Shown here: piece after piece, positions 1 to 64,000 of the stretch | Layout of the letters: the number at the start of each line of letters is the position of its first letter | Position numbering within the stretch: the stretch's first letter is position 1 | Assembly (NCBI RefSeq): GCF_001296045.1 | Contig: NZ_LJHS01000037.1 | Location: 1-64,000 of the forward strand | Length of the DNA: 64,000 nucleotides | Direction: 5' to 3' | Source of the DNA: Rhizobium sp. AAP43 | Lineage (GTDB): Bacteria > Pseudomonadota > Alphaproteobacteria > Rhizobiales > Rhizobiaceae | Made by a program: the position numbers and the translations under genes | Notes under the pieces: generated by a model | The model's database searches: none | The model's input: the letters and a program-made list of their open reading frames with translations, nothing else | What the model was told of the DNA's origin: nothing

Positions 1-35
1 TGGGGGGAGAGCAAGCGCGAGGCCAGCGGCGGCGG

Positions 36-121
36 CCCCTCTCCCCCTTGTGGGAGAGGTTAGAAAATCGAGGGCTTAGCCCGAACAGGGCTAAACCTCA
101 GATTTTGTTGGTGAGGGGATC
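36..121. repeat. Rhizobial palindromic repeat, family A
   Basis: A GC-rich hairpin (CTCTCCC...GGGAGAG type) is followed by a second hairpin made by gggcttagccc and gggctaaacc and ends in gtgagggg. The same two-hairpin unit recurs in arrays at 3.45-3.76, 4.27-4.73 and 6.26-6.42 kb. It lies just beyond the 3' end of the portal gene. It is non-coding on both strands as far as I can see. Confidence 0.75.
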
Positions 122-145
122 AGCTCAGTTGCCACAACGCTCCCC

Positions 146-1315
146 TCAATACCCCACCGCCGCCCGCTTCTCCTCCTCCGTCAGAAACGCCGCTGCCCCC
201 ACCCGCGCCCAGAGCGCGTCGCGCTCGGCCACAAGCCCCGCCACCGCATCGAGGTCTGGCACCAGCGCCAAGGGCTCGCCGGTCAGGCGCCCGAGAAAGC
301 CCGAAAGGGCCGCTGCCGTCCGGGTCACCAGCGGCAGCACGGTGAGGCGATAGAAGGCGCGGTTGGCCTCCTGATAATTGGCATAGGTGTTGTCGCCGGG
401 AATACCGAGCAGCATGGGCGGCACGCCGAAGGCAAGCGCAATGTCGCGGGCCGCCCCATTCTTTGCCTCGACGAAATCCATGTCCTTCGGCGAGAGCCCC
501 ATCGCCTTCCAGTCCAGCCCGCCTTCGAGCAGTAGCGGACGGCCCGCCCGCATCGGGCCGGAATACCCCTCGTCGAGCTCCACCTTCAGCCGCCGATACT
601 GGTCGGCCGAGAGATTGCCGCCCTCCTTCGGCTGATAGACCAGCGCGCCGGAAGGCCTTGCCGAATTGTCGAGCAGCGCCTTGTTCCAGCGCCCCGCCGC
701 ATTGTGCAGATCAAGCGCCACCTGCGCTGCCGAAAGCGGCGCAAAGCCCTCGTGGTCGTCAAGCGGATGAAAGATCTTCAGGTGCAGAAGTCCGTCCGGC
801 GCGATCCGCCGCGCGGCCGTCCCCGCCCGGTAGTCATAAGCCTGCGGCCAGCCATCGGCACTCACCACCACGCTCACCCGGTCGGGCCTCAGAAGATGCA
901 GCTCGGCGCTGCGCTTGCCCGGCGTTTCAAGTCCGATCGCCTCGACATAGGCATTGCCGGAGAGCATCAGATGCCCATAAAGCGCCTCGAGAAAATCCGC
1001 CCCGGTCATGGCCGCATTCGGTCTGGCCAGCAAAGCCAGCGCCGGATGTTCCGGCTGCTCGACGTCCCCGCGATAGGCGAGAAACACCATGCTGGCGGCC
1101 GCCTCCGACACCAGCCGCACACAGCGATGCGCCACCGGGTTCTTCATGAACCCTTCGCGGGCAAGCGCCGCATAAGATCGCCCCGTCCACCGCGCCTCGC
1201 CTTCGCCCGCAATCAGCGCAAGCGGCGTGCCGGCCATCGGCGCATAGGCCTTGCCTTCGGGCATGGGGGTTCGATCCGGGGCGGAGGCCCAGGGCAGACG
1301 GAAGGGGAATTTCAT
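146..1315 (-). CDS. Phage/GTA portal protein (HK97 family)
   Basis: 389-residue protein with the portal signature: an N-terminal stretch around residues 55-75 (FMKNPVAHRCVRLVSEAA), a central LSGNAYVEAIG, and a C-terminal GVPPMLLGIPGDNTYANYQEANRAFYRLTVLPLV. Portals form the dodecameric ring at one capsid vertex through which the terminase pumps DNA. The length fits the GTA/HK97 portal family (about 390 residues). It is transcribed in the same direction as the terminase at 4.7-6.2 kb, but 3.4 kb of unrelated genes and repeats separate them. Capsid and protease genes would be expected beyond the left edge. Whether this is a functional GTA or a decayed prophage cannot be told from this window. 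Confidence 0.92.
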   Translation of the reverse strand: MKFPFRLPWASAPDRTPMPEGKAYAPMAGTPLALIAGEGEARWTGRSYAALAREGFMKNPVAHRCVRLVSEAAASMVFLAYRGDVEQPEHPALALLARPNAAMTGADFLEALYGHLMLSGNAYVEAIGLETPGKRSAELHLLRPDRVSVVVSADGWPQAYDYRAGTAARRIAPDGLLHLKIFHPLDDHEGFAPLSAAQVALDLHNAAGRWNKALLDNSARPSGALVYQPKEGGNLSADQYRRLKVELDEGYSGPMRAGRPLLLEGGLDWKAMGLSPKDMDFVEAKNGAARDIALAFGVPPMLLGIPGDNTYANYQEANRAFYRLTVLPLVTRTAAALSGFLGRLTGEPLALVPDLDAVAGLVAERDALWARVGAAAFLTEEEKRAAVGY

Positions 1316-1407
1316 GAGGTGTGTCCTTGGTTGTCTGACCGGATGGTCGTGAATTCGGACGATTGGCTTAAGGCCAACTCTTGTTTATCATCCCAGGGTT
1401 GCAATCT

Positions 1408-1454
1408 GGAGCATGTCCAGCCGAAGCAGCGTCGCTTCGGCGTCGGACAATGCG
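1408..1454 (-). repeat. Intergenic repeat, family E
   Basis: A short element with the stem CCGAAGC/GCTTCGG flanked by gagcatgtcc and gtcggacaatgcgg. In reverse complement it matches copies at about 46.02 and 54.30 kb (gtccgacgccgaagcg... then ...ggaaatgctc). It lies directly upstream of the small membrane-protein pair at 1.49 kb. Confidence 0.7.
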
Positions 1455-1489
1455 GCAAAATAGAAAGACAGAGGAATCGAGGAGCATCC

Positions 1490-1735
1490 ATGGAAGCGCC
1501 AAGAGACAGGCTGATGGTTCTGGTCCGCAATGAAACACAGAAACTGACAGCGAATTTCGTCAACACATGCGGAACGACCATGGTGGCCATCGGGGTCCTG
1601 ACGCCCACGATCAATGCAATCTTGAGCGATCCAAGGACGCTGAGCCCGCTGGCGGTCTTGGGCTTTTCAACATTCGGCGTTATATTGCACTTGTGGGCAC
1701 GGACATTTCTCTCTGACCTTGAGGAAGCACCATGA
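1490..1735 (+). CDS. Small two-TM membrane protein, holin-like candidate
   Basis: 81-residue protein starting at an ATG preceded by a good ribosome-binding site (GAGGAG, 5 nt away). It has a short charged N-terminus (MEAPRDRLMVLVRNE), two predicted membrane segments (about residues 24-46 and 51-73) and a charged C-terminus. Size and topology match phage holins, and a GH19 endolysin-like gene lies nearby on the other strand, but I recognise no specific family. Its stop overlaps the start of the next tiny gene (ATGA), indicating translational coupling. Function is inferred from context only. Confidence 0.6.
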   Translation: MEAPRDRLMVLVRNETQKLTANFVNTCGTTMVAIGVLTPTINAILSDPRTLSPLAVLGFSTFGVILHLWARTFLSDLEEAP

Positions 1736-1845
1736 TGGACATCACCGCCACCAGCGGTTTTTTCAACCAGGCCGGGCTTTTCCTGCTCGGCGTGTCCATC
1801 CTCGCCGGGATCTACCTCTTGCTGCGGTGGCGCGAGGGCCGGTAA
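1732..1845 (+). CDS. 37-residue single-TM protein coupled to the preceding gene
   Basis: Starts at ATG inside an ATGA overlap with the 81-residue membrane protein; GAGGAAG lies upstream. The protein begins MMDITATSGFFNQ, continues with one hydrophobic helix (AGLFLLGVSILAGIYLLL) and ends in RWREGR, giving one membrane segment and a positively charged cytoplasmic tail. A tiny single-TM partner coupled to a two-TM protein recalls holin/antiholin or pinholin pairs, or a small membrane complex. No known family was recognised. Codon use looks normal for the region. Confidence 0.55.
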   Translation: MMDITATSGFFNQAGLFLLGVSILAGIYLLLRWREGR

Positions 1846-1852
1846 CCCACCC

Positions 1853-2158
1853 TCACACCCGCGCCGTCACCGCCGTCTCCACCGCATAATCCGCCGCAAA
1901 GCGCTCCTCGCGCAGCGGCTTCACCCGGCGAATGCTCTCCTCATACAGCGGATGCGCCTTATAGGCGGCGAGTGCTGCCTCGTCTTCAAACTCGCCATAA
2001 ACGACCAGATCAATGCCCTGATCGAAACGGTCGGTCTTCACATTCGTGCCGATTTCCAGCCGCGTCGCGCTCGGGATTTCGGTCAGGATCGACAGGCCCG
2101 CCCGCACCGCCTCGAGGTTCTCGGGGCGCACGGTGAAGAAGACGATGTGGCGGATCAT
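1853..2158 (-). CDS. Dabb-domain (stress responsive A/B barrel) protein
   Basis: 101 residues with the Dabb signature: MIRHIVFFTV at the start, then LEIGTNVKTDRFDQGIDLVVYGEF and LAAYKAHPLYEESIRRVKPL. These proteins form small dimeric alpha/beta barrels; most have no assigned reaction. The start codon overlaps the stop of the upstream GH19 gene (2155-2158), so the two are probably translated from one message. Nothing in the sequence links it to phage functions. Confidence 0.85.
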   Translation of the reverse strand: MIRHIVFFTVRPENLEAVRAGLSILTEIPSATRLEIGTNVKTDRFDQGIDLVVYGEFEDEAALAAYKAHPLYEESIRRVKPLREERFAADYAVETAVTARV

Positions 2159-2967
2159 GGCGGCTCCGGAAAGTCCTGTTGCAGTGCCCGGCGCATAGCA
2201 TCCCGCGCCGTCCAGCTCAATCGCTGAAGCCGCCCCATTCCGGCAAGGGATGTTCCGGCAAGGGATGTTCCGGCAAGGGGTGCTGCGGATGGAGATGTCT
2301 CGGATGGCGCAGCGCCTTTGCCCTCCGGCCTAGACACCACCAGCGCTGCCCGGATCGCCGCATCGAAGCGTTTTGCCGTCTCGGCAATCTTGTCCGCCCG
2401 GTCGCGGCCATTGACGATCTTGCGCGCGCCCGTCCAGTCCGTCGTCACCCCGGTGAAGAAATCCGCCAGCCGGAAGCCGGTAAACAGGCCCTCGCTCATC
2501 CCGACCACCAGGATCGTCGCCGCCACATCGAGCCTCAGCGCCAGATCCGGCGCGCTCACGAGATCAAGCCCGGTCACCCGGCTCATCCGCAGGTAATTCC
2601 GCCGATGCGTCAGCTGCACCAGGCCGCGGCCATAATAGCTGAGGCCGCTCTCATCGCGCCGCCAATAGGGCGTCGACACCGTCGGCATCTCGCCGGCGCG
2701 AAAGGCGCGTTCGAGCCGCGCCACCGCCTCCGCATCGCTGCTTGCCATCGTCTCGCGCACCGCCTGCATCGTGCCGGCCGTCTCGTGATGGGCGGTCGCC
2801 AGCATATAGGCCAGCCGGCGCGGATCGGAAAAATGCGCCGCACCCGGCCGTGTTCCGCCCGCCTTGGCGATGATCGCCTCGGTACCGGCGACCTGCCCCT
2901 GATTGAGCCGGCCGCCAAACACCGGGCCGCGCACGGCGTTAAAAAACACTCGGCCATCGATCCGCAT
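2155..2967 (-). CDS. Endolysin-like GH19 (chitinase/lysozyme-fold) enzyme
   Basis: 270-residue protein similar to phage-type family 19 glycoside hydrolases that cleave peptidoglycan. The probable catalytic region is AYMLATAHHETAGTM (Glu62), followed by YYGRGLVQLTHRRNY, a hallmark of this fold, and GLFTGFRLADFF. The C-terminus is a low-complexity tail with three SLAGT-type pentapeptides encoded by a 15-bp tandem repeat (2240-2284). No signal peptide is visible, as expected for a holin-dependent endolysin. It lies between GTA-type terminase and portal genes, with a possible holin pair facing it from 1.49 kb. An agpl-type cell-wall role is likely; the exact bond is unknown. Confidence 0.8.
   Translation of the reverse strand: MRIDGRVFFNAVRGPVFGGRLNQGQVAGTEAIIAKAGGTRPGAAHFSDPRRLAYMLATAHHETAGTMQAVRETMASSDAEAVARLERAFRAGEMPTVSTPYWRRDESGLSYYGRGLVQLTHRRNYLRMSRVTGLDLVSAPDLALRLDVAATILVVGMSEGLFTGFRLADFFTGVTTDWTGARKIVNGRDRADKIAETAKRFDAAIRAALVVSRPEGKGAAPSETSPSAAPLAGTSLAGTSLAGMGRLQRLSWTARDAMRRALQQDFPEPP
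2240..2284 (-). repeat. 15-bp tandem repeat in the GH19 gene
   Basis: Three copies of ccggcaagggatgtt (the last ending gtgct) in frame, encoding the repeated pentapeptide SLAGT/SLAGM near the protein C-terminus. Copy number is likely to vary between strains without breaking the frame. Confidence 0.85.
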
Positions 2968-3177
2968 GTTGCTCTCCTCAGATTTTTAGGGGGTTCTTCG
3001 AAGGGCGGCCCGGGCCGCGCCAAAGGCTCTTGAAAAAAAGCGCACGTTTAAACCGATTGAACGAAATTCAATCGTTTAGAGCTCGTTCCGTTCATATTTA
3101 CAAAGATTTAACACTGTGGAACTTTCCGCTCACAACCACGTTTCGAGGGTCAGACTTCCAACATGAGGAGGGAAGAG

Positions 3178-3309
3178 ATGCAGACCAATTCTTCGATCAG
3201 CCCCAAGACCGCAGCCCCGGCTACCATTCCGGCCCATGTGCTGGAACGCCTCGAAAGCGAATGGCGCCAGGTCCGCCAGCCGTCATCCCCGACCGGCACG
3301 CCGAAGTAA
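3178..3309 (+). CDS. Small 43-residue protein of unknown function
   Basis: ATG preceded by GAGGAGGGAAGAG, a strong Shine-Dalgarno sequence. The product starts MQTNSSISPKTAAPATIP and contains the short amphipathic stretch AHVLERLESEWRQVRQ, then a Ser/Thr/Pro-rich tail. It is followed 40 nt later by a convincing intrinsic terminator (3349-3380), which supports a real short transcript. No family recognised. An RNA-level role for the transcript is an alternative. Confidence 0.5.
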   Translation: MQTNSSISPKTAAPATIPAHVLERLESEWRQVRQPSSPTGTPK

Positions 3310-3348
3310 TCCAGATCAAGTAACCGATCCACCGCATCGCCGTGATCA

Positions 3349-3380
3349 ACCGGCACCCCGCCAAGGGTGCCGGTTTTTTT
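3349..3380 (+). terminator. Rho-independent terminator
   Basis: A perfect 10-bp stem ACCGGCACCC / GGGTGCCGGT with a 6-nt loop is followed directly by a run of T residues. It ends the short transcript carrying the 43-residue gene. Confidence 0.85.
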
Positions 3381-3451
3381 CGTTTGTGGGGGGGGCCAAG
3401 AAATTTCCCCTCACCAACAACGGGGAGAGGAAACGATGCCGCCTGCCCCGC

Positions 3452-3764
3452 GCTCCTTCTCCCCCCTCTGTGGGGGAGAAAGCGAAATCGAAGGCTTAGG
3501 CGAGCGCAAGCCGCCTAAACTTCAGATTTCGCAAGTGAGGGGACCCGTTCCGTTGGCACCAGCATCACCAATCCCCGCACCAACAAAATCTGAGGTTTAG
3601 CCCCCTCGGGGCTAAGCCCTCGATTTTGTAACCTCTCCCACAAGGGGAGAGGAGACAATGCCGCCCGCCCCGCGCTCCCTCTCCCCCCATGTGGGGGAGA
3701 AAGCGAAATCGAAGAATTAGGCGCGCGCAAGCCGCCTAAACTTCAGATTTCGCAAGTGAGGGGA
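3452..3764. repeat. Array of three family A palindromic repeats
   Basis: Three units in alternating orientation (about 3452-3542, 3572-3652, 3679-3764). Each has a ctcccc...ggggag hairpin plus a second stem such as ggcttaggcg/cgcctaa, and ends in gcaagtgagggg or begins with cctcaccaacaaaatctgagg. The stretch carries no credible gene. Confidence 0.8.
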
Positions 3765-3805
3765 TCGGTTTCCCTGGCAGAGTTTGGGCGCGTGCTGCAG
3801 GCCTC

Positions 3806-4162
3806 TTACTCACCTGTATTCCGCAGCTCTGCCAGAATGTGCAGGCAAACCGCATCGATCCCGGTCAGCACTTCTTCATTCCAGAACCGCAGGACCCGAA
3901 ATCCTTCAGCACGGAAGATCGCGTCCCGTCTTTCGTCATATCGGCTCTCGCCATGCTGCCCGCCATCCACTTCGATGATCAGCTTCGCATCGAAACAGAC
4001 AAAATCCAGGATGTAACCTTTAAGCGGCACTTGCCGGCGGAACTTCGCGCCACCAAGCTTGCGATCTTTCAGCGCCTGCCAGAGCCGTGCCTCCGGTGCG
4101 GTTGGATCGGAACGCATGCCGCGTGCCCGGGCTCTGGCGAGCGCACTTGTAGGCTGGCGCAT
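3806..4162 (-). CDS. DUF559 (Vsr/restriction-endonuclease-fold) protein
   Basis: 118 residues, the usual size of DUF559 proteins. Diagnostic segments are ARGMRSDPTAPEARLWQALKDRKLGGAKFRRQVPLKGYILDFVCFDAKLIIEVDGGQH and FRAEGFRVLRFWNEEVL. The D-(~11)-E-V-D pattern (DFVCFDAKLIIEVDG) is the expected nuclease-like active site of the PD-(D/E)XK/Vsr superfamily. These genes occur as single, mobile, often repeat-flanked copies in many genomes; here repeat arrays flank it on both sides. Substrate unknown. Confidence 0.88.
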   Translation of the reverse strand: MRQPTSALARARARGMRSDPTAPEARLWQALKDRKLGGAKFRRQVPLKGYILDFVCFDAKLIIEVDGGQHGESRYDERRDAIFRAEGFRVLRFWNEEVLTGIDAVCLHILAELRNTGE

Positions 4163-4267
4163 GGGGAACCTCCTCAGTGGGCGAGGAACGATATCGCAGA
4201 GAGTGAAATGCTAGCTGAACCGGCGCGCCGATCAAGATCGGTCTCAGCCGTCACACCCACAGAACTC

Positions 4268-4727
4268 ATCCCCTCACCAACAAAATCTGAGGTTTAGCCC
4301 CCTCAGGCTAAGCCCTCGATTTTGTAACCTCTCCCACAAGGGGGAGAGGAGACGATGCCGCCTGCCCCGCACGCCCTCTCCCCCCTCTGTGGGGGAGAAA
4401 GCGAAATCGAAGAATTAGGCGCGCGCAAGCCACCTAAACTTCAGATTTCGCAAGTGAGGGGACCGGCTCAGTTGGCAATCCCCAACACCGATCCCCTCAC
4501 CAACAAAATCTGAGGTTTAGCCCCTCAGGGCTAAGCCCTCGATTTTGTAACCTCTCCCACAAGGGGAGAGGAGACGCTGCCGCCTGCCCCGCAAGCCCTC
4601 TCCCCCCCATGTGGGGGGAGACTTCGGAGCCTTGGCCGAAGGCCTAAGCGCGTCGCCGCGCGAAGGCAGTTGAGAGGCTTGAGGCGCGCGCAAGCCGCCT
4701 AAACTTCAGATTTCGCCAGTGAGGGGA
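4268..4727. repeat. Array of four family A palindromic repeats
   Basis: Units at about 4268-4352, 4376-4460, 4492-4575 and 4598-4727, alternating in orientation. The last is a longer subtype carrying cggagccttggccgaaggcc and gcgcgtcgccgcgcg hairpins, shared with the 6.26 kb copy. It fills the gap between the DUF559 gene and the terminase stop codon; no coding potential seen. Confidence 0.8.
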
Positions 4728-4747
4728 TCGGTTCTTGAGGCCCCCCC

Positions 4748-6214
4748 TCACACACCCCGGATGCGCGGCTCACCCCCACCCTCCAGCATCAGCGCCGTCA
4801 GCGCCCAGACCAGCGCGTCCAGGCGGTCCGGCGAGCGGCCGTTGGCGAGGCCCTCGGGGCCGAAGTCGCACATCTGGTCTTCGAGGGCTGGAAAGCGGCC
4901 AGCATGCAGAACCCGGCCCTGCTCGTAAAGCGCGGCCACCGGTTCGGCGCGCAGATATTTGCCGCGTGTCGCCCGAACCGTCGTCAGCGGCAGCCGCATG
5001 TCCACGCTTTCCAGCATGGCGCGCACCATGTCGCCGCCCTGGTTGATTTCGGCCACCACCCGGTCGGCCTCGAAGCGGCGAAAGGTCGAAACCACGGCGC
5101 GGGCCCAGGCGGCCGCACTCGGCGCCTCGAGCGAACAATCCGCCAGCACCACTGCCTGGCCGTTTGCCTTCAACCCGGCGACCACGATGCCGCAACAGGC
5201 CTTTGCCCCGCCCGCCGGCGGATCGACGGCAACCACGATGCGGGTGAGCGGTTCGGCCAGCTTCACCACGATTTCGTCGAGCCGGGCGCGCTTCCACAGC
5301 CCGTCCGGCCGGTCCTCGATCAGCTCGCCATCCAGTTCCTGCCGCCCCAGCCGGGTGCCGCCATAGCGCTGCATCAGCGCGGCGAGAAACCCCGGCGCCA
5401 GATGCGGGGCATTGGCCGATGTCGCCATCCGCGTCAGCCGGGTCGCCTCATCCGCGATCAGCCGTTTCAACAGCGGCATTGGCCGCGGCGTCGTCGTCAC
5501 CACCTGGCGCGGACGCGTGCCTAGGCGAAGCGCAAACTGCAGCATGTCAAAGGTCTCGTCGGCATGTTTCCATTTGGCCAGCTCATCGCACCAGGCGAGA
5601 TGAAATTGCGGCCCGCGCAGGCTTTCGGGGTCTTCCGAGGAAAAGATCTGTGCAATCGCGCCATTCGGCCAGACCAGCCTGCGCCTCGAAATCTCCACCT
5701 CCGGCCGCAGGCGCCTTGCAATCCGCGAAAGCCCCGAGGCCCCGTCGATCATCACCTCGCGGGCATCGCCCAGCGTTTCCGCCACAAGCGCAATGCGCAG
5801 ATCGGTCTTTGCCCCCGCCGCCATCACCTGGGCCTGCACCCATTCGGCCCCGGCCCGCGTCTTGCCCGATCCGCGCCCGCCCATGATCATCCAGGTCTGC
5901 CAGTCGCCCGGAGGCGGCAATTGCTCCGCCCGCGCCAAGAGCTGCCAATCGCGGGCGAGAAAGGCGAGCTCTTGGCGCGTGAGATCTGAAAGATCGACCA
6001 GTCCCGACGGCGAGACCCCTGTCACCGCAATGCCCGCAATGCCCGCCAGCGCCCGCGTCTCAGCGGACAGGCTGTCCGCGAGCGCGGCACCCCGCGCTGC
6101 CACCATGGTCACCCCCTGCGTGATCGCGCCCAGCCCCTCCGCTGCATCAGCCGCGATGGCGAGTGCCGTTCTCTGACGATCGCGCCCCAACCGCGCCAGA
6201 GATTTCGGCGTCAT
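4748..6214 (-). CDS. Large terminase subunit (GTA/phage DNA packaging motor)
   Basis: 488-residue terminase. The ATPase Walker A motif is GGRGSGKTRAGAEW (about residues 112-125), followed by RIALVAETLGDAREVMIDG; the C-terminal RuvC-like nuclease starts with IVVAVDPPAGG and includes VAEINQGGDMVR. The chosen ATG (6214) is preceded by GGGAG 7 nt upstream; an in-frame TTG lies two codons earlier. About 75 residues precede the usual family start (LTRQELAFLARDWQLLAR) and are Ala-rich and helical, which is unusual. It cuts and pumps DNA into the prohead through the portal encoded at 0.1-1.3 kb. Confidence 0.92.
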   Translation of the reverse strand: MTPKSLARLGRDRQRTALAIAADAAEGLGAITQGVTMVAARGAALADSLSAETRALAGIAGIAVTGVSPSGLVDLSDLTRQELAFLARDWQLLARAEQLPPPGDWQTWMIMGGRGSGKTRAGAEWVQAQVMAAGAKTDLRIALVAETLGDAREVMIDGASGLSRIARRLRPEVEISRRRLVWPNGAIAQIFSSEDPESLRGPQFHLAWCDELAKWKHADETFDMLQFALRLGTRPRQVVTTTPRPMPLLKRLIADEATRLTRMATSANAPHLAPGFLAALMQRYGGTRLGRQELDGELIEDRPDGLWKRARLDEIVVKLAEPLTRIVVAVDPPAGGAKACCGIVVAGLKANGQAVVLADCSLEAPSAAAWARAVVSTFRRFEADRVVAEINQGGDMVRAMLESVDMRLPLTTVRATRGKYLRAEPVAALYEQGRVLHAGRFPALEDQMCDFGPEGLANGRSPDRLDALVWALTALMLEGGGEPRIRGV

Positions 6215-6254
6215 CGGCAATCTCCCTGGTGCATGTGGTAATAAGCCCGCGGTC

Positions 6255-6422
6255 CCTCTCCCCCCTTGTGGGGGAGAGTTCGGAGCCTTGGCCGAAGGCC
6301 AGAAATCGATCCAGTGAATCGATTTCAGCCAACGAAGGCCTGAGCGCGTCGCCGCGCGAAGGCAGTTGAGAGGCTTGAGGCGCGCGCAAGCCGCCTAAAC
6401 TTCAGATTTCGCAAGTGAGGGG
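6255..6422. repeat. Long family A palindromic repeat
   Basis: The fullest copy in the window. It contains the ctcccc/ggggag hairpin, ttggccgaaggcc, the stem aaatcgat...atcgattt, gcgcgtcgccgcgcg and the terminal aggcgcgcgcaagccgcct stem, ending in gcaagtgagggg. It lies between the terminase and the upstream gene. Confidence 0.8.
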
Positions 6423-6466
6423 ATCCGTTCCGTTGGCAATTCCCATCACCAATCCCCCCGCCCCCC

Positions 6467-6913
6467 TCAAGGCGGCCCCCGCCCCTCAGCAATCGCAACC
6501 GCAGCCGCAACACGCGCCGCAATCAGCGCCTGCACCTCGGCTCGCAAAATCTCCGGGTCACGCCCCTCCAGCTGCCGCTCCTCGGCCTCGGCCCGGTCGC
6601 GGGCTAGCTGGCGCATCAACGCATCGATCTTCTCCAGCGTGCGGACAATCAGCGCAATCGCATCGGTCGCCGCCTTGATATCGGCACGCGCCAGCTTCGC
6701 CGCCGCCTCGTCCGCCCCTTGCAAAAGCGTCTCGGCACTCTCGCGAAGCCGGCGAAACAGGTCGAACTGGGCCCGCATCTCGGTGGTGAAGGCGGACAAA
6801 AGGTCCTCGAAATCTGGCTCGGCATGACCTGACGCTGCCTTCCGTTCCGGTGCCATCCATTGCAAGTCAACATTGGTTGCGCCATCAGCCATGGCGATCA
6901 GGTCGTCGGTCAT
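6467..6913 (-). CDS. Coiled-coil protein upstream of terminase, possible small terminase subunit
   Basis: 148 residues from an ATG with AAGGAG 8 nt upstream; an upstream in-frame extension lacks such a site. The protein is almost entirely helical and charged (residues 40-140), for example LFRRLRESAETLLQGADEAAAKLARADIKAATDAIALIVRTLEKIDALMRQLARDRAEAEERQL. Position directly before the large terminase and helical composition fit a TerS-like or GTA g1-like protein, but I see no recognisable DNA-binding motif. The assignment rests on position. Confidence 0.6.
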   Translation of the reverse strand: MTDDLIAMADGATNVDLQWMAPERKAASGHAEPDFEDLLSAFTTEMRAQFDLFRRLRESAETLLQGADEAAAKLARADIKAATDAIALIVRTLEKIDALMRQLARDRAEAEERQLEGRDPEILRAEVQALIAARVAAAVAIAEGRGPP

Positions 6914-7019
6914 GCATTGAACTCCTTCGCACACGCCAATAGAAGAGATGCCGCAAGACACAGCGCTTGCGACACCGATATGCCGTTCCAGTGTGTGCAA
7001 GAGCGGATCGAATGCCGAT

Positions 7020-7478
7020 CTACGACTTGGACCTGCGTCCAAATCGCTGGTCCTTCTTGGCATCAACGCCCGGCCTGAACAGATGACTTCCCTCGAAAGA
7101 AGACAAGGGGGCTCGCCGAGGCTTCAGACGGCTGAAAATGCAAGCGAACAACGATACCAGCAGCAGGAATCCGCTCAGCGGGACAAAGAAAAACATCCCG
7201 AGCAAAACCGCGATGTACGACATCGCCAGCTCAGTCTCGCTGAAAGCGCCTTGTCCCGCCCCCTGACCCGGCGAAGCCGTGTTCAGGAGCATGGGCAGCA
7301 TCAACACGAGGAACAGAGCTGTCACGATGGTGGACACCAAAAGCATCCATCGTTGCGATTTCACGCTTGTGGTTCGGCTCATCACGAAACCAAAACCGGC
7401 ACATACCATCAGGATGATAGCGGCAGCTGAGACAGGCGAATACTTGGCAAGCGCGTAGAGGATGAAGAGAATTTCCAT
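7020..7478 (-). CDS. Four-TM membrane protein of unknown function
   Basis: 152 residues starting MEILFILYALAKYSPVSAAAIILMV. Hydrophobic helices lie at about residues 13-30, 43-62, 85-108 and 112-128, followed by a basic cytoplasmic tail (RLKPRRAPLSSFEGSHLFRPGVDAKKDQRFGRRSKS). Its 3' end is 107 nt upstream of the start of the putative small terminase gene. The ATG was preferred over an upstream in-frame start because it begins with the first membrane helix. No family recognised. Confidence 0.55.
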   Translation of the reverse strand: MEILFILYALAKYSPVSAAAIILMVCAGFGFVMSRTTSVKSQRWMLLVSTIVTALFLVLMLPMLLNTASPGQGAGQGAFSETELAMSYIAVLLGMFFFVPLSGFLLLVSLFACIFSRLKPRRAPLSSFEGSHLFRPGVDAKKDQRFGRRSKS

Positions 7479-7639
7479 ACAATATGGTCCTGCACGACAC
7501 GGCCACTTGGAAGCGGCAGAGGCCTCTAACCAATTCGCCGCCAGCCTGACCGCCGCAGCTTTCCGATCATGGCAGAACCCTATCAAACCACCGTCACGCC
7601 GTCAAGGATTATTTTCCTATTTCTGATATCCCACTCACA

Positions 7640-7915
7640 TCACCCCTCATCCTGAGGCGCCCTCGCGCAAGCGAGGGCCTCGAAGGACCGAGGCCCCCGA
7701 CATCGGGGACCCGCCAACCTCAGCGCCCGCAACCCAGCAAACCACCCGCCCTCGTCCTTCGAGGGTCGCTGTCGCTCCCACCTCAGGATGAGGGCTAACC
7801 GTGGTGCCCGCCGCCTGCCAATCTTGATACCGGTGTTGGCCGCCCCCTCCGCCAACGTTCCCCCTCACCCTGAGGCACCGGCACCGTCGGGCCTCGAAGG
7901 GCGAGGCTACAGTTT
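7640..7915. repeat. Family C repeat (cctcatcctgaggcg type), two units
   Basis: Contains ctcatcctgaggcg, a gcgcaagcgagggcctcgaaggaccgagg segment and the reverse-oriented ctcgtccttcgagggtcgc...cctcaggatgagggct, then a second shorter unit from about 7860. The same family recurs at 40.6-40.8 and 41.2-41.5 kb. No coding potential. Confidence 0.8.
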
Positions 7916-8117
7916 ATGTGTGCGGCTTGTCACCATCGAACTCGGCCTGCCACTTCGCATAAGCCCCACTGCTAGGATTTGGAGCCAACGAGAACTGGAC
8001 GTCCTTCATCAATTGAATAGCTTCATTCACAGAATGAGGGCGCCCAGAAACGGTAATTAATGCTGCTGCCAAGGTTGAGGATATCTGTTGCAAATGTTGC
8101 ACATTATCCGAAGTCAT
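7914..8117 (-). CDS. Small 67-residue protein of unknown function
   Basis: The ATG at 8117 follows a perfect AGGAGG 7 nt upstream, so it is preferred to the upstream in-frame ATG. The product MTSDNVQHLQQISSTLAAALITVSGRPHSVNEAIQLMKDVQFSLAP... is mostly helical with no membrane segment. The AT-rich 5' region (tatatgagagaatatcaatatcag) could hold a promoter. The stop codon lies at the edge of the family C repeat. No family recognised. Confidence 0.6.
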   Translation of the reverse strand: MTSDNVQHLQQISSTLAAALITVSGRPHSVNEAIQLMKDVQFSLAPNPSSGAYAKWQAEFDGDKPHT

Positions 8118-8204
8118 ACGGTAGCCTCCTACTATATATGAGAGAATATCAATATCAGATAACATCCATAAGTTGAAGGCAAATCTTGCTGTTTGTAGAG
8201 CATC

Positions 8205-9338
8205 TCACCCAGCCCGCGCCAGATTCCGCCCGGCCCGTTTCGCCTCATAAAGCGCGCGGTCGGCCTGTTCGATCAGGGCTTTCACGTCGCGGCTATGCCC
8301 GGTGCCGGCATAGCCGACGGAGACGGTGATATGGGACAGGCCGTCGGGTCGCGAGGGATGCGGCAGGCTGAGCGACCGCACGGCGCGCACCAGCCGGTCG
8401 GCCAGGAAGGCGCCGCCGGTCTTGACCTCGCCGGGCAGGACGAGGGTGAATTCCTCGCCGCCATAGCGGGCGGCAAAGCCTTGGTGGCGTTCGGCAAATT
8501 CATCCAGCGTGGTGGCAATGCGGGTCAGGCAGACATCGCCTTCCGGGTGGCCATACGCATCGTTATAGGCCTTGAAGTGATCGACATCGACCATCAGGAG
8601 GACGAGATCCTCGTGGCCGGCCAGAAGCTCCGGCAGGAGCTCGTCGAGATGGCGGCGGTTGGCGATGCCGGTCAGCATGTCGGTGCGGCTCATGTCGCGC
8701 AGCATGTTGCCCGCGCGCTCGGCCTCGTCCGCCCGGCTTTCGGCGTCATACTGGGCCAGATAGCCGCGGGCGCGCTGGCGCTCCGTGTGCCAGTTGCCGT
8801 AGAGCGTGAAAAACAGGCCGCTGACGATCTGCACGGTCACCGGGAAGATCAGATGCGGGTCGAGCCCCGGCTTCGTATAGACGACGAGAAGGGCTGCGGC
8901 GCAGGTCACGCCGGTAAAGGTCAGCGCATAGCGAAAGCGCAGCACAAGCAGCATGTTGCCGAAGAGCAGAACGAGCGGCAGCTCGCCGAGCGTATAGGCG
9001 GCATAGGGCGATTGCGAAATCGAGAAGAGCCAGAGCGGCAGCAGGCTCGCCCCCAGCATGCCGACCAGCAGCATGCGCTCCCGCCAGGCCAGGCTCATGC
9101 GCGGCACCAGCCAGAAGATGATCAGCGATCCCGGCGACAGCACCAGCAGGCGCATGGCCACCGTGATCGGCTGGATATCCGCCATCAGCGCGTAGCTGGT
9201 CAGGTTGTAGATGTTGTAGACGATCAGGCCGATCAGGATCGACTGGCGCAGATGGGTAATGCGATCCGGCCCATAGTCACGCTCATAGGCATGCTCGACC
9301 TCCGTCGGCATGCGCAAAAGCCAGTCCAGCCGGCCCAT
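8205..9338 (-). CDS. Membrane diguanylate cyclase (GGDEF)
   Basis: 377 residues. The N-terminal half has about six membrane helices (residues 35-190). The C-terminal GGDEF domain begins SRTDMLTGIANRRHLDELL and carries the active-site RYGGEEF (GGEEF variant, normally catalytic), making cyclic di-GMP from two GTP. The allosteric I-site RxxD is degenerate (RHQG five residues before the motif), so product inhibition is probably weak. No HAMP or PAS domain. It is one of three diguanylate cyclases in the window. Start: the ATG that begins MGRLDWLLRMPTEVEHAY; a TTG eight codons upstream is possible. Confidence 0.9.
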   Translation of the reverse strand: MGRLDWLLRMPTEVEHAYERDYGPDRITHLRQSILIGLIVYNIYNLTSYALMADIQPITVAMRLLVLSPGSLIIFWLVPRMSLAWRERMLLVGMLGASLLPLWLFSISQSPYAAYTLGELPLVLLFGNMLLVLRFRYALTFTGVTCAAALLVVYTKPGLDPHLIFPVTVQIVSGLFFTLYGNWHTERQRARGYLAQYDAESRADEAERAGNMLRDMSRTDMLTGIANRRHLDELLPELLAGHEDLVLLMVDVDHFKAYNDAYGHPEGDVCLTRIATTLDEFAERHQGFAARYGGEEFTLVLPGEVKTGGAFLADRLVRAVRSLSLPHPSRPDGLSHITVSVGYAGTGHSRDVKALIEQADRALYEAKRAGRNLARAG

Positions 9339-9439
9339 GGCGCGATCATGCAGCAATCCCAAACCCCAGGTTTTCGCAGTGCAATACCATCATGCACGTG
9401 CGAAGACCTTGGCAAGGCTTTCGTGAATCCATCCCTAAT

Positions 9440-9655
9440 TTAGGTTGATCTTTTTTGGGAGAGCGGGGGATCACCCCAAAAATAAGTGGATAAGCCAGCA
9501 GAGACGGCGTGGGGGCCGCTGTCAGCCCCCTTTTCAGACCCTGCGTCAGGGCCGGTTGCAGAACCCGTTTTGGGGCCCGTTTCGGGGCCAGTTTCGGGGC
9601 GCGTTTCGGGGCGCGTTTCGGGGCCCGGACACAGCCGCCACAGCCTGCCGATCAC
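9440..9655 (-). CDS. Possible PET-repeat small protein coupled to copZ
   Basis: An open frame of 71 residues whose GTG start overlaps the copZ stop codon (GTGA). It reads MIGRLWRLCPG, then repeats of PET(R/G) encoded by a 12-bp tandem repeat, then a Ser/Gly/Asp-rich tail. The overlap suggests translational coupling, but the low complexity and lack of any known family make it uncertain. It ends close to a GC stem with flanking A/T runs (about 9450-9485) that could terminate the copper operon. Confidence 0.3.
   Translation of the reverse strand: MIGRLWRLCPGPETRPETRPETGPETGPKTGSATGPDAGSEKGADSGPHAVSAGLSTYFWGDPPLSQKRST
9564..9623. repeat. 12-bp tandem repeat, five units
   Basis: Five consecutive units of consensus CGCGTTTCGGGG (variants CCCGTTTTGGGG, CCCGTTTCGGGG, CCAGTTTCGGGG). 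On the minus strand it keeps one frame open as PETR/PETG. It lies just after copZ. Confidence 0.9.
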
Positions 9656-9855
9656 CCCTGCCTGACGGGCGTATAGCCGGCCTCGCGGATCGCCGCTTCG
9701 GCCAGGCTCGCATCGCCCTCCACCACCGCCTTGCGACTGGCAAGATCAATGGTCACAGCGCTGCCCGGCAGGGCCTCAGCCAGTGCCTTTACAAGCGTCT
9801 TTTCGCAGTGGCCGCAGGTCATGTCATCGATCTGGAATGTGGTTGCCGTCGTCAT
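9652..9855 (-). CDS. copZ: Copper chaperone CopZ (HMA domain)
   Basis: 67-residue single heavy-metal-associated domain with the copper-binding motif MTCGHC (residues 12-17) and the ferredoxin-like pattern ending EAAIREAGYTPV. It delivers Cu(I) to the CopA ATPase. It is the last clear gene of the copA-cueR-copZ series on the minus strand, 121 nt after cueR. Confidence 0.93.
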   Translation of the reverse strand: MTTATTFQIDDMTCGHCEKTLVKALAEALPGSAVTIDLASRKAVVEGDASLAEAAIREAGYTPVRQG

Positions 9856-9976
9856 CGTGTCTCGCTTTCCTGGCTCTTCGTCTTGTGTCTTCTGTCTTCT
9901 GTTTTATCGTGTGTTTTCCAGCGCATAACTGGCACCGGCCGTCCTGGTCATGTCGGGGCATCGCAAGCCCCGCGCC

Positions 9977-10381
9977 TCATGCCCCGCCACCTTTGCGCCC
10001 GCCGAGATCCGCAAGGATCGGGCAGTTCGGCCTGTCGTCGCCGTGGCAGCGTTCGGCGAGATGAAAAAGCGTATCGCGCATGGCCTGCATTTCGGCAATC
10101 TTCGTTTCCAGTTCGGCCACATGCGCCATCGCCATCGCCTTCACCTCGGCGCTGGCGCGGGCCTTGTCGTCCCAGAGTTTCAACAGCCGCTCGGTCTCCT
10201 CAAGCGAAAAACCGAGGCTGCGCGCCCGGCGCACGAAACGCAGCCGGTTGACCACGTCTCCATCATAGACCCGGTAGTTCGACGCGGTCCGCCCGGCCGG
10301 CGCAATCAGCCCGATGTCCTCGTAATAGCGGATCATCTTGGCCGAAACGCCAGAGGCGCTGGAGGCTTCACCAATGTTCAT
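9977..10381 (-). CDS. cueR: Copper-responsive MerR-family regulator CueR/HmrR
   Basis: 134-residue MerR-type activator. The winged helix is MNIGEASSASGVSAKMIRYYEDIGLIAPAGRTASNYRVY, followed by a dimerisation helix and a C-terminal Cu(I) loop CHGDDRPNCPIL with the two expected cysteines spaced C-x7-C. This start has GAGGAG 8 nt upstream; in-frame starts upstream run through a repeat element. It should activate copA from the 19-bp-spacer promoter at 13.3 kb. Confidence 0.92.
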   Translation of the reverse strand: MNIGEASSASGVSAKMIRYYEDIGLIAPAGRTASNYRVYDGDVVNRLRFVRRARSLGFSLEETERLLKLWDDKARASAEVKAMAMAHVAELETKIAEMQAMRDTLFHLAERCHGDDRPNCPILADLGGRKGGGA

Positions 10382-10411
10382 GCGCATTCTCCTCATCTCG
10401 TTCGGCGGCAA

Positions 10412-10492
10412 ACATTTCTCCCCCGGTGGGGCAAGCGGAGACAGCAAGATCGGCGACACCCGCTCTCTCCTTGAGGGGGAGGTGATGGCCCC
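10412..10492. repeat. Degenerate family D repeat between cueR and copA
   Basis: Contains ttctcccccggtggggcaagcgg and ctctctccttgagggggaggtgatggcccctcacc, related to the clustered ctccccc/gggggag elements in copA (11.15 kb) and in the pha operon (62.3 kb). It fills the gap between the copA stop and the cueR start. Confidence 0.5.
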
Positions 10493-13270
10493 TCACCCCG
10501 TCACCCTGGCCCTTTTCAACCGGAGCGCATTGCTGAGCACGAACACGCTGGAAAGCCCCATGGCGGCGGCGCCCAGCATGGGCGAGAAGGTCACGCCAAA
10601 CGCGGGATAGAGTGCGCCGGCGGCCACCGGGATCAGCGCGACATTGTAACCAAAGGCCCAGAACAGGTTCTGGCGGATATTGCGCATCACGGCATCCGAG
10701 AGTTCCACCGCATGCAGCGCGCCCATCAGGTCGCCGCCGACCAGCACGACATCGGCACTTTCAATCGCCACATCGGTACCGGTGCCAATGGCGATCCCGG
10801 CATCGGCGGTGGCCAGCGCCGGCGCATCATTGATGCCATCGCCGACAAAGGCCACGCGCCCACCTTTGGCCTGCAAGTCCTTGATTGCCTTCACCTTGCC
10901 CTCAGGCAGCACTTCGGCCACCACGGCGTCGATGCCGGTCTCGGCGGCAATATGGGCGGCCGTCACGGCGTTGTCGCCGGTCACCATCATCAGCTTCAGA
11001 CCCCGGGCTTTCAGCGCCGCAATCGCCGTCTTGCTGGTCGCCTTGATCGGATCCGCCACCGCAATCGCGGCGGCCAGTTTGCCGTCGATCGCGACATAGA
11101 GCGGGCTTGCCCCTTCATCGGCAAGACGGGTCATTACAACTGTGAGACTGGAGGCAAAGTCCCCCTCTGGCCTGCCGGCCATCTCCCCCACAAGGGGGGA
11201 GAGACCGTGTGGCCGAGCGTCGGCGGAGACAGCCCCTCCCCCTTGTGGGGAGGGGTTGGGGAGGGGATTTTCTGAGTGACCATGTGGCATCACCCCCAAC
11301 TTCACCATGAACCTATCAGCACCAGCAGAAACCCGCCGCCCGTCGACCACACCCGTCACGCCAAACCCGGCAACAGCCTCGACATTCTCCACCGCCGAAA
11401 GCGTAATCCCCCGCCCTTCCGCCGCGCGTAGAATGGCATCGGCCAGCGGATGCTCCGAGCGGGCTTCCAGGCTTGCCGCCATCCGCAGAACCTCCTCCTC
11501 CGCAAAGCCCTCAGCGGTCACGATCTCCGTCACCTCCGGCTTGCCGGCGGTGATCGTGCCGGTCTTGTCCATCACCAGCCAGTCGATGCCGGCGAGTGTT
11601 TGCAGCGCCTCGCCCTTGCGGAACAGGACGCCGATTTCGGCTGCGCGCCCGGTGCCGACCATGATCGAGGTCGGCGTGGCGAGCCCCATGGCGCAGGGGC
11701 AGGCAATGATCAGCACGGCAACGGCTGCCACCAGCCCATGGGTATAGGCGGGTTCCGGCCCGAGCAGCAGCCATAGGAAAAAAGTCACAACGGCGATACC
11801 GATCACTGCCGGCACAAACCAGCCGGTAACTTCATCGACCAGTTTCTGGATCGGCAGCTTGGCCCCTTGCGCCTCCTCGACCATGCGGATGATGCGCGAC
11901 AGCATCATGTCCGAACCGATGCCGGTCGCCTCGAAACGGAAGGAGCCGGAGCCGTTGACCGTACCGCCGATGACGGTATCGCCCGGCCGCTTTTCCACCG
12001 GGATCGGCTCGCCCGAAATCATCGCCTCGTCAACGGCGCTTGCCCCATCCAGAACACGGCCATCGACCGGAATGCGCTCGCCGGGCCGAACGATCACGGT
12101 GTCGCCCAGCATCACCTCAGACAGCGCCACATCCCGTGTTTCGCCATCCCGCTCGACCCGTGCCGTCTTCGCCTGAAGCCCCGCCAGCTTGCGGATCGCT
12201 GCCCCCGTCCGACCCTTGGCGCGGGCTTCCAGCAGCCGGCCGAGCAGGATCAGAACGACGATGACGGTGGCCGCTTCATAATAGACATGGCGGGCGTCTG
12301 CCGGCAGAAGCGCCGGCGCAAAGGTGGTGACCAGCGAGTAGAGATAGGCCGCGCCCGTGCCGAGCGCGACCAGCGCGTTCATGTCGGGCGCAAGCCGCAC
12401 AAGCGCTGGCAGACCCTTTTGATAGAAGCGCCGGCCGGGACCGGCCAGCACCGCCGTCGCCAGGGCAAATTCCAGGTAATACAGCGTGTTGCCGGGGAAA
12501 ATTCCCATCAGCTGATGATGCAGCGGCGGATAGAGATGCGCGCCCATCTCGACCACGAAGAGCGGCAGCGTGAGAATGGCAGCCAGGATGACATCGCGCT
12601 GCAACCCGGCGATTTCGCGGGCTTTGCGCTGGCTGCGGGCATCCGCCGCCTGTGCTGTCGGATCCGCCACAGGATCGGCCGATCCGGCGTCTGCACCTTG
12701 CATGCCAGGGACCGTGGCCGCACCGGAGATGGCGGCACCGCCACCCTTGCCGCCAACATTGCCGCCACCCTTGCCGCCGAAGCCTGCGCCACCTGCCGTC
12801 TCAACCCCGGCGGAGCCGGCCAGATGCGCGGTATACCCGGCCTTCTCCACTGCCGCCTTCATTTGAGAGAGTGCGGCGACCCCGCCGAGCACCGTCACCA
12901 CGGCTTCGCCGGTCGCCAGATTGACATTGGCCGTCTCGACGGATGGCACCGTCTTCAGCGCCTTTTCCACCCGCGAGACACAAGAAGCGCAGGTCATGTC
13001 CTCGATCTCGAGCCGGATCGTCTCGGGCCGCGCCTCGTAGCCGGCCTTGCCGATCGCGGCGACGAGAGCTGCGGCCGAAAAGCCCGGCCCCGGCGTGACC
13101 GACAGCGTCTCGGCGGCATAATTCACCGTGCTCATCTCGACCCCCGGCACGCTGGCGGCCGCCTTTTCCACCCGGCGCACGCAGGACGCGCAGGTCATGC
13201 CCTCGACGGGGATCAGGATCGGCGCGGCTGTCGCCACCGGGGTCGTCTTCACTTTGGACTGCATGTTCAT
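10493..13270 (-). CDS. copA: Copper-exporting P1B-type ATPase CopA, with in-frame repeat insertion
   Basis: 925 residues. Two N-terminal HMA domains ([29 protein letters not shown]) are joined by a Gly-rich linker ([14 protein letters not shown]) to the membrane core with the Cu(I)-site motif [13 protein letters not shown]. Then come the phosphorylation motif DKTGTIT, the N-domain [14 protein letters not shown] and [10 protein letters not shown]. It exports Cu(I) from the cytoplasm. About 48 extra residues ([11 protein letters not shown]...[15 protein letters not shown], encoded near 11145-11290) interrupt the nucleotide-binding domain and come from an intergenic repeat. The start was set at 13270 because the upstream in-frame ATG lies before the predicted transcription start. 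Confidence 0.95.
11150..11285. repeat. Family D repeat inserted within copA
   Basis: Contains catctcccccacaagggggg, ctccccctt...ggggagggg and tctggcctgccggcc, closely resembling the intergenic element at 62.33-62.51 kb. It keeps the copA frame open and encodes about 45 residues. Its length is consistent with insertion as a multiple of three. Confidence 0.85.
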
Positions 13271-13290
13271 GGCGATCACCTCTGCCATGA

Positions 13291-13321
13291 TAGATGGACC
13301 TTCCCATCATGGGAGGGTCAA
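13291..13321 (-). promoter_or_regulatory. CueR-type promoter/operator of copA
   Basis: A -35 element TTGACC (13316-13321) and a -10 element CATCTA (13291-13296) are separated by 19 bp, the over-long spacer typical of MerR-family activation. The spacer region holds a dyad with 11-bp arms GACCTTCCCAT / ATGGGAGGGTC around one central base with a single mismatch (13297-13319). Confidence 0.85.
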
Positions 13322-13371
13322 GGGGCAGAGGGTGATTTTTTTGATCAGGCGGCGGGTCTGAGGTGATCCGG

Positions 13372-14535
13372 CTAGCCTTGGCGTCGCATGAACTCCGCGA
13401 ACAGCGGGACGGTAAAATCCAGATATCCGTGGTCAGTACTGTAGATCATGCCTTTGGTGATAATACTTGACCGTACAGGTCCCAGCGATTTTTGGGTCCG
13501 GGCCATTGCCTCAGCAATGTCTGCCATGGCGTATGGTCCGTCTCCGAGACCTGCCATGCATTTTACAAATTGAACCTCCGCTTTCGTCAGACGATCAATC
13601 CGCACCTTGAAGAAGCCAGCGTCCAGAAGCGCCAGCGTTTCCGAGTAGGCGTGTTCCGCATCGGCTAGGCTGATCTCCGGTCCTTCCGCGTTGTTCCAGA
13701 CGACAGACGCCCATTCCTGCAGAAAGAATGGGTAGCCCTTCGTGCGCTCCACAATGAGGTTCAGAGCCTCCTGTGCTATGAGCGCCTCTTCGTCAACAAT
13801 CGGCTTTTCTATCGCTTTGGCGGCGGAAAGGGGATCAAGAGGCCCCACCGGCGGATACTGAAACAGTCGCTCGGCATAGGATTTTGCCTCGCCTGCCAGC
13901 CGGGCAATTTGTGGAAGACCCGCGCCGACGAGAAGGACAGGCAGGCCCTCCTGTGACATCCGGTGTATAGCAACAATCAATGCCGACAGGTCGGCATCGG
14001 ACAGGTATTGCACTTCCTCAATGAGGAGCACCCAGCCCCGTCCGGCAGCTTCCGCAGATTTGCCAATTAGTGCAAACAGATCTGGCAGATCATATTGCAG
14101 ATCGCCGGTATCGGCCAAGCCGGGCTCAGGTTCCACGCCGACTTCGACGCCTGCTATTTCAATCTTGAAGATCGATGCAAAATTTCGAAGTCCGCTCAGG
14201 CCACGATTGGCAATCTGTTTCGCCGCCTGCACGCCAGACAGCGACCTTAGCACTTTTCGCATTTCCGGATAGATTAGGCGAGCGAGGCTTTCTCCCTCCG
14301 GTGCCTCAACTCTTGAAGCCAGAAGTCCATCTTGTTCGGCATTTCGTCCGATTTCGTTGAGGAGCACTGTCTTTCCCGTGCCGCGCAAGCCAAGCAGCAT
14401 AATCGAACGCGCGCTTCTGCCCTTCAACGCCCGTCCGCAGGCAATCCTTCCCGCTTCGAGGATCGCATCTCGCCCCGCAAGTTCGGGAGGGCGACTTCCC
14501 GCTCCCGGCGCGAAAGGATTACGATATGGGTCCAT
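13372..14535 (-). CDS. AAA+ ATPase of unknown function (Orc1/STAND-like)
   Basis: 387 residues. The N-terminus is PYRNPFAPGAGSRPPELAGRDAIL, then Walker A GLRGTGKTVLL (about residues 49-59) and Walker B VLLIEEVQYL (about 171-180), an arginine-rich AAA+ body and a C-terminal winged-helix-like region (VQFVKCMAGLGDGPYAMADIAEAM...LGPVRSSIITKGMIY...DFTVPLFAEFMRRQ). This family occurs as single genes annotated only as ATP-binding protein. The ATG at 14535 follows GGGGGCT; an upstream TTG is possible. An unusual decamer array lies 28-85 bp upstream. GC content is slightly lower than neighbours, so horizontal origin is possible. Confidence 0.85.
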   Translation of the reverse strand: MDPYRNPFAPGAGSRPPELAGRDAILEAGRIACGRALKGRSARSIMLLGLRGTGKTVLLNEIGRNAEQDGLLASRVEAPEGESLARLIYPEMRKVLRSLSGVQAAKQIANRGLSGLRNFASIFKIEIAGVEVGVEPEPGLADTGDLQYDLPDLFALIGKSAEAAGRGWVLLIEEVQYLSDADLSALIVAIHRMSQEGLPVLLVGAGLPQIARLAGEAKSYAERLFQYPPVGPLDPLSAAKAIEKPIVDEEALIAQEALNLIVERTKGYPFFLQEWASVVWNNAEGPEISLADAEHAYSETLALLDAGFFKVRIDRLTKAEVQFVKCMAGLGDGPYAMADIAEAMARTQKSLGPVRSSIITKGMIYSTDHGYLDFTVPLFAEFMRRQG

Positions 14536-14562
14536 GTCCAGCCCCCGACGCTCCAATAATCT

Positions 14563-14622
14563 CTAGCGAATGCTAGGAATAACTAAGAAAAATGTCTAGT
14601 TTTTTCTAGACTTCACTAGCTG
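14563..14622. repeat. Phased CTAG-headed decamer array upstream of the AAA+ gene
   Basis: CTAG tetramers start at 14563, 14573, 14596, 14606 and 14616, with a CTAA at 14583. The block is a run of 10-mers beginning CTAG (CTAGCGAATG, CTAGGAATAA, CTAAGAAAAA then 3 extra bases, CTAGTTTTTT, CTAGACTTCA, CTAGCTGTCA). It includes a perfect inverted repeat GTCTAG/CTAGAC with a T6 loop (14594-14611). CTAG is normally rare in such genomes. A possible minus-strand promoter (TAGACA, 17 bp, TAGCAT) runs through it. Confidence 0.8.
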
Positions 14623-14660
14623 TCAGAATTCGGACGCCTACGCTTCCCCCCAGACACACC

Positions 14661-14692
14661 AAAACCGCCGGACCTGGGGCAGTCCGGCGGCT
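14661..14692 (-). terminator. Rho-independent terminator after the chemoreceptor gene
   Basis: On the minus strand a perfect 9-bp stem CCGCCGGAC/GTCCGGCGG with an 8-nt loop is followed by TTTTGG. It lies about 105 nt downstream of the chemoreceptor stop codon. Confidence 0.7.
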
Positions 14693-14796
14693 TGGCTTGA
14701 TGAAACAGTCTCTGCAGTAAACGGTGTTCAATACAGTCTAGGGCATCAAATCTCTCGACCGGCAGTGGTCCGCCGGTCGAAGGGCGGTGGCGCGGC

Positions 14797-16482
14797 TCAG
14801 GCGGCGCGGGCGAACGATGTCGGCTGTGTCTTTGCCGGGGTATCGCCGATGTTGAACTGGCCGAGCAGCGCGAAGAGCTGCTGGGCCTCGCGGGCCAGGC
14901 TGAAGGCGGCGGCCGTGGTTTCCTCGACCATGGCGGCATTCTGCTGGGTGCCCTGATCGATCGTGTTGACGGCGGTGTTGATCTCCTTCAGGCCGACCGA
15001 CTGCTCCTTCGACGCCTCGACGATGGCGGCGACATTGGCATCGACCTCGGTCACCTGCCTGACGATGTCTTCCAGCGCACGACCGGTTTCGCCCACGAGA
15101 TTGACGCCGCTTTTGACATGTTCGTTGGAGGCGGTGATCAGGGTCTTGATCTCCTTGGCAGCCTTGGCCGAACGCTGGGCGAGTTCGCGCACTTCCTGGG
15201 CCACCACCGCAAACCCCTTGCCGGCTTCGCCCGCGCGGGCGGCTTCGACACCGGCATTCAGCGCCAGAAGATTGGTCTGGAAGGCAATCTCGTCGATCAC
15301 GCCGATGATGTTGGAAATCTCGGCCGAGGAATGTTCGATCTTGCCCATGGCATCGACCGCCTGGCCAACGACATGGCCGGAATGTTCGGCGCTGTCCTTC
15401 GTCCGGCGAACCAGCTGGCCGGCATCCTGGGCGCGGTGGCTGCTGTCGGAGACGGTGGTGGTGATCTCTTCAAGGGCTGCTGCCGTCTCCTCGACGGACG
15501 CCGCCTGCTGTTCGGTGCGCTTGGCCAGCTCGCCCGAGGCCGACTGGATCTGCTGCGAGGCAGCCGCGATCGTGCCGGCATTGGTCAGAATGGTCTGCAG
15601 GGTTTCGCGCAGCTTGCCGGAGGCCAGATTGAAGTCCTGCCGCAGCTTTTCCAGCGCCGGCAGGAAGGGTTCGGAAATCGGACGGCTGAGATCGCCCTCC
15701 GACATCGCCTTCAGCGACGCCGCCAGCCTGTCGACATTGCCGACGCGTTCGGTGACATCGGTGGCGAACTTCACCACCTTGAAGACGCGGCCGTTCATGT
15801 CGAAGATCGGATTGTAGGTGGCCTGGATATGAACCCGCTTGCCGCCCTTGCCGATGCGCAGATACTCATCGGAAAAGAACTGGCCGGCTTCGAGTTTAGC
15901 CCAGAATTCGCGATAGGCATCGCTGCGGACATAGTCCGGCTCGCAGAACATCTGATGGTGATGGCCCTTGATCTCGCTTTCCGAATAACCCAGTGTTTTC
16001 AGGAAGTTCTCGTTGGCCGCCAGAATTTCACCCTTGGGCGTGAATTCAATCACGGCCTGGGCCCGCGACAGGGCCGCAAGCTTGCCGGCATCATCGGCGC
16101 TCTGCAGTTTTGCTGCGGTGATGTCGGTCGCGAACTTGACGACCTTGAATGGCCGTCCGCCGCGCATGACCGGATTGTAGGACGCCTCGATCCAGATCTC
16201 GCGCCCGCCCTTGGCGATGCGCTTGTACTGGCGGCGATCGAACTCGCCGCGCGAAAGTCGGGCCCAGAAGGCGGTGTAGTCGGCACTTGAAGCTTCTGCC
16301 GGATCGACAAAGAGGCGATGGTGCTTGCCGATGATCTCCGACAGGCTGTAACCGACCGCCTGACAGAAGTTCTCGTTGGCCGTCAGGATCTTTCCATCCA
16401 GACTGAACTCAATGATTGCCTGCGAGCGGCTCATCGCCTCCAGCACTGCGCCCGCATCCGAACGGGATCCAAAACCCAACAT
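14797..16482 (-). CDS. Soluble methyl-accepting chemotaxis protein with two PAS domains
   Basis: 561 residues without any membrane segment, so a cytoplasmic receptor. Two tandem PAS domains (about residues 14-125 and 135-247; each with AxNENF...GYSxSEI and a VVKFATDxT C-cap) precede a short HAMP-like element (LAASLKAMSEGDLSRPI). The signalling coiled coil has the conserved tip [43 protein letters not shown], which contacts CheA/CheW. PAS domains may sense redox or flavin state; no cofactor residue is obvious. The very similar PAS units suggest internal duplication. No NWETF-type CheR tether is seen at the C-terminus. Confidence 0.93.
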   Translation of the reverse strand: MLGFGSRSDAGAVLEAMSRSQAIIEFSLDGKILTANENFCQAVGYSLSEIIGKHHRLFVDPAEASSADYTAFWARLSRGEFDRRQYKRIAKGGREIWIEASYNPVMRGGRPFKVVKFATDITAAKLQSADDAGKLAALSRAQAVIEFTPKGEILAANENFLKTLGYSESEIKGHHHQMFCEPDYVRSDAYREFWAKLEAGQFFSDEYLRIGKGGKRVHIQATYNPIFDMNGRVFKVVKFATDVTERVGNVDRLAASLKAMSEGDLSRPISEPFLPALEKLRQDFNLASGKLRETLQTILTNAGTIAAASQQIQSASGELAKRTEQQAASVEETAAALEEITTTVSDSSHRAQDAGQLVRRTKDSAEHSGHVVGQAVDAMGKIEHSSAEISNIIGVIDEIAFQTNLLALNAGVEAARAGEAGKGFAVVAQEVRELAQRSAKAAKEIKTLITASNEHVKSGVNLVGETGRALEDIVRQVTEVDANVAAIVEASKEQSVGLKEINTAVNTIDQGTQQNAAMVEETTAAAFSLAREAQQLFALLGQFNIGDTPAKTQPTSFARAA

Positions 16483-16890
16483 CCATCATCCTTTCGTGTT
16501 GCGGGCCTCCGGAAGCTTGATGCTCCATGAATATAACCCGTACAATTTGATGGGATAATATTCGCCTATCGACGTTAACGCATCGTCAGTGAATTAGCGG
16601 GATCGAAGGCTTTTTCGCAGGGCAAATCGACCAAAAAGCGCGTTTTTTCGATCACTGAGCAAATGCCCAGGAGAACACAGAGCGTTCAGTGGACCTTGGG
16701 CCCGCACCTTGCACCATGCCATGCCTGCTCTTCCTCACGCACTGGCCTGTTCGGCCTTGAACAGCGTCCGACGCTGAAATGCTTGAGAATCGCGCCTCCC
16801 CCTGCCACTGTCCGCCCCAGTGTCGGGCGAGGTGTCCGGCGGGCTGAACCGCTGCCCGTCCCTCCCTAAAACCCTGGAAGATCCGAGGCC

Positions 16891-17694
16891 ATGATCGCTC
16901 TTTTCCGCAACACGCCGATTCTCGGCGCCATCCTTGCCCAGGTGGTGGCCCTGCCGGTGGTCGCCGCGGTGACGGGTGCGCTCTCGGGACAGGTCGAGCG
17001 GCTGGCACTGATTGCGATCGGCATCGTGCTGCAGGGACTGATCGCAGCGCTCCTGTCGCGGGTACTCGGCCTTGCGCGCTGGTGGCTGCTCATCGCCTTT
17101 CTCTTTCCGCTTGCCATGGCGCTGGCGCTGTCGGCCGGGCAATTGCCGGCCTGGCCCTTTGCCATCGTCTTTCTCGTGCTGGCGCTGGTCTTTTCCAACA
17201 CCGCCCGGGGCCGCGTGCCGCTTTATCTCACCAATGGCGAGACGGCGTCCGTGCTGAAGCGGCTGATGGTCGAGCGGGGGGCCACGCATTTTACCGATCT
17301 CGGCTGCGGGCTGGGCGGAGTCGTGCGGGCGCTGGATGGCGAGGGACGACGGGCGCAGGGCGTGGAAAATGCGCCGGGCCTCGTGCTTCTCGGCACGCTG
17401 ATCTGCGCGCTGACCGGCCGTGGCCGCATCCGGCGCGGCGATCTCTTCCGGGCGGATCTGTCCGGCGAGGATGTGGTCTATGCCTTCCTGTCGCCGCATC
17501 CGATGGCGGCGCTCTTTGCCAAGGTCGAGACGGGCATGAAGCCGGGCAGCCTGTTCGTTTCCAATAGTTTTGCCGTGCCGGATCGCGATCCCGACGAGAT
17601 CTGGGAATTGTCCGACCGGCGCGGCACCAAGCTCTACCTCTATGAAATCACCGGCAAGGCCGCGACCGAGGCCAAGGTGCCGGCTTCCGGCTGA
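16891..17694 (+). CDS. Membrane-anchored class I SAM methyltransferase-like protein
   Basis: 267 residues. The first about 110 residues carry four hydrophobic helices (GAILAQVVALPVVAAVTGAL, LIAIGIVLQGLIAALL, WWLLIAFLFPLAMALAL, WPFAIVFLVLALVFS). A Rossmann methyltransferase-like domain follows with motif I FTDLGCGLGG (about residues 133-142), then YAFLSPHPMAALFAKVETGMKPGSLFVSNSF. The length matches a family of membrane class I methyltransferases in Proteobacteria whose substrate is unknown. The message probably starts close by (AAAACCCTGGAAGATCCGAGGCC ahead of the ATG gives only a weak site). Confidence 0.75.
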   Translation: MIALFRNTPILGAILAQVVALPVVAAVTGALSGQVERLALIAIGIVLQGLIAALLSRVLGLARWWLLIAFLFPLAMALALSAGQLPAWPFAIVFLVLALVFSNTARGRVPLYLTNGETASVLKRLMVERGATHFTDLGCGLGGVVRALDGEGRRAQGVENAPGLVLLGTLICALTGRGRIRRGDLFRADLSGEDVVYAFLSPHPMAALFAKVETGMKPGSLFVSNSFAVPDRDPDEIWELSDRRGTKLYLYEITGKAATEAKVPASG

Positions 17695-17735
17695 GGCGAT
17701 AGCGGGCGTGACGGCGCGCCGCCCGACTTTGCGCC

Positions 17736-18986
17736 TCAGGCGACGACGCGGGTTTCTTCATCTCCGGCCTGCGGCTCGACCACCGGATGGCCGTAGATCG
17801 GAAAGGTCACCTCTTCCGTCTCGGCAATATCGACGCGCCAGCTGTTGCGGCCATCGGCCTTGGCAGCATAGAGCGCACGGTCGGCCCGTTCCATCAGCCG
17901 CTCGAAGGCGCTGGTGCTGGCAACAGATCCGGAGGTCACGCCGATGCTGATCGTGACGTGGCGGTTGCGGTCACCGGTAAAGTCATGGGCGATGCCGAGC
18001 TGGCGCACCGAGCGGCGCAGGCTTTCGGCGATCTGGGTGGCGGTATCGGGCGTGGAGCCACTGATGATGGCCAGAAACTCCTCGCCGCCATGGCGGGCGA
18101 AATGCGCATCGACCGGCAGGGCGCGGCGCATGGCCCGCGCCACCCGCTTCAGGCACTGGTCGCCGGCACCATGGCCATAGGCATCATTGAAGGCCTTGAA
18201 GTGGTCGATGTCGACGACGAGCAGGATGGCCTTGGCCGCATCGTCAGGCGCTTCGTTGCGCAGCCTCAGCAGTTCGAGATCGGTGCCGCGCCGATTGGAC
18301 AGGCGGGTCAGCGGATCGGTGACGGACAGGCGCGCGAGATCCTTGTTCTGGCGCGACAATTCCCGCTTCAGCGCCTCGTTCTCCGAGGCCTGGAGGTAGC
18401 CGATACGGCCCTCGACCTCGAGATGGTGGCTGACCAGCAGCGTCATGACCACGGTCGGCATGTAGACGACAAGATGCTGCACGATATAGCCGAGCGAGAC
18501 CCCTTCCAGGAAGAAGATGGCCGAATAGTTCAGACAGAAGGTGAAGATGCTGGCCCGCAGCGCCGGGCGGAAGGGCGAGGCGGCTGCCAGCGTGATCGCC
18601 ATCTGGAAAGTGGATGCGGCATAGAAATAGGTGAGCACGGCCGGGCTGTCGCTCGCCAGCATGATCACGCACCAGGCGATATTGGCAAACATGGCCACCA
18701 GGATCGCCGCGATTTCCTTGCGTTCGATCGGGTGATCGCCGGAGAGATAGAACAGCAGACCGATGGCCAGCGGCAGGACGATGCCGAAGCGCAGCACGGC
18801 GCCGAGCACCGCCACGTCGCGCAGCAGGAAGAGGTCGAACAGATAGCAGCCGAGATAGAAGCCGAGAACCGTGATGACCGCCGTCTTCAGCATGTGCGTG
18901 CGAAGGGGTGCGCGGTGGGTGAGGAAAGCCGCATTCTGCTCCGGCGTCATGCGGGGCATTGCGGGGATACCGAGCAATCTCTTCAT
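17736..18986 (-). CDS. Membrane diguanylate cyclase (GGDEF)
   Basis: 416 residues. Six or seven N-terminal membrane helices (about 35-195) are followed by a short coiled coil (GYLQASENEALKRELSRQNKDLARLS) and a GGDEF domain with TDPLTRLSNRRGTDLEL and the active-site HGGEEFLAI. The I-site position reads LPVD, lacking the arginine, so feedback inhibition is probably absent. The start MKRLLGIPAMPRMTPEQNAAF was chosen because the frame upstream has no membrane or domain support. It makes c-di-GMP at the membrane; the sensed signal is unknown. Its 3' end faces the methyltransferase gene convergently. Confidence 0.9.
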   Translation of the reverse strand: MKRLLGIPAMPRMTPEQNAAFLTHRAPLRTHMLKTAVITVLGFYLGCYLFDLFLLRDVAVLGAVLRFGIVLPLAIGLLFYLSGDHPIERKEIAAILVAMFANIAWCVIMLASDSPAVLTYFYAASTFQMAITLAAASPFRPALRASIFTFCLNYSAIFFLEGVSLGYIVQHLVVYMPTVVMTLLVSHHLEVEGRIGYLQASENEALKRELSRQNKDLARLSVTDPLTRLSNRRGTDLELLRLRNEAPDDAAKAILLVVDIDHFKAFNDAYGHGAGDQCLKRVARAMRRALPVDAHFARHGGEEFLAIISGSTPDTATQIAESLRRSVRQLGIAHDFTGDRNRHVTISIGVTSGSVASTSAFERLMERADRALYAAKADGRNSWRVDIAETEEVTFPIYGHPVVEPQAGDEETRVVA

Positions 18987-19325
18987 GGAGATCCAATCAC
19001 CGATTGAAAAATAATCGTTCAAAACCTGTAGCCACGCTAAAACCGACCCCCTTAATTTGGGGTGAAGGCTTTGTACCATTGCGGGAAACGCGGGCGCTTC
19101 GCAAGCGCTATGGTTTACTGATCGTGAATTTGGCAGATCCTGCCCGCCTCGTCACGTGACAGGCGTCTCAATTCAGGATTGGTCCTTCGTCTTTCGTCGC
19201 AGGTTGCGCGGTGTGAGGCTGCGGAGGCGTGGTGAGATCCGGTTGAACTCTCGAATCAAGTGGGCCACGACGCAGCGAATCGCGCGCCCTCCCGCCCTCG
19301 GCATGGTGCAGGACCGGTCGGGTGA

Positions 19326-21590
19326 TCAGTTGGAAACGGGGATGGCCGCACCGGTCGCAGGGGTCGCACCCCCCGCAGGGGTCGCACCGGTCGGGGCTTC
19401 CTTCGGGCCAAGGGCGGCCGTATCGGCAGGAAGCGAGAGCGGCGTTGCGGATTTCAGCCTCTGGCCGAGCTCGCGGATCATCCGGGTCGATTGCGAGGAC
19501 AGCGAGCGGGGCCTGACCAGCGTGACCAGGGGCTCGCCGGTTTCGCTCACCGCCTCTTCCGGCTTGGCTTCCTTTTCCGGCATCGGCGTGTCGATGCCGA
19601 AGATCGGCTTCAGGTCGATGCCCTGATGGGCATAATCCATCAGCTTCTTGAAGGTCATCGCCGGAAGCGAGCCACCGGTCATGTTGTTCGACGAGGTGTA
19701 GTCGTCATTGCCGAACCAGACGGCGGCCGTGTAGTTGCCGGTGTAACCAACGAACCAGGCGTCACGATAGGCCTGGGTCGTGCCGGTCTTGCCGGCGGTC
19801 AGGACCCCATCGACGGCGGCGCGGCGCGCCGTGCCGATATAGGGGATCTTCGACATCATCTCGTTCATGTAGATCGCGGCCTGTTCGGTCAGGATCTGCT
19901 CGGCCGGCGGCTCGTCGCGCTCGAAATCATAAAGCACTTCACCGGCATAATTCATGATCTGCGCCACGCCGTGGCGGCGCGCGGCGCGGCCGCCGGCCGG
20001 CAGAACCGCATAGGCGGTCGCCTGGTCCATGACGGTGACTTCGGCCGTGCCGAGCGGAATGGTCACGTCCTTCTTGATCGGCGTTTCCACGCCCATGGCC
20101 TTTGCCGTCTTGATGATGGCGTCGATGCCGAGCTTTTCCTTGGCGAGGCGCACGGGGATGGTGTTGATCGATTTCGCCAGCGCCGTTTCCATCGTGATCC
20201 GGCCGGCATAGCTGCGGCCGTAATTCTGCGGGCTCCAATTGCCCCAGGAGACCGGGCCGTCGGTGACCACGGTCTGCGGCGTGTAGCCGTTCTCCATGGC
20301 GAGCGCATAGGTGTACATCTTGAAGGAGGAACCCGGCTGGCGCAGCGCCCGCGTGGCGCGGTTGAACTGGCTTTCGCCATAATCGCGGCCGCCGACCATG
20401 GCGCGGACGGCACCGCCATTCTCGATCATGGCCAGCGCGCCCTGCTTGACGCGGTAGCTTTCGCCATATTCGCGCAGGCTCGAGGCAACGGCTTCTTCGG
20501 CCGCCTGTTGCAGGCCAAGATCGATCGTGGTGCGGACGACCAGCGTGTGGTCCTTGAAGCGGGCGGCGATGCGCTGCACCTCGTCAAAGGCCCAGTCGAG
20601 GAAGTAATCCGGCGCTTCCTTCTCATCCCGGTCGATGACGGTGGCCGGGTTGCGCCGCGCCGCCACCACCTGGCCCTCGGTCATCAGCCCGCTCTGGACC
20701 ATGTTGGTCAGAACGTCATTGGCGCGGGCACGCGCCGCCGGCAGGTTGACATGGGGCGCATACTTGGCCGGTGCCTTGAACAGGCCGGCGAGCATCGCGG
20801 CTTCGGCGAGCGAGACCTCGGTGATGTTCTTGCCGAAATAGAATTGCGAGGCGGCAGCCGCCCCGAACGTGCCGCCGCCCATATAGGCGCGGTCGAGATA
20901 GAGCGACAGGATTTCCTTCTTCGACAGGTTGGCTTCCAGCCAGAAGGCGAGGAAGGCTTCCTTGATCTTGCGCTCGATCGAGCGCTCATTGGTGAGGAAG
21001 AGGTTCTTTGCCAGCTGCTGGGTCAGCGTCGAGCCGCCCTGGACAACGGAGCCGGCGCGGGCATTCTCGGTCATGGCGCGGGCAAGGCCGAAGAAATCAA
21101 TGCCGACATGTTCGAAGAAGCGCCGGTCCTCCGTCGCCAGAACCGCCTTGACCAGATGGTCCGGCAGCTCATCGACGGGCACGGAGTTTTCATGAATGAT
21201 GCCGCGATGGCCGATGAAATTGCCGTAGCGATCAAGGAAGGTGACGGCGAAATTGTCGTGGTTGCGCCAGTCCTTCTTGGTCTCCTCCAGCGCCGGCTGG
21301 GCCAGCGTCAAAAGCACGACCGTGCCGGCGGTGCCGAGCGTCATGGCTTCGCCGGCAATCTCGAAGCCGAGTTTCTTCAAGCCGCGCACGCGGAAGCGGC
21401 GGAAGAAGATGGTGATTTCTTCCCAGGTCTCGGCGAGATTGTAACCGGCATTCCAGAGCGTCGAGTCGAGCCAGCTGTCGATGCGCAGCAGCACATGGCG
21501 CTTCAGCCGTGCCGCCTTTTTCGCTGGCGGCCGGATCTCGGGTGCCGTCATCTTCGGCATCTCATCCTGTGGCTGATCGTCTCCGGACAC
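19326..21590 (-). CDS. Class A penicillin-binding protein (bifunctional transglycosylase/transpeptidase)
   Basis: 754 residues. A cytoplasmic N-terminus and one TM anchor (about 82-100, LGTAGTVVLLTLAQPAL) precede the GT51 transglycosylase with the catalytic EDRRFFEHVGIDFFG and STLTQQLAKNLFL motifs. The transpeptidase domain has the serine motif GSSFKMYTY, SIN (KSINTIPVR) and KTGTTQAYRD. It polymerises and crosslinks peptidoglycan in the periplasm. The C-terminal tail is Ala/Gly/Pro-rich with repeated GATPAGGATPATG. It belongs to the PBP1a/1b group; which paralogue cannot be told. It is divergent from the YcgN gene. Confidence 0.93.
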   Translation of the reverse strand: MSGDDQPQDEMPKMTAPEIRPPAKKAARLKRHVLLRIDSWLDSTLWNAGYNLAETWEEITIFFRRFRVRGLKKLGFEIAGEAMTLGTAGTVVLLTLAQPALEETKKDWRNHDNFAVTFLDRYGNFIGHRGIIHENSVPVDELPDHLVKAVLATEDRRFFEHVGIDFFGLARAMTENARAGSVVQGGSTLTQQLAKNLFLTNERSIERKIKEAFLAFWLEANLSKKEILSLYLDRAYMGGGTFGAAAASQFYFGKNITEVSLAEAAMLAGLFKAPAKYAPHVNLPAARARANDVLTNMVQSGLMTEGQVVAARRNPATVIDRDEKEAPDYFLDWAFDEVQRIAARFKDHTLVVRTTIDLGLQQAAEEAVASSLREYGESYRVKQGALAMIENGGAVRAMVGGRDYGESQFNRATRALRQPGSSFKMYTYALAMENGYTPQTVVTDGPVSWGNWSPQNYGRSYAGRITMETALAKSINTIPVRLAKEKLGIDAIIKTAKAMGVETPIKKDVTIPLGTAEVTVMDQATAYAVLPAGGRAARRHGVAQIMNYAGEVLYDFERDEPPAEQILTEQAAIYMNEMMSKIPYIGTARRAAVDGVLTAGKTGTTQAYRDAWFVGYTGNYTAAVWFGNDDYTSSNNMTGGSLPAMTFKKLMDYAHQGIDLKPIFGIDTPMPEKEAKPEEAVSETGEPLVTLVRPRSLSSQSTRMIRELGQRLKSATPLSLPADTAALGPKEAPTGATPAGGATPATGAAIPVSN

Positions 21591-21833
21591 AGTCGCTCTT
21601 CCTGAAATAAATCAATTCCGTCCCTTGACGCGACGGCCGTTAGGGCTCAGGAGCACCGAGACGACACGGCAGCCGACTTTGCATGAGTGATGGTCGATTT
21701 GCCGAAAAAGGACAAGCGCAATCGCGCACAATGGCTAATGCACGCGGCCTCCGGCACGCGCTTTTGCAGACGGCGTTGCGGCCATGCCACCGCACGCGTT
21801 GCGATCATGCAAACCACCCAGTAGAACGAAGCG

Positions 21834-22301
21834 ATGACCGAACAGCCCTTCTGGAAGACCAAGACGCTCGCCGAAATGAGCAATGCCGAATGGGAAAGCC
21901 TCTGCGACGGCTGCGGGCTCTGTTGTCTCAACAAGCTCGAAGACTGGGACACCGGCGAAGTGGTCTTCACCTCGGTCGCCTGCAAGCTGCTCGACGGCGA
22001 CAGCTGTCGTTGCTCCGACTATGAGAACCGCCAGGCCACCGTGCCCGACTGCATCCAGCTGACCCTGAAGGGCCTGCGCGAGATCCAGTGGCTGCCGCCG
22101 ACCTGCGGCTATCGGCTGATCGACGAGGGTCTTGATCTCTACTGGTGGCACCCGCTCGTCTCCGGAAGCCCGGAGACCGTGCACCAGGCCGGGATTTCGG
22201 CGCGCGGACGGACGATTTCCGAAGAGGGCCTCGATGTCGAGGATCTGGAGAATTACGTGGTCGACTGGCCGATGCGGGTCGGGGAACAGGGCCGGAGCTG
22301 A
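21834..22301 (+). CDS. YcgN/UPF0260 cysteine-cluster protein
   Basis: 155 residues, full length for UPF0260. Conserved cysteines are in [14 protein letters not shown] (residues about 25-38), [20 protein letters not shown] and PTCGYR, as in the YkgJ zinc/iron-cluster superfamily. The C-terminus [14 protein letters not shown] is family typical. The biochemical role of this family is not established. The gene is preceded by the acgaagcg stretch with no strong Shine-Dalgarno, and lies divergent from the penicillin-binding protein. Confidence 0.92.
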
Positions 22302-22354
22302 AGCGCGGTCCGAGTGAAGCTTGGGCGGCAACGCCACCTCGCCCCCTCGTCCGG

Positions 22355-22606
22355 TCAGTGTCCGCGTCTGGGCGGCGGGGTCAGCACCTGCTCGACCTCG
22401 ACCGCGAGATTGCTGCGGGCGGCATGGTCGAAATCGGCAAAGCCGAGATAGGCCGCATGCGACCAGGAAATGCGGCCACCGAGCACGGGCGCATCGATCG
22501 ACGAAATCAGCCGGCCTTCCATTGCCACGTCAAAAGACACGAAGCGGCTGCCGCCAAGGACGGTTTCGGCGATATTGCTGATATGAATGCGTGGGGTGGC
22601 GGCCAT
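22355..22606 (-). CDS. Small 83-residue protein of unknown function
   Basis: ATG with GGAGGAGAT 8 nt upstream, a strong site. Product: MAATPRIHISNIAETVLGGSRFVSFDVAMEGRLISSIDAPVLGGRISWSHAAYLGFADFDHAARSNLAVEVEQVLTPPPRRGH. It appears to be a soluble beta-rich protein with no membrane segment or cysteine cluster. It is convergent with the YcgN gene, 53 nt apart. No family recognised. Confidence 0.6.
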   Translation of the reverse strand: MAATPRIHISNIAETVLGGSRFVSFDVAMEGRLISSIDAPVLGGRISWSHAAYLGFADFDHAARSNLAVEVEQVLTPPPRRGH

Positions 22607-22970
22607 GCCACATCTCCTCCGAATGTCGGGCAGAAAAACCCTTTTTATTTTGGAGTATATCCATAATCCTTCATGAGCTTACGTAAGGAAAGAGGGTGAC
22701 CCTCACTTTTTAGAGGATTACGTTCAAAGGTTGTGGATGACGGTTAAAGGCCGTGTTGATGGCGGGCGCTTGAGCGCTCTGTCATCCCCAGATGGCCAGG
22801 ACCAGCCATTGCTGGGCCTATCTGCCCGCATCACGGGAAAGCGCTGGACAGCCAGGGGCCTGGCGATTGCCTGGCGCTGACGTCCTCGCCCATACTCTCC
22901 GCCTCTGTCGCGCCCGCCGGCTCAGCCGGTTTTGACCGCGCCCGCGACGGCCATGAGGAGGTTTTACCGA
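22607..22970. other. Intergenic region with palindrome
   Basis: 364 bp upstream of the unknown gene at 22971 and of the small gene on the other strand. It has an AT-rich part (ctttttattttggagtat) and a perfect 10-bp palindrome CTTACGTAAG (22678-22687). No gene seen. Confidence 0.5.
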
Positions 22971-23657
22971 ATGCCAAAGCTGCTGGACATTGTGATGACC
23001 AACAGGATGCCGTCTGCGCAGCATTTTTACGTCTTTCAGCAGCCGGCCGTCTTTGCCACGGATGCGCCGGTCATGGCGACCTGCCTGTTTTCCAGCGAGC
23101 TGGGCAGCCTGTTCGACACGGGTGCCGTGCTGGTCTGCCAGATACAGGCGCAGATTTACCTCTCCATGCAGGTCGGCAAACCCGGATCCGGCGGGCCTTC
23201 CTTTTCCCGCCGCATGCTCTCAGCGGATGCGGGATCAAACCCGAACAATGCCGTGGAGGTGAACATCCTGCCGATGGGCCTGAAGATGCCGTATCACGAC
23301 CCCTCGGTTCTTCCGGGCTGTTTCCGCATCCTCCTGCCTGACGCAAGCACTCCCGATATCGGCCTTCCCGACATCAGCCCGGATCAGGCGCTTTTCATCG
23401 GGCAGGGTCAAGGCATCGACCCGTTTGGCAGCCCCATTCTATCCAGCTTCGTCATGGCACAAGGCATGCGCCAGATTGAGTGCAAACCCTCGCAGCGCTT
23501 CTATGTGCGGGCGGGTGGCCCCCGGCGCATGCCCGGCGATGTAATCGATTTTGACGCCGAAGTGGGGGCAGCGGCCGAATGCGATTTCAGCGCGGGGGCA
23601 AGATCGGCCCGCGTCGATCTGGAGCCGGATGGACGCTGGACGACGCGGATGGAATGA
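22971..23657 (+). CDS. Protein of unknown function, beta-rich
   Basis: 228 residues from an ATG with GAGGAGG 9 nt upstream, which decides the start over an in-frame codon 13 positions earlier. Sequence: MPKLLDIVMTNRMPSAQHFYVFQQPAVFATDAPVMATCLFSSELGSL..., later FYVRAGGPRRMPGDVIDFDAEVGAAAECDFSAGARSARVDLEPDGRWT. It is rich in predicted beta strands with no signal peptide or membrane helix. A loose resemblance to secondary-metabolite-associated inclusion-body proteins (LDIVMTN start) was noted but is not sufficient. The 3' end meets a 13-bp inverted repeat. Confidence 0.65.
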   Translation: MPKLLDIVMTNRMPSAQHFYVFQQPAVFATDAPVMATCLFSSELGSLFDTGAVLVCQIQAQIYLSMQVGKPGSGGPSFSRRMLSADAGSNPNNAVEVNILPMGLKMPYHDPSVLPGCFRILLPDASTPDIGLPDISPDQALFIGQGQGIDPFGSPILSSFVMAQGMRQIECKPSQRFYVRAGGPRRMPGDVIDFDAEVGAAAECDFSAGARSARVDLEPDGRWTTRME

Positions 23658-23661
23658 GGTT

Positions 23662-23696
23662 CGGGGCGCAAAACCGCATTGCAGTTTTGCGCCCCG
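23662..23696. terminator. Perfect 13-bp inverted repeat between convergent genes
   Basis: Arms CGGGGCGCAAAAC and GTTTTGCGCCCCG with a 9-nt loop lie between the stop codons of the unknown gene (+) and the epimerase gene (-). The stem contains the A4/T4 stretch, and there is no long T-run after it, so it may act as a bidirectional terminator or mRNA 3'-end stabiliser. Confidence 0.6.
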
Positions 23697-23703
23697 ATCT
23701 GCC

Positions 23704-24597
23704 TCAGACTTTTACGTATTTGCGCCAGTCGTGCTCTTCCCGGAAGCCCAGGACATCGCGGGCCTTGGCGTTGGACAAGGGGGCGGCAAAGCCGTCGAGA
23801 TCGCCAGTGATCGGCGTATTCGGCGCGTATTTCGCCAGGAATTCGCGGGTGGGCATGGTGGCGGTGATCGTGTCGTTGACGGCGTTGAAGACCTGGAAGC
23901 CGAGCCCGTCCTTTTCGACGCAGAGATGGACGATCTGGCCGAGATCGCGGGCGTCGATATAGGACCAGGCATTGCGCTTGCGGCATGGGGGATCGGCGAG
24001 ATAGCCGGGAAACGCGGCATAATCTTCCGGCGCAATGACATTGCCGATCCTGAGGGCATAGACATCAATGCCGTAGCGCATGGCAAAGGCGCGCGCCGTC
24101 TTCTCATTGACCACCTTGGACAGGCCGTAGCTGTCCATCGGATCGGTGTCGTAATCCTCGGTCAGCGGGAATGCGTGGTAGTCCTTGTTCCCCTCGGCAA
24201 AGCAGACGCCATAGGTGGTTTCCGAGGAGGCGATGATGACCTTCTTGATACCGAGCTTGGCGGCGGCCTCGATGACATTATAGGTCGAGACGGTGTTTTC
24301 GATGAAGGTCTGGTTGTCAGGGTTCATCAGAATGCGCGGCACGGCGGCGAAATGCACGACCGCATCAACCGGCTTCGGGCCGCCCGCCTCTTCATAGCCG
24401 TCATAGCCGAAATGGCAGGACAGCGCATTGAACACCTGTGCGCCATCGGTGACATCGGCAAGGAGCGTATGCACGCCCTCGACATCCAGCACGGCGCGGT
24501 CGACATTCAGCACCGAGTGGCCTTCTCCCAGAAGATAAGGCACGACATGCCGCCCCGCCTTGCCGCTGCCGCCGGTAAACACGATCCGCTTGCCCAT
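23704..24597 (-). CDS. NAD-dependent epimerase/dehydratase (extended SDR)
   Basis: 297 residues. The Rossmann motif is VFTGGSGKAGRHVVPYL (TGGSGxAG) and the catalytic YxxxK motif is SYGLSKVVNEK, with the upstream serine SSETTYG. The start ATG (MGKRIVFTGG) follows GGGAGGATCATC. The length is typical of sugar-nucleotide or uronate-type epimerases; the C-terminus IDARDLGQIVHLCVEKDGLGFQVFNAVND fits this class. The substrate cannot be assigned. It faces the DMT transporter divergently. Confidence 0.88.
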   Translation of the reverse strand: MGKRIVFTGGSGKAGRHVVPYLLGEGHSVLNVDRAVLDVEGVHTLLADVTDGAQVFNALSCHFGYDGYEEAGGPKPVDAVVHFAAVPRILMNPDNQTFIENTVSTYNVIEAAAKLGIKKVIIASSETTYGVCFAEGNKDYHAFPLTEDYDTDPMDSYGLSKVVNEKTARAFAMRYGIDVYALRIGNVIAPEDYAAFPGYLADPPCRKRNAWSYIDARDLGQIVHLCVEKDGLGFQVFNAVNDTITATMPTREFLAKYAPNTPITGDLDGFAAPLSNAKARDVLGFREEHDWRKYVKV

Positions 24598-24871
24598 GAT
24601 GATCCTCCCGCATGGATTGATGTTGTCGGATGACCAGATAGCGCGGATCGGCCAGGAGTGGTAGGGGACGGCTGATGTCGTGCTTGCGGGCATCCGGGTC
24701 TTGGGCGCAAGGCGCAGGACAGGCGAGAGGTCAGGCAAGGTCCTGTTTGCGCCCTCGTGTCGGTTTTGCGCCCGTCATCTTCGACCTTCGAACGTTGACA
24801 CAGCTTGGCGGCGGGGTCCTATAGTCTTGGCCCCTCCCGAGTCCCCACTCCAACACTGAAAGCCCACCCCA

Positions 24872-25753
24872 TTGGATAGCAGTCGGTCGACCGCCAAGGC
24901 GGCAGCATGGATGGTGACATCCGTGTTGCTTTTGCTCCTCATGTCCGTTTCCGGTCGCGTTGTCACCCGCGACATCAATGTCTTCCAGGCGATGGAAATG
25001 CGGTCCGTCATCGCCTTTTTCATGCTGCTGCCCCTGGTCTATCGCGAGGGCGGACTTCGGGCGATGCGCACCGAAATCCTGCCGCGGCATATCGGCCGCA
25101 ACCTCGCCCACTATGTGGGGCAATATGCCTGGCTGATGGCGCTGACGATGATCCCGCTGGCGCAGGTCATCTCGATCGAGTTCACGGCGCCGATCTGGGC
25201 TGCCTTTCTGGCCGCCTTCTTCCTGAACGAGCGACTGACATGGCGAAAGGGCATCGTCATCCTGTTCGGCCTTGCCGGCGTTGCCTTCATCGTGCGCCCG
25301 GGCGTCGCCCCGCTCAATCCGGGGCATCTGATCGTGCTCGGTGCCGCCGTCGTCTTCGCGATCTCGTTCATCGCCACAAAGGCGCTGACCCGGCGTGACA
25401 GTGCGACCAAGATCATTTTCTGGATGCTCGTGGTGCAGTCGATCGTCGGTCTCGTGCCGGCCCTCAACGTCTGGACCTGGCCATCGGCCTCGACATGGCC
25501 CTTTATCGTCCTGCTCGCATTTTCCGGGTCATTTGCCCATTTCTGCATGGCGAAGGCGCTCTCCCATGCCGATGCGACCGTCGTGATGCCGATGGACTAC
25601 CTGCGGGTGCCCCTGTCGGCCCTGATCGGCTATCTGCTCTACGCCGAGGCGATCGACGGCTTCACCGCCGCCGGCGCCGGCCTGATCCTGGTCGGCAATC
25701 TCTTCAACCTGCGGCGGCCGAATGCCGGGAAGATTGAACCGACGCCCACGTGA
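24872..25753 (+). CDS. DMT-superfamily transporter (EamA)
   Basis: 293 residues with ten hydrophobic helices forming two EamA halves (about 15-145 and 155-285); characteristic segments are FQAMEMRSVIAFFMLLPL, YVGQYAWLMALTMIPLAQVISIEFTAPIWAAFLAAFFLNERLTWRKG and ATVVMPMDYLRVPLSALIGYLLYAEAIDGFTAAGAGLILVGN. It is probably an exporter of a metabolite or drug at the inner membrane; the substrate is unknown. The TTG start retains a short cytoplasmic lead (MDSSRSTAKAAAW); an ATG at 24911 is the alternative. Confidence 0.88.
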   Translation: MDSSRSTAKAAAWMVTSVLLLLLMSVSGRVVTRDINVFQAMEMRSVIAFFMLLPLVYREGGLRAMRTEILPRHIGRNLAHYVGQYAWLMALTMIPLAQVISIEFTAPIWAAFLAAFFLNERLTWRKGIVILFGLAGVAFIVRPGVAPLNPGHLIVLGAAVVFAISFIATKALTRRDSATKIIFWMLVVQSIVGLVPALNVWTWPSASTWPFIVLLAFSGSFAHFCMAKALSHADATVVMPMDYLRVPLSALIGYLLYAEAIDGFTAAGAGLILVGNLFNLRRPNAGKIEPTPT

Positions 25754-25873
25754 CGGAGGGGCAGCCGGATGGGAGTGGCTGCTGCACGCAGGTTTAGCGG
25801 CAGGCAGCCGTTCTCGGGTCAAGGCTTGGCGTGGCCCGTCATTCCGCCATGTCAAGCCGGCCGGCTGAGGGCG

Positions 25874-27154
25874 TTACTCCGCCTGGCGCCTGACGATCAG
25901 CTTGTCGACGCGGCGGCCGTCCATGTCGACGACTTCGAAATGCCAGCCGTCGACGGAAAAGCTTTCGCCGAGCGATGGCAGGTGGCGCAGCGTTTCGATG
26001 ACGAAGCCGGCGACGGTTTCGTAGTCGGGTTCGCGCTGGAAGGTGAGGCCGATTTCGTCGGCGAATTCGTCGATCGGCATCCAGCCGGAGACGAGCAAGG
26101 AGCCGTCGGCGCGGGAGACCATGGCGGGTTCGCCGGTTTCCTCGTCTTCGAGCACGCCGGTGATGGCTTCCAGCACGTCGCCGGAGGAGACCACGCCTTC
26201 GAAATGGCCGTATTCATCATAGACCAGCACCATGCGGGCGGGCGCCTTGCGCAGCTGCTCGATGACGGTGAGTGCGGAGGAGCGGTCCGAAACGACAGGG
26301 GCCTCGCGGGCCAGCGCCAGAAGATCGACCTCGCGGCCTTCCAGCCAGGCATCGAGCGCATCCTTGACGGCGACGACGCCGACGATCTCGTCCGATGTGC
26401 CATTGCGCAGCGGCAGGCGCGAGCGCTGGGTGTGGCGCAGCTGTTCGCGGATTTCGGCCGGATCATGCTCCAGATCGATCACCTCGACATCGCGGCGCGG
26501 CGTCATCAGGCCACGGGCGGTGCGGTCGGCCAGGCGCATGACGCCGGAGATCATGTCCTGTTCGCCCGCCTCGATGACGCCGGCGCTATGCGCCTCGGCA
26601 ATCACAGTGCGGACTTCCTCATCGGTCATCTTTTCTTCCGACTGGCCGGACTGGCCCAGCAGCGCCAGCACCAGCTTGCCGGAGGCATTGAGCAGCCAGA
26701 CCAGCGGCAGCGCGACGCGCGACAGCAGCGCCATGGCGGGCGCGACCTTGACGGCGACGGCTTCGGGGGCGCGCAGCGCAATCTGCTTGGGCACGAGTTC
26801 GCCGACGATCAACGAGAGATAGGTGATGGCCACAACGACCGAGCCGACGCCGAGACCGTTTGCGAGCGAGGCCGACAGGCCCTGCAGCTCCAGCCAGCCG
26901 GCCAGACGGCCGCCGAGCGTGGCGCCGGAAAAAGCGCCGGAGAGGACGCCGACCAGCGTGATGCCGATCTGCACGGTGGAGAGGAAACGGCCGGGATCCT
27001 GGGCAAGGCCGATGGCGATGGCGGCACCCCGGCTGCCCTGATCGGCGAGAATTCGAAGCCGCACCGGGCGCGAGGAGACGACCGCAAGCTCCGACATGGC
27101 AAGGATACCGTTCAGGAGCGTGAGGAAAACAACGATAGCAATTTCAGTAAACAC
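25874..27154 (-). CDS. CNNM/CBS-domain membrane protein (hemolysin C/CorC family)
   Basis: 426 residues from a GTG (VFTEIAIVVFLTLLNGILAMSELAVVSS), the usual N-terminus of this family; upstream open frame overlaps another gene. DUF21/CNNM transmembrane domain to about residue 190, then paired CBS domains (MTPRRDVEVIDLEHD..., LRKAPARMVLVYDEYGHFEGVVSSGDVLEAITG) and a C-terminal CorC_HlyC domain (DGWHFEVVDMDGRRVDKLIVRR). Family members act in Mg2+/Co2+ efflux or resistance. It has a promoter and about 130-nt GC-rich leader upstream (27155-27319). Confidence 0.92.
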   Translation of the reverse strand: MFTEIAIVVFLTLLNGILAMSELAVVSSRPVRLRILADQGSRGAAIAIGLAQDPGRFLSTVQIGITLVGVLSGAFSGATLGGRLAGWLELQGLSASLANGLGVGSVVVAITYLSLIVGELVPKQIALRAPEAVAVKVAPAMALLSRVALPLVWLLNASGKLVLALLGQSGQSEEKMTDEEVRTVIAEAHSAGVIEAGEQDMISGVMRLADRTARGLMTPRRDVEVIDLEHDPAEIREQLRHTQRSRLPLRNGTSDEIVGVVAVKDALDAWLEGREVDLLALAREAPVVSDRSSALTVIEQLRKAPARMVLVYDEYGHFEGVVSSGDVLEAITGVLEDEETGEPAMVSRADGSLLVSGWMPIDEFADEIGLTFQREPDYETVAGFVIETLRHLPSLGESFSVDGWHFEVVDMDGRRVDKLIVRRQAE

Positions 27155-27289
27155 TGTGGGTCCGTTTGATGGGTCGAAGCAACGCGCAGCTTCCCGCCGT
27201 GCACAGCCGGGAATGCCGATGAGCCGGCCGCTCCCGCGGGAGGTACGGCCCGAAAGATGATGGCGCCGCGATCCCGTCGATCTGCGACC

Positions 27290-27319
27290 AGTATAGGGGG
27301 AGCGGCGGGCCGGTGGCAA
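27290..27319 (-). promoter_or_regulatory. Predicted sigma-70 promoter of the CNNM gene
   Basis: On the minus strand TTGCCA (27314-27319) and TATACT (27290-27295) are 18 bp apart. The implied transcript has a GC-rich leader of about 130 nt with potential stems (for example CTCCCGCGGGAG at about 27230-27241) before the GTG start. Confidence 0.6.
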
Positions 27320-27494
27320 GGCTGCGACGGGACGTTGCAATGTCTGGGGTGTGAAACCGGTGTTTTTCAAGGCGTCTGGGGGGCGGGAACGGGGGTGCCG
27401 AGCTACCATCATGAATTGCATTTCCAGCAGATTCGCGCAATTTGTGCGCAGGGTGGCTTGCCTGATGACAAAGAACAGAGGCTGTCGCTGAGGC

Positions 27495-27523
27495 TTGAGA
27501 AGGATAGCACCAAGTGCTATAGT
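27495..27523 (+). promoter_or_regulatory. Promoter with embedded operator of the HigB/HigA-type operon
   Basis: TTGAGA (27495-27500) and TATAGT (27518-27523) have a 17-bp spacer. A perfect inverted repeat ATAGCAC-caa-GTGCTAT (27504-27520) fills the spacer and overlaps the -10 element, the expected place for antitoxin autorepression. The toxin ATG begins 5 nt after the -10, implying a leaderless or near-leaderless message. Confidence 0.75.
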
Positions 27524-27527
27524 CGCG

Positions 27528-27893
27528 ATGCGGGAGAGAGTGTTCAAAACGGCATGGTTCGACAAAGCCGCACGCAAGGCGGGCCTGTCCGACCGCATCT
27601 TGTTGGAGGCCATTCGCAATGTGGCTCTCGGACAGGCGGACGATCTGGGCGGCGGTGTCTTCAAGAAGCGGCTGAACGACAATCGCCACCGCGCAATCAT
27701 TCTGGCGAAGGCCGATGCATTCTGGGTGTATACCTATATTTTCGCAAAGCAGGACCGTGCGAACATCGATGAGGGCGAATTGCAGGCTTTCCGCAAGCTT
27801 GCTGCGCTCTATCGGCAGAAGACCGCAACGGACCTCGAAGCCGAGCTTTTGACCGGCGCGCTGAAGGAGATCTGCCGTGACGAGCAGGGTTGA
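27528..27893 (+). CDS. HigB/RelE-type toxin
   Basis: 121 residues with the RelE/HigB2-type pattern FKTAWFDKAARKAGLSDRILLEAI...VFKKRLNDNRHRAIILAKADAFWVYTYIFAKQDRANIDEGELQAFRKLAALY. Such toxins are ribosome-dependent mRNA interferases. It starts at ATG 27528, close to the predicted transcription start. The last 17 nt overlap the antitoxin gene, so the order is toxin then antitoxin, as in higBA. The conserved basic residues (KKR, RHR) are intact. Confidence 0.88.
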   Translation: MRERVFKTAWFDKAARKAGLSDRILLEAIRNVALGQADDLGGGVFKKRLNDNRHRAIILAKADAFWVYTYIFAKQDRANIDEGELQAFRKLAALYRQKTATDLEAELLTGALKEICRDEQG

Positions 27894-28200
27894 GTACAAG
27901 TCCGATGCCTTTGAGGCGATCCATAGCGCCGTGGAGGGCATGTTTCAGGCCGGCACCATCGACAAGCAGACGATGCGCAGCTTCGATCACAGCTGCCTTG
28001 CCATCCCACCTGACATGTCGCCTGCCGAGATCAAGGCGCTGCGGGAGGATAACCGCGTCAGCCAGCCAGTTTTTGCTCGCTACCTCAACACCAGCGAGTC
28101 GACCGTGCAGAAATGGGAGACGGGTGCGAAGCGGCCGAGCGGACCAGCGCTGAAGCTTTTGTCGCTCGTGCAGAAACACGGGATCGGCGTGCTCGCCTAA
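27877..28200 (+). CDS. HigA/XRE-type antitoxin
   Basis: 107 residues with a C-terminal helix-turn-helix (IKALREDNRVSQPVFARYLNTSESTVQKWETGAKRPSGPALKLLSLVQKHG) and an N-terminal part (about residues 1-55) that probably binds the toxin. It overlaps the toxin gene by 17 nt. It should neutralise the toxin and repress the operon through the inverted repeat at 27504-27520. Confidence 0.9.
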   Translation: MTSRVEYKSDAFEAIHSAVEGMFQAGTIDKQTMRSFDHSCLAIPPDMSPAEIKALREDNRVSQPVFARYLNTSESTVQKWETGAKRPSGPALKLLSLVQKHGIGVLA

Positions 28201-28313
28201 TCCTAAGCTCACCCCCTCACCGCCTGCCCTCGTTCCCTCCGCTGGAACAGAACCGCCGTTCCCCGTGTTTCCCAGCCGGATCCGGCTCACTGCCGGACAC
28301 TATGGAGGCGCGC

Positions 28314-28793
28314 GTGAAACTTGACGATTTTGCACAGAGGCAACCGGCATTCATTCTCGAAGAGTTCTTCACCGGGCCGATCCGGGGATGGGGCGTGACC
28401 ATCGGGCGGCTGGGCGGGTTCCAGAACCGCTTCACCATCGATGCGCGCGGCGCGTTTGATGCGGAAGCCAATGTGCTGACGCTGAAAGAGGACTATTTCT
28501 TTGACGACGGCCATTCCGACAGCCTGAGCTGGACGATCCATAAACGCAGCGAGACCCGTTACGAGGGACGCGAGGCGCTGATTGACGGGGCCGCCGATGG
28601 CGAGCAGGCCGGATCGGCCTTTCGCTGGACCTATGCCCGCGACGTGCCGGCGGCGGACGGATCGAAGACCCGCTTCGGCTTTGAAGACTGGTTCATCCTG
28701 CATGACGAGAGCCATCTCTCCGTGCATGCTTCGCTGACCAAGCTCGGGATTGAGGTGGCAACGATCGAAGCCTTTTACGAGCGGCTGAAATGA
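28314..28793 (+). CDS. DUF3833-family protein
   Basis: 159 residues from a GTG with GGAGG at ideal spacing; an in-frame ATG four codons earlier lacks one. It has the family core FILEEFFTGPIRGWGVTIGRLGGFQNRFTID and LTLKEDYFFDDGHSDSLSWTI, ending ...LTKLGIEVATIEAFYERLK. Many relatives are lipoproteins, but no lipobox or signal peptide is seen here. The stop overlaps the start of the FAD monooxygenase gene (ATGA), suggesting a common operon. Function unknown. Confidence 0.85.
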   Translation: MKLDDFAQRQPAFILEEFFTGPIRGWGVTIGRLGGFQNRFTIDARGAFDAEANVLTLKEDYFFDDGHSDSLSWTIHKRSETRYEGREALIDGAADGEQAGSAFRWTYARDVPAADGSKTRFGFEDWFILHDESHLSVHASLTKLGIEVATIEAFYERLK

Positions 28794-30001
28794 GCGCGCG
28801 CAGGATCAGACGGCGCGTGCTCATCACCGGCGCCAGCATTGCCGGGACCACGCTTGCCTGGTGGCTGGAGCGCGCCGGTTTCGACGTCACGGTCGTCGAG
28901 CGCGCGCCGGAATTTCGCGATGGCGGCCAGAATATCGACGTGCGCGGCGCGGGACGCACCGTCTTGCAGAAGATGGGGCTGGAAGCAGCCGTGGCCGCAT
29001 CCGGCACCGGCGAGACCGGCATCCGCTTCGTCGACGCAAACAACGAGACCGTGGCGACCTTCGACGTCGACGAGATGGGTGCGGACGGGCCAACGGCGGA
29101 GCTGGAAATCCTGCGTGGCGATCTGGCGCGGCTGCTGTTTGAAGCCTGCGGCGATCGCGTGGCGTTTCGCTTCGGCGACCGGATTGCGGCTGTCGACGAC
29201 GGTCCTGACGATGCGGACGTGACCTTCGACAGCGGCCGGCGGGAACGTTTCGATCTCGTCGTGATCGCCGAGGGCGTCGGCTCCTCGACGCGGGAGCTGC
29301 TCTTTGCCGGGGAAAACGACCCGCGTTTCCTTGATGTGATCATGGGGTATTTCACCCTGGCCAAGGGCCCGACCGACGAGGACCATTGCCGGATTTTCAC
29401 CGCCGGTGAAGGTCGCAGCATCTGGCTCCGGCCGGACAATCACGGCACGACACGGGCGATCCTTGTGGTGCAGAAGGCGCCGGAAGGCGAGGACAATCTG
29501 TCGCCCGAGGCGCAGAAGGCCTTTCTCACCACGCGCTTTGCCGATGCCGGATGGGAGGCTCAGCGGGTGCTGGAGGGGCTTTCGACCACGGAAGACCTCT
29601 ATTTCGACGTGCTGCGGCAGGTGCGGCTCGATCACTGGTCTCGCGGCCATGTCGTGCTGACCGGAGATGCCGCCTGGTGCGCAACGCCAATTGCCGGCAT
29701 CGGCACGACGCTTGCGATCATCGGCGCCTATGTGCTGGCTGGCGAACTGGCGACGAAGGCCGAGCTTGGCAGCGCGCTTCGCGCCTACGAAGACAGGATG
29801 CGGCCCGACGTGGAAAAGGGCCAGAACGTGCCGAAGGCCGGGCCAAAGTTCCTGCAGCCGCAGACCCGCTTCGGGGTCGCGCTGCAGCATGCGGTGCTGA
29901 AAGTGGCAGCACTGCCGGGCATCAAGCCTTTGCTGGCCAAGGCAATCGCGTCACGCTCGGATGATGTCGAGCTGCCGGATTATGCGGTGGAACGCGGATG
30001 A
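28790..30001 (+). CDS. FAD-dependent monooxygenase (PHBH-like)
   Basis: 403 residues. The FAD-binding fold starts RRVLITGASIAGTTLAWWLERAGFDVTVVER, with DGGQNIDVRG, and the second FAD motif is LTGDAAWCATPIAGIGTTLAIIGAYVLAGEL. This matches TetX/aromatic-hydroxylase-like monooxygenases using NAD(P)H and oxygen. Substrate unknown. It overlaps the DUF3833 gene by 4 nt and is followed by a TetR regulator and a DoxX-like membrane protein in the same direction, a typical detoxification or redox module. Confidence 0.9.
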   Translation: MSARRIRRRVLITGASIAGTTLAWWLERAGFDVTVVERAPEFRDGGQNIDVRGAGRTVLQKMGLEAAVAASGTGETGIRFVDANNETVATFDVDEMGADGPTAELEILRGDLARLLFEACGDRVAFRFGDRIAAVDDGPDDADVTFDSGRRERFDLVVIAEGVGSSTRELLFAGENDPRFLDVIMGYFTLAKGPTDEDHCRIFTAGEGRSIWLRPDNHGTTRAILVVQKAPEGEDNLSPEAQKAFLTTRFADAGWEAQRVLEGLSTTEDLYFDVLRQVRLDHWSRGHVVLTGDAAWCATPIAGIGTTLAIIGAYVLAGELATKAELGSALRAYEDRMRPDVEKGQNVPKAGPKFLQPQTRFGVALQHAVLKVAALPGIKPLLAKAIASRSDDVELPDYAVERG

Positions 30002-30167
30002 TGCCGTGCTTGGGGTGCGTTTCCAGGTAGGCGGGCCGCCCCCTGCCCTTACCCTTCTGTTTGTCAGCAGCTTTGCGCCGCAAGCCGAAGGTTATCCCGC
30101 CTGCCCTTCCCTTCCCTGCCCTGCCTTGCCTGCGGCGAGTGGGCGCAGCTTGCGGGCGATGCATGAC

Positions 30168-30196
30168 TTGACTGGTACGGTACAGTACCATACCAA
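30168..30196 (+). promoter_or_regulatory. TetR autoregulatory operator
   Basis: A near-perfect palindrome with 11-bp arms TGGTACGGTAC / GTACCATACCA around one central base (30173-30195, one mismatch). It overlaps a -35-like TTGACT and lies 38 bp upstream of the TetR ATG. Confidence 0.75.
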
Positions 30197-30233
30197 ATGC
30201 GCAACAAGGCTGGAACGGCTCAAGGGGGCGTGG

Positions 30234-30875
30234 ATGGCTGTCGAGCATCGGACAAAGAAGGGCGAGGACCGCATTCGGGCGCTGAAGGAAGCGGCAACCG
30301 ACATGTTTCTTGTCGAGGGCTATGAGGCGGTGTCCGTCGACGGGCTGATTGCGCGGGTCGGCGGGTCGAGACGCAATGTCTATGATCACTTCGGCGGCAA
30401 GGAGGGCTTGTTTGTCGAGGCGATCACGGCCCTTTGCGAGGAGCTGGGCGAACCGTTACGGCTGCTGCAGGTCGAGGGACGCGATCCGCAAAATGCCCTC
30501 ACCCTCTTCGGGCGCAAGATCGTCGAGATCGCGCTTCAGCCACGCACCTTGGCGCTGCACCGGCTGATGATTGCCGAAGGCCGTCGCTTCCCCAGCCTTG
30601 CCCAGTCGATCTGGCATGCCGGCCACATGAATGCGCAACGCATTCTGACCGGCTGGATCGAGGATGGTCAAAAGGCGGGCCTGCTCCGCCCCGATATCGA
30701 GGCCGCACAACTGGCTGCCGACTTCATCAGCCTGACCACGGCCGATGTCCAGCTGAAGGCGTTGATCGGTCTCAAACTGCCCTCTCCATCGGACATCGAC
30801 GCCATCGTCCGCCATGCCGTCTCCGTCTTTCTGATCGGCGCGTTTCAAACCTATCATGGATCCAAGAATGTCTAG
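30234..30875 (+). CDS. TetR-family transcriptional regulator
   Basis: 213 residues. N-terminal HTH: RIRALKEAATDMFLVEGYEAVSVDGLIARVGGSRRNVYDHFGGKEGLF (residues 12-60), then an all-helical ligand-binding domain with the AefR-like C-terminal pattern LHRLMIAEGRRFPSLAQSIWHAG...ILTGWIEDGQKAGLLRPDIEAAQLAADFISL. The ATG is preceded by AAGGGGGCGTGG. It probably represses itself, the downstream DoxX-like gene and perhaps the upstream monooxygenase through the palindrome at 30173-30195. Confidence 0.93.
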   Translation: MAVEHRTKKGEDRIRALKEAATDMFLVEGYEAVSVDGLIARVGGSRRNVYDHFGGKEGLFVEAITALCEELGEPLRLLQVEGRDPQNALTLFGRKIVEIALQPRTLALHRLMIAEGRRFPSLAQSIWHAGHMNAQRILTGWIEDGQKAGLLRPDIEAAQLAADFISLTTADVQLKALIGLKLPSPSDIDAIVRHAVSVFLIGAFQTYHGSKNV

Positions 30876-31215
30876 AGTGAACTGGCTCTCCGTCCTCAAC
30901 TGGCTGCTGGCCGCCTTCTTCGCCATTGGCGCCTTCGGCAACATGTTTGCCTCCGAAACCATTCTGGCCGACTATCAGCGCTGGGGTTATCCCGCCTGGT
31001 TCCACTGGGTGACGGGAGCGGTGGAACTTGCATCCAGCCTGATCCTCCTCACCCGCTTTCGCCTATGGGGCGCGGTTCTGGGAAGTTCCGTCATGGCGAG
31101 TGCCGTGGCGACGGTGGTTTATCATGGCGAATATGGCCATGCCGTGCCGCCGCTGGTCGTGCTTGGGCTCTGCCTGACGGCTGCCGCGCTATTTGCACGG
31201 CAAGGCAGGCGCTGA
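30868..31215 (+). CDS. DoxX-like four-TM membrane protein
   Basis: 115 residues, four hydrophobic helices (VLNWLLAAFFAIGAFGNMF, FHWVTGAVELASSLILLT, LWGAVLGSSVMASAVATVVY, VPPLVVLGLCLTAAALF), the size and spacing of the DoxX-like family. It overlaps the TetR gene by 8 nt; an ATG four codons earlier is an alternative. Family members are linked with oxidoreductases, and a FAD monooxygenase lies in the same block. Confidence 0.8.
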   Translation: MSRVNWLSVLNWLLAAFFAIGAFGNMFASETILADYQRWGYPAWFHWVTGAVELASSLILLTRFRLWGAVLGSSVMASAVATVVYHGEYGHAVPPLVVLGLCLTAAALFARQGRR

Positions 31216-31249
31216 GCGAGGTGCGGCGGAGAGGATTGCCACCAGACCC

Positions 31250-31355
31250 GCCCTTGTAATTGCGCCCTTGTAATTGCGCCCCTGTGCTTGAGCCCCTTGT
31301 GCTTGCGCCCTTGTCCTTCAGCGCTGGCCCTAAGCCCTTGCCTTAAGCCCTTGTC
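31250..31355. repeat. Degenerate 14-bp tandem repeat
   Basis: Units of CGCCCTTGTAATTG: two near-exact copies, then CGCCCCTGTGCTTGA, GCCCCTTGTGCTTG, CGCCCTTGTCCTTCA and decaying copies (AAGCCCTTGCCTT, AAGCCCTTGTC). It fills the region between the DoxX-like gene and the PH-domain gene and would lie in the latter's upstream region. Confidence 0.8.
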
Positions 31356-31403
31356 TCGGCACAGCTTCGACCCCATGTCTCCCGGAGACAAAGGAGACAC
31401 AGA

Positions 31404-31781
31404 ATGGGACTTTTCGACGGTTTGCTGGGGCATGGATCGAGCGTCGATCCGGCTGATCTTGCCAAGCGCCTGGATGGAGTGCTGATCGAGGGTGAGGCCG
31501 TGGGGCTTGCCTTCAAGGTGATCCGCGACATTTTCGTCTTTACCAACAAACGGCTGATCCTGATTGACGTGCAGGGCATTACCGGCTCGAAGGTCGATTA
31601 TACCTCCGTGCCCTACCGGTCGATCACCTGCTTTTCTGTCGAAACCGCCGGCACTTTCGATCTCGACAGCGAATTGAAGATCTGGATTTCCGGCACTGCG
31701 ACGCCTGTGACCAAGACGCTGAAGAAGGGCACGGATGTGCGCGGTATCCAGCGGGCGCTCGCAGCAGCAGTTTTGAGGTAG
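31404..31781 (+). CDS. Bacterial PH-domain protein
   Basis: 125 residues forming one bacterial Pleckstrin-homology-like domain (bPH_1): MGLFDGLLGHGSS...VIRDIFVFTNKRLILIDVQGITGSKVDYTSVPYRSITCFSVETAGTFDLDSELKIWISG. The RD-FTNKRLI-D-QG core is diagnostic. The ATG follows AAAGGAGACACAGA, a good ribosome-binding site. Family members assemble as ring-like oligomers; their role is not settled. Confidence 0.9.
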   Translation: MGLFDGLLGHGSSVDPADLAKRLDGVLIEGEAVGLAFKVIRDIFVFTNKRLILIDVQGITGSKVDYTSVPYRSITCFSVETAGTFDLDSELKIWISGTATPVTKTLKKGTDVRGIQRALAAAVLR

Positions 31782-31816
31782 AGGGGGCTGGCGTCCTGAG
31801 GTGAGGCCCTCAGGTG

Positions 31817-32407
31817 TCACCCGCCACCGTCCCCAGCGTTGACCGGCAACCTGTCCTTGGCTAACCGAAGTTCCCGGCGCAGTGTTTTCGCCTGCACGGT
31901 TCGCGGCTTCATGATGTAGCTGGAGCTGCAATCGGACGGGAACAGGGTCATGACCGCTGCCGAACCTGCGGCGGTCGATGCCGCTTCGGCTGGACTTGCG
32001 GTGGAGGCGCGGCGATTGAGGACCAAGAGATACTGGCCGGGTTCGAGGGTCTCGGCTACACCGCTGACGCCGGTTTCCCACGTCACATGCAGCTGTCGCG
32101 CAGCCGCCCCCCAGAGGATTTGTTCGGTGACGACATCAAAGGATGCCGAGGACATGATGCGCACGTCCTTGTGGCGTGGAAGAAACTCCGGACCCAGGGC
32201 GGCAAAGTCTTTCATCAACTCGACCTGCCGACGCTCCCTCTCGAAATCCCTGATCCCTTGATAGTTGGACACGGTACCGATCACCACCGCATCAGCCTTG
32301 AGGACCTTCTCTACGTTGATCATTTGAGGCATAGGATAGGCAAAAGCGACGCTCGCATGGCAGAACATCGCCAGCACGAATGACCCAATCTTTACATTTT
32401 TTCGCAT
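31817..32407 (-). CDS. Secreted protein of unknown function
   Basis: 196 residues with a classical signal peptide MRKNVKIGSFVLAMFCHASVAFA followed by YPMPQMINVEKVLKADAVVIGTV. The mature part has a repeated small-residue patch (STASPAEAASTAAGSAAV), FPSDCSSSYIMKPRTVQ and ends DRLPVNAGDGGG. It is probably periplasmic; no catalytic motif was found. The pattern ADAVVIGTV...W...LEPGQYLLVL resembles small CHRD/tissue-inhibitor-like beta-barrel proteins, but this is weak. Start chosen at the signal-peptide methionine; an upstream GTG exists. Confidence 0.65.
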   Translation of the reverse strand: MRKNVKIGSFVLAMFCHASVAFAYPMPQMINVEKVLKADAVVIGTVSNYQGIRDFERERRQVELMKDFAALGPEFLPRHKDVRIMSSASFDVVTEQILWGAAARQLHVTWETGVSGVAETLEPGQYLLVLNRRASTASPAEAASTAAGSAAVMTLFPSDCSSSYIMKPRTVQAKTLRRELRLAKDRLPVNAGDGGG

Positions 32408-32603
32408 TGGGTCACCCTGGGCAGCAGAGAAAGATGTTTCGGTCGCCACCCTAGACTAGGCATGGCCCAGGCGAACAATCAACTCAAGCGCGCATTAACA
32501 TATCATCGCTCGCGCTTTTCCGTCAGTCGCTCCTGCATGGTCCGGGCCATGGCGAGCGACGTGAAGGCACGTCGCTCGTGTCTGCTTGTGGCGTCGGGTG
32601 GGA

Positions 32604-33473
32604 TCAGCCTGTCTTTGCCAGGCGTTCGGCAAAGGCCTTGTAGCTGTGCAAGGGGCGGCCGAGGCGCTTCGTCAGGCGCTCGACGTCGCCGTCTTCCGGG
32701 ATCATGCCGTCGCTGACGTAACGTTCGGCCATGAGGCGCATTTCATAGGCCATCCATTTCGGCATGAAGGAGGCCATCTGCGCTTCGAAGCCGGATGGGT
32801 CATCGCCGCCATAGGCGATGGGGCGGCCCAGCGCTTCGGTCCAGAGGGCGGCGAGGTCGTCGCCGGTCAAGGTGTCCGGCCCGACCAGATTGAGGGTCTC
32901 GCTTTGCAGATGCCCGTCTGCCTGATCGCGCCGCACCAGTTCGATCGCCGCCACTTCGGCAATGTCGCGGACATCGATCATCGCCACGCCCTTCGACCCG
33001 ATCGGCATTGGATAGACGCCGTAATCGGCGATCACGTCGCGGATCATCACATCATTGTCGAGGAAATAGGCCGGGCGCAGGATCGTGGCGCTGAAGCCCA
33101 TGGCCGCGATCATGCGCTCGGCACCGGATTTCACCGCGAAATGCGGCACGTTGACGAAGTGATCGGCGTGCAGAACCGAGAGATAGACGACGCGGTTGAC
33201 GCCCTGTTCGCGGGCAATGTTGAGGGTGATCAGCGCCTGGGTGAACTCGTCACCGGCCACAGCATTGAGCAGGAAGAGCGTTGTGATGCCCTTGAAGGCC
33301 TGACGTAGGGAATCGATGTCGAGGAGATCGCCCTTGGAAACTTCGACCGCGGCTGGGAAATCGGCCTTGGCGGGATCGCGAACGAGGACGCGGACGGCAG
33401 CCTTGCGGGCGAGGAGCTGCTCGACGACGTGGCGGCCAACGCGGCCGGTGGCACCTGTAACGAGGATGGTCAT
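32604..33473 (-). CDS. NmrA-like NAD(P)-binding oxidoreductase
   Basis: 289 residues. N-terminal nucleotide-binding motif VTGATGRVGRHVVEQLL, then VLVRDPAKADFP, HFAVKSGAERMIAAMGFSATILRPAYFLDN and VAMIDVRDIAEVAAIEL, characteristic of NmrA/QOR2-type atypical SDRs. The conserved catalytic Tyr of classical SDRs is absent, as in NmrA proteins. It is divergently transcribed from a LysR regulator with 117 bp between them, a standard regulator-target arrangement. Confidence 0.9.
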   Translation of the reverse strand: MTILVTGATGRVGRHVVEQLLARKAAVRVLVRDPAKADFPAAVEVSKGDLLDIDSLRQAFKGITTLFLLNAVAGDEFTQALITLNIAREQGVNRVVYLSVLHADHFVNVPHFAVKSGAERMIAAMGFSATILRPAYFLDNDVMIRDVIADYGVYPMPIGSKGVAMIDVRDIAEVAAIELVRRDQADGHLQSETLNLVGPDTLTGDDLAALWTEALGRPIAYGGDDPSGFEAQMASFMPKWMAYEMRLMAERYVSDGMIPEDGDVERLTKRLGRPLHSYKAFAERLAKTG

Positions 33474-33545
33474 TCTGTGTTCTCCGAAGTGCTGGATTGG
33501 TGTTGGTTGGTGTTGACGGCTTGACTATCGCTGACCCACAGGTGA

Positions 33546-33567
33546 TCCAATAGACCGATAATTTGGA
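33546..33567. promoter_or_regulatory. Candidate LysR-type operator between nmrA-like and lysR genes
   Basis: Inverted repeat TCCAA ... TTGGA (33546-33550, 33563-33567) with a 12-bp centre, plus two ACAGGTG direct repeats nearby (about 33538 and 33580). It lies in the divergent promoter region, as expected for a LysR-type box. Confidence 0.45.
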
Positions 33568-33590
33568 CAGACCGTCTCACAGGTGGAACA

Positions 33591-34493
33591 ATGGATCTGC
33601 TGGCGCTTGCCGATTTCGTCTCCGTTGCCCGGCATGGCGGCTTTGGCCGCGCCGCGCGCGCCACCGGGCGGCCGAAGGCGACCCTGTCGCGGCGGGTGGC
33701 CGAACTGGAGGCCAGCCTTGCGATCCGGCTGTTCGAGCGCGGGGCCAGGCGCCTCGCGTTGACCGAGGAAGGCCGGATGCTGCATCAGCGGGCCGGTGCG
33801 CTTTTGGCGGAAATCGACGAAACGGCGGCCGCGATCACCTCTGGCGGGCGGACACCGCGGGGGCGGCTGAAGATCAGCGCGCCCCTTCTCTTTTCGCAGA
33901 CGGCGATGGGCAGGCTCGTCGCCGGATTTGCGCTGCGCTATCCGGAGGTCCGGCTGGAGGTGACCACCGAGGACCGCCCGGTGGACATGATCGAGGAGGG
34001 CTATGATCTGGTGATCCGGGTCAATCCGCCTGATGATGAGAGCCTGATCGGGCGCGTTTTCCTGCGTGACGGGCTCGTGGTCGTGGCGAGCCCCGCCCTG
34101 CCCCGCCCTGCCGAGGGCGCGCGCGTGCCGGTGGTGCTGCGCGGCGCGGCTGGCCAGGCCGGACAGTGGCGGATGATAACGGCGGACGGGCCTCTATCGC
34201 TGGCCATCGATCCGGTGCTCAGCCTGTCATCGATGACCATGGTGCGCGATGCAGCGCGGATGGGTGTGGGTGCGGCCAGGCTTCCCACCTCGCTGGTCGC
34301 CGGCGACATCGCGGCCGGCAATCTGGTTCTCTGGGGTGAGGTGGAGGGACCGGAAACCCGGCTCTGGGCACTCTATCCGTCGCGACGGCTGTTAAGCGCC
34401 CGTGTGTCTGCCTTTCTGGACTATCTGAAGGAGGCCTTTCCCGAAGGGCGTTCCGAGGAACTGGCGGCCTATATCGCCAAGGGCCAAGACTAG
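33591..34493 (+). CDS. LysR-family transcriptional regulator
   Basis: 300 residues. HTH: MDLLALADFVSVARHGGFGRAARATGRPKATLSRRVAELEASLAIRLFERGARRLALTEEG (residues 1-62), with the LysR substrate-binding domain from about 88 (RGRLKISAPLLFSQTAMGRLVAGFALRYPEVRLEVTTEDRPVDMIEEGYDLVIRV). It probably controls the divergent NmrA-like gene and itself. The effector is not identifiable. Confidence 0.93.
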   Translation: MDLLALADFVSVARHGGFGRAARATGRPKATLSRRVAELEASLAIRLFERGARRLALTEEGRMLHQRAGALLAEIDETAAAITSGGRTPRGRLKISAPLLFSQTAMGRLVAGFALRYPEVRLEVTTEDRPVDMIEEGYDLVIRVNPPDDESLIGRVFLRDGLVVVASPALPRPAEGARVPVVLRGAAGQAGQWRMITADGPLSLAIDPVLSLSSMTMVRDAARMGVGAARLPTSLVAGDIAAGNLVLWGEVEGPETRLWALYPSRRLLSARVSAFLDYLKEAFPEGRSEELAAYIAKGQD

Positions 34494-34702
34494 ACGATGT
34501 GCGGTGAAGACGGGCTCACCGCATATCGGCTCTCTTCTTGATCTGGCGCAGTCTCCGGACGAGAAATCCGAATTGGATCTCACTGGATATGCGCGAGGGG
34601 GCGATGCCCGGATACGTGCCGGGCCATGATTGTCCGGCATGCGGTTTCGACAGGAGATCCATGCCAAGCTGGGGGACGCTTCCCCCTATCGCTTGCTGCC
34701 GC

Positions 34703-36619
34703 TTATCGCTTGCTGCCGCCCGCCGAGCTCTGCTCCACCACGGCCTCCTCTTCCCAGGCGCGCACGGCATCGCGGCCGGAGGCCTTGGCGCGGTAGAGTG
34801 CCTCGTCGGCCCGGTTGATAAACTGCGTGCTGGGCACCTGTCTTGCCAGCTTGCCGATGGTGGCCACGCCAATGCTGACGGTGACGACGCCCTTTTCGCT
34901 GCCGGTATGGGGGATCTCCAGCGCCCGGATGCGCATGCGCAGATCATGCGCCATGGCGATGGCCGCCTCTTCCCTTGTATTGGGCAGGATGAGCGCCATT
35001 TCCTCGCCGCCATAGCGGGCGGCGCGATCGCCGGGGCGGCGGGCGACGGAGCGGACGGCCAGCGCCACCTGGCGCAGGCAATCATCGCCGGATGTGTGGC
35101 CATAGGTGTCGTTATAGGCCTTGAAGCGATCGACATCGATCAGAAGGATGCTGAGGCCGGCATCGGTGCCGATGCAACGGGTCATCTCGGTGGACAGGGC
35201 GGTGTCGAAGGCGCGGCGATTGAGGAGTTCGGTCAGGCTGTCGGTCATCGCCATTTCGGCGAGTTTTTCGTTGAGGTCGCGCAGTTCCTGTTCGTCGCGC
35301 TTGGCGCGGGTGATGTCGGAGCAGACCACGAGGCAACCGCCGTTCTCCGAAGGGGTGGTGCGGGACTCGACCCAGCGCCCATCTGCGAGCGGGAACTGGA
35401 CCGTTCCAGGCTGGCGCAGGCGCGACATGGCGTTATCGATGAAGCTCTTGGCCTCGACTGGCGGAATGCCGGTGATCTCGCCGCGTTCCATCGCCGCCTC
35501 GAGGATCTGGCGTGCGGGCATGCCGGGCACGCGCATATCGGCGGTCAGCGGGAACATGGCGCGATACTGCTCGTTGCAGAAAATGACCTTCATGTCCGCA
35601 TCGAACATGATCAGGCCATCGGCCATGTTGGAAAGGGCGGCATTGGCCCGCTTCTCGCTCTCGGCCAGCGCCGAGGCGAGTTCCTTCTTTTCGGTCAGAT
35701 CGCGATTATGGGTGATCAGGCCGATCAGCGTGCCCTCGTCATCGCGCAATGCCGCTTTCAGCGTCGACAGCGTGATCTCGCCGCTATCCGGCCAGACGAT
35801 GATCTGCTCGACCGTCTTGGCGTCGTTGCCAGCCAGCACGTCGAGTTCGTCGGCGCGGAATGTATCGGCAATTTCAGGCGGATAGAAATCATGGTCGGTC
35901 TTGCCGATCAGATCCTGTTCCGATGCCACGCGCATGAGTTTCGCGGTGGCCGGATTGACCATGACGAAGCGACCGTCGGGATCCTTCACATTCATGCTTT
36001 CCGGCAGGGAGCGGATGACCGCCTCATACATTTTCAGCGTTTTTGCAAAGTCGCGGCGGCGCAGTTCGGCGAAGACGGCCATGGACGCCAGAAAGGTTGT
36101 GACGAAGACCGTGCCGATCCAGATACCGGCGGCCTGATGCAGAGCCTCGGTGAGATGGTTTTGCGGCATGATCAGAAGGACAATCAGATTGCCAAGGCAG
36201 ATCAGCGCGGAAAAGGTCAGGAGTTCGCGATAGGTGGCAAGCCGGCCGGCGAGCCACCATGCGCCGGCCACGCCGATAGAGGCGGCCAGGATAATGATCG
36301 CAACCCCGGCGCTGGCCCCAACCCCGCCCAACCACAGGCGAAAGGCGCCGGCCATGACAGCGGCCACCAAAGCACCGGGCCAGCCGCCGACGAGGCCGGC
36401 AATCGACAGGGTGATGGTTCTCAGATCAATATAGATGCCCTGCTCGAACTCGATGGGGCGCGCCATGACCAGCAAGGTTCCGAAACCGAAGAAAAAACCA
36501 AGCTTGATGCGCTCGACAAACGGTTTTCGTGCGCGCCCCTGGGGCACGTTGGTCCAGGCCAAGATCGTGAAGAGGATGATGGCACAATTGGCCAACACAT
36601 GATTCCAGACCGCTTCCAC
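34703..36619 (-). CDS. Diguanylate cyclase with LytS-like membrane domain and PAS domains
   Basis: 638 residues from a GTG with AGGAAATGCG upstream. N-terminus: a 5TMR-LYT-type membrane domain (six hydrophobic helices to about residue 185, including IYIDLRTITLSIAGLVGGWPGALVAAVMAGAFRLWLGG). Then two PAS domains (SLPESMNVKDPDGRFVMVNPATAKLM..., LSNMADGLIMFDADMKVIFCNEQYRAMF...) and a GGDEF domain (TDSLTELLNRRAFD, RYGGEEMAL). The I-site RPGD is intact, so this cyclase, unlike the other two here, is likely product-inhibited. The membrane domain may sense cell-wall fragments or a peptide. Confidence 0.92.
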   Translation of the reverse strand: MEAVWNHVLANCAIILFTILAWTNVPQGRARKPFVERIKLGFFFGFGTLLVMARPIEFEQGIYIDLRTITLSIAGLVGGWPGALVAAVMAGAFRLWLGGVGASAGVAIIILAASIGVAGAWWLAGRLATYRELLTFSALICLGNLIVLLIMPQNHLTEALHQAAGIWIGTVFVTTFLASMAVFAELRRRDFAKTLKMYEAVIRSLPESMNVKDPDGRFVMVNPATAKLMRVASEQDLIGKTDHDFYPPEIADTFRADELDVLAGNDAKTVEQIIVWPDSGEITLSTLKAALRDDEGTLIGLITHNRDLTEKKELASALAESEKRANAALSNMADGLIMFDADMKVIFCNEQYRAMFPLTADMRVPGMPARQILEAAMERGEITGIPPVEAKSFIDNAMSRLRQPGTVQFPLADGRWVESRTTPSENGGCLVVCSDITRAKRDEQELRDLNEKLAEMAMTDSLTELLNRRAFDTALSTEMTRCIGTDAGLSILLIDVDRFKAYNDTYGHTSGDDCLRQVALAVRSVARRPGDRAARYGGEEMALILPNTREEAAIAMAHDLRMRIRALEIPHTGSEKGVVTVSIGVATIGKLARQVPSTQFINRADEALYRAKASGRDAVRAWEEEAVVEQSSAGGSKR

Positions 36620-36931
36620 CGCATTTCCTACCGCATGACGTTAATTCAGCCACATTAGCGGCAACTCACAAACCAACCGTTACAGTGCACCGGTTAAAAC
36701 TCCATCCCCAGTTATCCTAGGTGTAACCTTTGGCCTTCCGCCGGGTTTTCCGTTTTGGCGCGATTGTGCAGAGCCCGGCGCGCCGAGGCGGACAAGACGG
36801 GGTGGATATTGCTTTCTGTCGCGACCGGCGCTAGGTCACCTGCCGCGCATGGCGGCCGGGATTGCCCAAGGCCCGTCATTCGGCATTCGTCACTTGCCGG
36901 GCAGCGGCGGACACGCTGACAGAACGTCGCG
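36620..36931. other. Intergenic region upstream of kup
   Basis: About 310 bp between the diguanylate cyclase start and the kup promoter. It contains AT-rich promoter-like DNA near the cyclase (ttaattcagccacatta) and GC-rich sequence with no further recognised element. No gene seen. Confidence 0.4.
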
Positions 36932-36979
36932 TTTGTCTGTCGCGCGGATCTTGTGATAATCGTTGCAGTGCAACACTGC
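36932..36979 (+). promoter_or_regulatory. kup promoter with overlapping dyads at the start site
   Basis: -35-like TTTGTC (36932-36937) and GATAAT (36955-36960) with 17-bp spacing. Immediately downstream are two overlapping inverted repeats: GTTGCA-g-TGCAAC (36962-36974) and GCAGTG-caa-CACTGC (36965-36979), placed at the expected transcription start. A repressor bound there would block initiation. Confidence 0.6.
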
Positions 36980-36998
36980 GCCCGTGCCAGGAGATCGC

Positions 36999-38912
36999 AT
37001 GACCGCCTCGAATGCCGCCGGATCGCCCGTTCAGTCGGAAAGGCGGAAATTCTTCTCGCTTCTCCTTGGCAGTATCGGCGTCGTTTATGGCGATATTGGT
37101 ACGAGCCCGCTTTATGCCTTCCGGGAATCCCTGCGCCCGTTTGCGGCAAACGGCATTCAGCCCGATCATGTCATCGGCTTGATTTCGCTCATGATCTGGA
37201 CGCTGACGGTGATCGTCACGTTCAAATATGTGCTGTTTTTGCTGCGCGCCGACAATGACGGCGAAGGCGGCACGCTGTCGCTTCTGGCGCTTTTGATGAA
37301 GAAGAACCTGCGCTCCATGCCGGTCCTGTTTTTCGCGGGGCTTGTCGGGGCGGCGCTGTTCATCGGCGACGCCATGATCACGCCGGCCCTGTCCGTCATG
37401 TCGGCGCTTGAGGGCATGAAGCTGGTGACGCCGGCCTTTTCGGACTATGTGCTGCCGCTGTCGGCGGTGATCATGGTGGTGCTTTTCGCGGTGCAATCAA
37501 AGGGCAGCGCGGCGGTTGCCAAGTTCTTCGGCCCGATCACGGTTGCCTGGTTCCTCGCCATGGCCTGGGGCGGCCTCATCCATATCGGCGACGACTGGAC
37601 GATCCTGGCTGCCCTCAATCCCGGCAAGGCTCTGTGGTTCATCACCCATGCCGGCTGGGCGGGTGTGATCGTGCTCGGCGCCGTTTTCCTCACGGTTACC
37701 GGGGCGGAAGCCCTCTATGCCGATCTGGGACATTTTGGCCGCAAACCGATCAGTGTCGCCTGGTTCATCCTGGTCTTTCCGGCACTGGCGCTGAACTATC
37801 TCGGCCAGGGCGCGCTTGTGCTCAGCCATCCGACCGCGATCGACAACCCGTTCTACCTGCTCTATCCGGACTGGGCGCTGCTGCCGATCGTGATCCTTGC
37901 CACGATGGCGACGATCATTGCCAGCCAGGCGGTGATTACAGGCGCCTTTTCGCTCGCCCGCCAGGCGGTGCATCTCGGCTTCCTGCCGCGCCTGATGATC
38001 AAGTTCACCTCGGAGACCAATACCGGGCAGATCTATGTGCCGGCGGTGAACATGATCCTGTTCATCGGCGTGATCGTGCTGATCTTCTCCTTTGGCGATT
38101 CCGAATCGCTCGCCACCGCCTATGGCATCTCGGTCACCGGCGCGATGGTGGTGACGACGCTGATGTCCTTCCAGTTCCTGCGTTCGGTCTGGGGTTTTTC
38201 GAGCTTCCGGGCCACCGTGCTGCTCTTGCCGCTGATGGTGATCGAGAGCGTCTTCCTCGGCGCCAACCTGCTCAAGGTGCATGACGGCGGCTGGGTGCCG
38301 CTGGCGCTTGCCATCGTCATCATGATGATCATGTGGACCTGGACCAAGGGCTCGAAATATCTGCGCGACAAGATCGCCCGCAACGACATTCCGATCCACA
38401 CCTTCATCGACTCGCTGGAAAGCTCGATCGACCGGCAATCGGAAAGCGCCCCCGTCGTGGTGCCCGGCACCGCCGTGTTCCTGACCAGCGTGCCCGACAA
38501 GACACCGGCCGTTCTCCTGCACAATCTCAAGCACAACCACGTGCTGCACGACCAGAACGTGATCCTGACCATCTGGACCCAGGACAAGCCCTATGTGCCG
38601 GATGCCGACCGCGTCGAGATGATCCGGCTTTCCAAGCGCTTCATCCGGCTCGACATCACCTTCGGCTTCATGGATGAGCCGAATGTTGCCCGGGCGCTGA
38701 CGCTCTGCAAGAAGAAGGGCTTCAAATTCGAGATCATGCAGACCTCCTTCTATCTCGGCCGCCGCAACCTGATCGCCATGCCCGGCAAGGGCCTGCCCTG
38801 GGGTCAGGAGCATCTCTATATCGCGCTGGCCGATTTCGGCATCGACCCCTCCCGCTACTTCAAGCTGCCGCCGAACCGGGTGGTGGAACTGGGCGAGCAG
38901 GTGGCGATCTGA
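36999..38912 (+). CDS. kup: Kup-family potassium uptake protein
   Basis: 637 residues, full length for Kup/HAK. Family hallmarks: [22 protein letters not shown] (residues about 24-45), [66 protein letters not shown], then about twelve membrane helices in all and a cytoplasmic tail ([24 protein letters not shown]). It is a proton-coupled K+ importer at the inner membrane. The ATG follows CAGGAG; an upstream GTG codon was rejected because it precedes the predicted start of transcription. Confidence 0.97.
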
Positions 38913-39011
38913 GGGGCGTGGGGTGTCCGGCTTGGGGGCGGCGATGCCCTTATCAAAAGTCGTGACACCACTGCTTACGCGCGGTTAAGGTGATCGTGAT
39001 TGGGTGCGGCC

Positions 39012-39818
39012 ATGATCGACACACTCGCACTATCCTTCATCTGCGCATCGCTTCTCCTCGCTCTGATCAGCCCTTTTCTGCCGCAACATCTGATGTGGCG
39101 GGGGCTGTTTCTTGCCGGCCTCGCCTTTATGACGGGCTCGGTGCTGACGGGGCCTGTGCATTGGTCCAACCGGGATCTTGGCTATGCGATCACCTTCGCT
39201 TTTTTCGGTTATTTCTGCGGCGCCATCGGGATCGTCGTCACCATTCGGGTGATCATCGAGGCAATCTACCGCCATGTCCGCCGCCGCCAAAGCGAACGCA
39301 AGCCCAGGACCAAATGGGTCGATCTCGTGATCGCTGTGGCGATGGGCGGCGTGTCGGGTCTGCTGCTGCTCCACCCCCTGGCAGCATTGACGGGCGGCCA
39401 TTCCGGCGGTCTCGCGCTGGATCTTGTGATCGGCTGCACGGCGGCAGGGATTGCCGCCTTTCTCGGCTGGCGGCTCAGGGGATATTTCGACGTCGGAGGT
39501 GCCAGTGCCGCGCTGACGATCGCCATGATGTCTTTTGTCGGTTCCGCGCAGACCCAGTCGATCATCGACCATGCTAGCGAGCTTGCGAACGGACGCGCCT
39601 GGTGTCTCACCATGCCGACAAAACCGGACAGCACGGTCACAAGATCAGACCTCGGCTTCTACGCCCTGCCGAAAGGCAAGAGTTCACCGCATCTTGTTCT
39701 GGTGATCGAGGGCGAGAGGGACATGCTGCTCTGGTCGATCCGTCGCCAGGCTTTCGGTCGAGGAAACATCGGGCTCGACACACACTGCGATCCTGCCAAG
39801 GGGCATGAGGCTTTGTGA
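39012..39818 (+). CDS. Multi-TM membrane protein of unknown function
   Basis: 268 residues. About seven hydrophobic helices in the first 180 residues (LALSFICASLLLALISPFL, MWRGLFLAGLAFMTGSVL, YAITFAFFGYFCGAIGIVVTI, WVDLVIAVAMGGVSGLLLLH, LALDLVIGCTAAGIAAFLGW), then a soluble C-terminus (ELANGRAWCLTMPTKPDSTVTRSDLGFYALPKGKSSPHLVLVIEGERDMLLWSIRRQAF) that is probably periplasmic. A TTG four codons upstream is an alternative start. No family recognised. Confidence 0.7.
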   Translation: MIDTLALSFICASLLLALISPFLPQHLMWRGLFLAGLAFMTGSVLTGPVHWSNRDLGYAITFAFFGYFCGAIGIVVTIRVIIEAIYRHVRRRQSERKPRTKWVDLVIAVAMGGVSGLLLLHPLAALTGGHSGGLALDLVIGCTAAGIAAFLGWRLRGYFDVGGASAALTIAMMSFVGSAQTQSIIDHASELANGRAWCLTMPTKPDSTVTRSDLGFYALPKGKSSPHLVLVIEGERDMLLWSIRRQAFGRGNIGLDTHCDPAKGHEAL

Positions 39819-39854
39819 CGGCGATCCGGACGGATGGCTCACACTCGTGGGGTG

Positions 39855-40496
39855 TCAAGCCGTGCGGAGTGCCATCAGGTCCCCGCTTTCCAGCGCGCCG
39901 AGATTGGCCTCGATTTTCTCAAGGGGCCAATCCCACCACGCGATCTCAAGCAGTTCGCCGATGACTTCGGCGGGATAGCGCATCCGGATGATCCTGGCCG
40001 GATTTCCGCCAACGACGGCATAGGCAGGAACGTTCGCGGCGACCACAGACGCCGCAGCCACAATCGCACCGATACCGATCTCCACTCCGGGCATGATGGC
40101 AGCGTCGTGGCCGATCCAGACATCGTGCCCGACGACCGTGTCGCGCACCGGCAGGTCTTTGTAGCCGAAGGTCTCGGGTTTGAAGATGCGGAACGGGTAT
40201 GTTGTGAAACCCGTCATCGGATGATTGGCCGAGCTCGTGATGAAGTATGCGCCCCGCGCAATCTGGACAAATTTGCCGATGACGAGCCGTTCACGAACGC
40301 CGTGCCCCAGATAGGGGGCCAGTATCTCGGCTGTATCCTCCGGCTTTCCCGCATGCGTGAAGTAACTGTAGTCGCCAACATCTATCCGTGGATGGCTGAT
40401 GACATTCTTCAGGTAAACGGTATCCCGATAGAGGGCTCCGCCCGGCAAGGTGATGGGGTGAACGGCGTTGACATCAAGCAGGGGCACTGAGAACAC
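39855..40496 (-). CDS. Xenobiotic acetyltransferase, CatB/Vat type (left-handed beta helix)
   Basis: 213 residues, the usual length of CatB/VatD enzymes. Hexapeptide repeats and family motifs: DVGDYSYFTHAG, IGKFVQIARGAYFITSSANHPMTGFTTYPF with the catalytic His (NH), VGHDVWIGHDAAIMPGVEIGIGAIVAAASVVAANVPAYAVVGGNPARIIRMRY and WWDWPLEKIEANL. It transfers acetyl from acetyl-CoA to a hydroxyl group of a small molecule, possibly chloramphenicol- or streptogramin-like; a housekeeping substrate is equally possible. Convergent with the membrane protein before it. Confidence 0.92.
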   Translation of the reverse strand: MFSVPLLDVNAVHPITLPGGALYRDTVYLKNVISHPRIDVGDYSYFTHAGKPEDTAEILAPYLGHGVRERLVIGKFVQIARGAYFITSSANHPMTGFTTYPFRIFKPETFGYKDLPVRDTVVGHDVWIGHDAAIMPGVEIGIGAIVAAASVVAANVPAYAVVGGNPARIIRMRYPAEVIGELLEIAWWDWPLEKIEANLGALESGDLMALRTA

Positions 40497-40607
40497 CTTT
40501 TACAATGATGACGGGGCGAGCAGACCCGGAGGATATGTCCGGCTGGAAACGGAATCCAACGCACACACCAAATGCATTCATGAATAGTTTGAATGACGCG
40601 CGCCACC

Positions 40608-40812
40608 ACCCGCCCTCGCCCTTCGAGGGTCGCTTGCGCTCCCACCTCAGGGTGAGGGCTGGTCGTTATGCCCGCCGCCGGCCAATCCTGAGCCTCGCGC
40701 TGGCTGATACCGCATACGCCAACACGTCCCCCCATCCTGAGGCGCACGCCAACATTTCCCCTCATCCTGAGGTGGGAGCGTCAGCTCCCCTCGAAGGACC
40801 GAGGCCCCGGCA
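40608..40812. repeat. Family C repeats, two to three units
   Basis: Contains ccctcgcccttcgagggtcgc...ctcagggtgagggct and, from about 40731, two units of the cctcatcctgagg type with gaaggaccgaggcc. It lies between the acetyltransferase and the GIY-YIG gene; no coding potential. Confidence 0.8.
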
Positions 40813-40889
40813 CTTGGCACACCAAAAAAGGAAAAGAGATTCAGTTGCTTTCCAGACAAATGCGCGCAATGATTGCGCCAGGAGGGCTT

Positions 40890-41189
40890 ATGGAAGTTAC
40901 GGTATACATTCTGCGGTGCCGCGACGGATCATATTATACGGGGCTCACCAAGCAATCGATCGAAGCGCGAGTGTGGGAACACAATGCCGGAACCTTCGGT
41001 GGTTACACGGCGCAGCGACGGCCGGTGGAGCTGGTCTTTACCGAAGTCTATGACCGTATCCTGGACGCGATTGCGCGGGAGCGGCAGATCAAGGGGTGGA
41101 ACCGCACGAAGAAGGAGGCGCTGATCGCCTATGCCTATGAGGCACTTCCCGACCTTTCGCGGCGGGGACGTGTAAAACCGATCGATTGA
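40890..41189 (+). CDS. GIY-YIG domain protein
   Basis: 99 residues: VYILRCRDGSYYTGLTKQSIEARVWEHNAGTFGGYTAQRRPVELVFTEVYDRILDAIARERQIKGWNRTKKEALI. This is the UvrC/YhbQ-like GIY-YIG fold with the GIY-equivalent VYIL, the YIG-equivalent YTG, Arg, His and the catalytic Glu (RERQIKGW). The ATG has AGGAGG 4-5 nt upstream. Such single-domain proteins are abundant in rhizobia and often sit next to repeats, as here. Whether it cuts DNA is unknown. Confidence 0.92.
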   Translation: MEVTVYILRCRDGSYYTGLTKQSIEARVWEHNAGTFGGYTAQRRPVELVFTEVYDRILDAIARERQIKGWNRTKKEALIAYAYEALPDLSRRGRVKPID

Positions 41190-41200
41190 AGCCACCCTGC

Positions 41201-41520
41201 GTGCCACCCGCCCTCGTCCTTCGAGGGTCGCTGTCGCTCCCGCCTCAGGATGAGGGCTGATCGTTGTGCCGTTTGCCTCAAGGGTGAGGGCTGGTCGTTG
41301 TGGCAATCACGTTTCCCCTCATCCTGAGGCGCTCGGCGCAGCCGGGCCTCGAAGGACCGAGGCCTCCGGTTACGCCCGCAACGGCGGATGCAAGCCACCC
41401 GCCCTCGTCCTTCGAGGGTCGCTGTCGCTCCCGCCTCAGGATGAGGGCTAACCGATGTGGCTCCCGCCTCAGGGTGAGGGCTGATCGTTGCGGCTCCCGC
41501 CTCAAGAATGAGGGCTGAGC
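41201..41520. repeat. Family C repeat cluster, about five units
   Basis: Consecutive units (for example 41201-41260, 41312-41375, 41398-41450, then short gctcccgcctcagg-gtgagggct pieces) in both orientations, made of ctcgtccttcgagggtcgctgtcgctcc and cctcaggatgagggct segments. The longest such cluster in the window; no coding potential. Confidence 0.85.
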
Positions 41521-41632
41521 GTTCTGCGCGCGACCTCCGCTTAAGCGGAAGCTTAAGCCACGGCCTCTCCGCCCTCAAAACTTCCCTCCTTCCCGAATCA
41601 GTGATACCCGTCGGGACCGATAGTTCCCTGCG

Positions 41633-42259
41633 GTGATCCGCCGCCTCGTGCCACCAAGGTTTTGCCAGAGCGTGCTCCGTGTTCCCCTCATCGTCGCCTT
41701 CACGCTTCTCGTGGCCTTTGCCGGCGGGATCCTGTCGGCGCTGTCGATGCTGAATGCCTCGGTCGGCTTCGGGGCGATCGATGTGTCGGGGTGGCGGGCC
41801 TATCCGGCGGCGCAGACGCTGGCAGCCGATCCCTATGCCAAGGCGCATCGGGCCAAGGCCGGGCTTTTGCTCTATGGGTCGGCCGAGGGGCTGCAGTTTA
41901 CCGCCACACAGGATTCCAAGGGGCTGGCGCTCACCGGCACCTGTTCCTACAAGATGAGCGGGCGCACACCGGCTGCCCGCGCCTGGACGCTCTATGCGGC
42001 CGATGACAGCGGCCAGCCGCTGACGGCGGGTGAAAACCTTCCGGTGGCGAAGAATTCCCAGACGATCCTCAGGCGCACCGACGGCACCTTCGACATTCTG
42101 GTGTCGAAGACGGCGCAGGCGGGCAATTGGCTGGCCATTCCCGATACCGGCTCGTTCCAGCTGGTGCTGACGCTGCTCGACACGCCAGCGGCGGCCTCGA
42201 CGGGGCTCACCGGCCTCGACATGCCGGTCATCGATGCGATCGGGTGCGGCAATGAGTAA
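41633..42259 (+). CDS. DUF1214-domain membrane-anchored protein
   Basis: 208 residues from a GTG. One N-terminal membrane helix (VLRVPLIVAFTLLVAFAGGILSALSML), then an exported domain with GAIDVSGWRAYPAAQTLAADPYAKAHRAKAGLLLYGSAEGLQFTATQDSKGLALTGTCSYKMSG and NWLAIPDTGSFQLVLTLLDTP, as in DUF1214 proteins. The stop overlaps the start of a DUF1254 gene; these two form a conserved rhizobial pair near cell-envelope genes. Function unknown. Confidence 0.85.
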   Translation: MIRRLVPPRFCQSVLRVPLIVAFTLLVAFAGGILSALSMLNASVGFGAIDVSGWRAYPAAQTLAADPYAKAHRAKAGLLLYGSAEGLQFTATQDSKGLALTGTCSYKMSGRTPAARAWTLYAADDSGQPLTAGENLPVAKNSQTILRRTDGTFDILVSKTAQAGNWLAIPDTGSFQLVLTLLDTPAAASTGLTGLDMPVIDAIGCGNE

Positions 42260-42800
42260 ACTCGTCTATGCGCTCCTGACCGGCATTATCGGGGCGGTGC
42301 TCTTGCACATCATCATCATTCTCGGCGTGCCGCTGTTTACCGGACGGGACGCCTATACGCGGGTGACGGCGGAGGGGCAGCCCTTTGTCTTTCATCCGCT
42401 CTCGGCGACCGAGGATGCCGTGGGGCTCTCGAGCCGCAATCCCTATCTCAGACTGGCCGTCTGCCATTTCGACATCGGCACGCAGCCGCTTTCGCTGACG
42501 GCAGCCGGTGGCGTCGAATTCTGGTCGATGGCGATCTATGACCGCGATGCGAATGAAGTGTTTTCGATGAATGACCGGACCTCGGTGGCCGGCGATCTCG
42601 ACGTGCTTCTGGCAACGCCGGTGCAGGTGGCGCAATTGCGCAAGACACCGATTGCCGCCCTGGCCCAGACCATTCTGGTCGAGCATCGCGGCACGACGGG
42701 CTATGTGGTGCTGCGCGCCATGGTGCCACAGCCAAGCCTTGAGGCCGAAGCCACGGCCTTTCTGGCCGATGCCGAATGCCTGCCCTTTACCGGGCGCTGA
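42252..42800 (+). CDS. DUF1254-domain membrane-anchored protein
   Basis: 182 residues. One N-terminal helix (LVYALLTGIIGAVLLHIIIILGVPLF) anchors a periplasmic domain with GRDAYTRVTAEGQPFVFHPL, NPYLRLAVCHFDIGTQPLSLTAAGGVEFWSMAIYDRDANEVFSMNDRTS. It overlaps the DUF1214 gene by 8 nt, so they are translated together and probably interact. The ATG follows gggtgcggca, only a weak site, in line with coupling. Confidence 0.85.
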   Translation: MSKLVYALLTGIIGAVLLHIIIILGVPLFTGRDAYTRVTAEGQPFVFHPLSATEDAVGLSSRNPYLRLAVCHFDIGTQPLSLTAAGGVEFWSMAIYDRDANEVFSMNDRTSVAGDLDVLLATPVQVAQLRKTPIAALAQTILVEHRGTTGYVVLRAMVPQPSLEAEATAFLADAECLPFTGR

Positions 42801-42946
42801 ACGGCCTCGTTCCTCCGACCGTCAACTGGCGACCCTCAACTGGTACCCCTCAGCTGGTACCCCTCATGGGCAAGGACGCAAGCCTTCCCGGGCCTCGTGA
42901 CGGCGGCCGGGTGAGCCGGACTTTCGCGTGCCGTCTCAAGCATCCA

Positions 42947-43162
42947 TCAGGCGGGTGCCGGAAGGGCGGGCAAGGTCGGCAATTCGACGCGGGTCCAGGC
43001 GGGTTCAGCCCCCAAGCGCTCGTAACGAATGCCGGTGAAGAGGAGGATCTTGGCCTTTGCACCGGCCTTGGGCTTTGCCCTGGCACCGGTGTCCGGTCCT
43101 GCCGAGGACGCAGACCGTCGTGTTTCGCACCGCCGATCGGCGATCCTGATGATATCCGCCAT
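42947..43162 (-). CDS. Small 71-residue protein of unknown function
   Basis: ATG with AAAGGAG 7 nt upstream, a strong site. Product MADIIRIADRRCETRRSASSAGPDTGARAKPKAGAKAKILLFTGIRYERLGAEPAWTRVELPTLPALPAPA: a basic, disordered first half and a short beta-rich region KILLFTGIRYERL. Small proteins that begin MADII are common in rhizobia. It is convergent with the DUF1254 gene. No family recognised. Confidence 0.6.
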   Translation of the reverse strand: MADIIRIADRRCETRRSASSAGPDTGARAKPKAGAKAKILLFTGIRYERLGAEPAWTRVELPTLPALPAPA

Positions 43163-43430
43163 GCTCGTTCTCCTTTCATCAAGAAAGATCGAGAGGGATG
43201 AGGGGGTTCATCTCACCCTGCCCCTGTCCCAAGGGGCCCGGCACAGCCCGGTTCATGTCGCGGATGGATGGCCACGGACCGGGATCACTTGCGCCTTTCT
43301 CAAACGCTCCCGTTTCATGGATCAGCCCGTGAAACGGGGTATGCACTATCAAGAATATCCGAATTTTCCGAACTATGTGGCGAATCGCCTGATCTGGCCA
43401 TCCGCCTTGATCGAGGAAGCCATAGGTTAG

Positions 43431-43446
43431 TTAACAGCCTGCTAAC
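43431..43446. promoter_or_regulatory. CtrA-like box upstream of the DUF2336 gene
   Basis: TTAACAGCCTGCTAAC reads as TTAA-N7-CTAA, one base from the TTAA-N7-TTAA consensus of the alphaproteobacterial cell-cycle regulator CtrA. It lies 52 bp upstream of the gene start. A single match to a short motif, so low weight. Confidence 0.35.
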
Positions 43447-43497
43447 AATTTCGTTCTAAAGTGAGGCGTATCTGTATTGCGTTGGAGTGCGTGGCTC

Positions 43498-44700
43498 GTG
43501 AGCGAAGAATTCAGGGAACTGGAACGGCCGAGCCGCGCGCGGAACAAGGATGTCGTTCTCATGGCCACGGTCACGAGTTTTCAGGCGCTTTCCCACCCGG
43601 CCAAATCCGAGCTTCGCCAATTTGCCGAGCTGTTCCAGCCACTGTTTGCCGGCTCCTCGCTCGAGGCCCGGCGCGACGCGGTGGCGGCCCTTTCGCAAAG
43701 CCCCAATCTGCCGCTCTCCATTGCCGCCTTCATCGCCTCGCAGCCGATCGCAATTGCCGCGCCCTTCCTCGCCTCTTCGCCCGCCCTTTCCGATGACCTG
43801 CTGATCATGATCGCCCGCACGCAAGGGGCAGACCATGCGCGCGCCATCGTCAAGCGCGACAAGCTCTCGCCGACCGTCATCGACACGCTGGTCGGGCTTC
43901 GCCACAGCGAGGGCAAGCGCCCCGAGCAGCCGGCAGCCGAGATGGCGCAGGCGACGACATCCGAACCGGCCGGCCGCGCTGCCGCCGCACCACTGCCGGG
44001 CGTTCGCCGGACCGAGATTGTCACTCCGGACGGTGCGCAGGCGTCTGTCGACACCGACCGGCTGGGGCGCGAAGAGGCGCTGCGCCAGACGATCAAGACG
44101 CTGGCCAGGCGCGACCTGCCCGAGAGCCAAGACCGGCTGGGCCGCTTTTCGATTGGTGCGGTGCAGGCCGCCCTTCTCGTGCGTTTTGCCCGCAGCCATG
44201 AAGGCGGGCTGTTCTGCACGACGCTTGCCGATGTGCTCTCGTCCAGTCGCTGGCTTGCCGAGCGCATCCTGATCGACATTTCCGGCCGTCAGCTCGCCAC
44301 CACGCTGGTCGGCGTCGGCATGGAGACGGCCGATGCCGTGTTCGTTCTGAAGGCCCTTTATCCGCATCTTGCCCGCATGGCGAAACGGGACGATGGCCAG
44401 CAGGACGGGGCGGCGAACGGGGCGGATAGCCGCGCCGTGCGGCTGATTGCCGATATCGAGCCCGGCCAGGCGGAGGCCCGCATCGACAGCTGGCTTCGGG
44501 CCGACCGCTACACCTTTGGCGAACCGCTCGCCACAGCCGACCGTTTTCCGGCAACGGAGCGGGTGGCGGCCAATGGCGGGAACGTCACCGGCGAGGCCGG
44601 CCTGCCGGCATCCTTGTCCGGCCACGGCCCGTCGCATGGCAATCGCCGCCCCGTTGGCGACGACCATGGCCGCCAGGTGCTGCGCGCCCGCAAGCGCTAA
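43498..44700 (+). CDS. DUF2336-domain protein
   Basis: 400 residues from a GTG (VSEEFRELERPSRARNKDVVLMATVTSFQAL). The N-terminal DUF2336 helical-repeat region is SELRQFAELFQPLFAGSSLEARRDAVAALSQSPNLPLSIAAFIASQPIAIAAPFLASSPALSDDLLIMIARTQG..., a HEAT-like array. A linker with disordered Ala/Pro sequence joins it to a second helical region (RFSIGAVQAALLVRFARSHEGGLFCTTLADVL). Function unknown, common in Alphaproteobacteria. GGAG lies 12 nt before the GTG. A CtrA-like box lies just upstream. Confidence 0.85.
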   Translation: MSEEFRELERPSRARNKDVVLMATVTSFQALSHPAKSELRQFAELFQPLFAGSSLEARRDAVAALSQSPNLPLSIAAFIASQPIAIAAPFLASSPALSDDLLIMIARTQGADHARAIVKRDKLSPTVIDTLVGLRHSEGKRPEQPAAEMAQATTSEPAGRAAAAPLPGVRRTEIVTPDGAQASVDTDRLGREEALRQTIKTLARRDLPESQDRLGRFSIGAVQAALLVRFARSHEGGLFCTTLADVLSSSRWLAERILIDISGRQLATTLVGVGMETADAVFVLKALYPHLARMAKRDDGQQDGAANGADSRAVRLIADIEPGQAEARIDSWLRADRYTFGEPLATADRFPATERVAANGGNVTGEAGLPASLSGHGPSHGNRRPVGDDHGRQVLRARKR

Positions 44701-44715
44701 GGGCTTCGCGCCGCG

Positions 44716-45063
44716 TCACTTTGCGGTGGGCGCCAGGTCCAGATAAGTGCCGATCGCATCGACCTCGATTTCGACCAGCCAGAGATCACTGTCGAACTTC
44801 ATTTCCCGCGCAATCACATCAGCGACCGCCTCCGGTTCGGCGCGGGATAGCCGCTCCTCGAACAACCGGTCGTCACGCGCCTCAGTCTCAATCATCGCCT
44901 GGGGTGCCGGGCCATATAGCGTCTCCAACCCATCGCGAAACCGCTGGCGCACGAAAATCGCGCCGGAGGCTTCCGCGCCCTTGTGGACGACGGCAGCATA
45001 TCCGCCATCGGAAAAGACGCGGCGGGTGAGAGCGGAGACGAGGATATCGGAACGGATGCGCAT
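44716..45063 (-). CDS. DUF1491-family protein
   Basis: 115 residues: MRIRSDILVSALTRRVFSDGGYAAVVHKGAEASGAIFVRQRFRDGLETLYGPAPQAMIETEARDDRLFEERLSRAEPEAVADVIAREMKFDSDLWLVEIEVD, the full DUF1491 signature. Start chosen to match the family; an ATG six codons upstream is possible. Convergent with the DUF2336 gene, 15 nt apart. Function unknown; widely conserved in Alphaproteobacteria. Confidence 0.9.
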   Translation of the reverse strand: MRIRSDILVSALTRRVFSDGGYAAVVHKGAEASGAIFVRQRFRDGLETLYGPAPQAMIETEARDDRLFEERLSRAEPEAVADVIAREMKFDSDLWLVEIEVDAIGTYLDLAPTAK

Positions 45064-45129
45064 ACGGGTTTTGTAGGGCATGCCAGGTGGGAGGGGAAGT
45101 GGGGTGTGGGGTGACGCGACCGCACCGAC

Positions 45130-45172
45130 AATGCATTTGCATTGCCCGTTGCCAGGACAATGCAAATGCATT
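45130..45172 (+). promoter_or_regulatory. Operator of the PrlF/YhaV operon
   Basis: A perfect 15-bp inverted repeat AATGCATTTGCATTG (45130-45144) / CAATGCAAATGCATT (45158-45172) with a 13-bp centre. Each arm is itself nearly palindromic, so two AbrB-type dimers could bind. It lies 28 bp upstream of the antitoxin start and also between it and the divergent DUF1491 gene. Confidence 0.8.
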
Positions 45173-45199
45173 ATCTACAGATCATCTAGGAGATCCGAC

Positions 45200-45520
45200 A
45201 TGGGTGCAAAACCGACATTTTCCGTGGATGCCACGATCACCGCGCGTGGCCAGACCACTGTTCCCTCTGCAATTCGCAAGATGCTGGGCGTCGAACAAGG
45301 TCACATCACGTTTACAGGCATGTCCGATGGCACTGTCATCATCGAGCCCAAAGTCGACAAAAGCCATGTCGATCCGGCCATCGGCGCTTTCCTGCAGTTT
45401 CTGGAAAAGGATATTGCCAAGGGCAATGTCGTACCACTTCAGCAGACCCTGCTCGACGAGCTCGACGACTTGCTGGGCGACGCTGACGTCGACATGGACG
45501 CGCCTCTTTCCGATGACTGA
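45200..45520 (+). CDS. prlF: PrlF-type antitoxin (AbrB/SpoVT fold)
   Basis: 106 residues. N-terminal swapped-hairpin AbrB domain FSVDATITARGQTTVPSAIRKMLGVEQGHITFTGMSDGTVIIEP (residues 7-50), then a C-terminal toxin-binding part DPAIGAFLQFLEKDIAKGNVVPLQQTLLDELDDLLGDADVDMDAPL, as in PrlF/SohA. The ATG has AGGAG 7 nt upstream. It overlaps the YhaV toxin gene by 8 nt and should repress the operon at the inverted repeat upstream. Confidence 0.93.
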   Translation: MGAKPTFSVDATITARGQTTVPSAIRKMLGVEQGHITFTGMSDGTVIIEPKVDKSHVDPAIGAFLQFLEKDIAKGNVVPLQQTLLDELDDLLGDADVDMDAPLSDD

Positions 45521-46004
45521 CGTCAAGATAAACGGATGGACCATTTATCTGCACCCACTTTTCATCACGGCATTGCGCAGCTTGATGGACGAAGTCCGGC
45601 ACCAGCGCGCGGCAGACCCTGAAAACTATAAGCAAAAACAGGCTTTCAAGCGTCTTGCCGCAACGAGAAAAATGGCATTCATCGATATTCCTTCAGATCC
45701 GACAGATGCCAAGTTCCGGCAGGGCGACACGCTGGGTGACAGCTACAAGCACTGGTTCCGTGGCAAATATCTGCAGCAGTTTCGCCTCTTTTTTCGCTAC
45801 CACGAAAAAGAGAAGGTGATCGTGCTGGCATGGGTCAATGACGACGACACCAAGCGGGCCTATGGCAGCAAGACCGATGCCTACAAGGTCTTTTCAAAAA
45901 TGCTGAACGACGGCAATCCACCCGACAACTGGGCTCAGCTGGTCGAAACGAGCCGAACGGCCACAGACAAGGCTGGAGACCTCGTCTCCACCGGCAAGCC
46001 CTAG
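45513..46004 (+). CDS. yhaV: YhaV-type toxin (RelE-fold ribonuclease)
   Basis: 163 residues. Family motifs: INGWTIYLHPLFITALRSLMDEV, KRLAATRKMAFIDIPSDPTDAKFRQGDTLGDSYKHWFRGKYLQQFRLFFRYHEKEKVIVLAWVNDDDTKRAYGSKTDAYKVFSKMLNDGNPPDNW. YhaV is a translation-dependent mRNA/rRNA endonuclease; the conserved FRLFFRY and WVNDDDTKRAYG region is intact. It begins within the last codons of prlF (8-nt overlap). Confidence 0.93.
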   Translation: MTDVKINGWTIYLHPLFITALRSLMDEVRHQRAADPENYKQKQAFKRLAATRKMAFIDIPSDPTDAKFRQGDTLGDSYKHWFRGKYLQQFRLFFRYHEKEKVIVLAWVNDDDTKRAYGSKTDAYKVFSKMLNDGNPPDNWAQLVETSRTATDKAGDLVSTGKP

Positions 46005-46023
46005 GATTGTGATTTCCCACATC

Positions 46024-46062
46024 GTCCGACGCCGAAGCGATCTCGCTTCGGCTGGAAATGCT
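46024..46062. repeat. Intergenic repeat, family E
   Basis: gtccgacgccgaagcgatct followed by cgcttcggctggaaatgctc, the same core as at 54315-54360 and (inverted) at 1408-1454. It lies 20 nt after the yhaV stop codon. The intergenic stretch to the next gene (46226) shows nothing else. Confidence 0.75.
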
Positions 46063-46225
46063 CCAGCACATCTGAAGCTTGACGGGTTGAACGCTCATGC
46101 TGGCATTCCCTGCCCACGGTAATGGGCAACCTCGATCTCATCGACCCGCTTACACGTCGCCGCGATGTCAAAACGGCCCTGCTATCGCAGGCACCTCAGG
46201 TGCGGGGAATGTTGCCGATCCTCCC

Positions 46226-47722
46226 TCACACCTTCACCGCCAGCCGCAGGCCGCCCCAGTGGCGGCCGTTGATGGTGATGGGGGCGGAGATGTCTTTCAT
46301 CAGGACGAAATTGCCGCCGCCCATGTCGCGGCGGTAGGTCTGGACGAGGAAGGGGGCGGTGGAGCGGCCGGCGGCAAGGCCGACGCGGTCGTTGAAGATG
46401 CGGCGATTGCGGCAGTTGGCGGTGTTCCACACCGTATCGCCGGGGCGCTGGGGACTTGAGAATTTCCGGTTATGGGTCGGCAGGTAGCCATTGTTGTCGA
46501 CCGCCGCGCAAAAGCCGATACGGTCGGAACTGGTGGCCACAGGTTCGAGAATGGCGGGCAGGACCTGATCGGTGAAATCGGTGAAGCCAGTCATCATCTG
46601 CACCGGATCGGTGCCCGGGATCGGGCGGTACTGGCGGTCAAAGAGATCGGCCATGCGGATGCGGCCGGTCTCGACGGCGCGCTCGAAAGTTTCGGAAATC
46701 CTGGCGGCGACCGAGACGGCAGTGTCGATCCAGTCGCTGTCGACGGTGCGGATGCCGGCGCTCGCGGTCAGCTGGACCAGCGTTTCCGAGAGGCCGACGA
46801 CCTTGTCGATGCGGGCGGCCGTTTCCTGCAGCTGGTGATCGGACTGGCGCACTTCGCCGGACATGGCATTCAGCGTCAAGACGAATTGCGCGCATTGGCG
46901 GTCGACCGTCTCGGTGGTGCTGGAGATCGACGAGGAGCTGTCGAGGATGCGGGTGATCACCTGCTCCATGGCGCTGAAAGACTGGTTCATCGCCTGCGAG
47001 GTCTGGCGCACATCGCGGGCGCTTTCCGTGGCTCCGCGGCCAGCTTCGGTCAGGCGGGAGATCTTCTGGCGCAGCTCATTCAGCGTCTGCTGGATGGCGC
47101 CGGTGGCCTGCGAGGTCTGCAGCGCCAGCGCCCGGACTTCGGCTGCGACGACGGCAAAACCCTTGCCGGCCTCCCCTGCCCGCGCCGCTTCGATCGCCGC
47201 ATTGAGGGCGAGAAGATTGGTCTGGCGGGCAATGGTGCCGATCTCCTCGGCGACCTTGTCGACCTCGGACAGCGAGCGGGCAAAGGTGCCGATCTCCGTG
47301 CCGATTTCCTCCGATGTCGAGACCATGTGATCGATCTTGCCGACGGCGCCGGTCAGGCGCGTGGCGCTGTCGCCCAACATGCGGCGGGCTTCGCCTGCGG
47401 TCTCATCCGTCTCGCGCAGGGCCGCGGCCACGGTGCGGTTGTTTTCGGAAATGGTGATTGCGGTGCGGGTGATTTCATCAAACGTGCTGGCATGGCTGCG
47501 CGAGACCTGCGCCACATCCTGGATCGCGCCGCCGATATCGACAATATCGATGCCGAGGCTGGAGGCCTCCTTCGCCAGGCGCTGGACAATGTCGCGCAGC
47601 GCGGCAGCATCAACTTCCAATGGCACCGGGGACCATTCAACCGTGTGATCCGGGACTTGCGGCGCCAGCGGGTCATGGCCCCGATCCCGGTCATCCGCCA
47701 CATGATGCAAGGCGACGTTCAT
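46226..47722 (-). CDS. Soluble methyl-accepting chemotaxis protein with C-terminal sensor region
   Basis: 498 residues; no membrane segment. The MCP coiled coil occupies the first about 330 residues, with the signalling tip [53 protein letters not shown] separate C-terminal region (about 350-498) has [114 protein letters not shown], a Cache-like cytoplasmic sensor placed after the signalling domain. The start follows AGGAGG with 6-nt spacing. Confidence 0.9.
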
Positions 47723-47856
47723 GAGCATCCTCCTGATGCCAAGTCGCGACAATAGGACCCTAGAGTCGCGCTTCGGCATTACCCAAACGGGGATGGTAGG
47801 CGTGCATGCTTAAAGAAGCATTTATTATGCAAAGCTAAAAAACAGTAAACCGGAGG

Positions 47857-48921
47857 TCACAAGGCGCCGATGTCGCGGAGCTTCTTGAGCACGGCCTGGC
47901 TGGGTTCGCCGGTGATCGGCAGCTGGTAGTGGCGCTCGAAACGGCGGATGGCGGTGCGCGTTTCCTCGCCCGGCATGCCATCGATGGTGACATCCTTATA
48001 GGCCATGTTGGACAGGCCGCGCTGGATTTCCATGACGAGGCCCGGATCGTAACTGGCCTGGCTGATCGGCGGCGTCTGGGCGGGGGCCGATGCCTCCCCC
48101 GTGACGGCACGCGGCGGCACGGGCGCGGCAACCAGGGCTGTCGACGGTTTGGTTTCGGCCGGTGCTGTCACTGCGGCCGGCTGCACGGCGGCGGCGGGCT
48201 TTGGCTCGGCGGCGGACCTGGGCTCAGCGGCGGACTTGGGCTCGGCGGTGACGGGGCGGCGCGGCGGGTTGGTGACGATTGTCGTCTGCGCCTTGCGGAT
48301 GGCGGCGGCCACCGGATCCGTGTCGGCTTCAAGACCGGTGAGATCGGACGGACGCTGGGCGGGGACTGCGGCGGTAAAGCCGGTTTCGAGTTCCAGCGCT
48401 GCCATCAGTTCCGGGCTGACGAGGCCGTTTGCCTCCATGCCGGCGGATTTCTGGAAGAGCGCAATGGCGGTTTCGGTGCGCGGGCCGATCACGCCGTCCG
48501 GCTCGCCATCATAAAGGCCGCGTGCGATGAGGGCCGCCTGGACGCGACGGATCACTTCCGCCGTCTGATCGGCTGCGGCTGGCAGTGCTTCGGCCCCCTC
48601 GCCTTCACGCTCGATGCGGAAGGTGGTGACATTGGCCGGGTCATGTTCGGTGAGCAGCGTGCTTTTCTGGGCACCGGCAAGGGCGGTGAAATCGCCGGCG
48701 TCACGGGTGCGCAGGAAGGGCGACGGATGCTGGCCGGGCTGATACCACAGGGCATTGGCGGCGACCGTGCCGAAGACGACGCCGAAGGTGGCGACGCCGC
48801 CAACGAGACGCGGATAACGAAGGGCAAGACGCCAAAGCGCGCCGCCGGCGGCCAAAACGAGGCCGAGAAGCCGGCTCCTGGCCGGCGTCTTCTCAGGCGA
48901 TTTTCGCTTTCGCTTCGTCAT
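47857..48921 (-). CDS. Membrane-anchored peptidoglycan-binding protein
   Basis: 354 residues. Basic N-terminus, one TM helix (VGGVATFGVVFGTVAANALWY, about 41-61), then two PG_binding_1 modules: VIRRVQAALIARGLYDGEPDGVIGPRTETAIALFQKSAGM (about 122-161) and VMEIQRGLSNMAYKDVTIDGMPGEETRTAIRRFERHYQLPITG at the C-terminus. They are separated by a long Ala/Pro-rich linker with KSAAEPRSAAEP repeats. The first 29 nt overlap the end of the kinase gene, so the two are co-translated. It probably anchors the cell wall near a signalling complex. Confidence 0.88.
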   Translation of the reverse strand: MTKRKRKSPEKTPARSRLLGLVLAAGGALWRLALRYPRLVGGVATFGVVFGTVAANALWYQPGQHPSPFLRTRDAGDFTALAGAQKSTLLTEHDPANVTTFRIEREGEGAEALPAAADQTAEVIRRVQAALIARGLYDGEPDGVIGPRTETAIALFQKSAGMEANGLVSPELMAALELETGFTAAVPAQRPSDLTGLEADTDPVAAAIRKAQTTIVTNPPRRPVTAEPKSAAEPRSAAEPKPAAAVQPAAVTAPAETKPSTALVAAPVPPRAVTGEASAPAQTPPISQASYDPGLVMEIQRGLSNMAYKDVTIDGMPGEETRTAIRRFERHYQLPITGEPSQAVLKKLRDIGAL

Positions 48922-50422
48922 TCCCGTCCGTTTTCCCGCTCTGGGCTCCCATCATGTCAGTCTTGGCCAGGCGCGGCGGGAACTCGACCATGGTCTCGTC
49001 TTCACCGGACAGCTGCACGGCGCCAGAGCCATCGAGCGGCAGGACGATCGTGGCGACCGTGCCTTCCCCGGGGCGGCTGGCGATGGAGAAGGTTCCACCA
49101 TGCAGGGCCGTCAGTCCCTTTACCAGCGAAAGGCCGAGACCGGAACCCTCATAGTTTCGGTTGAGATCATTCTGAATTTGCGTGAAGGGACGACCGAGCA
49201 TGGCTATCTTGTCAGCCGGGATGCCGATGCCGGTATCGCTGACAGACAGCACGACATTGGCGCCCTGGCGGGTGGCATCGATGGTGACGACGCCGCCTTC
49301 CTCGGTGAACTTGATGGCATTGCCGACGAGGTTGATCAGGATCTGGCGCAGCGCCCGCTCGTCGGCGACAATATCGCCCAGACCACGCGACAGGCGGCTG
49401 GTGAGCTTGACGCCCTTTTCGGCGGCCTGCAGCGATAGCATGCGTTCGCAGGCGATGACGGCGCCATCGACCTCGAAGCGCTCGAGCTGGAGTTCGTAGC
49501 GGCCGGCCTCGATCTTCGACATGTCGAGCATGGTGTTGACCACCGACAGAAGATGGGCGCCGGACTGGCGGATCAGCTGGACATATTCGCGCTGGCGATC
49601 GGTTTCGAGCTTGCCGAAATATTCGCCGGCGAGAATGTCGGAAAAGCCGAGAATGGCATTGAGCGGCGTGCGCAACTCATGGCTGACGGCGGCGAGAAAC
49701 CGGCTCTTGGTCTCATGCGCATCGATCGCCTCATGCTCCTTTTGGCGCATGGCATCGCGCATCTTCAACTCGCTCTCGATGTCGAGGATCTGCGCCTGGA
49801 CGGCCTGGAGCGTGCCATCGTCGCGGCGGATTGCCGTCATGTCCATGCGGACATTGAGGAACTGGGTCTGGGTCAGGCCGAGCACCGGACGATCGAGACG
49901 CAGATCGATGACGACGGCATCCGCCCCCTGGCGCAGGGCATCAAGGCTCTGGGCAAAGGCAAGGCGATCCGAAACATGGACATGTTCGACGAAGGGGCGC
50001 AACAGCGGCTCGCGCAGGAAGGCCAGATAGATCTCGCGATCCCGGCCGCCGGCGGCGCGCACCATGCCGGTGTGGTCGAGCGTCAGGAAGAGGCCCGGGC
50101 AGGCTTCATATCCATGGAAGGGATTGGGCATGTCCGGTTCACCCGCTGGCTTTTCCGGGGCTGTGAGGCGGCGTCCGGCGACAAGCGCGACGCAGGCGAG
50201 CATGAAGAGAGCCGAAGCGAGGCCGACACCGAGGGGAAGACCGGCCGCGAGGCCGAAGACGGAAGAGAAGAGAGCCGGCACAAAGACCACGGCCGGCAGG
50301 AAGCCGAGCGTCAGGCGACGCAGGATGACGATCTCGGCCTGGTCCATGGAGCGGCCGGCGGCCTGACGCGGCAGGCAGCGTGCTGCAATCCCGTCCAGCA
50401 GGGCAGCCATCTCATCCGACAT
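48893..50422 (-). CDS. divJ: Sensor histidine kinase, DivJ/PleC-like
   Basis: 509 residues. Two N-terminal TM helices (LGFLPAVVFVPALFSSVFG, LGVGLASALFMLACVALVA), a PAS-like region (about 115-220), and the HisKA domain FLAAVSHELRTPLNAILGFSDILAGEYFGKL with the phospho-accepting His. The HATPase_c domain has N (LINLVGNAIKF), G1 (SDTGIGI) and G2 (YEGSGLGLSLVKGL) boxes. Similarity to PleC/DivJ kinases and the neighbourhood of mucR and pha genes match my recollection of the Agrobacterium divJ locus, which would make it a DivK kinase controlling cell division; this is inference, and other PdhS-type kinases are alternatives. Confidence 0.8.
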   Translation of the reverse strand: MSDEMAALLDGIAARCLPRQAAGRSMDQAEIVILRRLTLGFLPAVVFVPALFSSVFGLAAGLPLGVGLASALFMLACVALVAGRRLTAPEKPAGEPDMPNPFHGYEACPGLFLTLDHTGMVRAAGGRDREIYLAFLREPLLRPFVEHVHVSDRLAFAQSLDALRQGADAVVIDLRLDRPVLGLTQTQFLNVRMDMTAIRRDDGTLQAVQAQILDIESELKMRDAMRQKEHEAIDAHETKSRFLAAVSHELRTPLNAILGFSDILAGEYFGKLETDRQREYVQLIRQSGAHLLSVVNTMLDMSKIEAGRYELQLERFEVDGAVIACERMLSLQAAEKGVKLTSRLSRGLGDIVADERALRQILINLVGNAIKFTEEGGVVTIDATRQGANVVLSVSDTGIGIPADKIAMLGRPFTQIQNDLNRNYEGSGLGLSLVKGLTALHGGTFSIASRPGEGTVATIVLPLDGSGAVQLSGEDETMVEFPPRLAKTDMMGAQSGKTDGNDEAKAKIA

Positions 50423-50592
50423 CTTACGCAATACAACCACGCCAGGATTCCGCGACCGGTTCACTTCACATTTCACAGCCGAAGATAGCGCCGGCGCGCT
50501 TAAAGAATAGATAAGGCGAGGCCCCGGAAACCGGCGGTTGGGGGGCATCTGACCCGATTCGGGACAGCGAAAAGGGCCTTTGCGGTTTATGG

Positions 50593-50607
50593 TTAACGGG
50601 GCGTAAC
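50593..50607. promoter_or_regulatory. CtrA-like box upstream of the DivJ-like kinase
   Basis: TTAACGGGGCGTAAC reads TTAA-N7-TAAC, close to the CtrA consensus. It lies about 170 bp upstream of the kinase start and about 290 bp before the DUF5330 gene. The rest of the 477-bp gap (50423-50899) shows AT-rich patches (ttaatatttga) but no gene. Confidence 0.3.
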
Positions 50608-50899
50608 TGCTGATTTTCCTAGAATTTTAGCGGTCGCGTTAATATTTGACCGAGGAGACGCCGCAGGAAAGCGGTGGATTTCCTGACCTCTGCCACAAAT
50701 ATGCTTAATCGCCGGCGGCAGATTGGTGCCTTGTCGCGCAGAGGTTGAGCGACAGTTTGCATTTTAATCAAATTCGCTTCGAATCCGACCGTCTTTTGAA
50801 AATCGATCTTCGCGAATCAGGGCTTAGGTAAAGGGCACAAGTTCGGGGCAAACCCGACGCCATCCGGAACAGACCGGAAAACAGGGTATTGGTGACGAC

Positions 50900-51388
50900 A
50901 TGTGGTTTCTGATCAAGGGAACGTTCTATTGCACGGTGACGCTGGTGGCGCTCTCGTTCCTGGCAGCGCCGCCGCATGAGGAAGCAGACGGCGGTTCGCG
51001 GCTGGAAATCGGCGATGCGTTTACCGCGGCTACCGGCGCCTATGAGTATGTCGCCTCGCTCTGCGTCGAGCGGCCCGAGGTCTGCGAAAAGGGCATGGAA
51101 ACCTTCCAGGCGATCGGCCAGCGGGCCCGCGAAGGCGCGCTGGTTGCCTATCAGATCCTCGACAAGCAGTTCACCGACACGGAAGAGAGCGAGAGCGCGA
51201 CAGCAGACGCCGCTCCGGTACGCGCCCCTGCCCGCACCAACGGCAGCATCGAGATCGTCAAGCCGAAGGTGACGCCGGCGGTGGCTGCCGCTGAATTCGA
51301 AGAGCCGATCACCACCGGCACCGTGGTGCCGAGCGCCCGACCGCGCAACCTGCCGCAACCCTATCGCAAGCCGAGCCAGACGCCCTGA
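50900..51388 (+). CDS. DUF5330-family membrane-anchored protein
   Basis: 162 residues: MWFLIKGTFYCTVTLVALSFLAAPP is a signal anchor, followed by DAFTAATGAYEYVASLCVERPEVCEKGMETFQAIGQRAREGALVAYQILDKQF, with two cysteines (about residues 56 and 63) that could form a disulfide. The C-terminal half is disordered and Pro-rich (ARTNGSIEIVKPKV...PYRKPSQTP). The conserved SLCxxRPExC core is the DUF5330 signature of Rhizobiales. Function unknown; divergent from the DivJ-like kinase. Confidence 0.85.
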   Translation: MWFLIKGTFYCTVTLVALSFLAAPPHEEADGGSRLEIGDAFTAATGAYEYVASLCVERPEVCEKGMETFQAIGQRAREGALVAYQILDKQFTDTEESESATADAAPVRAPARTNGSIEIVKPKVTPAVAAAEFEEPITTGTVVPSARPRNLPQPYRKPSQTP

Positions 51389-51444
51389 ACGGAGCCCTGA
51401 ACCTGACACACCGGCCCCTGACTTCAGAGCGGCCATAAAGAGAA

Positions 51445-51577
51445 TTTCGAAGGGCGCTCCCGCCCTTCCCCCGAGCTTGCATCCGGCTGGCCATAGCCGG
51501 ATGCCTGTCTGCCTGTACCAAACTGCTGATCGGCACATGCCGGGCCGCGAGGAGCAATCCTCGCGGCTATTTTTTTG
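51445..51577 (+). ncRNA. Predicted structured small RNA, copy 1 (intact)
   Basis: Three consecutive stem-loops with no reading frame: stem 1 GAAGGGCG / CGCCCTTC (51449-51468) with loop CTCC and a flanking anti-Shine-Dalgarno-like CCTTCCCCC; stem 2 GCATCCGGCT / AGCCGGATGC (51479-51504); and stem 3, a perfect 10-bp intrinsic terminator GCCGCGAGGA / TCCTCGCGGC (51544-51567) ending in TATTTTTTT. A single-stranded region between stems 2 and 3 contains CTGCCTGTACCAAACTG. The architecture is that of rhizobial trans-acting sRNAs. The 5' end is estimated; it might instead be the 3' UTR of the DUF5330 gene, which ends 57 nt upstream. Confidence 0.65.
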
Positions 51578-51641
51578 TCGGTGGGGATCACAGCGACAGG
51601 GCCGACGATCGGCGACCCCTGACTGCCGCGTTCCCTTTCTT

Positions 51642-52250
51642 TCAATGACCAACCCGGTAGACCCGACCGGTCTGCACGCCTTCGATGCTGCGCCGATAGG
51701 CCATGGCGACACGCGCGCCCGGCACGCTGTCATAACCGGGGAAGAAGGGGCCGAAGCGCTCGATCGATTCCGTCAGGACCGTCGGGCTGACGGCATTGAT
51801 GCGGATGCCTCGCGAAAAATCGCAGGCGGCAGCCCTGACAAAACCTTCAATCGCGGCGTTCGACGTTGTGGCGTGGGCGCCTTGGGCAATCGGCTCGTCC
51901 GCGGCGATGCCTGAAGTCAGCGTGATCGAGCCCCGGTCATTGAGGGAATGCTGGCCGATCAAGGCGACGCGCACCTGACCCAGCAATTTATCCTGCAGGC
52001 CTGTGGCGAAGTCTGCGGCTGTCATCTTTTCGATCGGCGCCAGGATGACATTGCCGGCAGTGACGATGATGGCGTCGACCGGTCCGGTTTTTTCAAACAG
52101 CGCAGCGACACTGTCATCACTGGCGATATCCGCCTGATAGTCCCCCTGGCTGCGCCCGACGCGGATCACTTCGTGCCTGCCATCCTGGCTAAGGTCTTGC
52201 AAGACGGCGCGGCCGACATCGCCACTGGCGCCGATAAGAACGATCTTCAT
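51642..52250 (-). CDS. Short-chain dehydrogenase (atypical)
   Basis: 202 residues from an ATG with AAGGAG 6 nt upstream. Starts MKIVLIGASGDVGRAVLQDL (NADP-binding GASGDVG), then IIVTAGNV, LGQVRVALIGQHSLNDRGSITLTSGIAADEPIAQGAHATTSNAAIEGFVRAAACDFSRGIRINAVSPTVL. The usual YxxxK is replaced by a HATTSNAAI stretch, so the classical catalytic Tyr and Lys are absent; this is typical of a subgroup of small SDRs. It is divergent from a LysR regulator, likely its controller. Confidence 0.88.
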   Translation of the reverse strand: MKIVLIGASGDVGRAVLQDLSQDGRHEVIRVGRSQGDYQADIASDDSVAALFEKTGPVDAIIVTAGNVILAPIEKMTAADFATGLQDKLLGQVRVALIGQHSLNDRGSITLTSGIAADEPIAQGAHATTSNAAIEGFVRAAACDFSRGIRINAVSPTVLTESIERFGPFFPGYDSVPGARVAMAYRRSIEGVQTGRVYRVGH

Positions 52251-52326
52251 TGATGACTCCTTGTACATTCGGATCTGAACGGCGCCACTGTTAAACGAAC
52301 TCTGAAGGCGATAAACATGGCTTGCA

Positions 52327-52341
52327 TTCGTTGTTTGCGAA
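52327..52341. promoter_or_regulatory. LysR-type box between SDR and lysR genes
   Basis: TTCG-ttgtttg-CGAA (52327-52341) fits the T-N11-A inverted-repeat pattern of LysR operators and lies 16 bp before the regulator start in the divergent intergenic region. Confidence 0.5.
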
Positions 52342-52356
52342 CCGATGGTTAGGAAT

Positions 52357-53250
52357 ATGGATAAGCTGCGCGCCATGGAGACCTTCGTGGCCGTTGTGGA
52401 TGGCGGCAACTTCACCGAGGCGGCACGGCGGCTTGATATGTCGGCGGTGATGGTTGGCAAATATGTGCGCCATCTCGAAGATCGCCTGGGCGCGCGCCTG
52501 CTGGAGCGCACCACACGACGCCAGGGGCTGACGGATGCCGGTCGTGTGTTTTACGAGGATGCCAAACGGGCGCTGGAATATGTGCGCGTGGCCGAGACAT
52601 CGCTGGAACGGCTGCGCGCATCGCCCTCCGGCACCTTGCGGATCAGTGCTCCGATCACCTTTGGCGCCTGCGTCATCGCGCCCTTGGTCGCGACATTCCA
52701 GCAGCAGTATCCGCTCGTGCATGTCGAACTGGAACTCAGCAATCGCATTGTCGATCTGATCGACGAGGGATTTGACATGGCGATCCGCATTGGCGAACTG
52801 GGCGATAGCGATCTCATCGCAAAAGCTTTGACACCGTATCGCATGGTGATCTGCGGATCGCCTGACTACCTCGCCCGCCATGGCTATCCGGAGACGGCGC
52901 AGGATCTCAGCGCGCATCACTGTCTTTCGCATAGCGTCTGGAGCCGGCATGGCGCCTGGACACTGAAAGGCGCGGATGAGGTGCCGATCACCATCTCCCC
53001 CGTCTTCCAATGCAATGATGGCAACGCGCTGCGCATGGCAGCCCTTGCGGGGGCGGGATTGTTGCTCCAGCCGCACGTTCTGGTGGCCGAGGATCTCAAG
53101 GCCGGCAGGCTGGTGTCCGTGCTTCAAGATTACGTGCCCGAACCGCGAATGGTGCATATCGTGCGCCGACAAGACCGGCGCCCGCTGCCAAAGCTCACGG
53201 GTTTCATTGCGCATCTGCTTGCGCATGTGGGGAAAGAGGGGGCGTCGTGA
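52357..53250 (+). CDS. LysR-family transcriptional regulator
   Basis: 297 residues. HTH MDKLRAMETFVAVVDGGNFTEAARRLDMSAVMVGKYVRHLEDRLGARLLERTTRRQGLTDAG (residues 1-62), then the substrate-binding domain (GTLRISAPITFGACVIAPLVATFQQQYPLVHVELELSNRIVDLIDEGFDMAIRIGELGDSDLIAKAL). It is the divergent partner of the short-chain dehydrogenase gene and belongs to the AaeR/CrgA-like subgroup that often controls one neighbouring oxidoreductase. Confidence 0.93.
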   Translation: MDKLRAMETFVAVVDGGNFTEAARRLDMSAVMVGKYVRHLEDRLGARLLERTTRRQGLTDAGRVFYEDAKRALEYVRVAETSLERLRASPSGTLRISAPITFGACVIAPLVATFQQQYPLVHVELELSNRIVDLIDEGFDMAIRIGELGDSDLIAKALTPYRMVICGSPDYLARHGYPETAQDLSAHHCLSHSVWSRHGAWTLKGADEVPITISPVFQCNDGNALRMAALAGAGLLLQPHVLVAEDLKAGRLVSVLQDYVPEPRMVHIVRRQDRRPLPKLTGFIAHLLAHVGKEGAS

Positions 53251-53432
53251 TGGATGCGGGCGGTCGGATGGGCGGTGCGGGGTTGGGCGGGGAGCGGTGG
53301 GGGCTGGAAGCGTCGTTACGGCGAACATGGTTTGACGCGTGACGCTACCCTCTTGCAGTCGCCAGTTCACGATTGCAAAACGACCGCTCGTGCCGCAACA
53401 CCGAATAGACCTTCCAACTTTGCTGACATCAC

Positions 53433-53765
53433 ATGACGCGCTCACTCACCAAATATGCTTGTCTCGACTGCCAGCGGGTTTTCAAGCGGAGAGCGGATGC
53501 GACGCAGAAAGTCTGCCCACGCTGCGCGGGGCTCACCTACCGGACTGGCTCAGATTTTCGTCCACCCTCAGCCGGTGACAAGAAACGTTGGGCGGTCGCG
53601 GCATTCCTGATCTCGAATGGCTTTCCTTACTATCGGCTTGGCCTGCAGTATCCGACGACACTCAAAGAGGCGAGGCGTTTTGTCGACGACAATGCTTCAC
53701 TGGCTGTAGACATGGACGCGAACAGGACTGTACCGCTTCATCTGGCACGAGACCGTGCGGTTTGA
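53433..53765 (+). CDS. Zinc-ribbon protein of unknown function
   Basis: 110 residues. An N-terminal zinc ribbon CLDCQRVFKRRADATQKVCPRCAG (C-x2-C ... C-x2-C, residues 10-31) is followed by DKKRWAVAAFLISNGFPYYRLGLQYPTTLKEARRFVDDNASLAVD. No ribosome-binding site is evident upstream of the ATG. The codon mix and GC content are lower than in flanking housekeeping genes. It heads a run of unknown small genes to 56.2 kb. No named family recognised. Confidence 0.6.
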   Translation: MTRSLTKYACLDCQRVFKRRADATQKVCPRCAGLTYRTGSDFRPPSAGDKKRWAVAAFLISNGFPYYRLGLQYPTTLKEARRFVDDNASLAVDMDANRTVPLHLARDRAV

Positions 53766-53909
53766 TCAAAGTTGCGGCCTGCCTGGATGCGCCAGACGTT
53801 CATCGGCATTGCCCGAGCGGGATGAGAAACGCGCGCAGCGTTCTGAGGATGGGAACGCGAGGCTGCATTCGACCAGTGAATTCCGAGGGTAAACAGACGA
53901 GGAGGCAAC

Positions 53910-54260
53910 ATGGGCAAGCCAAGTTCGAACGAAAAACAACGGATAGCCGAGATTATGGCTGCGGCTCGTGCTGAGGACTGGGAGAGGTACGCCTTTCTGA
54001 CGGATCGGCCATTCGCCAATCCGGCATCCATGAAAGAACAGTTTGAGGATTCCTCGCGGCTTATCCGGGCTCTTTCTTCGGTGCCCCGACCGGACGTGGA
54101 GGTAGGAACCAACGAGGACGATAGCCGAGTGATCTTCGCCAAGATCGCTTTAGACGACCCGGCTGAAAATCCCATCCTGCTGACTCTCCACAGCACGTCA
54201 GAATGCGCCGACGCCGTTATCAGCATCTGGACGTTCTTTCAGGAGATAGGCTTCGACTAG
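53910..54260 (+). CDS. Small acidic protein of unknown function
   Basis: 116 residues from an ATG with GAGGAGG 5 nt upstream. Sequence: MGKPSSNEKQRIAEIMAAARAEDWERYAFLTDRPFANPASMKEQFEDSSRLIRALSSVPRPDVEVGTNEDDSRVIFAKIALDDPAENPILLTLHSTSECADAVISIWTFFQEIGFD. Soluble, acidic, alpha/beta. The size and acidity resemble immunity proteins, but I cannot assign a family. A family E repeat follows directly. Confidence 0.6.
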   Translation: MGKPSSNEKQRIAEIMAAARAEDWERYAFLTDRPFANPASMKEQFEDSSRLIRALSSVPRPDVEVGTNEDDSRVIFAKIALDDPAENPILLTLHSTSECADAVISIWTFFQEIGFD

Positions 54261-54360
54261 AGCATTTCCGGTGATCGCGGGATCACCATAAACGCGCTAG
54301 GCCCTTGTTTTGACCGCATTGTCCGACGCCGAAGCGATCACGCTTCGGCTGGAAATGCTC
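54261..54360. repeat. Intergenic repeat, family E (full-length copy)
   Basis: Begins agagcatttcc-ggtgatcgcgggatcacc and ends gtccgacgccgaagcg, atca, cgcttcggctggaaatgctc. The terminal GAGCATTTCC/GGAAATGCTC form a 10-bp inverted repeat enclosing the internal hairpins, suggesting a mobile-element-like structure (a MITE-like palindrome). Confidence 0.8.
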
Positions 54361-54453
54361 GATGCACCTAAGCAACTGAATTGCCTAGTCGAATGAGATG
54401 TCGCCCATGTCCAGCGATGGTGACGTCGCATCCTGGCCCGGAGCGGACGCTTG

Positions 54454-55098
54454 TTATCCGCAGTCGAGCTGGCGAAGATATTCTTCACCGCTGATCGTCG
54501 TCCAGCCATCGCTTGGGAAACGTTGAGAGTCGAGGTCATCCGTTGAGAAATAGGCTCCGAAGAAGTCACATGCAGGTTCAAGCAAGGCAATTCTTCGTCT
54601 TAGATCATCGCCGCAGTCGGAAATTTGATCTTCGAGTGCCTCCTGGTTCTCATTATCCATCAGGAAAGGGATCCGTAGATGTCCCATGGAGATATCGAGA
54701 ACCGGATAACTGGGTTCGGCGCAGATGCCGACCATCACCTTTTGCGGATCCCATAAACCACTCCGCAGGTAGCCCGAAACCGAGGTCCCGATCATCGGGA
54801 AATCGTTGCGCATGCGAACGTAGCGACTAAAATTTGTCATCCTCCCCTTATGGGCACCCACGGTACAAAGCTTGTAGGCGTCCAACCCATAGGGCGGCTC
54901 TGGTTCGAAGGATAATTCGAGACCGCCAGGATAGCGCCAATACAACGGCACCGGCTGGTCATACGCATTGGTTATCCACCGCCTCGGTGGCCCAAGCCTC
55001 TCTGCGATTTGCAGGAGCGGCGTGCCAAACTGGAGGAATTCAATATTGAGCGACCTCAAACTCTCTTTGAGCGAGAAGACGACTGGTTGTTTACGCAT
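54454..55098 (-). CDS. Protein of unknown function, possible immunity protein
   Basis: 214 residues from an ATG with AAAGGT upstream. Sequence features: LNIEFLQFGTPLLQIAERLGPPRRWITNAYDQPVPLYWRYPGGLELSFEPEPPYGLDAYKLCTVGAHKGRMTNFSRYVRMRNDFPMIGTSVSGYLRSGLWDP and the C-terminus LLEPACDFFGAYFSTDDLDSQRFPSDGWTTISGEEYLRQLDCG. A mixed alpha/beta soluble protein. The style (conserved YWRYPGGLELSFE, no enzymatic motif, neighbour genes of the same type) fits orphan immunity genes of polymorphic toxin systems; not proven. Confidence 0.6.
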   Translation of the reverse strand: MRKQPVVFSLKESLRSLNIEFLQFGTPLLQIAERLGPPRRWITNAYDQPVPLYWRYPGGLELSFEPEPPYGLDAYKLCTVGAHKGRMTNFSRYVRMRNDFPMIGTSVSGYLRSGLWDPQKVMVGICAEPSYPVLDISMGHLRIPFLMDNENQEALEDQISDCGDDLRRRIALLEPACDFFGAYFSTDDLDSQRFPSDGWTTISGEEYLRQLDCG

Positions 55099-55189
55099 GG
55101 TGACCTTTTGATGGTTCACAAGACTGTGGAGGACTCGCTTGGGATGGCCTGATGTCCGCACTTGGCGTCACGTCCACCCCTCTTGCAGC

Positions 55190-55277
55190 AGCCCTTGCTG
55201 CGGCTGCCTGTTTGCCTCTGCCAAACTGTTATCGATGTCTACCGGGCCGTAAGGAGTGATCCTCGCGACATTTTTTT
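55190..55277 (+). ncRNA. Degenerate second copy of the structured small RNA
   Basis: Aligns to copy 1 from its second stem to the terminator at roughly 75 percent identity (shared blocks GCCTGT, TGCCT, CCAAACTG, ATCG, CCGGGCCG, AGGAG, ATCCTCGCG, ATTTTTTTG). The terminator stem GCCGTAAGGA / TCCTCGCGAC now has mismatches and no compensatory changes, and the first stem-loop is missing, so it looks like a decaying copy. It also contains a local stem GCAGCA/TGCTGC upstream (from about 55185). It lies between two unknown genes. Confidence 0.55.
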
Positions 55278-55360
55278 GGGGTGTTGGGGAAGGCGGCTTT
55301 GGGACGCACACCAGGGGTTGGTGACGTTGTATTGCGTTTCGGTGATGTCTGCCTTTGGCC

Positions 55361-55648
55361 CTAAGCCGCCATTGGTGGCGTACCGTTTGTTTGAAGCGTC
55401 AACATGGCATCCCGAATGTCGGAGTCGGTGTGGAGATACCTTCCTGGTGATTCCCCGAGGTCGACGCCATACAGGAACATTATGCCGCCCCATATGACCT
55501 CAGTGTCGGCCGCTGGAACGAACATCAACGAGCCAACTTCGCGGAGCTGAAGCATCTCAAAAGCCCAGCGGTCGGCGGCGTCGCGTGTCATTCGACGCTC
55601 CAAGACGTCGTCGAAAATCCTACACACGTCTTCACGTGATAGCTTCAT
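55361..55648 (-). CDS. Small protein, immunity-like
   Basis: 95 residues from an ATG with GGAAAG 5 nt upstream. MKLSREDVCRIFDDVLERRMTRDAADRWAFEMLQLREVGSLMFVPAADTEVIWGGIMFLYGVDLGESPGRYLHTDSDIRDAMLTLQTNGTPPMAA. The pattern of conserved WA-x-ML, W-x-x-I-x-x-LYGVDL and YLHTDSDI is like small bacterial immunity proteins that guard against secreted toxins. No toxin gene is within the window, so it would be an orphan. Assignment by resemblance, not a confirmed family. Confidence 0.6.
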   Translation of the reverse strand: MKLSREDVCRIFDDVLERRMTRDAADRWAFEMLQLREVGSLMFVPAADTEVIWGGIMFLYGVDLGESPGRYLHTDSDIRDAMLTLQTNGTPPMAA

Positions 55649-55881
55649 ATTTTCTTTCCGCAAAGATGTCCAAACCGTTAAGCTAAGCGAGTGTGCCGAG
55701 AACGACAAGCTGCACGACATTGTCCGATGACCGCAATTGGCGCAAAACACACGCCGCCATCTCCCCGTATCCAAAACAATCTTGTCTCCAAAACGACCGA
55801 AGCTCTACATCATTTGGTCACGGATGGTTGCCACAAATCCAGAATTCGCGCATAGCGCGCATTTGGGGAGACGGGTTCATT

Positions 55882-56187
55882 GTGCATGGTTGGAGTTGGA
55901 GTTTATTCCTGGCCTTCGCCTTGTTCCCTTACACGGTCGGTTTCCTTTTGCTCTGCTTCTGGTGGCGCTTGGAGTCGATGTTGCCGGCCTGGGGCGTGGC
56001 GTTTGCGTTTGCCGCCTTGGCATCACTGAGCGTGGGGCAGTCGGACGGGCTTGAAGCGGGCCTCGCCTCTATACTTCTGCTGTTTTTCATCATCGGCGCG
56101 GTGAGTGGCGCTGTCGCAAGCGTTCTGATCAATCGGGGACGGGCGTCGCAGTGGCGCCTCGGCAACACCGAGCGGAAAGAGAAATGA
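55882..56187 (+). CDS. Short membrane protein, possibly hybrid at its 3' end
   Basis: 101 residues from a GTG; three or four hydrophobic helices (WSLFLAFALFPYTVGFLLLCFWW, LPAWGVAFAFAALASLSVG, ASILLLFFIIGAVSGAVASVLI). The last codons (RGRASQWRLGNTERKEK) are antisense to an Abi-like remnant on the other strand, so the original 3' end may have been replaced. The start is uncertain: the open frame extends upstream but is not membrane-like there. No family recognised. Confidence 0.4.
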   Translation: MHGWSWSLFLAFALFPYTVGFLLLCFWWRLESMLPAWGVAFAFAALASLSVGQSDGLEAGLASILLLFFIIGAVSGAVASVLINRGRASQWRLGNTERKEK

Positions 56188-56340
56188 CTTCGCGAGTCTC
56201 GCATTGTAAAGATACAAGGCGAAGGCCTCGTTGTTGTGCGCCTTTGCCAGGTAGGTTTTGAATCTCGGCTCGGACAGCGCTGCCCTGAGCGCAGCGACTG
56301 TAGCGGCGTCATATGCGTACGGAACTTGACTCTCAGCCAT
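56023..56340 (-). pseudogene. Remnant of an Abi-like (abortive infection) gene
   Basis: The frame starts MAESQVPYAYDAATVAALRAALSEPRFKTYLAKAHNNEAFALYLYNARLAKSFLFPLGVAEAPLRR, which resembles the first about 60 residues of Abi-like proteins (pattern LSxPRFxTYL...AFxLYxYNxxLAxSFLFPLGVxEVALRN). After ALRR the similarity ends and the frame reads unrelated sequence to a stop, so the gene is truncated at about 56150. The rest of the Abi domain is missing and the neighbouring reading frame runs through the junction. Confidence 0.5.
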
Positions 56341-56637
56341 CGCGGCGACACATAACCGATCACAGCAGTCGAACTGGCCCCACTGGCTTTTGCTAAGCGC
56401 CGTCGACAGAAGATTAAAACACCAGGTCGGGCGAGCCCCCACCTGGTGTTTCTATTTTGGCGGGATTTATCGCACAACGCAACCGCTGGCTTTCTCGTGG
56501 TGGTTCTGTTTCTGAGCGTCTCCCCGCTGCAGTGAGCGCATACGCGGTCGTCCCCTCCCCGATTTCCTCGCTCCCACCCGGTACACAAGCCTCCCCCGCT
56601 CCTCTATATGAGGTCCGACAGACAGAATGGGTGTGGC

Positions 56638-57054
56638 ATGGCGACTTTGGATGCGATGATTGATGATTTCGGGTTCCTCGAGGATTGGGAGGACCGGATG
56701 CGGTATGTCATCGAGCTTGGCAAGGCTTTGCCTGATCTGCCGGAGGCAGAGAAGCGTGCTGAGAACAAGGTGCAGGGCTGTGCGAGCCAGGTCTGGCTGT
56801 CGGTCGAGGCCGGTGACGGGGTCGATCCGGTGATGACGTTTCGGGGTGACAGCGATGCGTTTATCGTGCGCGGGCTGGTCGCCATCGTGCTTCAAGCCTA
56901 TTCCGGCAAAAAGGCCTCCGAGGTTGTCGCTTTCGATGCGCTCGACCTGTTCAGCCAGATCGGGCTTCTCGAACATCTGACGGCGCAGCGCGCCAATGGG
57001 CTGCGCTCGATGATCCAGCGGATTCGCGAAGAGGCGGCGCGGCGGCTGATTTGA
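56638..57054 (+). CDS. sufE: SufE-like cysteine desulfuration protein
   Basis: 138 residues. SufE signature: LDAMIDDFGFLEDWEDRMRYVIELGKALPDLPEAEKRAENKVQGCASQVWLSVEAG with the persulfide-accepting Cys in VQGCASQVWL (about residue 50), then GLVAIVLQAYSGKKASEVVAFDALDLFSQIGLLEHLTAQRANGLRSMIQRI. It accepts sulfur from the SufS desulfurase for Fe-S cluster assembly. No suf operon adjoins it; in relatives this gene also lies alone near mucR. Start: an ATG close to an upstream in-frame ATG ten codons before. Confidence 0.93.
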   Translation: MATLDAMIDDFGFLEDWEDRMRYVIELGKALPDLPEAEKRAENKVQGCASQVWLSVEAGDGVDPVMTFRGDSDAFIVRGLVAIVLQAYSGKKASEVVAFDALDLFSQIGLLEHLTAQRANGLRSMIQRIREEAARRLI

Positions 57055-57057
57055 GGG

Positions 57058-58008
57058 TTAGCCGCAGCCGCCCGCCGGGGCAGAGGCGTCCTCGGCGATA
57101 TCGGGGCGATAGCCCTCCTCGCCCCAGTGGCGGGTGCGGGTGGGCTTTTGCGGCGGGGCATAGTGGCGGGCGAGTGCGAGCAGCGCGGTGCGCAGCATGA
57201 GCTTGGCCGAGCGGGCCGGCCATTGGCGCTCGCGCTCCACGACTTCCAGGCCCTTGCCGAAGCAGCAGACATCAAGGGCGACGCCGGCCAGTTCCGGGCC
57301 CATGGCGGCGATGGCGCGGTTGAGGCGGGCACGCGCGGCCAGCCGGCTGTCGGCGAGATCAGGCCCATCCGGCGCCTGGCCCTTGACGCGTGTGGCAAGC
57401 CTTGGCTCCCAGGACGCGGTGATGCGGGGCTGTAGGCCGCCATACTCGAAATCGGCCGCCAGCCGGTCGCCGGCGAGCACCGCCTCTTCCGGCAGAAAGG
57501 CGCGGCCGTCCTTTTCCTTCAGTTTCAACAGCGGATAGAGCGGCGATTCCTGGCGATTGCGGCGCAGCACGCGCCGGCCTTCGGGCGTGGCTTCGGTGAC
57601 AGTTTCCATCTGCCGATGCTGGGCGGCGAAACTGTCCTCCGGCAGATCGCAGAGCGCGCGGCGCAGATAGGAGGCCGTCTCAGGGGTGGCGGCAATGGTG
57701 GAACCGGTCCGGGCAATCAGGCCGCGCGCGGCAAGGCCGGCAAGCAGGCCGGCATCGACGGTGAGATCGGTCATGGTGCCGATCGAAGGGGCACGGCCGA
57801 GGCGGAGCATGGCGACAGGTGCGGCGGCTTTGGCGCCCTCGCCGGTTCTTGCCTCCGCATTGGCCCGGCCCATTACCGTGAGCGGGCCGTCGAGCAGCAG
57901 CCGCAGCAGGCGGCGGGTCGGCTTCTGGTCGCGAGGCAGCGCTTTCCCCTTCAGCGTTGCGGTCCCTGTGGCTTTTCCTCTGGATGTCTTCTGAATGGTC
58001 AGGGTCAT
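57058..58008 (-). CDS. DUF6456-domain protein
   Basis: 316 residues. N-terminal basic segment, then winged-helix-like RRLLRLLLDGPLT...LTVDAGLLAGLAARGLIARTGSTIAATPETASYLRRAL. The C-terminal DUF6456 core is NRQESPLYPLLKLKEKDGRAFLPEEAVLAGDRLAADFEYGGLQPRITASWEPR...LADSRLAARARLNRAIAAMGPELAGVALDVCCFGKGLEVVERERQWPARSAKLMLRTALLALARHY. Function unknown, but the fold suggests DNA binding. It starts 14 nt after a DnaA-like HTH gene in the same direction, and that gene pair is conserved in Rhizobiales. Confidence 0.88.
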   Translation of the reverse strand: MTLTIQKTSRGKATGTATLKGKALPRDQKPTRRLLRLLLDGPLTVMGRANAEARTGEGAKAAAPVAMLRLGRAPSIGTMTDLTVDAGLLAGLAARGLIARTGSTIAATPETASYLRRALCDLPEDSFAAQHRQMETVTEATPEGRRVLRRNRQESPLYPLLKLKEKDGRAFLPEEAVLAGDRLAADFEYGGLQPRITASWEPRLATRVKGQAPDGPDLADSRLAARARLNRAIAAMGPELAGVALDVCCFGKGLEVVERERQWPARSAKLMLRTALLALARHYAPPQKPTRTRHWGEEGYRPDIAEDASAPAGGCG

Positions 58009-58021
58009 GCAGGCACCTCTT

Positions 58022-58444
58022 TCAAGCGGCAGTGCGGGGAACGAGCAGGTGGACAGCGCTTGCCATACGCTCAACGGTCGCGACGAAGGCGTCGTAGCCG
58101 GGATCTTCGCGGCGGTGTTCGACCATGCGGCAGGCATGGCCGACCGTGGAGCGCTCGCGCCCGAAGGCGGCCGCCACCTCCTCCATGGAAAGCGCAAAGG
58201 CGGTGTGGCAGACATACATGGCGATCTGGCGGACATGGCTCGTTGCGCGTCGCCGATTGCCGCCCTCGGCCTCGATGCCGATGGCCTCCAGCAATTCCTG
58301 GGTCAGTTGGCGGAGGATCATGCAGAGCAGGCGATGCTCAAGGGAGGGCGGCGGCGTTTGTGGTGTGCTGGAGCCCGGGGCGTCCGTGGGGGTTGGGGGA
58401 GCGATGGGCCGGAGCGTATAGCGGGGGGATGTGGCAGTCTGCAT
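58022..58444 (-). CDS. DnaA domain IV-like helix-turn-helix protein
   Basis: 140 residues. The C-terminal part RQIAMYVCHTAFALSMEEVAAAFGRERSTVGHACRMVEHRREDPGYDAFV (about residues 72-121) matches the DnaA C-terminal DNA-binding domain (RxIAxYL..., VAxAFGRDHSTVxHA). It lacks the AAA+ domain. It could bind DnaA-box-like DNA and act as a regulator. The N-terminus is Pro-rich and disordered. It is followed by the DUF6456 gene (14 nt apart). Confidence 0.88.
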   Translation of the reverse strand: MQTATSPRYTLRPIAPPTPTDAPGSSTPQTPPPSLEHRLLCMILRQLTQELLEAIGIEAEGGNRRRATSHVRQIAMYVCHTAFALSMEEVAAAFGRERSTVGHACRMVEHRREDPGYDAFVATVERMASAVHLLVPRTAA

Positions 58445-58603
58445 GGCGACCTCGCGATATAGGATTTTCTTCCTACACGATAACAGAAGTCGGAGGGCTG
58501 GAAACCCTCAATTCGCAGGGGATCACGGGTGAATGGGGTGCAAGAAGTCATCCCCTCCCAATGCGGGTCCGCGCTCAGGGAAATAATCCTATGCTGCGGA
58601 CAC

Positions 58604-58631
58604 GAAAAAGGCCGGGTGTGAAACCCGGCCT
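58604..58631 (-). terminator. Rho-independent terminator of mucR
   Basis: On the minus strand a perfect 9-bp stem AGGCCGGGT / ACCCGGCCT with a 5-nt loop is followed by a run of T (58605-58609 read as A on the plus strand). It lies 28 nt after the mucR stop codon. Confidence 0.85.
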
Positions 58632-58658
58632 CTTCCATGCGAAATCTGGATGGATGAC

Positions 58659-59087
58659 TTACTTGGCGCGCTTGCGGCGCTGGCCGAGGCCCATTTCCTT
58701 GGCGAGGCGCGAACGCGCTTCGGCATAGGCCGGGGCAACCATCGGGTAGTCGGCCGGCAGACCCCATTTCTCGCGGTATTCGTCCGGAGTCATGTTGTAA
58801 TGGGTCATCAGGTGCCGCTTCAGCGACTTGAATTTCTGACCGTCTTCCAGGCAGATCAGATAGTCGTCCTCGATCGACTTGCGGATCGGCACTGGCGGCT
58901 TCGGCTTTTCCACCGGCACGACAACCGGGGTTGGCGAAGTCGTGTTGCTGAGGGCCTGGTGGATATCACCAATCAGCGTCGGCAGATCGCCGACCTGAAC
59001 AACATGGTTGCCGATATAGGCAGCCACGATATCCGCCGTGAGTTCGACCAGCAATTGCGGGTCGAGACCCTGTTGTACTTCACTCAT
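58659..59087 (-). CDS. mucR: MucR/Ros-family transcriptional regulator
   Basis: 142 residues. N-terminal oligomerisation region ([37 protein letters not shown]) and the prokaryotic zinc finger [48 protein letters not shown], with the Cys, Asp, His, His ligands of MucR (C-LEDG...H-LMTH). MucR oligomers act like H-NS, silencing AT-rich DNA and controlling exopolysaccharide, motility and virulence genes in rhizobia. The start follows CAGGAG; MucR represses its own gene through an AT-rich upstream region, which is present here. Confidence 0.95.
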
Positions 59088-59177
59088 TTCAATCTCCTGT
59101 TCAACCATTACAGGCACCGCCGCAGCCTGTTCATGATATGAGGTTCTGCATATCCGACAGCATCGCCAGAATATGAA

Positions 59178-59194
59178 GAACATAGCTTATGTTC
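59178..59194 (-). promoter_or_regulatory. Inverted repeat upstream of mucR
   Basis: A perfect 7-bp inverted repeat GAACATA-gct-TATGTTC, 91 bp upstream of the mucR start. It sits at the gene-proximal end of an AT-rich stretch with many TpA steps. Confidence 0.6.
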
Positions 59195-59485
59195 AGAATG
59201 CATTCGCCTTCAGCCACCCCCCATTTCTAGGGCCTTATTCCAGCAAAACCGACAGGTCTTATCGGTATTCAATGAAACATTGATACCAAATACATGACCA
59301 CTCAATCTTGCGAAGCAGCGGAAAGCACTCTCATTCCTGGAATATCACCCCTGATGTAAAAGTCCACTGTAATGATCTGCAAGTTTTAACAGGTGCAAAA
59401 ATAAGTGTGAGTAAGCTTCACTTCTCTAGATCGAAGAAACTCTTCGCTTCTCAGGTCAATTCAAGTCACCGGTGAAAGCTGCCCA
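59184..59485. other. AT-rich intergenic region between mucR and phaG
   Basis: About 300 bp with a markedly lower GC content than the rest of the window and several TpA-containing tracts (ttatcggtattc, ttttaacagg, aaaaataag). It should hold the mucR promoter and possible MucR nucleation sites. It also contains a small stem CGAAGA/TCTTCG (about 59433-59447). No gene seen. Confidence 0.6.
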
Positions 59486-59812
59486 TTACTTGGTCATCTC
59501 GTCGCAAACCGACACGGACGATAGTGGATAGCCGACCTTGTGGGCGGCGCGGGCGAGGAGATGGGCGGCAATCGGGGCCGTGAGGATGAAGAAGACAATG
59601 CCGGCAAACGCCCGCCCGAAGGTCGCGATATCGCCGGCATGCAGGCCAACGGCGAGCAGCAGCAGGCCGGAGCCGACCGTGCCGGCCTTGGAGGCGGCAT
59701 GCATGCGGCTATAGACATCCGGCAGGCGGTTGACGCCGATGGCGGCGATCAGCGAGAAGAGCGCACCGCCGATGATCAAGACCGAGAGAAACAGCGCAAA
59801 GAGTGTGGCCAT
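59486..59812 (-). CDS. phaG: Pha/Mrp antiporter subunit G
   Basis: 108 residues with three hydrophobic helices: [52 protein letters not shown] and [23 protein letters not shown]. The [17 protein letters not shown] motif is diagnostic for MnhG/MrpG/PhaG. It is the last gene of the antiporter operon (A-B-C-D-E-F-G on the minus strand). Together they form a multi-subunit cation/H+ antiporter related to complex I. Confidence 0.94.
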
Positions 59813-59814
59813 GG

Positions 59815-60234
59815 TTATGCCCCCTTGCCGGCTGTCTTGCCGGCTGGCTTGCCGGTCTTGCCGCCGGATTTCTGCTTCGACACGGATTTTGACGCTTCAC
59901 GCTTCAGGATCTGGCTGCTGGCCGCCGATTCGGCCCTGCCCGGCTGGTCTTCGCCCACCCGGCCACGGGCCAGGATGAAGCGGGCAAAGGCAACCGTGGC
60001 GAGGAAGCCGACCAGGCCCAGCGAAATGGCGATATCGATATAGAGCGTATAGCCGGTCTTCAGCGCGATCACGGCGATGAAGCCGATGACGATGCCGACC
60101 AGCATGTCGAGGGCAACCACGCGATCGGGCAGCGTCGGGCCGACCACGGCGCGCCAGACGGTGAGCAGCATGGCCACCACAAGGATGAGGATGGCGAAGT
60201 TGCTTGCGAAATCAATGATCCGATCCGGTGTCAT
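59815..60234 (-). CDS. phaF: Pha/Mrp antiporter subunit F
   Basis: 139 residues. Three helices ([70 protein letters not shown]) match MrpF ([14 protein letters not shown] is the family motif). The C-terminal 40 residues are an unusual Lys/Gly/Ala/Ser-rich tail ([28 protein letters not shown]) absent from most MrpF proteins and probably cytoplasmic. It overlaps phaE by 4 nt and lies 2 nt before phaG. Confidence 0.93.
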
Positions 60235-60707
60235 CTTGCGAAGGCCTCCATGATCTTCTTCTCGAAACCTTCGGCAATATCGCGCCGCGCGCCTTCGACA
60301 TCACCGCAATCAATGCCGTGCACATAAAGCGTCGAGCGATCTTCGGAGACATCGACCGACAGGGTTCCCGGCGTGAGCGTGATGAGATTGGCGAGAAGCG
60401 CGATTTCGAAATCGGTCTTCACCTGCAGCGGATAGGCAAAGATGCCGGGCTTGATCTCGAGATTGGGCCGGAGCACGAGGAGTGCGACCTTCCAGGCGGA
60501 TTTGGCCAGCTCGACGAGGAAGAGCAGGATCAAGGACAGGATACGGCGCGTGCGGCCGGGGCGGCCTGCCCCTTCGAACTGACTGCGCAGGATGCTGAGT
60601 GTCAGGAGCGAGAGCACGAAGCCGAAAAGCAGATTGTGCAGGCTGAAGCCGCCGCTGACCACGGCCCAGATCACCGCCATCAGAACGCTGAGGGCATAAA
60701 GGCTCAT
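60231..60707 (-). CDS. phaE: Pha/Mrp antiporter subunit E
   Basis: 158 residues. MrpE family: two N-terminal membrane helices ([35 protein letters not shown]), then [78 protein letters not shown], with the ITLTPGT motif. ATGA-type overlaps on both sides link it to phaD and phaF. Confidence 0.94.
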
Positions 60708-62275
60708 GGCGCACCTCCCGGAAAGACGGAGCGGATATAGGCCGTCGGATCCGACAGACCGGCCGCCGCCTGCTGGGTGGCGGCAATCAGGCTTTCGGGA
60801 AAGAGGCCGAACCAGATGACGAAGGCGGATAGGAGCAGGATGGGCGCCATGCGCCAGCTGGTCTGAGAGGCATCGGTTGGTGGCAGCGTTGCTGCACCCT
60901 CACCCGCCGACGGGCGCCAGAAGGCGAAGAGGAACACGCGACCGAAGGCAAGCGTGGTGAGAAAGCCGGAGATCAGCACGCAGGCTGCCAGCCACCAGGC
61001 GCCGATATCGATGGCCGCCTTGACCAGCAGCGCCTTCGGCCAGAAGCCGGAAAAGGGCGGCAGGCCGCTTGCGGCGAAGAAGAGGCCGAGCGCCACTGCT
61101 GAAAACAGCGGGGCCGCCGTCCAGAGGCCTGCGACCCGATCGAGCCGGAAGCTGCCGCCGATGCGGGCAACCTCGCCGGCGACGAGATAGAGCGCGGTCA
61201 TCAGAAGGATCGAATGCAGGGCGTAGAAGATCGCCGCTCCCACCGCCATTTCGCCGCCAATGGCGATGCCGACCATCATATTGCCGATGCCGGCAATCAC
61301 GACGAAGCCGAGCATACGGCGGATGTCATTCTGGGCCAGCGCCCCCATGGCCCCGAGGATCAGGGTGAGGCCGGCGGTGACGGCAATGGCAAAGCTCAGC
61401 GTTTCGCGCTCGACCGGCAGCAGCATGACCATGACGCGCAGCAGCGCATAGACGCCGACTTTGGTGAGCAGGCCGGCAAACAGCGCCGACACCACGATGC
61501 GGGGCGTGTGATAGGAGGCCGGCAGCCAGAAATTGACCGGGAAGGCTGCCGCCTTCATCGAGAAGGCGAGCACGAACAGCGCCGACAGCGTGACCAGCGG
61601 CGCGGTCTCGGCATAGGTTGATGCCTTGCGGGCGATATCGGCCATATTGAGCGTGCCGAAGATGCCATAGAGATAGGCGACCGCGATCAGGAAGAGCGTC
61701 GTCGCAATCAGGTTCAGCACCGCATATTTCAGCGCGCCGTCGATCTGCTCGCGCTCCGAGCCGAGGATGAGCAAGCCGAAAGACGAGATCAGCAGGACCT
61801 CGAACCAGACATAGAGATTGAAGATATCGCCGGTGAGAAACGCACCGGAGACGCCGGCCATCAGCATCATCAGAAGCGGATAAAACCCATAGCGGCGGCC
61901 GCTGCGGTCTATCTCCACATGGGCATAGAGCGTGCAAGCCAGGGCGACGATGGCCGCCGCGAGCGCAAAGAGCGCACCGGTCAAATCCACCGTGATGGCG
62001 ATGCCGAAGGGTGGCAGCCAGCGGCCCATCATCATCGTGAGCGGCCCATCCGTGCCGACCTTGATGAGCAGAGCCAGATTGTTCAGCACCAGAAGGGCAA
62101 GGGCTGATATCGCGACCGGCGGATGCCAGTTCATCCGGTGGCGAATCATCATCAGAATGGCGCCGGCGGCAATGCAGAGCCCGACCGGCATGATGGCCAG
62201 CCAATCGGCGGCCGTTGCCGGGGCGGTGACAAGCGCTGCGGTGAAATCGACTGATGTGGTGGCGGGTGCAGCCAT
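60704..62275 (-). CDS. phaD: Pha/Mrp antiporter subunit D (complex I-like)
   Basis: 523 residues, about 14 membrane helices, homologous to NuoN/NuoM-type proton-translocating subunits. Landmarks: YALHSILLMTALYLVAGEVARIGGS, FNLYVWFEVLLISSFGLLILGSEREQIDGALKYAVLNLIATTLFL, FLPASYHTPRIVVSALFAGLLTKVGVYALLRV with the conserved Lys. The ATG at 62275 (MAAPATTSVDF) is chosen; an upstream in-frame extension of 70 residues runs through a repeat element and is not a protein part. It may couple H+ flow to Na+/K+ efflux. Confidence 0.94.
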   Translation of the reverse strand: MAAPATTSVDFTAALVTAPATAADWLAIMPVGLCIAAGAILMMIRHRMNWHPPVAISALALLVLNNLALLIKVGTDGPLTMMMGRWLPPFGIAITVDLTGALFALAAAIVALACTLYAHVEIDRSGRRYGFYPLLMMLMAGVSGAFLTGDIFNLYVWFEVLLISSFGLLILGSEREQIDGALKYAVLNLIATTLFLIAVAYLYGIFGTLNMADIARKASTYAETAPLVTLSALFVLAFSMKAAAFPVNFWLPASYHTPRIVVSALFAGLLTKVGVYALLRVMVMLLPVERETLSFAIAVTAGLTLILGAMGALAQNDIRRMLGFVVIAGIGNMMVGIAIGGEMAVGAAIFYALHSILLMTALYLVAGEVARIGGSFRLDRVAGLWTAAPLFSAVALGLFFAASGLPPFSGFWPKALLVKAAIDIGAWWLAACVLISGFLTTLAFGRVFLFAFWRPSAGEGAATLPPTDASQTSWRMAPILLLSAFVIWFGLFPESLIAATQQAAAGLSDPTAYIRSVFPGGAP

Positions 62276-62329
62276 CAGGCACGACCTCCCTGGTGTGCGG
62301 GTCGGGTGAGCGTGGGGGCGCGGCGGGTG

Positions 62330-62510
62330 TGGTAACCCCCCTCTGTCACTCCGTGACATCTCCCCCACAAGGGGGGAGAGTGGCCGCTGATCTCGGCATC
62401 CGCCACAATCCGCTCTCCCCCCGTGTGGGGGAGATGCCCGGCAGGGCAGAGGGGGGTGGGCCCCGGCAAGAGCTGGCCAGCCCAAGCATCAGGGCAAGAC
62501 GAAGCAAGGA
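62330..62510. repeat. Family D repeat inside the pha operon
   Basis: Contains ccccctctgtcactccgtgacatctcccccacaaggggggagagtggcc, then ctctccccccgtgtgggggagatgcccggcagggcagagggggg, two hairpin units related to the copy inside copA (11.15 kb). It lies between phaC and phaD and lengthens the intercistronic gap to about 240 nt, where the other pha genes overlap. It could lower downstream expression or stabilise processing products. Confidence 0.8.
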
Positions 62511-62516
62511 TCATGC

Positions 62517-62894
62517 TCAGTACCCCATCGGCGGCAGCGGTTCGTCTGCCGGTTCGGCGACGCGCATTTCGTCGCTGTCGTCGGTGCCGAGGTCCTGATA
62601 GGCGCGCCAGGTCAGGACCAGCAGGAAGCAGAAGAAGGAAAAGGAGATGACGATGGCCGTGAGGATCAGGGCCTGCGGCAGCGGATTGGCGGCGGTCGAG
62701 GCCAGGGTATCGGCACCGGCGGGGATGATCGGCGGGATTTCGGCCGTCAGCCGGCCGCTGGTGAAGATCAGCATGTTGACCGCATTGCCGAGCAGGACCA
62801 CGCCGAGCAGGATGCGGATCACCTTTTTCGACAGCATGAGATAGATGGCGGCCGCAAAGAAGATGCCGACGACGAGGGCGAAGATCGGTTCCAT
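62517..62894 (-). CDS. phaC: Pha/Mrp antiporter subunit C
   Basis: 125 residues with three helices, NuoK-like: FALVVGIFFAAAIYLMLSKKVIRILLGVVLLGNAVNMLIFTSGRL and LILTAIVISFSFFCFLLVLTWRAYQDLG. The LxNAxNLxIF-like motif (GNAVNMLIF) is typical. Its ATG overlaps the phaB stop. The C-terminal tail (GTDDSDEMRVAEPADEPLPPMGY) is cytoplasmic. Confidence 0.94.
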   Translation of the reverse strand: MEPIFALVVGIFFAAAIYLMLSKKVIRILLGVVLLGNAVNMLIFTSGRLTAEIPPIIPAGADTLASTAANPLPQALILTAIVISFSFFCFLLVLTWRAYQDLGTDDSDEMRVAEPADEPLPPMGY

Positions 62895-63313
62895 CAGGCG
62901 TCATCCCTTTCTTCGAGCGCGAGCGCGATCGAGGTGAACGAGCCGAGCACGACGAGATAGACCCCGACATCGAAGGAGACGACGGTGGCGAGCGGCACTT
63001 CAACGCCGAAGAGCGTCGGATAGACCCAGATACCGGTCATGAAGGGATAACCCAGCGGGGCGGAGATGAAGCCCGACAGCGTGGAGATCAAAAGCCCGCA
63101 GCCGGCAATCGACATGGGGTGGACATACAGCGCGCGGCGGACGGCCCGGACCCCGAAGGCGATGCCGTAAATGGCAAAGGCGGAGGCTGCGATCAGCCCG
63201 CCGATGAAGCCGCCGCCGGGTTCGTTATGGCCGCGCAACAGCACGAAGATCGAAAAGAGCAGCATCAGGGCCGTGAGAAACGGCGCAAAACTGCGGAAGA
63301 TCAGGGTGTTCAT
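62894..63313 (-). CDS. phaB: Pha/Mrp antiporter subunit B
   Basis: 139 residues with four helices and the MnhB motif: [29 protein letters not shown], and the central [62 protein letters not shown]. It overlaps phaA by 4 nt and phaC by 1 nt. Confidence 0.94.
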
Positions 63314-64000
63314 CGGGCCTTGCCCTTCTTCTTCGACGGCGCGTTGAACGGCGCGGCTTCGCCCAGGGATGCGCCAGCGGGTGACGGCGGCGCGACGCGG
63401 ATGCGGATCAGCGCCAGGATCGACAGGCCCGTGATCATCACCACGCCGATTTCGCCGAGCGTATCCACGCCGCGGAAATCGACAATGATGACGTTCACGA
63501 CATTGGCGCCGTGGGCGATGACCTTGGAATATTCCGAGAAGAAGGCGGTGAGCGTCGGATCGAAGGGGCCTGATGTGACAGCGACCAGCATGACCGCAAA
63601 GCCGAGGCCGCAGGCGATGGCCAGCACGCCGTCAAGGATGGCGGCGATGGGCGGGCGGTGATCGGCAAGCGTCAGCCGCAGGCGCGTCATGACCAGGGCC
63701 AGGATGACGACCGACAGGGTTTCGACCATGAACTGGGTGAAGGAGAGATCCGGCGCGCCATAGAGCAGGAAGAGCACGGCCATGGCGAAACCCTGGATGC
63801 CGAGGCAGACGATGGCCGTCAGCCGGTCGCGGGCAGTCAGGACCGCGACGACACCGATGACGGCAATCGTGAGCATGGCCAGTTCGTGCAGCGAGGCATT
63901 TTTCGGCCAGGACGGCATGGCCGGCAGTTCGCCATAAACGACGGGCGTGACCAGAAGCACGGCGGCGACAAGGATGAAGGTGGAGGTGATGTAGACTTCC
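63310..64000 (-). CDS. phaA: Pha/Mrp antiporter subunit A, C-terminal part (incomplete)
   Basis: The open frame runs off the right edge; only about 230 C-terminal residues are present. Segments: [69 protein letters not shown], then the DUF4040/MnhB-like domain [56 protein letters not shown]. This is the fused MrpA form of alphaproteobacterial Pha systems. The N-terminal NuoL-like part lies outside the window. Confidence 0.93.

Follow-up and report, generated by a model that had tools for sequence, protein, structure and literature searches.

Thirty-nine families of trans-encoded small RNAs (sRNAs) have been described in rhizobia (Reinkensmeier et al. 2011, PMC3927594), and they are short, structured RNAs, many of them with terminators and a fixed position beside a gene, some being multicopy near mobile elements. 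The RNA described here can be likened to them on all these counts. EcpR1 differs in position, sitting between divK-pleD and rpmG (PMC4414408). UdsC of Rhodobacter sphaeroides is reported to be a 3′UTR-derived sRNA that binds an mRNA leader (PMC9779115), and our RNA, whose own processing we infer, resembles it by description. PmaR of Agrobacterium was considered as a possible identity by description only and set aside; it is reported from Agrobacterium and one Rhizobium strain only (PMC6234868). The suhB/MmgR family (RF00519) is, like the present RNA, a rhizobial sRNA with a terminator, but its match of 12.6 bits (E value of 4.1) lies below the gathering score, which is 41, so that our RNA is not a member. 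At gathering scores Rfam gave no match in the analyzed stretch of 64,000 nucleotides of Rhizobium sp. AAP43 (here, the window) or in 13 loci of relatives, and permissive thresholds yielded nothing credible. Words of the RNA sequence found no match in open literature text, a search that sequences printed with spaces or in figures would escape, and DUF5330, the domain family of the neighboring gene, was not mentioned in the open literature text searched. The RNA apparently belongs to an uncatalogued family, the 39 families above having been compared by description only, and it would add to the Rhizobiaceae a strongly conserved RNA with a clear candidate pairing region.

The canonical copy (copy 1, positions 51445 to 51577, forward strand) lies directly 3′ of a DUF5330 gene on the same strand (50900 to 51388; Pfam PF17264, E value of 6e−24), an adjacency also seen in relatives. 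It folds far better than shuffled sequences (z = −6.1). After the 5′ stem (51449 to 51468) comes a conserved core (51476 to 51577) formed by the second stem, a near-invariant single-stranded block, TGCCTGTCTGCCTGTACC (51502 to 51519), which is the putative target-pairing region, the third stem, and an intrinsic terminator of 11 pairs followed by a T run (51543 to 51576). Three stems had been noted originally in this terminator-ended RNA; we count four, the third being a small hairpin. On the other side lies sufE (56608 to 57054, forward strand; Pfam PF02657, E value of 7e−46), and in loci free of inserts the sufE upstream region starts directly after the RNA terminator.

A covariance model found matches of at least 40 bits in 41 of 63 genomes of the genus, and in all 41 of them one match lay 3′ of the DUF5330 gene on the same strand. 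These 41 loci comprise 20 that were fetched, that of Peteryoungia aggregata (G060), 14 further ones, the window, and 5 placed by coordinates alone (G001, G008, G023, G024, and G031). sufE lay on the other side of the RNA in all 36 loci inspected, a count that leaves out the five coordinate-only genomes, and in two other Rhizobiaceae genera all seven matches above 40 bits sat between DUF5330 and sufE. Nine of the 35 genus genomes with DUF5330 gave no 40-bit match, the RNA perhaps being too diverged or absent; one of them, G035, reached 24.7 bits at the expected position. Most matches below 30 bits span no more than the model's terminator end. Four further stretches (L132 to L135), matched at 32 to 38 bits when the search was widened to the whole family, lack both DUF5330 and sufE in the sequence retrieved, and they were not taken as members. 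The main groups of the RNA tree (based on about 100 nucleotides) agree with those of a protein tree built from three genes of the same locus. Copy 1 is probably a vertically inherited member of a structured RNA family conserved in Rhizobiaceae.

Two matches per genome were found only in the window and in P. aggregata among the 63 genomes. The second copy of the window (copy 2, 55171 to 55278) lies on the same strand, 3.7 kb away. The two align at 77.5% identity over 80 nucleotides (51498 to 51577 against 55201 to 55278; blastn within the window, E value of 7e−12), with a longest identical run of 9 nucleotides, and their alignment score of 40 compares with a best of 19 in 1,482 other comparisons (741 places of 170 nucleotides on both strands, the neighborhoods of both copies excluded). 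A covariance model (R2) made from 18 relatives, including the P. ipomoeae RNA but neither window copy nor the extra P. aggregata copy, recovered copy 1 (51476 to 51577, 80.5 bits, E value of 5e−19) and copy 2 (55182 to 55277, 48.3 bits, E value of 1e−10), the E values being rough owing to a short calibration. Its third-best match in the window (17.2 bits) was the antisense of the palindromic terminator of copy 1; another model (R1), built with copy 1 included, also matches the copy 1 core. The pair of related copies that had been noted at about 75% identity is thereby confirmed.

Copy 2 appears to be a decayed paralogue. It folds no better than shuffled sequences (z = +1.5, or +0.6 with a longer 5′ end), its single-stranded block, TGCCTGTTTGCCTCTGCC (55205 to 55222), has two changes at otherwise invariant columns, and its terminator (55246 to 55277) has a folding energy of −7.9 versus about −22 kcal/mol. 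The uncompensated terminator mismatches that had been noted are indeed there, one C-A and one A-C, in two core pairs that are intact in every other row of the alignment. The upstream stem was, contrary to what had been proposed, not lost: the second stem is retained with one A-G mismatch, and homology to the RNA of a relative begins at about 55171. It is the 5′-most stem of copy 1 that has no sequence counterpart in copy 2, where a weak hairpin takes its place. Copy 2 alters 4 of the 35 columns invariant across the other 24 rows; by the same measure 18 of these rows are unchanged, 5 differ at a single column, and G022 differs at three. Changes of its own number 11 in copy 2, as against 3 for the extra copy of P. 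aggregata and 5 for the RNA of P. ipomoeae (G027). Copy 2 also breaks 4 of the 20 base pairs placed on the alignment, a score of 4 or 5 being shared by G006, G019, G030, G034, G021, and G080, in which the third hairpin is aligned off register. The RNA part is 84% identical to P. aggregata, whereas the sequence downstream (55279 to 55361) is only 75% identical, so copy 2 is not evolving unusually fast beside its flank.

The origin of copy 2 is indicated by its relatives: it forms a clade with the P. ipomoeae RNA and the extra P. aggregata copy (bootstrap of 98). The latter is 91% identical to the P. ipomoeae RNA and only 75% (72/96) to the canonical RNA of P. aggregata itself. It is intact and lies inside a block of 0.93 kb shared with the window (54431 to 55361; contig C11 of G060, L121 8727 to 7794; 939 aligned bases at 87% identity), at a site unrelated to the DUF5330 locus. 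L121 matches the named record L159 without a difference over 8,000 bases. In both genomes the RNA stands beside the same gene, which in the window runs from 54454 to 55098 on the reverse strand and encodes 214 amino acids of an unnamed family. This gene had no match to Pfam, NCBIfam, or PADLOC models, and the sequence profile of its family found nothing in the PDB (best E value of 1). Among the genes neighboring its homologue in P. aggregata are immunity genes of the Imm8 and SUKH types, which by guilt by association suggests an immunity-type gene.

Our preferred reading, to which we give a probability of roughly 0.6, is that copy 1 is the native 3′UTR RNA and copy 2 a block-borne copy of the P. 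ipomoeae type that decayed in an insertion hotspot. Copy 2 would be an additional copy of the RNA type that occupies the canonical locus of P. ipomoeae, parted from DUF5330 and joined to the immunity-type gene, with which it now shares a block of about 0.9 kb. In P. aggregata this block lies at an unrelated site, and the RNA stayed intact; in the window it lies in the hotspot that separates the canonical RNA from sufE, and copy 2 would have decayed there afterwards. The SDR/LysR pair and the other intervening genes would be further cargo of the hotspot rather than an element targeting the RNA. An RNA gene might thus travel together with a block that holds an immunity-type gene. An older duplication, after which P. 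ipomoeae lost copy 1, would fit almost as well, because the P. ipomoeae locus carries the copy 2 type directly behind DUF5330, with a 3′ flank like that of copy 2, and the two are neighbors in the protein tree of the locus, P. ipomoeae next to the window. The duplication would have occurred in the common ancestor of P. ipomoeae and the window lineage, P. ipomoeae losing copy 1 by recombination between the copies and P. aggregata receiving the block by transfer out of this lineage. We regard this as a serious if unlikely alternative; it requires an additional deletion, and the window is alone among the 63 genomes in having both copies in one locus.

As to its function, copy 1 has the position typical of 3′UTR-derived (type II) sRNAs, 3′ of a coding gene on the same strand, whose terminator it would share. 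The RNase E site consensus is RNWUU, and a GAATT that fits it (51442 to 51446, forward strand) stands just 5′ of stem 1. RNWTT occurs 29 to 37 nucleotides upstream of CTTGC in 15 of 22 canonical loci, compared to 7.4% of random stretches, although this range was picked after the data were seen and the loci are related. The motif is absent within 45 nucleotides in 5 of the 22, P. ipomoeae included, and G013 was scored from a wrong anchor. Upstream promoter-like scores were no better than background, a search that promoters of other sigma factors would escape. Given the near-invariant block, the conserved GAAUU site, and the lack of a visible promoter, the RNA may be an sRNA that is processed out of the DUF5330 mRNA at its 3′UTR. 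It would be transcribed together with DUF5330, stop at the intrinsic terminator, be freed by a cut near GAAUU, and act in trans, with its exposed CUGUCUGCCUGUCCC block pairing with mRNAs. By alignment and folds this block is among the best-conserved parts of the RNA. Local targets were rejected, as the duplex energies of the blocks of both copies at eight neighboring gene starts were within background. A role as sufE leader was also rejected because 9 of 22 loci have inserts of 0.56 to 5 kb between RNA and sufE, and the sufE upstream region, judged by eye, nonetheless stays similar.

The RNA might instead be a mere terminator or stabilizing 3′ end of the DUF5330 mRNA with no regulatory role of its own, as its constant position and the invisible promoter would allow. 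We find this doubtful, since termination does not need a highly conserved single-stranded block and P. aggregata retains an intact copy away from DUF5330. More speculatively, a 3′UTR-derived regulatory RNA may have escaped its host gene and now travel with an immunity-type gene as a small mobile cassette, the foreign copy of P. aggregata being active and competing with, or retuning, the native targets, and that of the window being silenced by decay; we consider this improbable. The two species offer a natural experiment: in P. aggregata the native RNA is accompanied by an intact foreign copy, in the window by a decayed one.

That copy 2 is a duplicate had been suggested before, and its kind, an sRNA gene duplication, stands, but not as a local duplicate of copy 1. 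A recent tandem duplication in the window lineage, followed by gene insertion and decay, would suit the shared locus and strand and the close spacing. It is very unlikely: copies 1 and 2 as sisters were rejected (AU test, p = 0.026), the core of copy 2 is closer to the extra P. aggregata copy (84%) and to P. ipomoeae (82%) than to copy 1 (71%), and P. aggregata carries the block at a different place.

It is hardly credible that the copies are attachment-site repeats of an element integrating at the 3′ end of the RNA gene, as also proposed originally, for although foreign DNA lies behind the RNA in 9 of 22 loci, Pfam showed no integrase in the five recognized genes between the copies, no att-like core was found, the homology takes in all of the core, second stem through T run, and not the 3′ end alone, the block occurs elsewhere in P. 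aggregata, and the inserts of relatives have no second copy after them. No tRNA or tmRNA that might have been the target lies in the window. Copy 1 had no match in plasmid and phage records, nor the family pattern in viral contigs; the copy 2 block matched one plasmid, through its gene part only. A worn-out version from a related species beside an immunity-type gene is unlike a phage-like integration footprint. Comparison with relatives lacking the intervening genes, a check suggested originally, was run, and all 21 fetched canonical loci carry a single copy there. What survives of the proposed DNA uptake at the 3′ flank is an insertion hotspot, not integration using the RNA: the stretch between the RNA and sufE carries 0.56 to 5.0 kb in 9 of 22 loci, exceeds 0.7 kb in 6 of 14 further ones (by coordinate subtraction), and is longer than 500 bp in 15 of 36 overall.

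The RNA at 51445 to 51577 (copy 1), 3' of the DUF5330 gene (50900 to 51388), is real and conserved, apparently uncatalogued, and accompanied by a second copy that is of foreign type and has decayed (copy 2, about 55171 to 55278). No Rfam match was found in the window or in 13 relatives' loci. From 5' to 3', the RNA consists of a 5' stem, a second stem with CUUGCA at its beginning and UGC at its end, the almost invariant exposed block CUGUCUGCCUGUCCC, a third hairpin of small size and a strong terminator that includes a T run. At 5 of the 12 predicted terminator pairs, pairing is kept by two-sided changes in some sequences. Single-sequence folding of the cores (stem 2 to terminator) in a 25-sequence alignment gave a strong terminator and the second stem in 24 rows, with energies of -39.8 to -62.2 kcal/mol (core lengths vary); copy 2 was the exception, at -24.0 kcal/mol. 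The third hairpin was not predicted in this folding for an extra copy found in Peteryoungia aggregata LMG 23059, and its alignment is out of register for the Ciceribacter group and for two other relatives (G006 and G080), which inflates the broken-pair counts of these rows.

A covariance model (R1) of these 25 sequences, the window copies among them, was searched in 63 genus genomes and matched with at least 40 bits in 41, although weak members may have been missed because of the strict filters used. Outside the genus, 7 of the 297 family genomes sampled, from two genera, had R1 matches of >40 bits. Apart from Peteryoungia ipomoeae and P. aggregata, matching records bear the names Ciceribacter or Rhizobium. 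The first 20 loci compared were chosen by blastn with copy 1: of 21 genomes matched in addition to that of the window, 20 gave a usable match, and the sole match in G033 was 27 nt long and lay elsewhere. In all 20, the RNA was located between DUF5330 and sufE (56608 to 57054 in the window), on the same strand as both. The same order was present in the canonical locus of P. aggregata, in 14/14 additional genus loci and in 7 loci of other genera, while in five additional genus genomes the RNA lay directly 3' of DUF5330 (by coordinates, for the DUF5330 side only). Summed, these checks place one RNA match behind DUF5330 in 41/41 genus genomes with a strong match. The converse is incomplete, as 26 of the 35 genus genomes carrying DUF5330 had a strong match and 9 did not.

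The predicted homology of the two window stretches was borne out by blastn within the window (E value of 7e-12, 77.5% identity across 80 nt) and by a covariance model from 18 relatives that included neither copy, which scored 80.5 and 48.3 bits (next match, 17.2). Their alignment score was 40, and the best among 1,482 other comparisons was 19. The start first assigned to copy 2 was too late: the model match covers 55182 to 55277, and a blastn match to a relative begins at 55171. Its upstream (second) stem, described as lost, is present but damaged, and stem 1 of copy 1 has no demonstrable sequence counterpart within copy 2. Copy 1 folded far better than its shuffles (z of -6.1) and copy 2 no better (z of +1.5). 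Copy 2 is altered at 4 of the 35 columns invariant across the other 24 rows; at these columns, copy 1 and the extra P. aggregata copy have 0 changes and the relative G022 has 3. In a three-way comparison, private changes numbered 11 in copy 2, 5 in Peteryoungia ipomoeae and 3 in the extra P. aggregata copy, with all three differing at one site. Terminator energy was -7.9 kcal/mol in copy 2, compared to -22.4 (extra P. aggregata copy), -21.9 (copy 1) and -20.6 (P. ipomoeae), and a terminator scan reported copy 1 but not copy 2. Counting against decay, the adjoining gene shared 90% identity with P. aggregata, the RNA 84% and the downstream part 75%, so that the RNA is not the fastest-changing part of the block.

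Only the window genome and P. aggregata, among 63 genus genomes, had two strong RNA matches. The second P. aggregata RNA sits on a different contig, adjoining a gene with 85% protein identity to the window gene at 54454 to 55098 (- strand, 214 aa), and the two blocks share 87% identity across 939 aligned bases. Its neighbors include an Imm8 and a SUKH gene; at positions 6811 to 10025 of this P. aggregata stretch (L121), the extra RNA occurs together with SUKH and Imm8 genes, the 54454 homologue and a PIN-domain gene. The locus protein tree groups the window with P. ipomoeae. The RNA tree unites copy 2, the extra P. aggregata copy and the canonical P. ipomoeae RNA (support of 98), with copy 2 and P. 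ipomoeae together at 82, and a tree with copies 1 and 2 as sisters was rejected (AU test, P = 0.026). Core identity of copy 2 was 84% to the extra P. aggregata RNA, 82% to P. ipomoeae and 71% to copy 1; the extra P. aggregata RNA was 91% identical to that of P. ipomoeae, yet 75% to its own canonical RNA. The tree and these identities indicate that copy 2 is of P. ipomoeae type. The simplest story is that copy 2 was imported together with the 54454 gene, whose homologues are sparse: 14 of the 394 family genomes have the gene, as do 5 of the 63 in the genus, with the window included both times. The main rival is an older RNA duplication after which P. ipomoeae lost copy 1. Integration of DNA at the RNA 3' end, as originally proposed, is unsupported, since no recombinase was found among the genes between the copies.

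For relatives of the 54454 gene in the genome G225 and on a plasmid of Rhizobium daejeonense, DNA similarity ends at about the gene start, so that no RNA copy adjoins them. The G225 gene lies within a row of small genes, one resembling, by eye, a P. aggregata neighbor. On the plasmid (L203, 3355 to 5703), a 782-aa protein with no significant family match is encoded upstream of a broken 54454 homologue, with IS66 genes behind. Immediately left of the shared block, a dispersed, RIME-like palindromic repeat (54255 to 54375) has six matches genome-wide, itself included; four lie on this contig, and three of the six are partial.

The position, conservation and structure of the RNA are established by these data. 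We infer a 3'UTR-derived sRNA that would be processed and stable and would pair with targets through the exposed block. No pairing of this block better than background was found at eight neighboring gene starts, and a search upstream of the RNA with two sigma-70-type consensus pairs gave nothing above background. RNWUU is the RNase E consensus. An RNWTT pentamer, mostly GAATT, is found 29 to 37 nt 5' of the core CUUGC, just 5' of the 5' stem, in 15 of 22 canonical loci (background, 7.4% of random 45-nt window stretches), a lead rather than a test, as the range was picked post hoc and the loci are related. In a GC-rich alphaproteobacterium, RNase E is reported to favor AU-rich sites (PMC6238624).

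Between the copies are an SDR gene, a LysR gene, a gene whose product matches a zinc ribbon weakly, and two small genes without a name. The nearest relative of LysR lies within its own genome (47% identity), followed by one in another genus genome (46%). In P. ipomoeae (L057, 8163 to 9197), a 344-aa gene without Pfam, NCBIfam or PADLOC matches follows the RNA. The RNA-sufE gap (51577 to 56607 in the window) is an insertion hotspot, here and in relatives. Of 22 loci, 13 have a gap of about 58 to 173 nt and 9 have one of 557 to 5,030 nt; by coordinate subtraction, the gap is >700 nt in 6 of 14 additional loci, and overall it exceeds 500 nt in 15 of 36. In insert-free loci, the sufE upstream region starts directly after the terminator, and the inserts of relatives are different genes, such as a toxin-antitoxin-like small unit and a TonB-receptor-like gene (named by eye).
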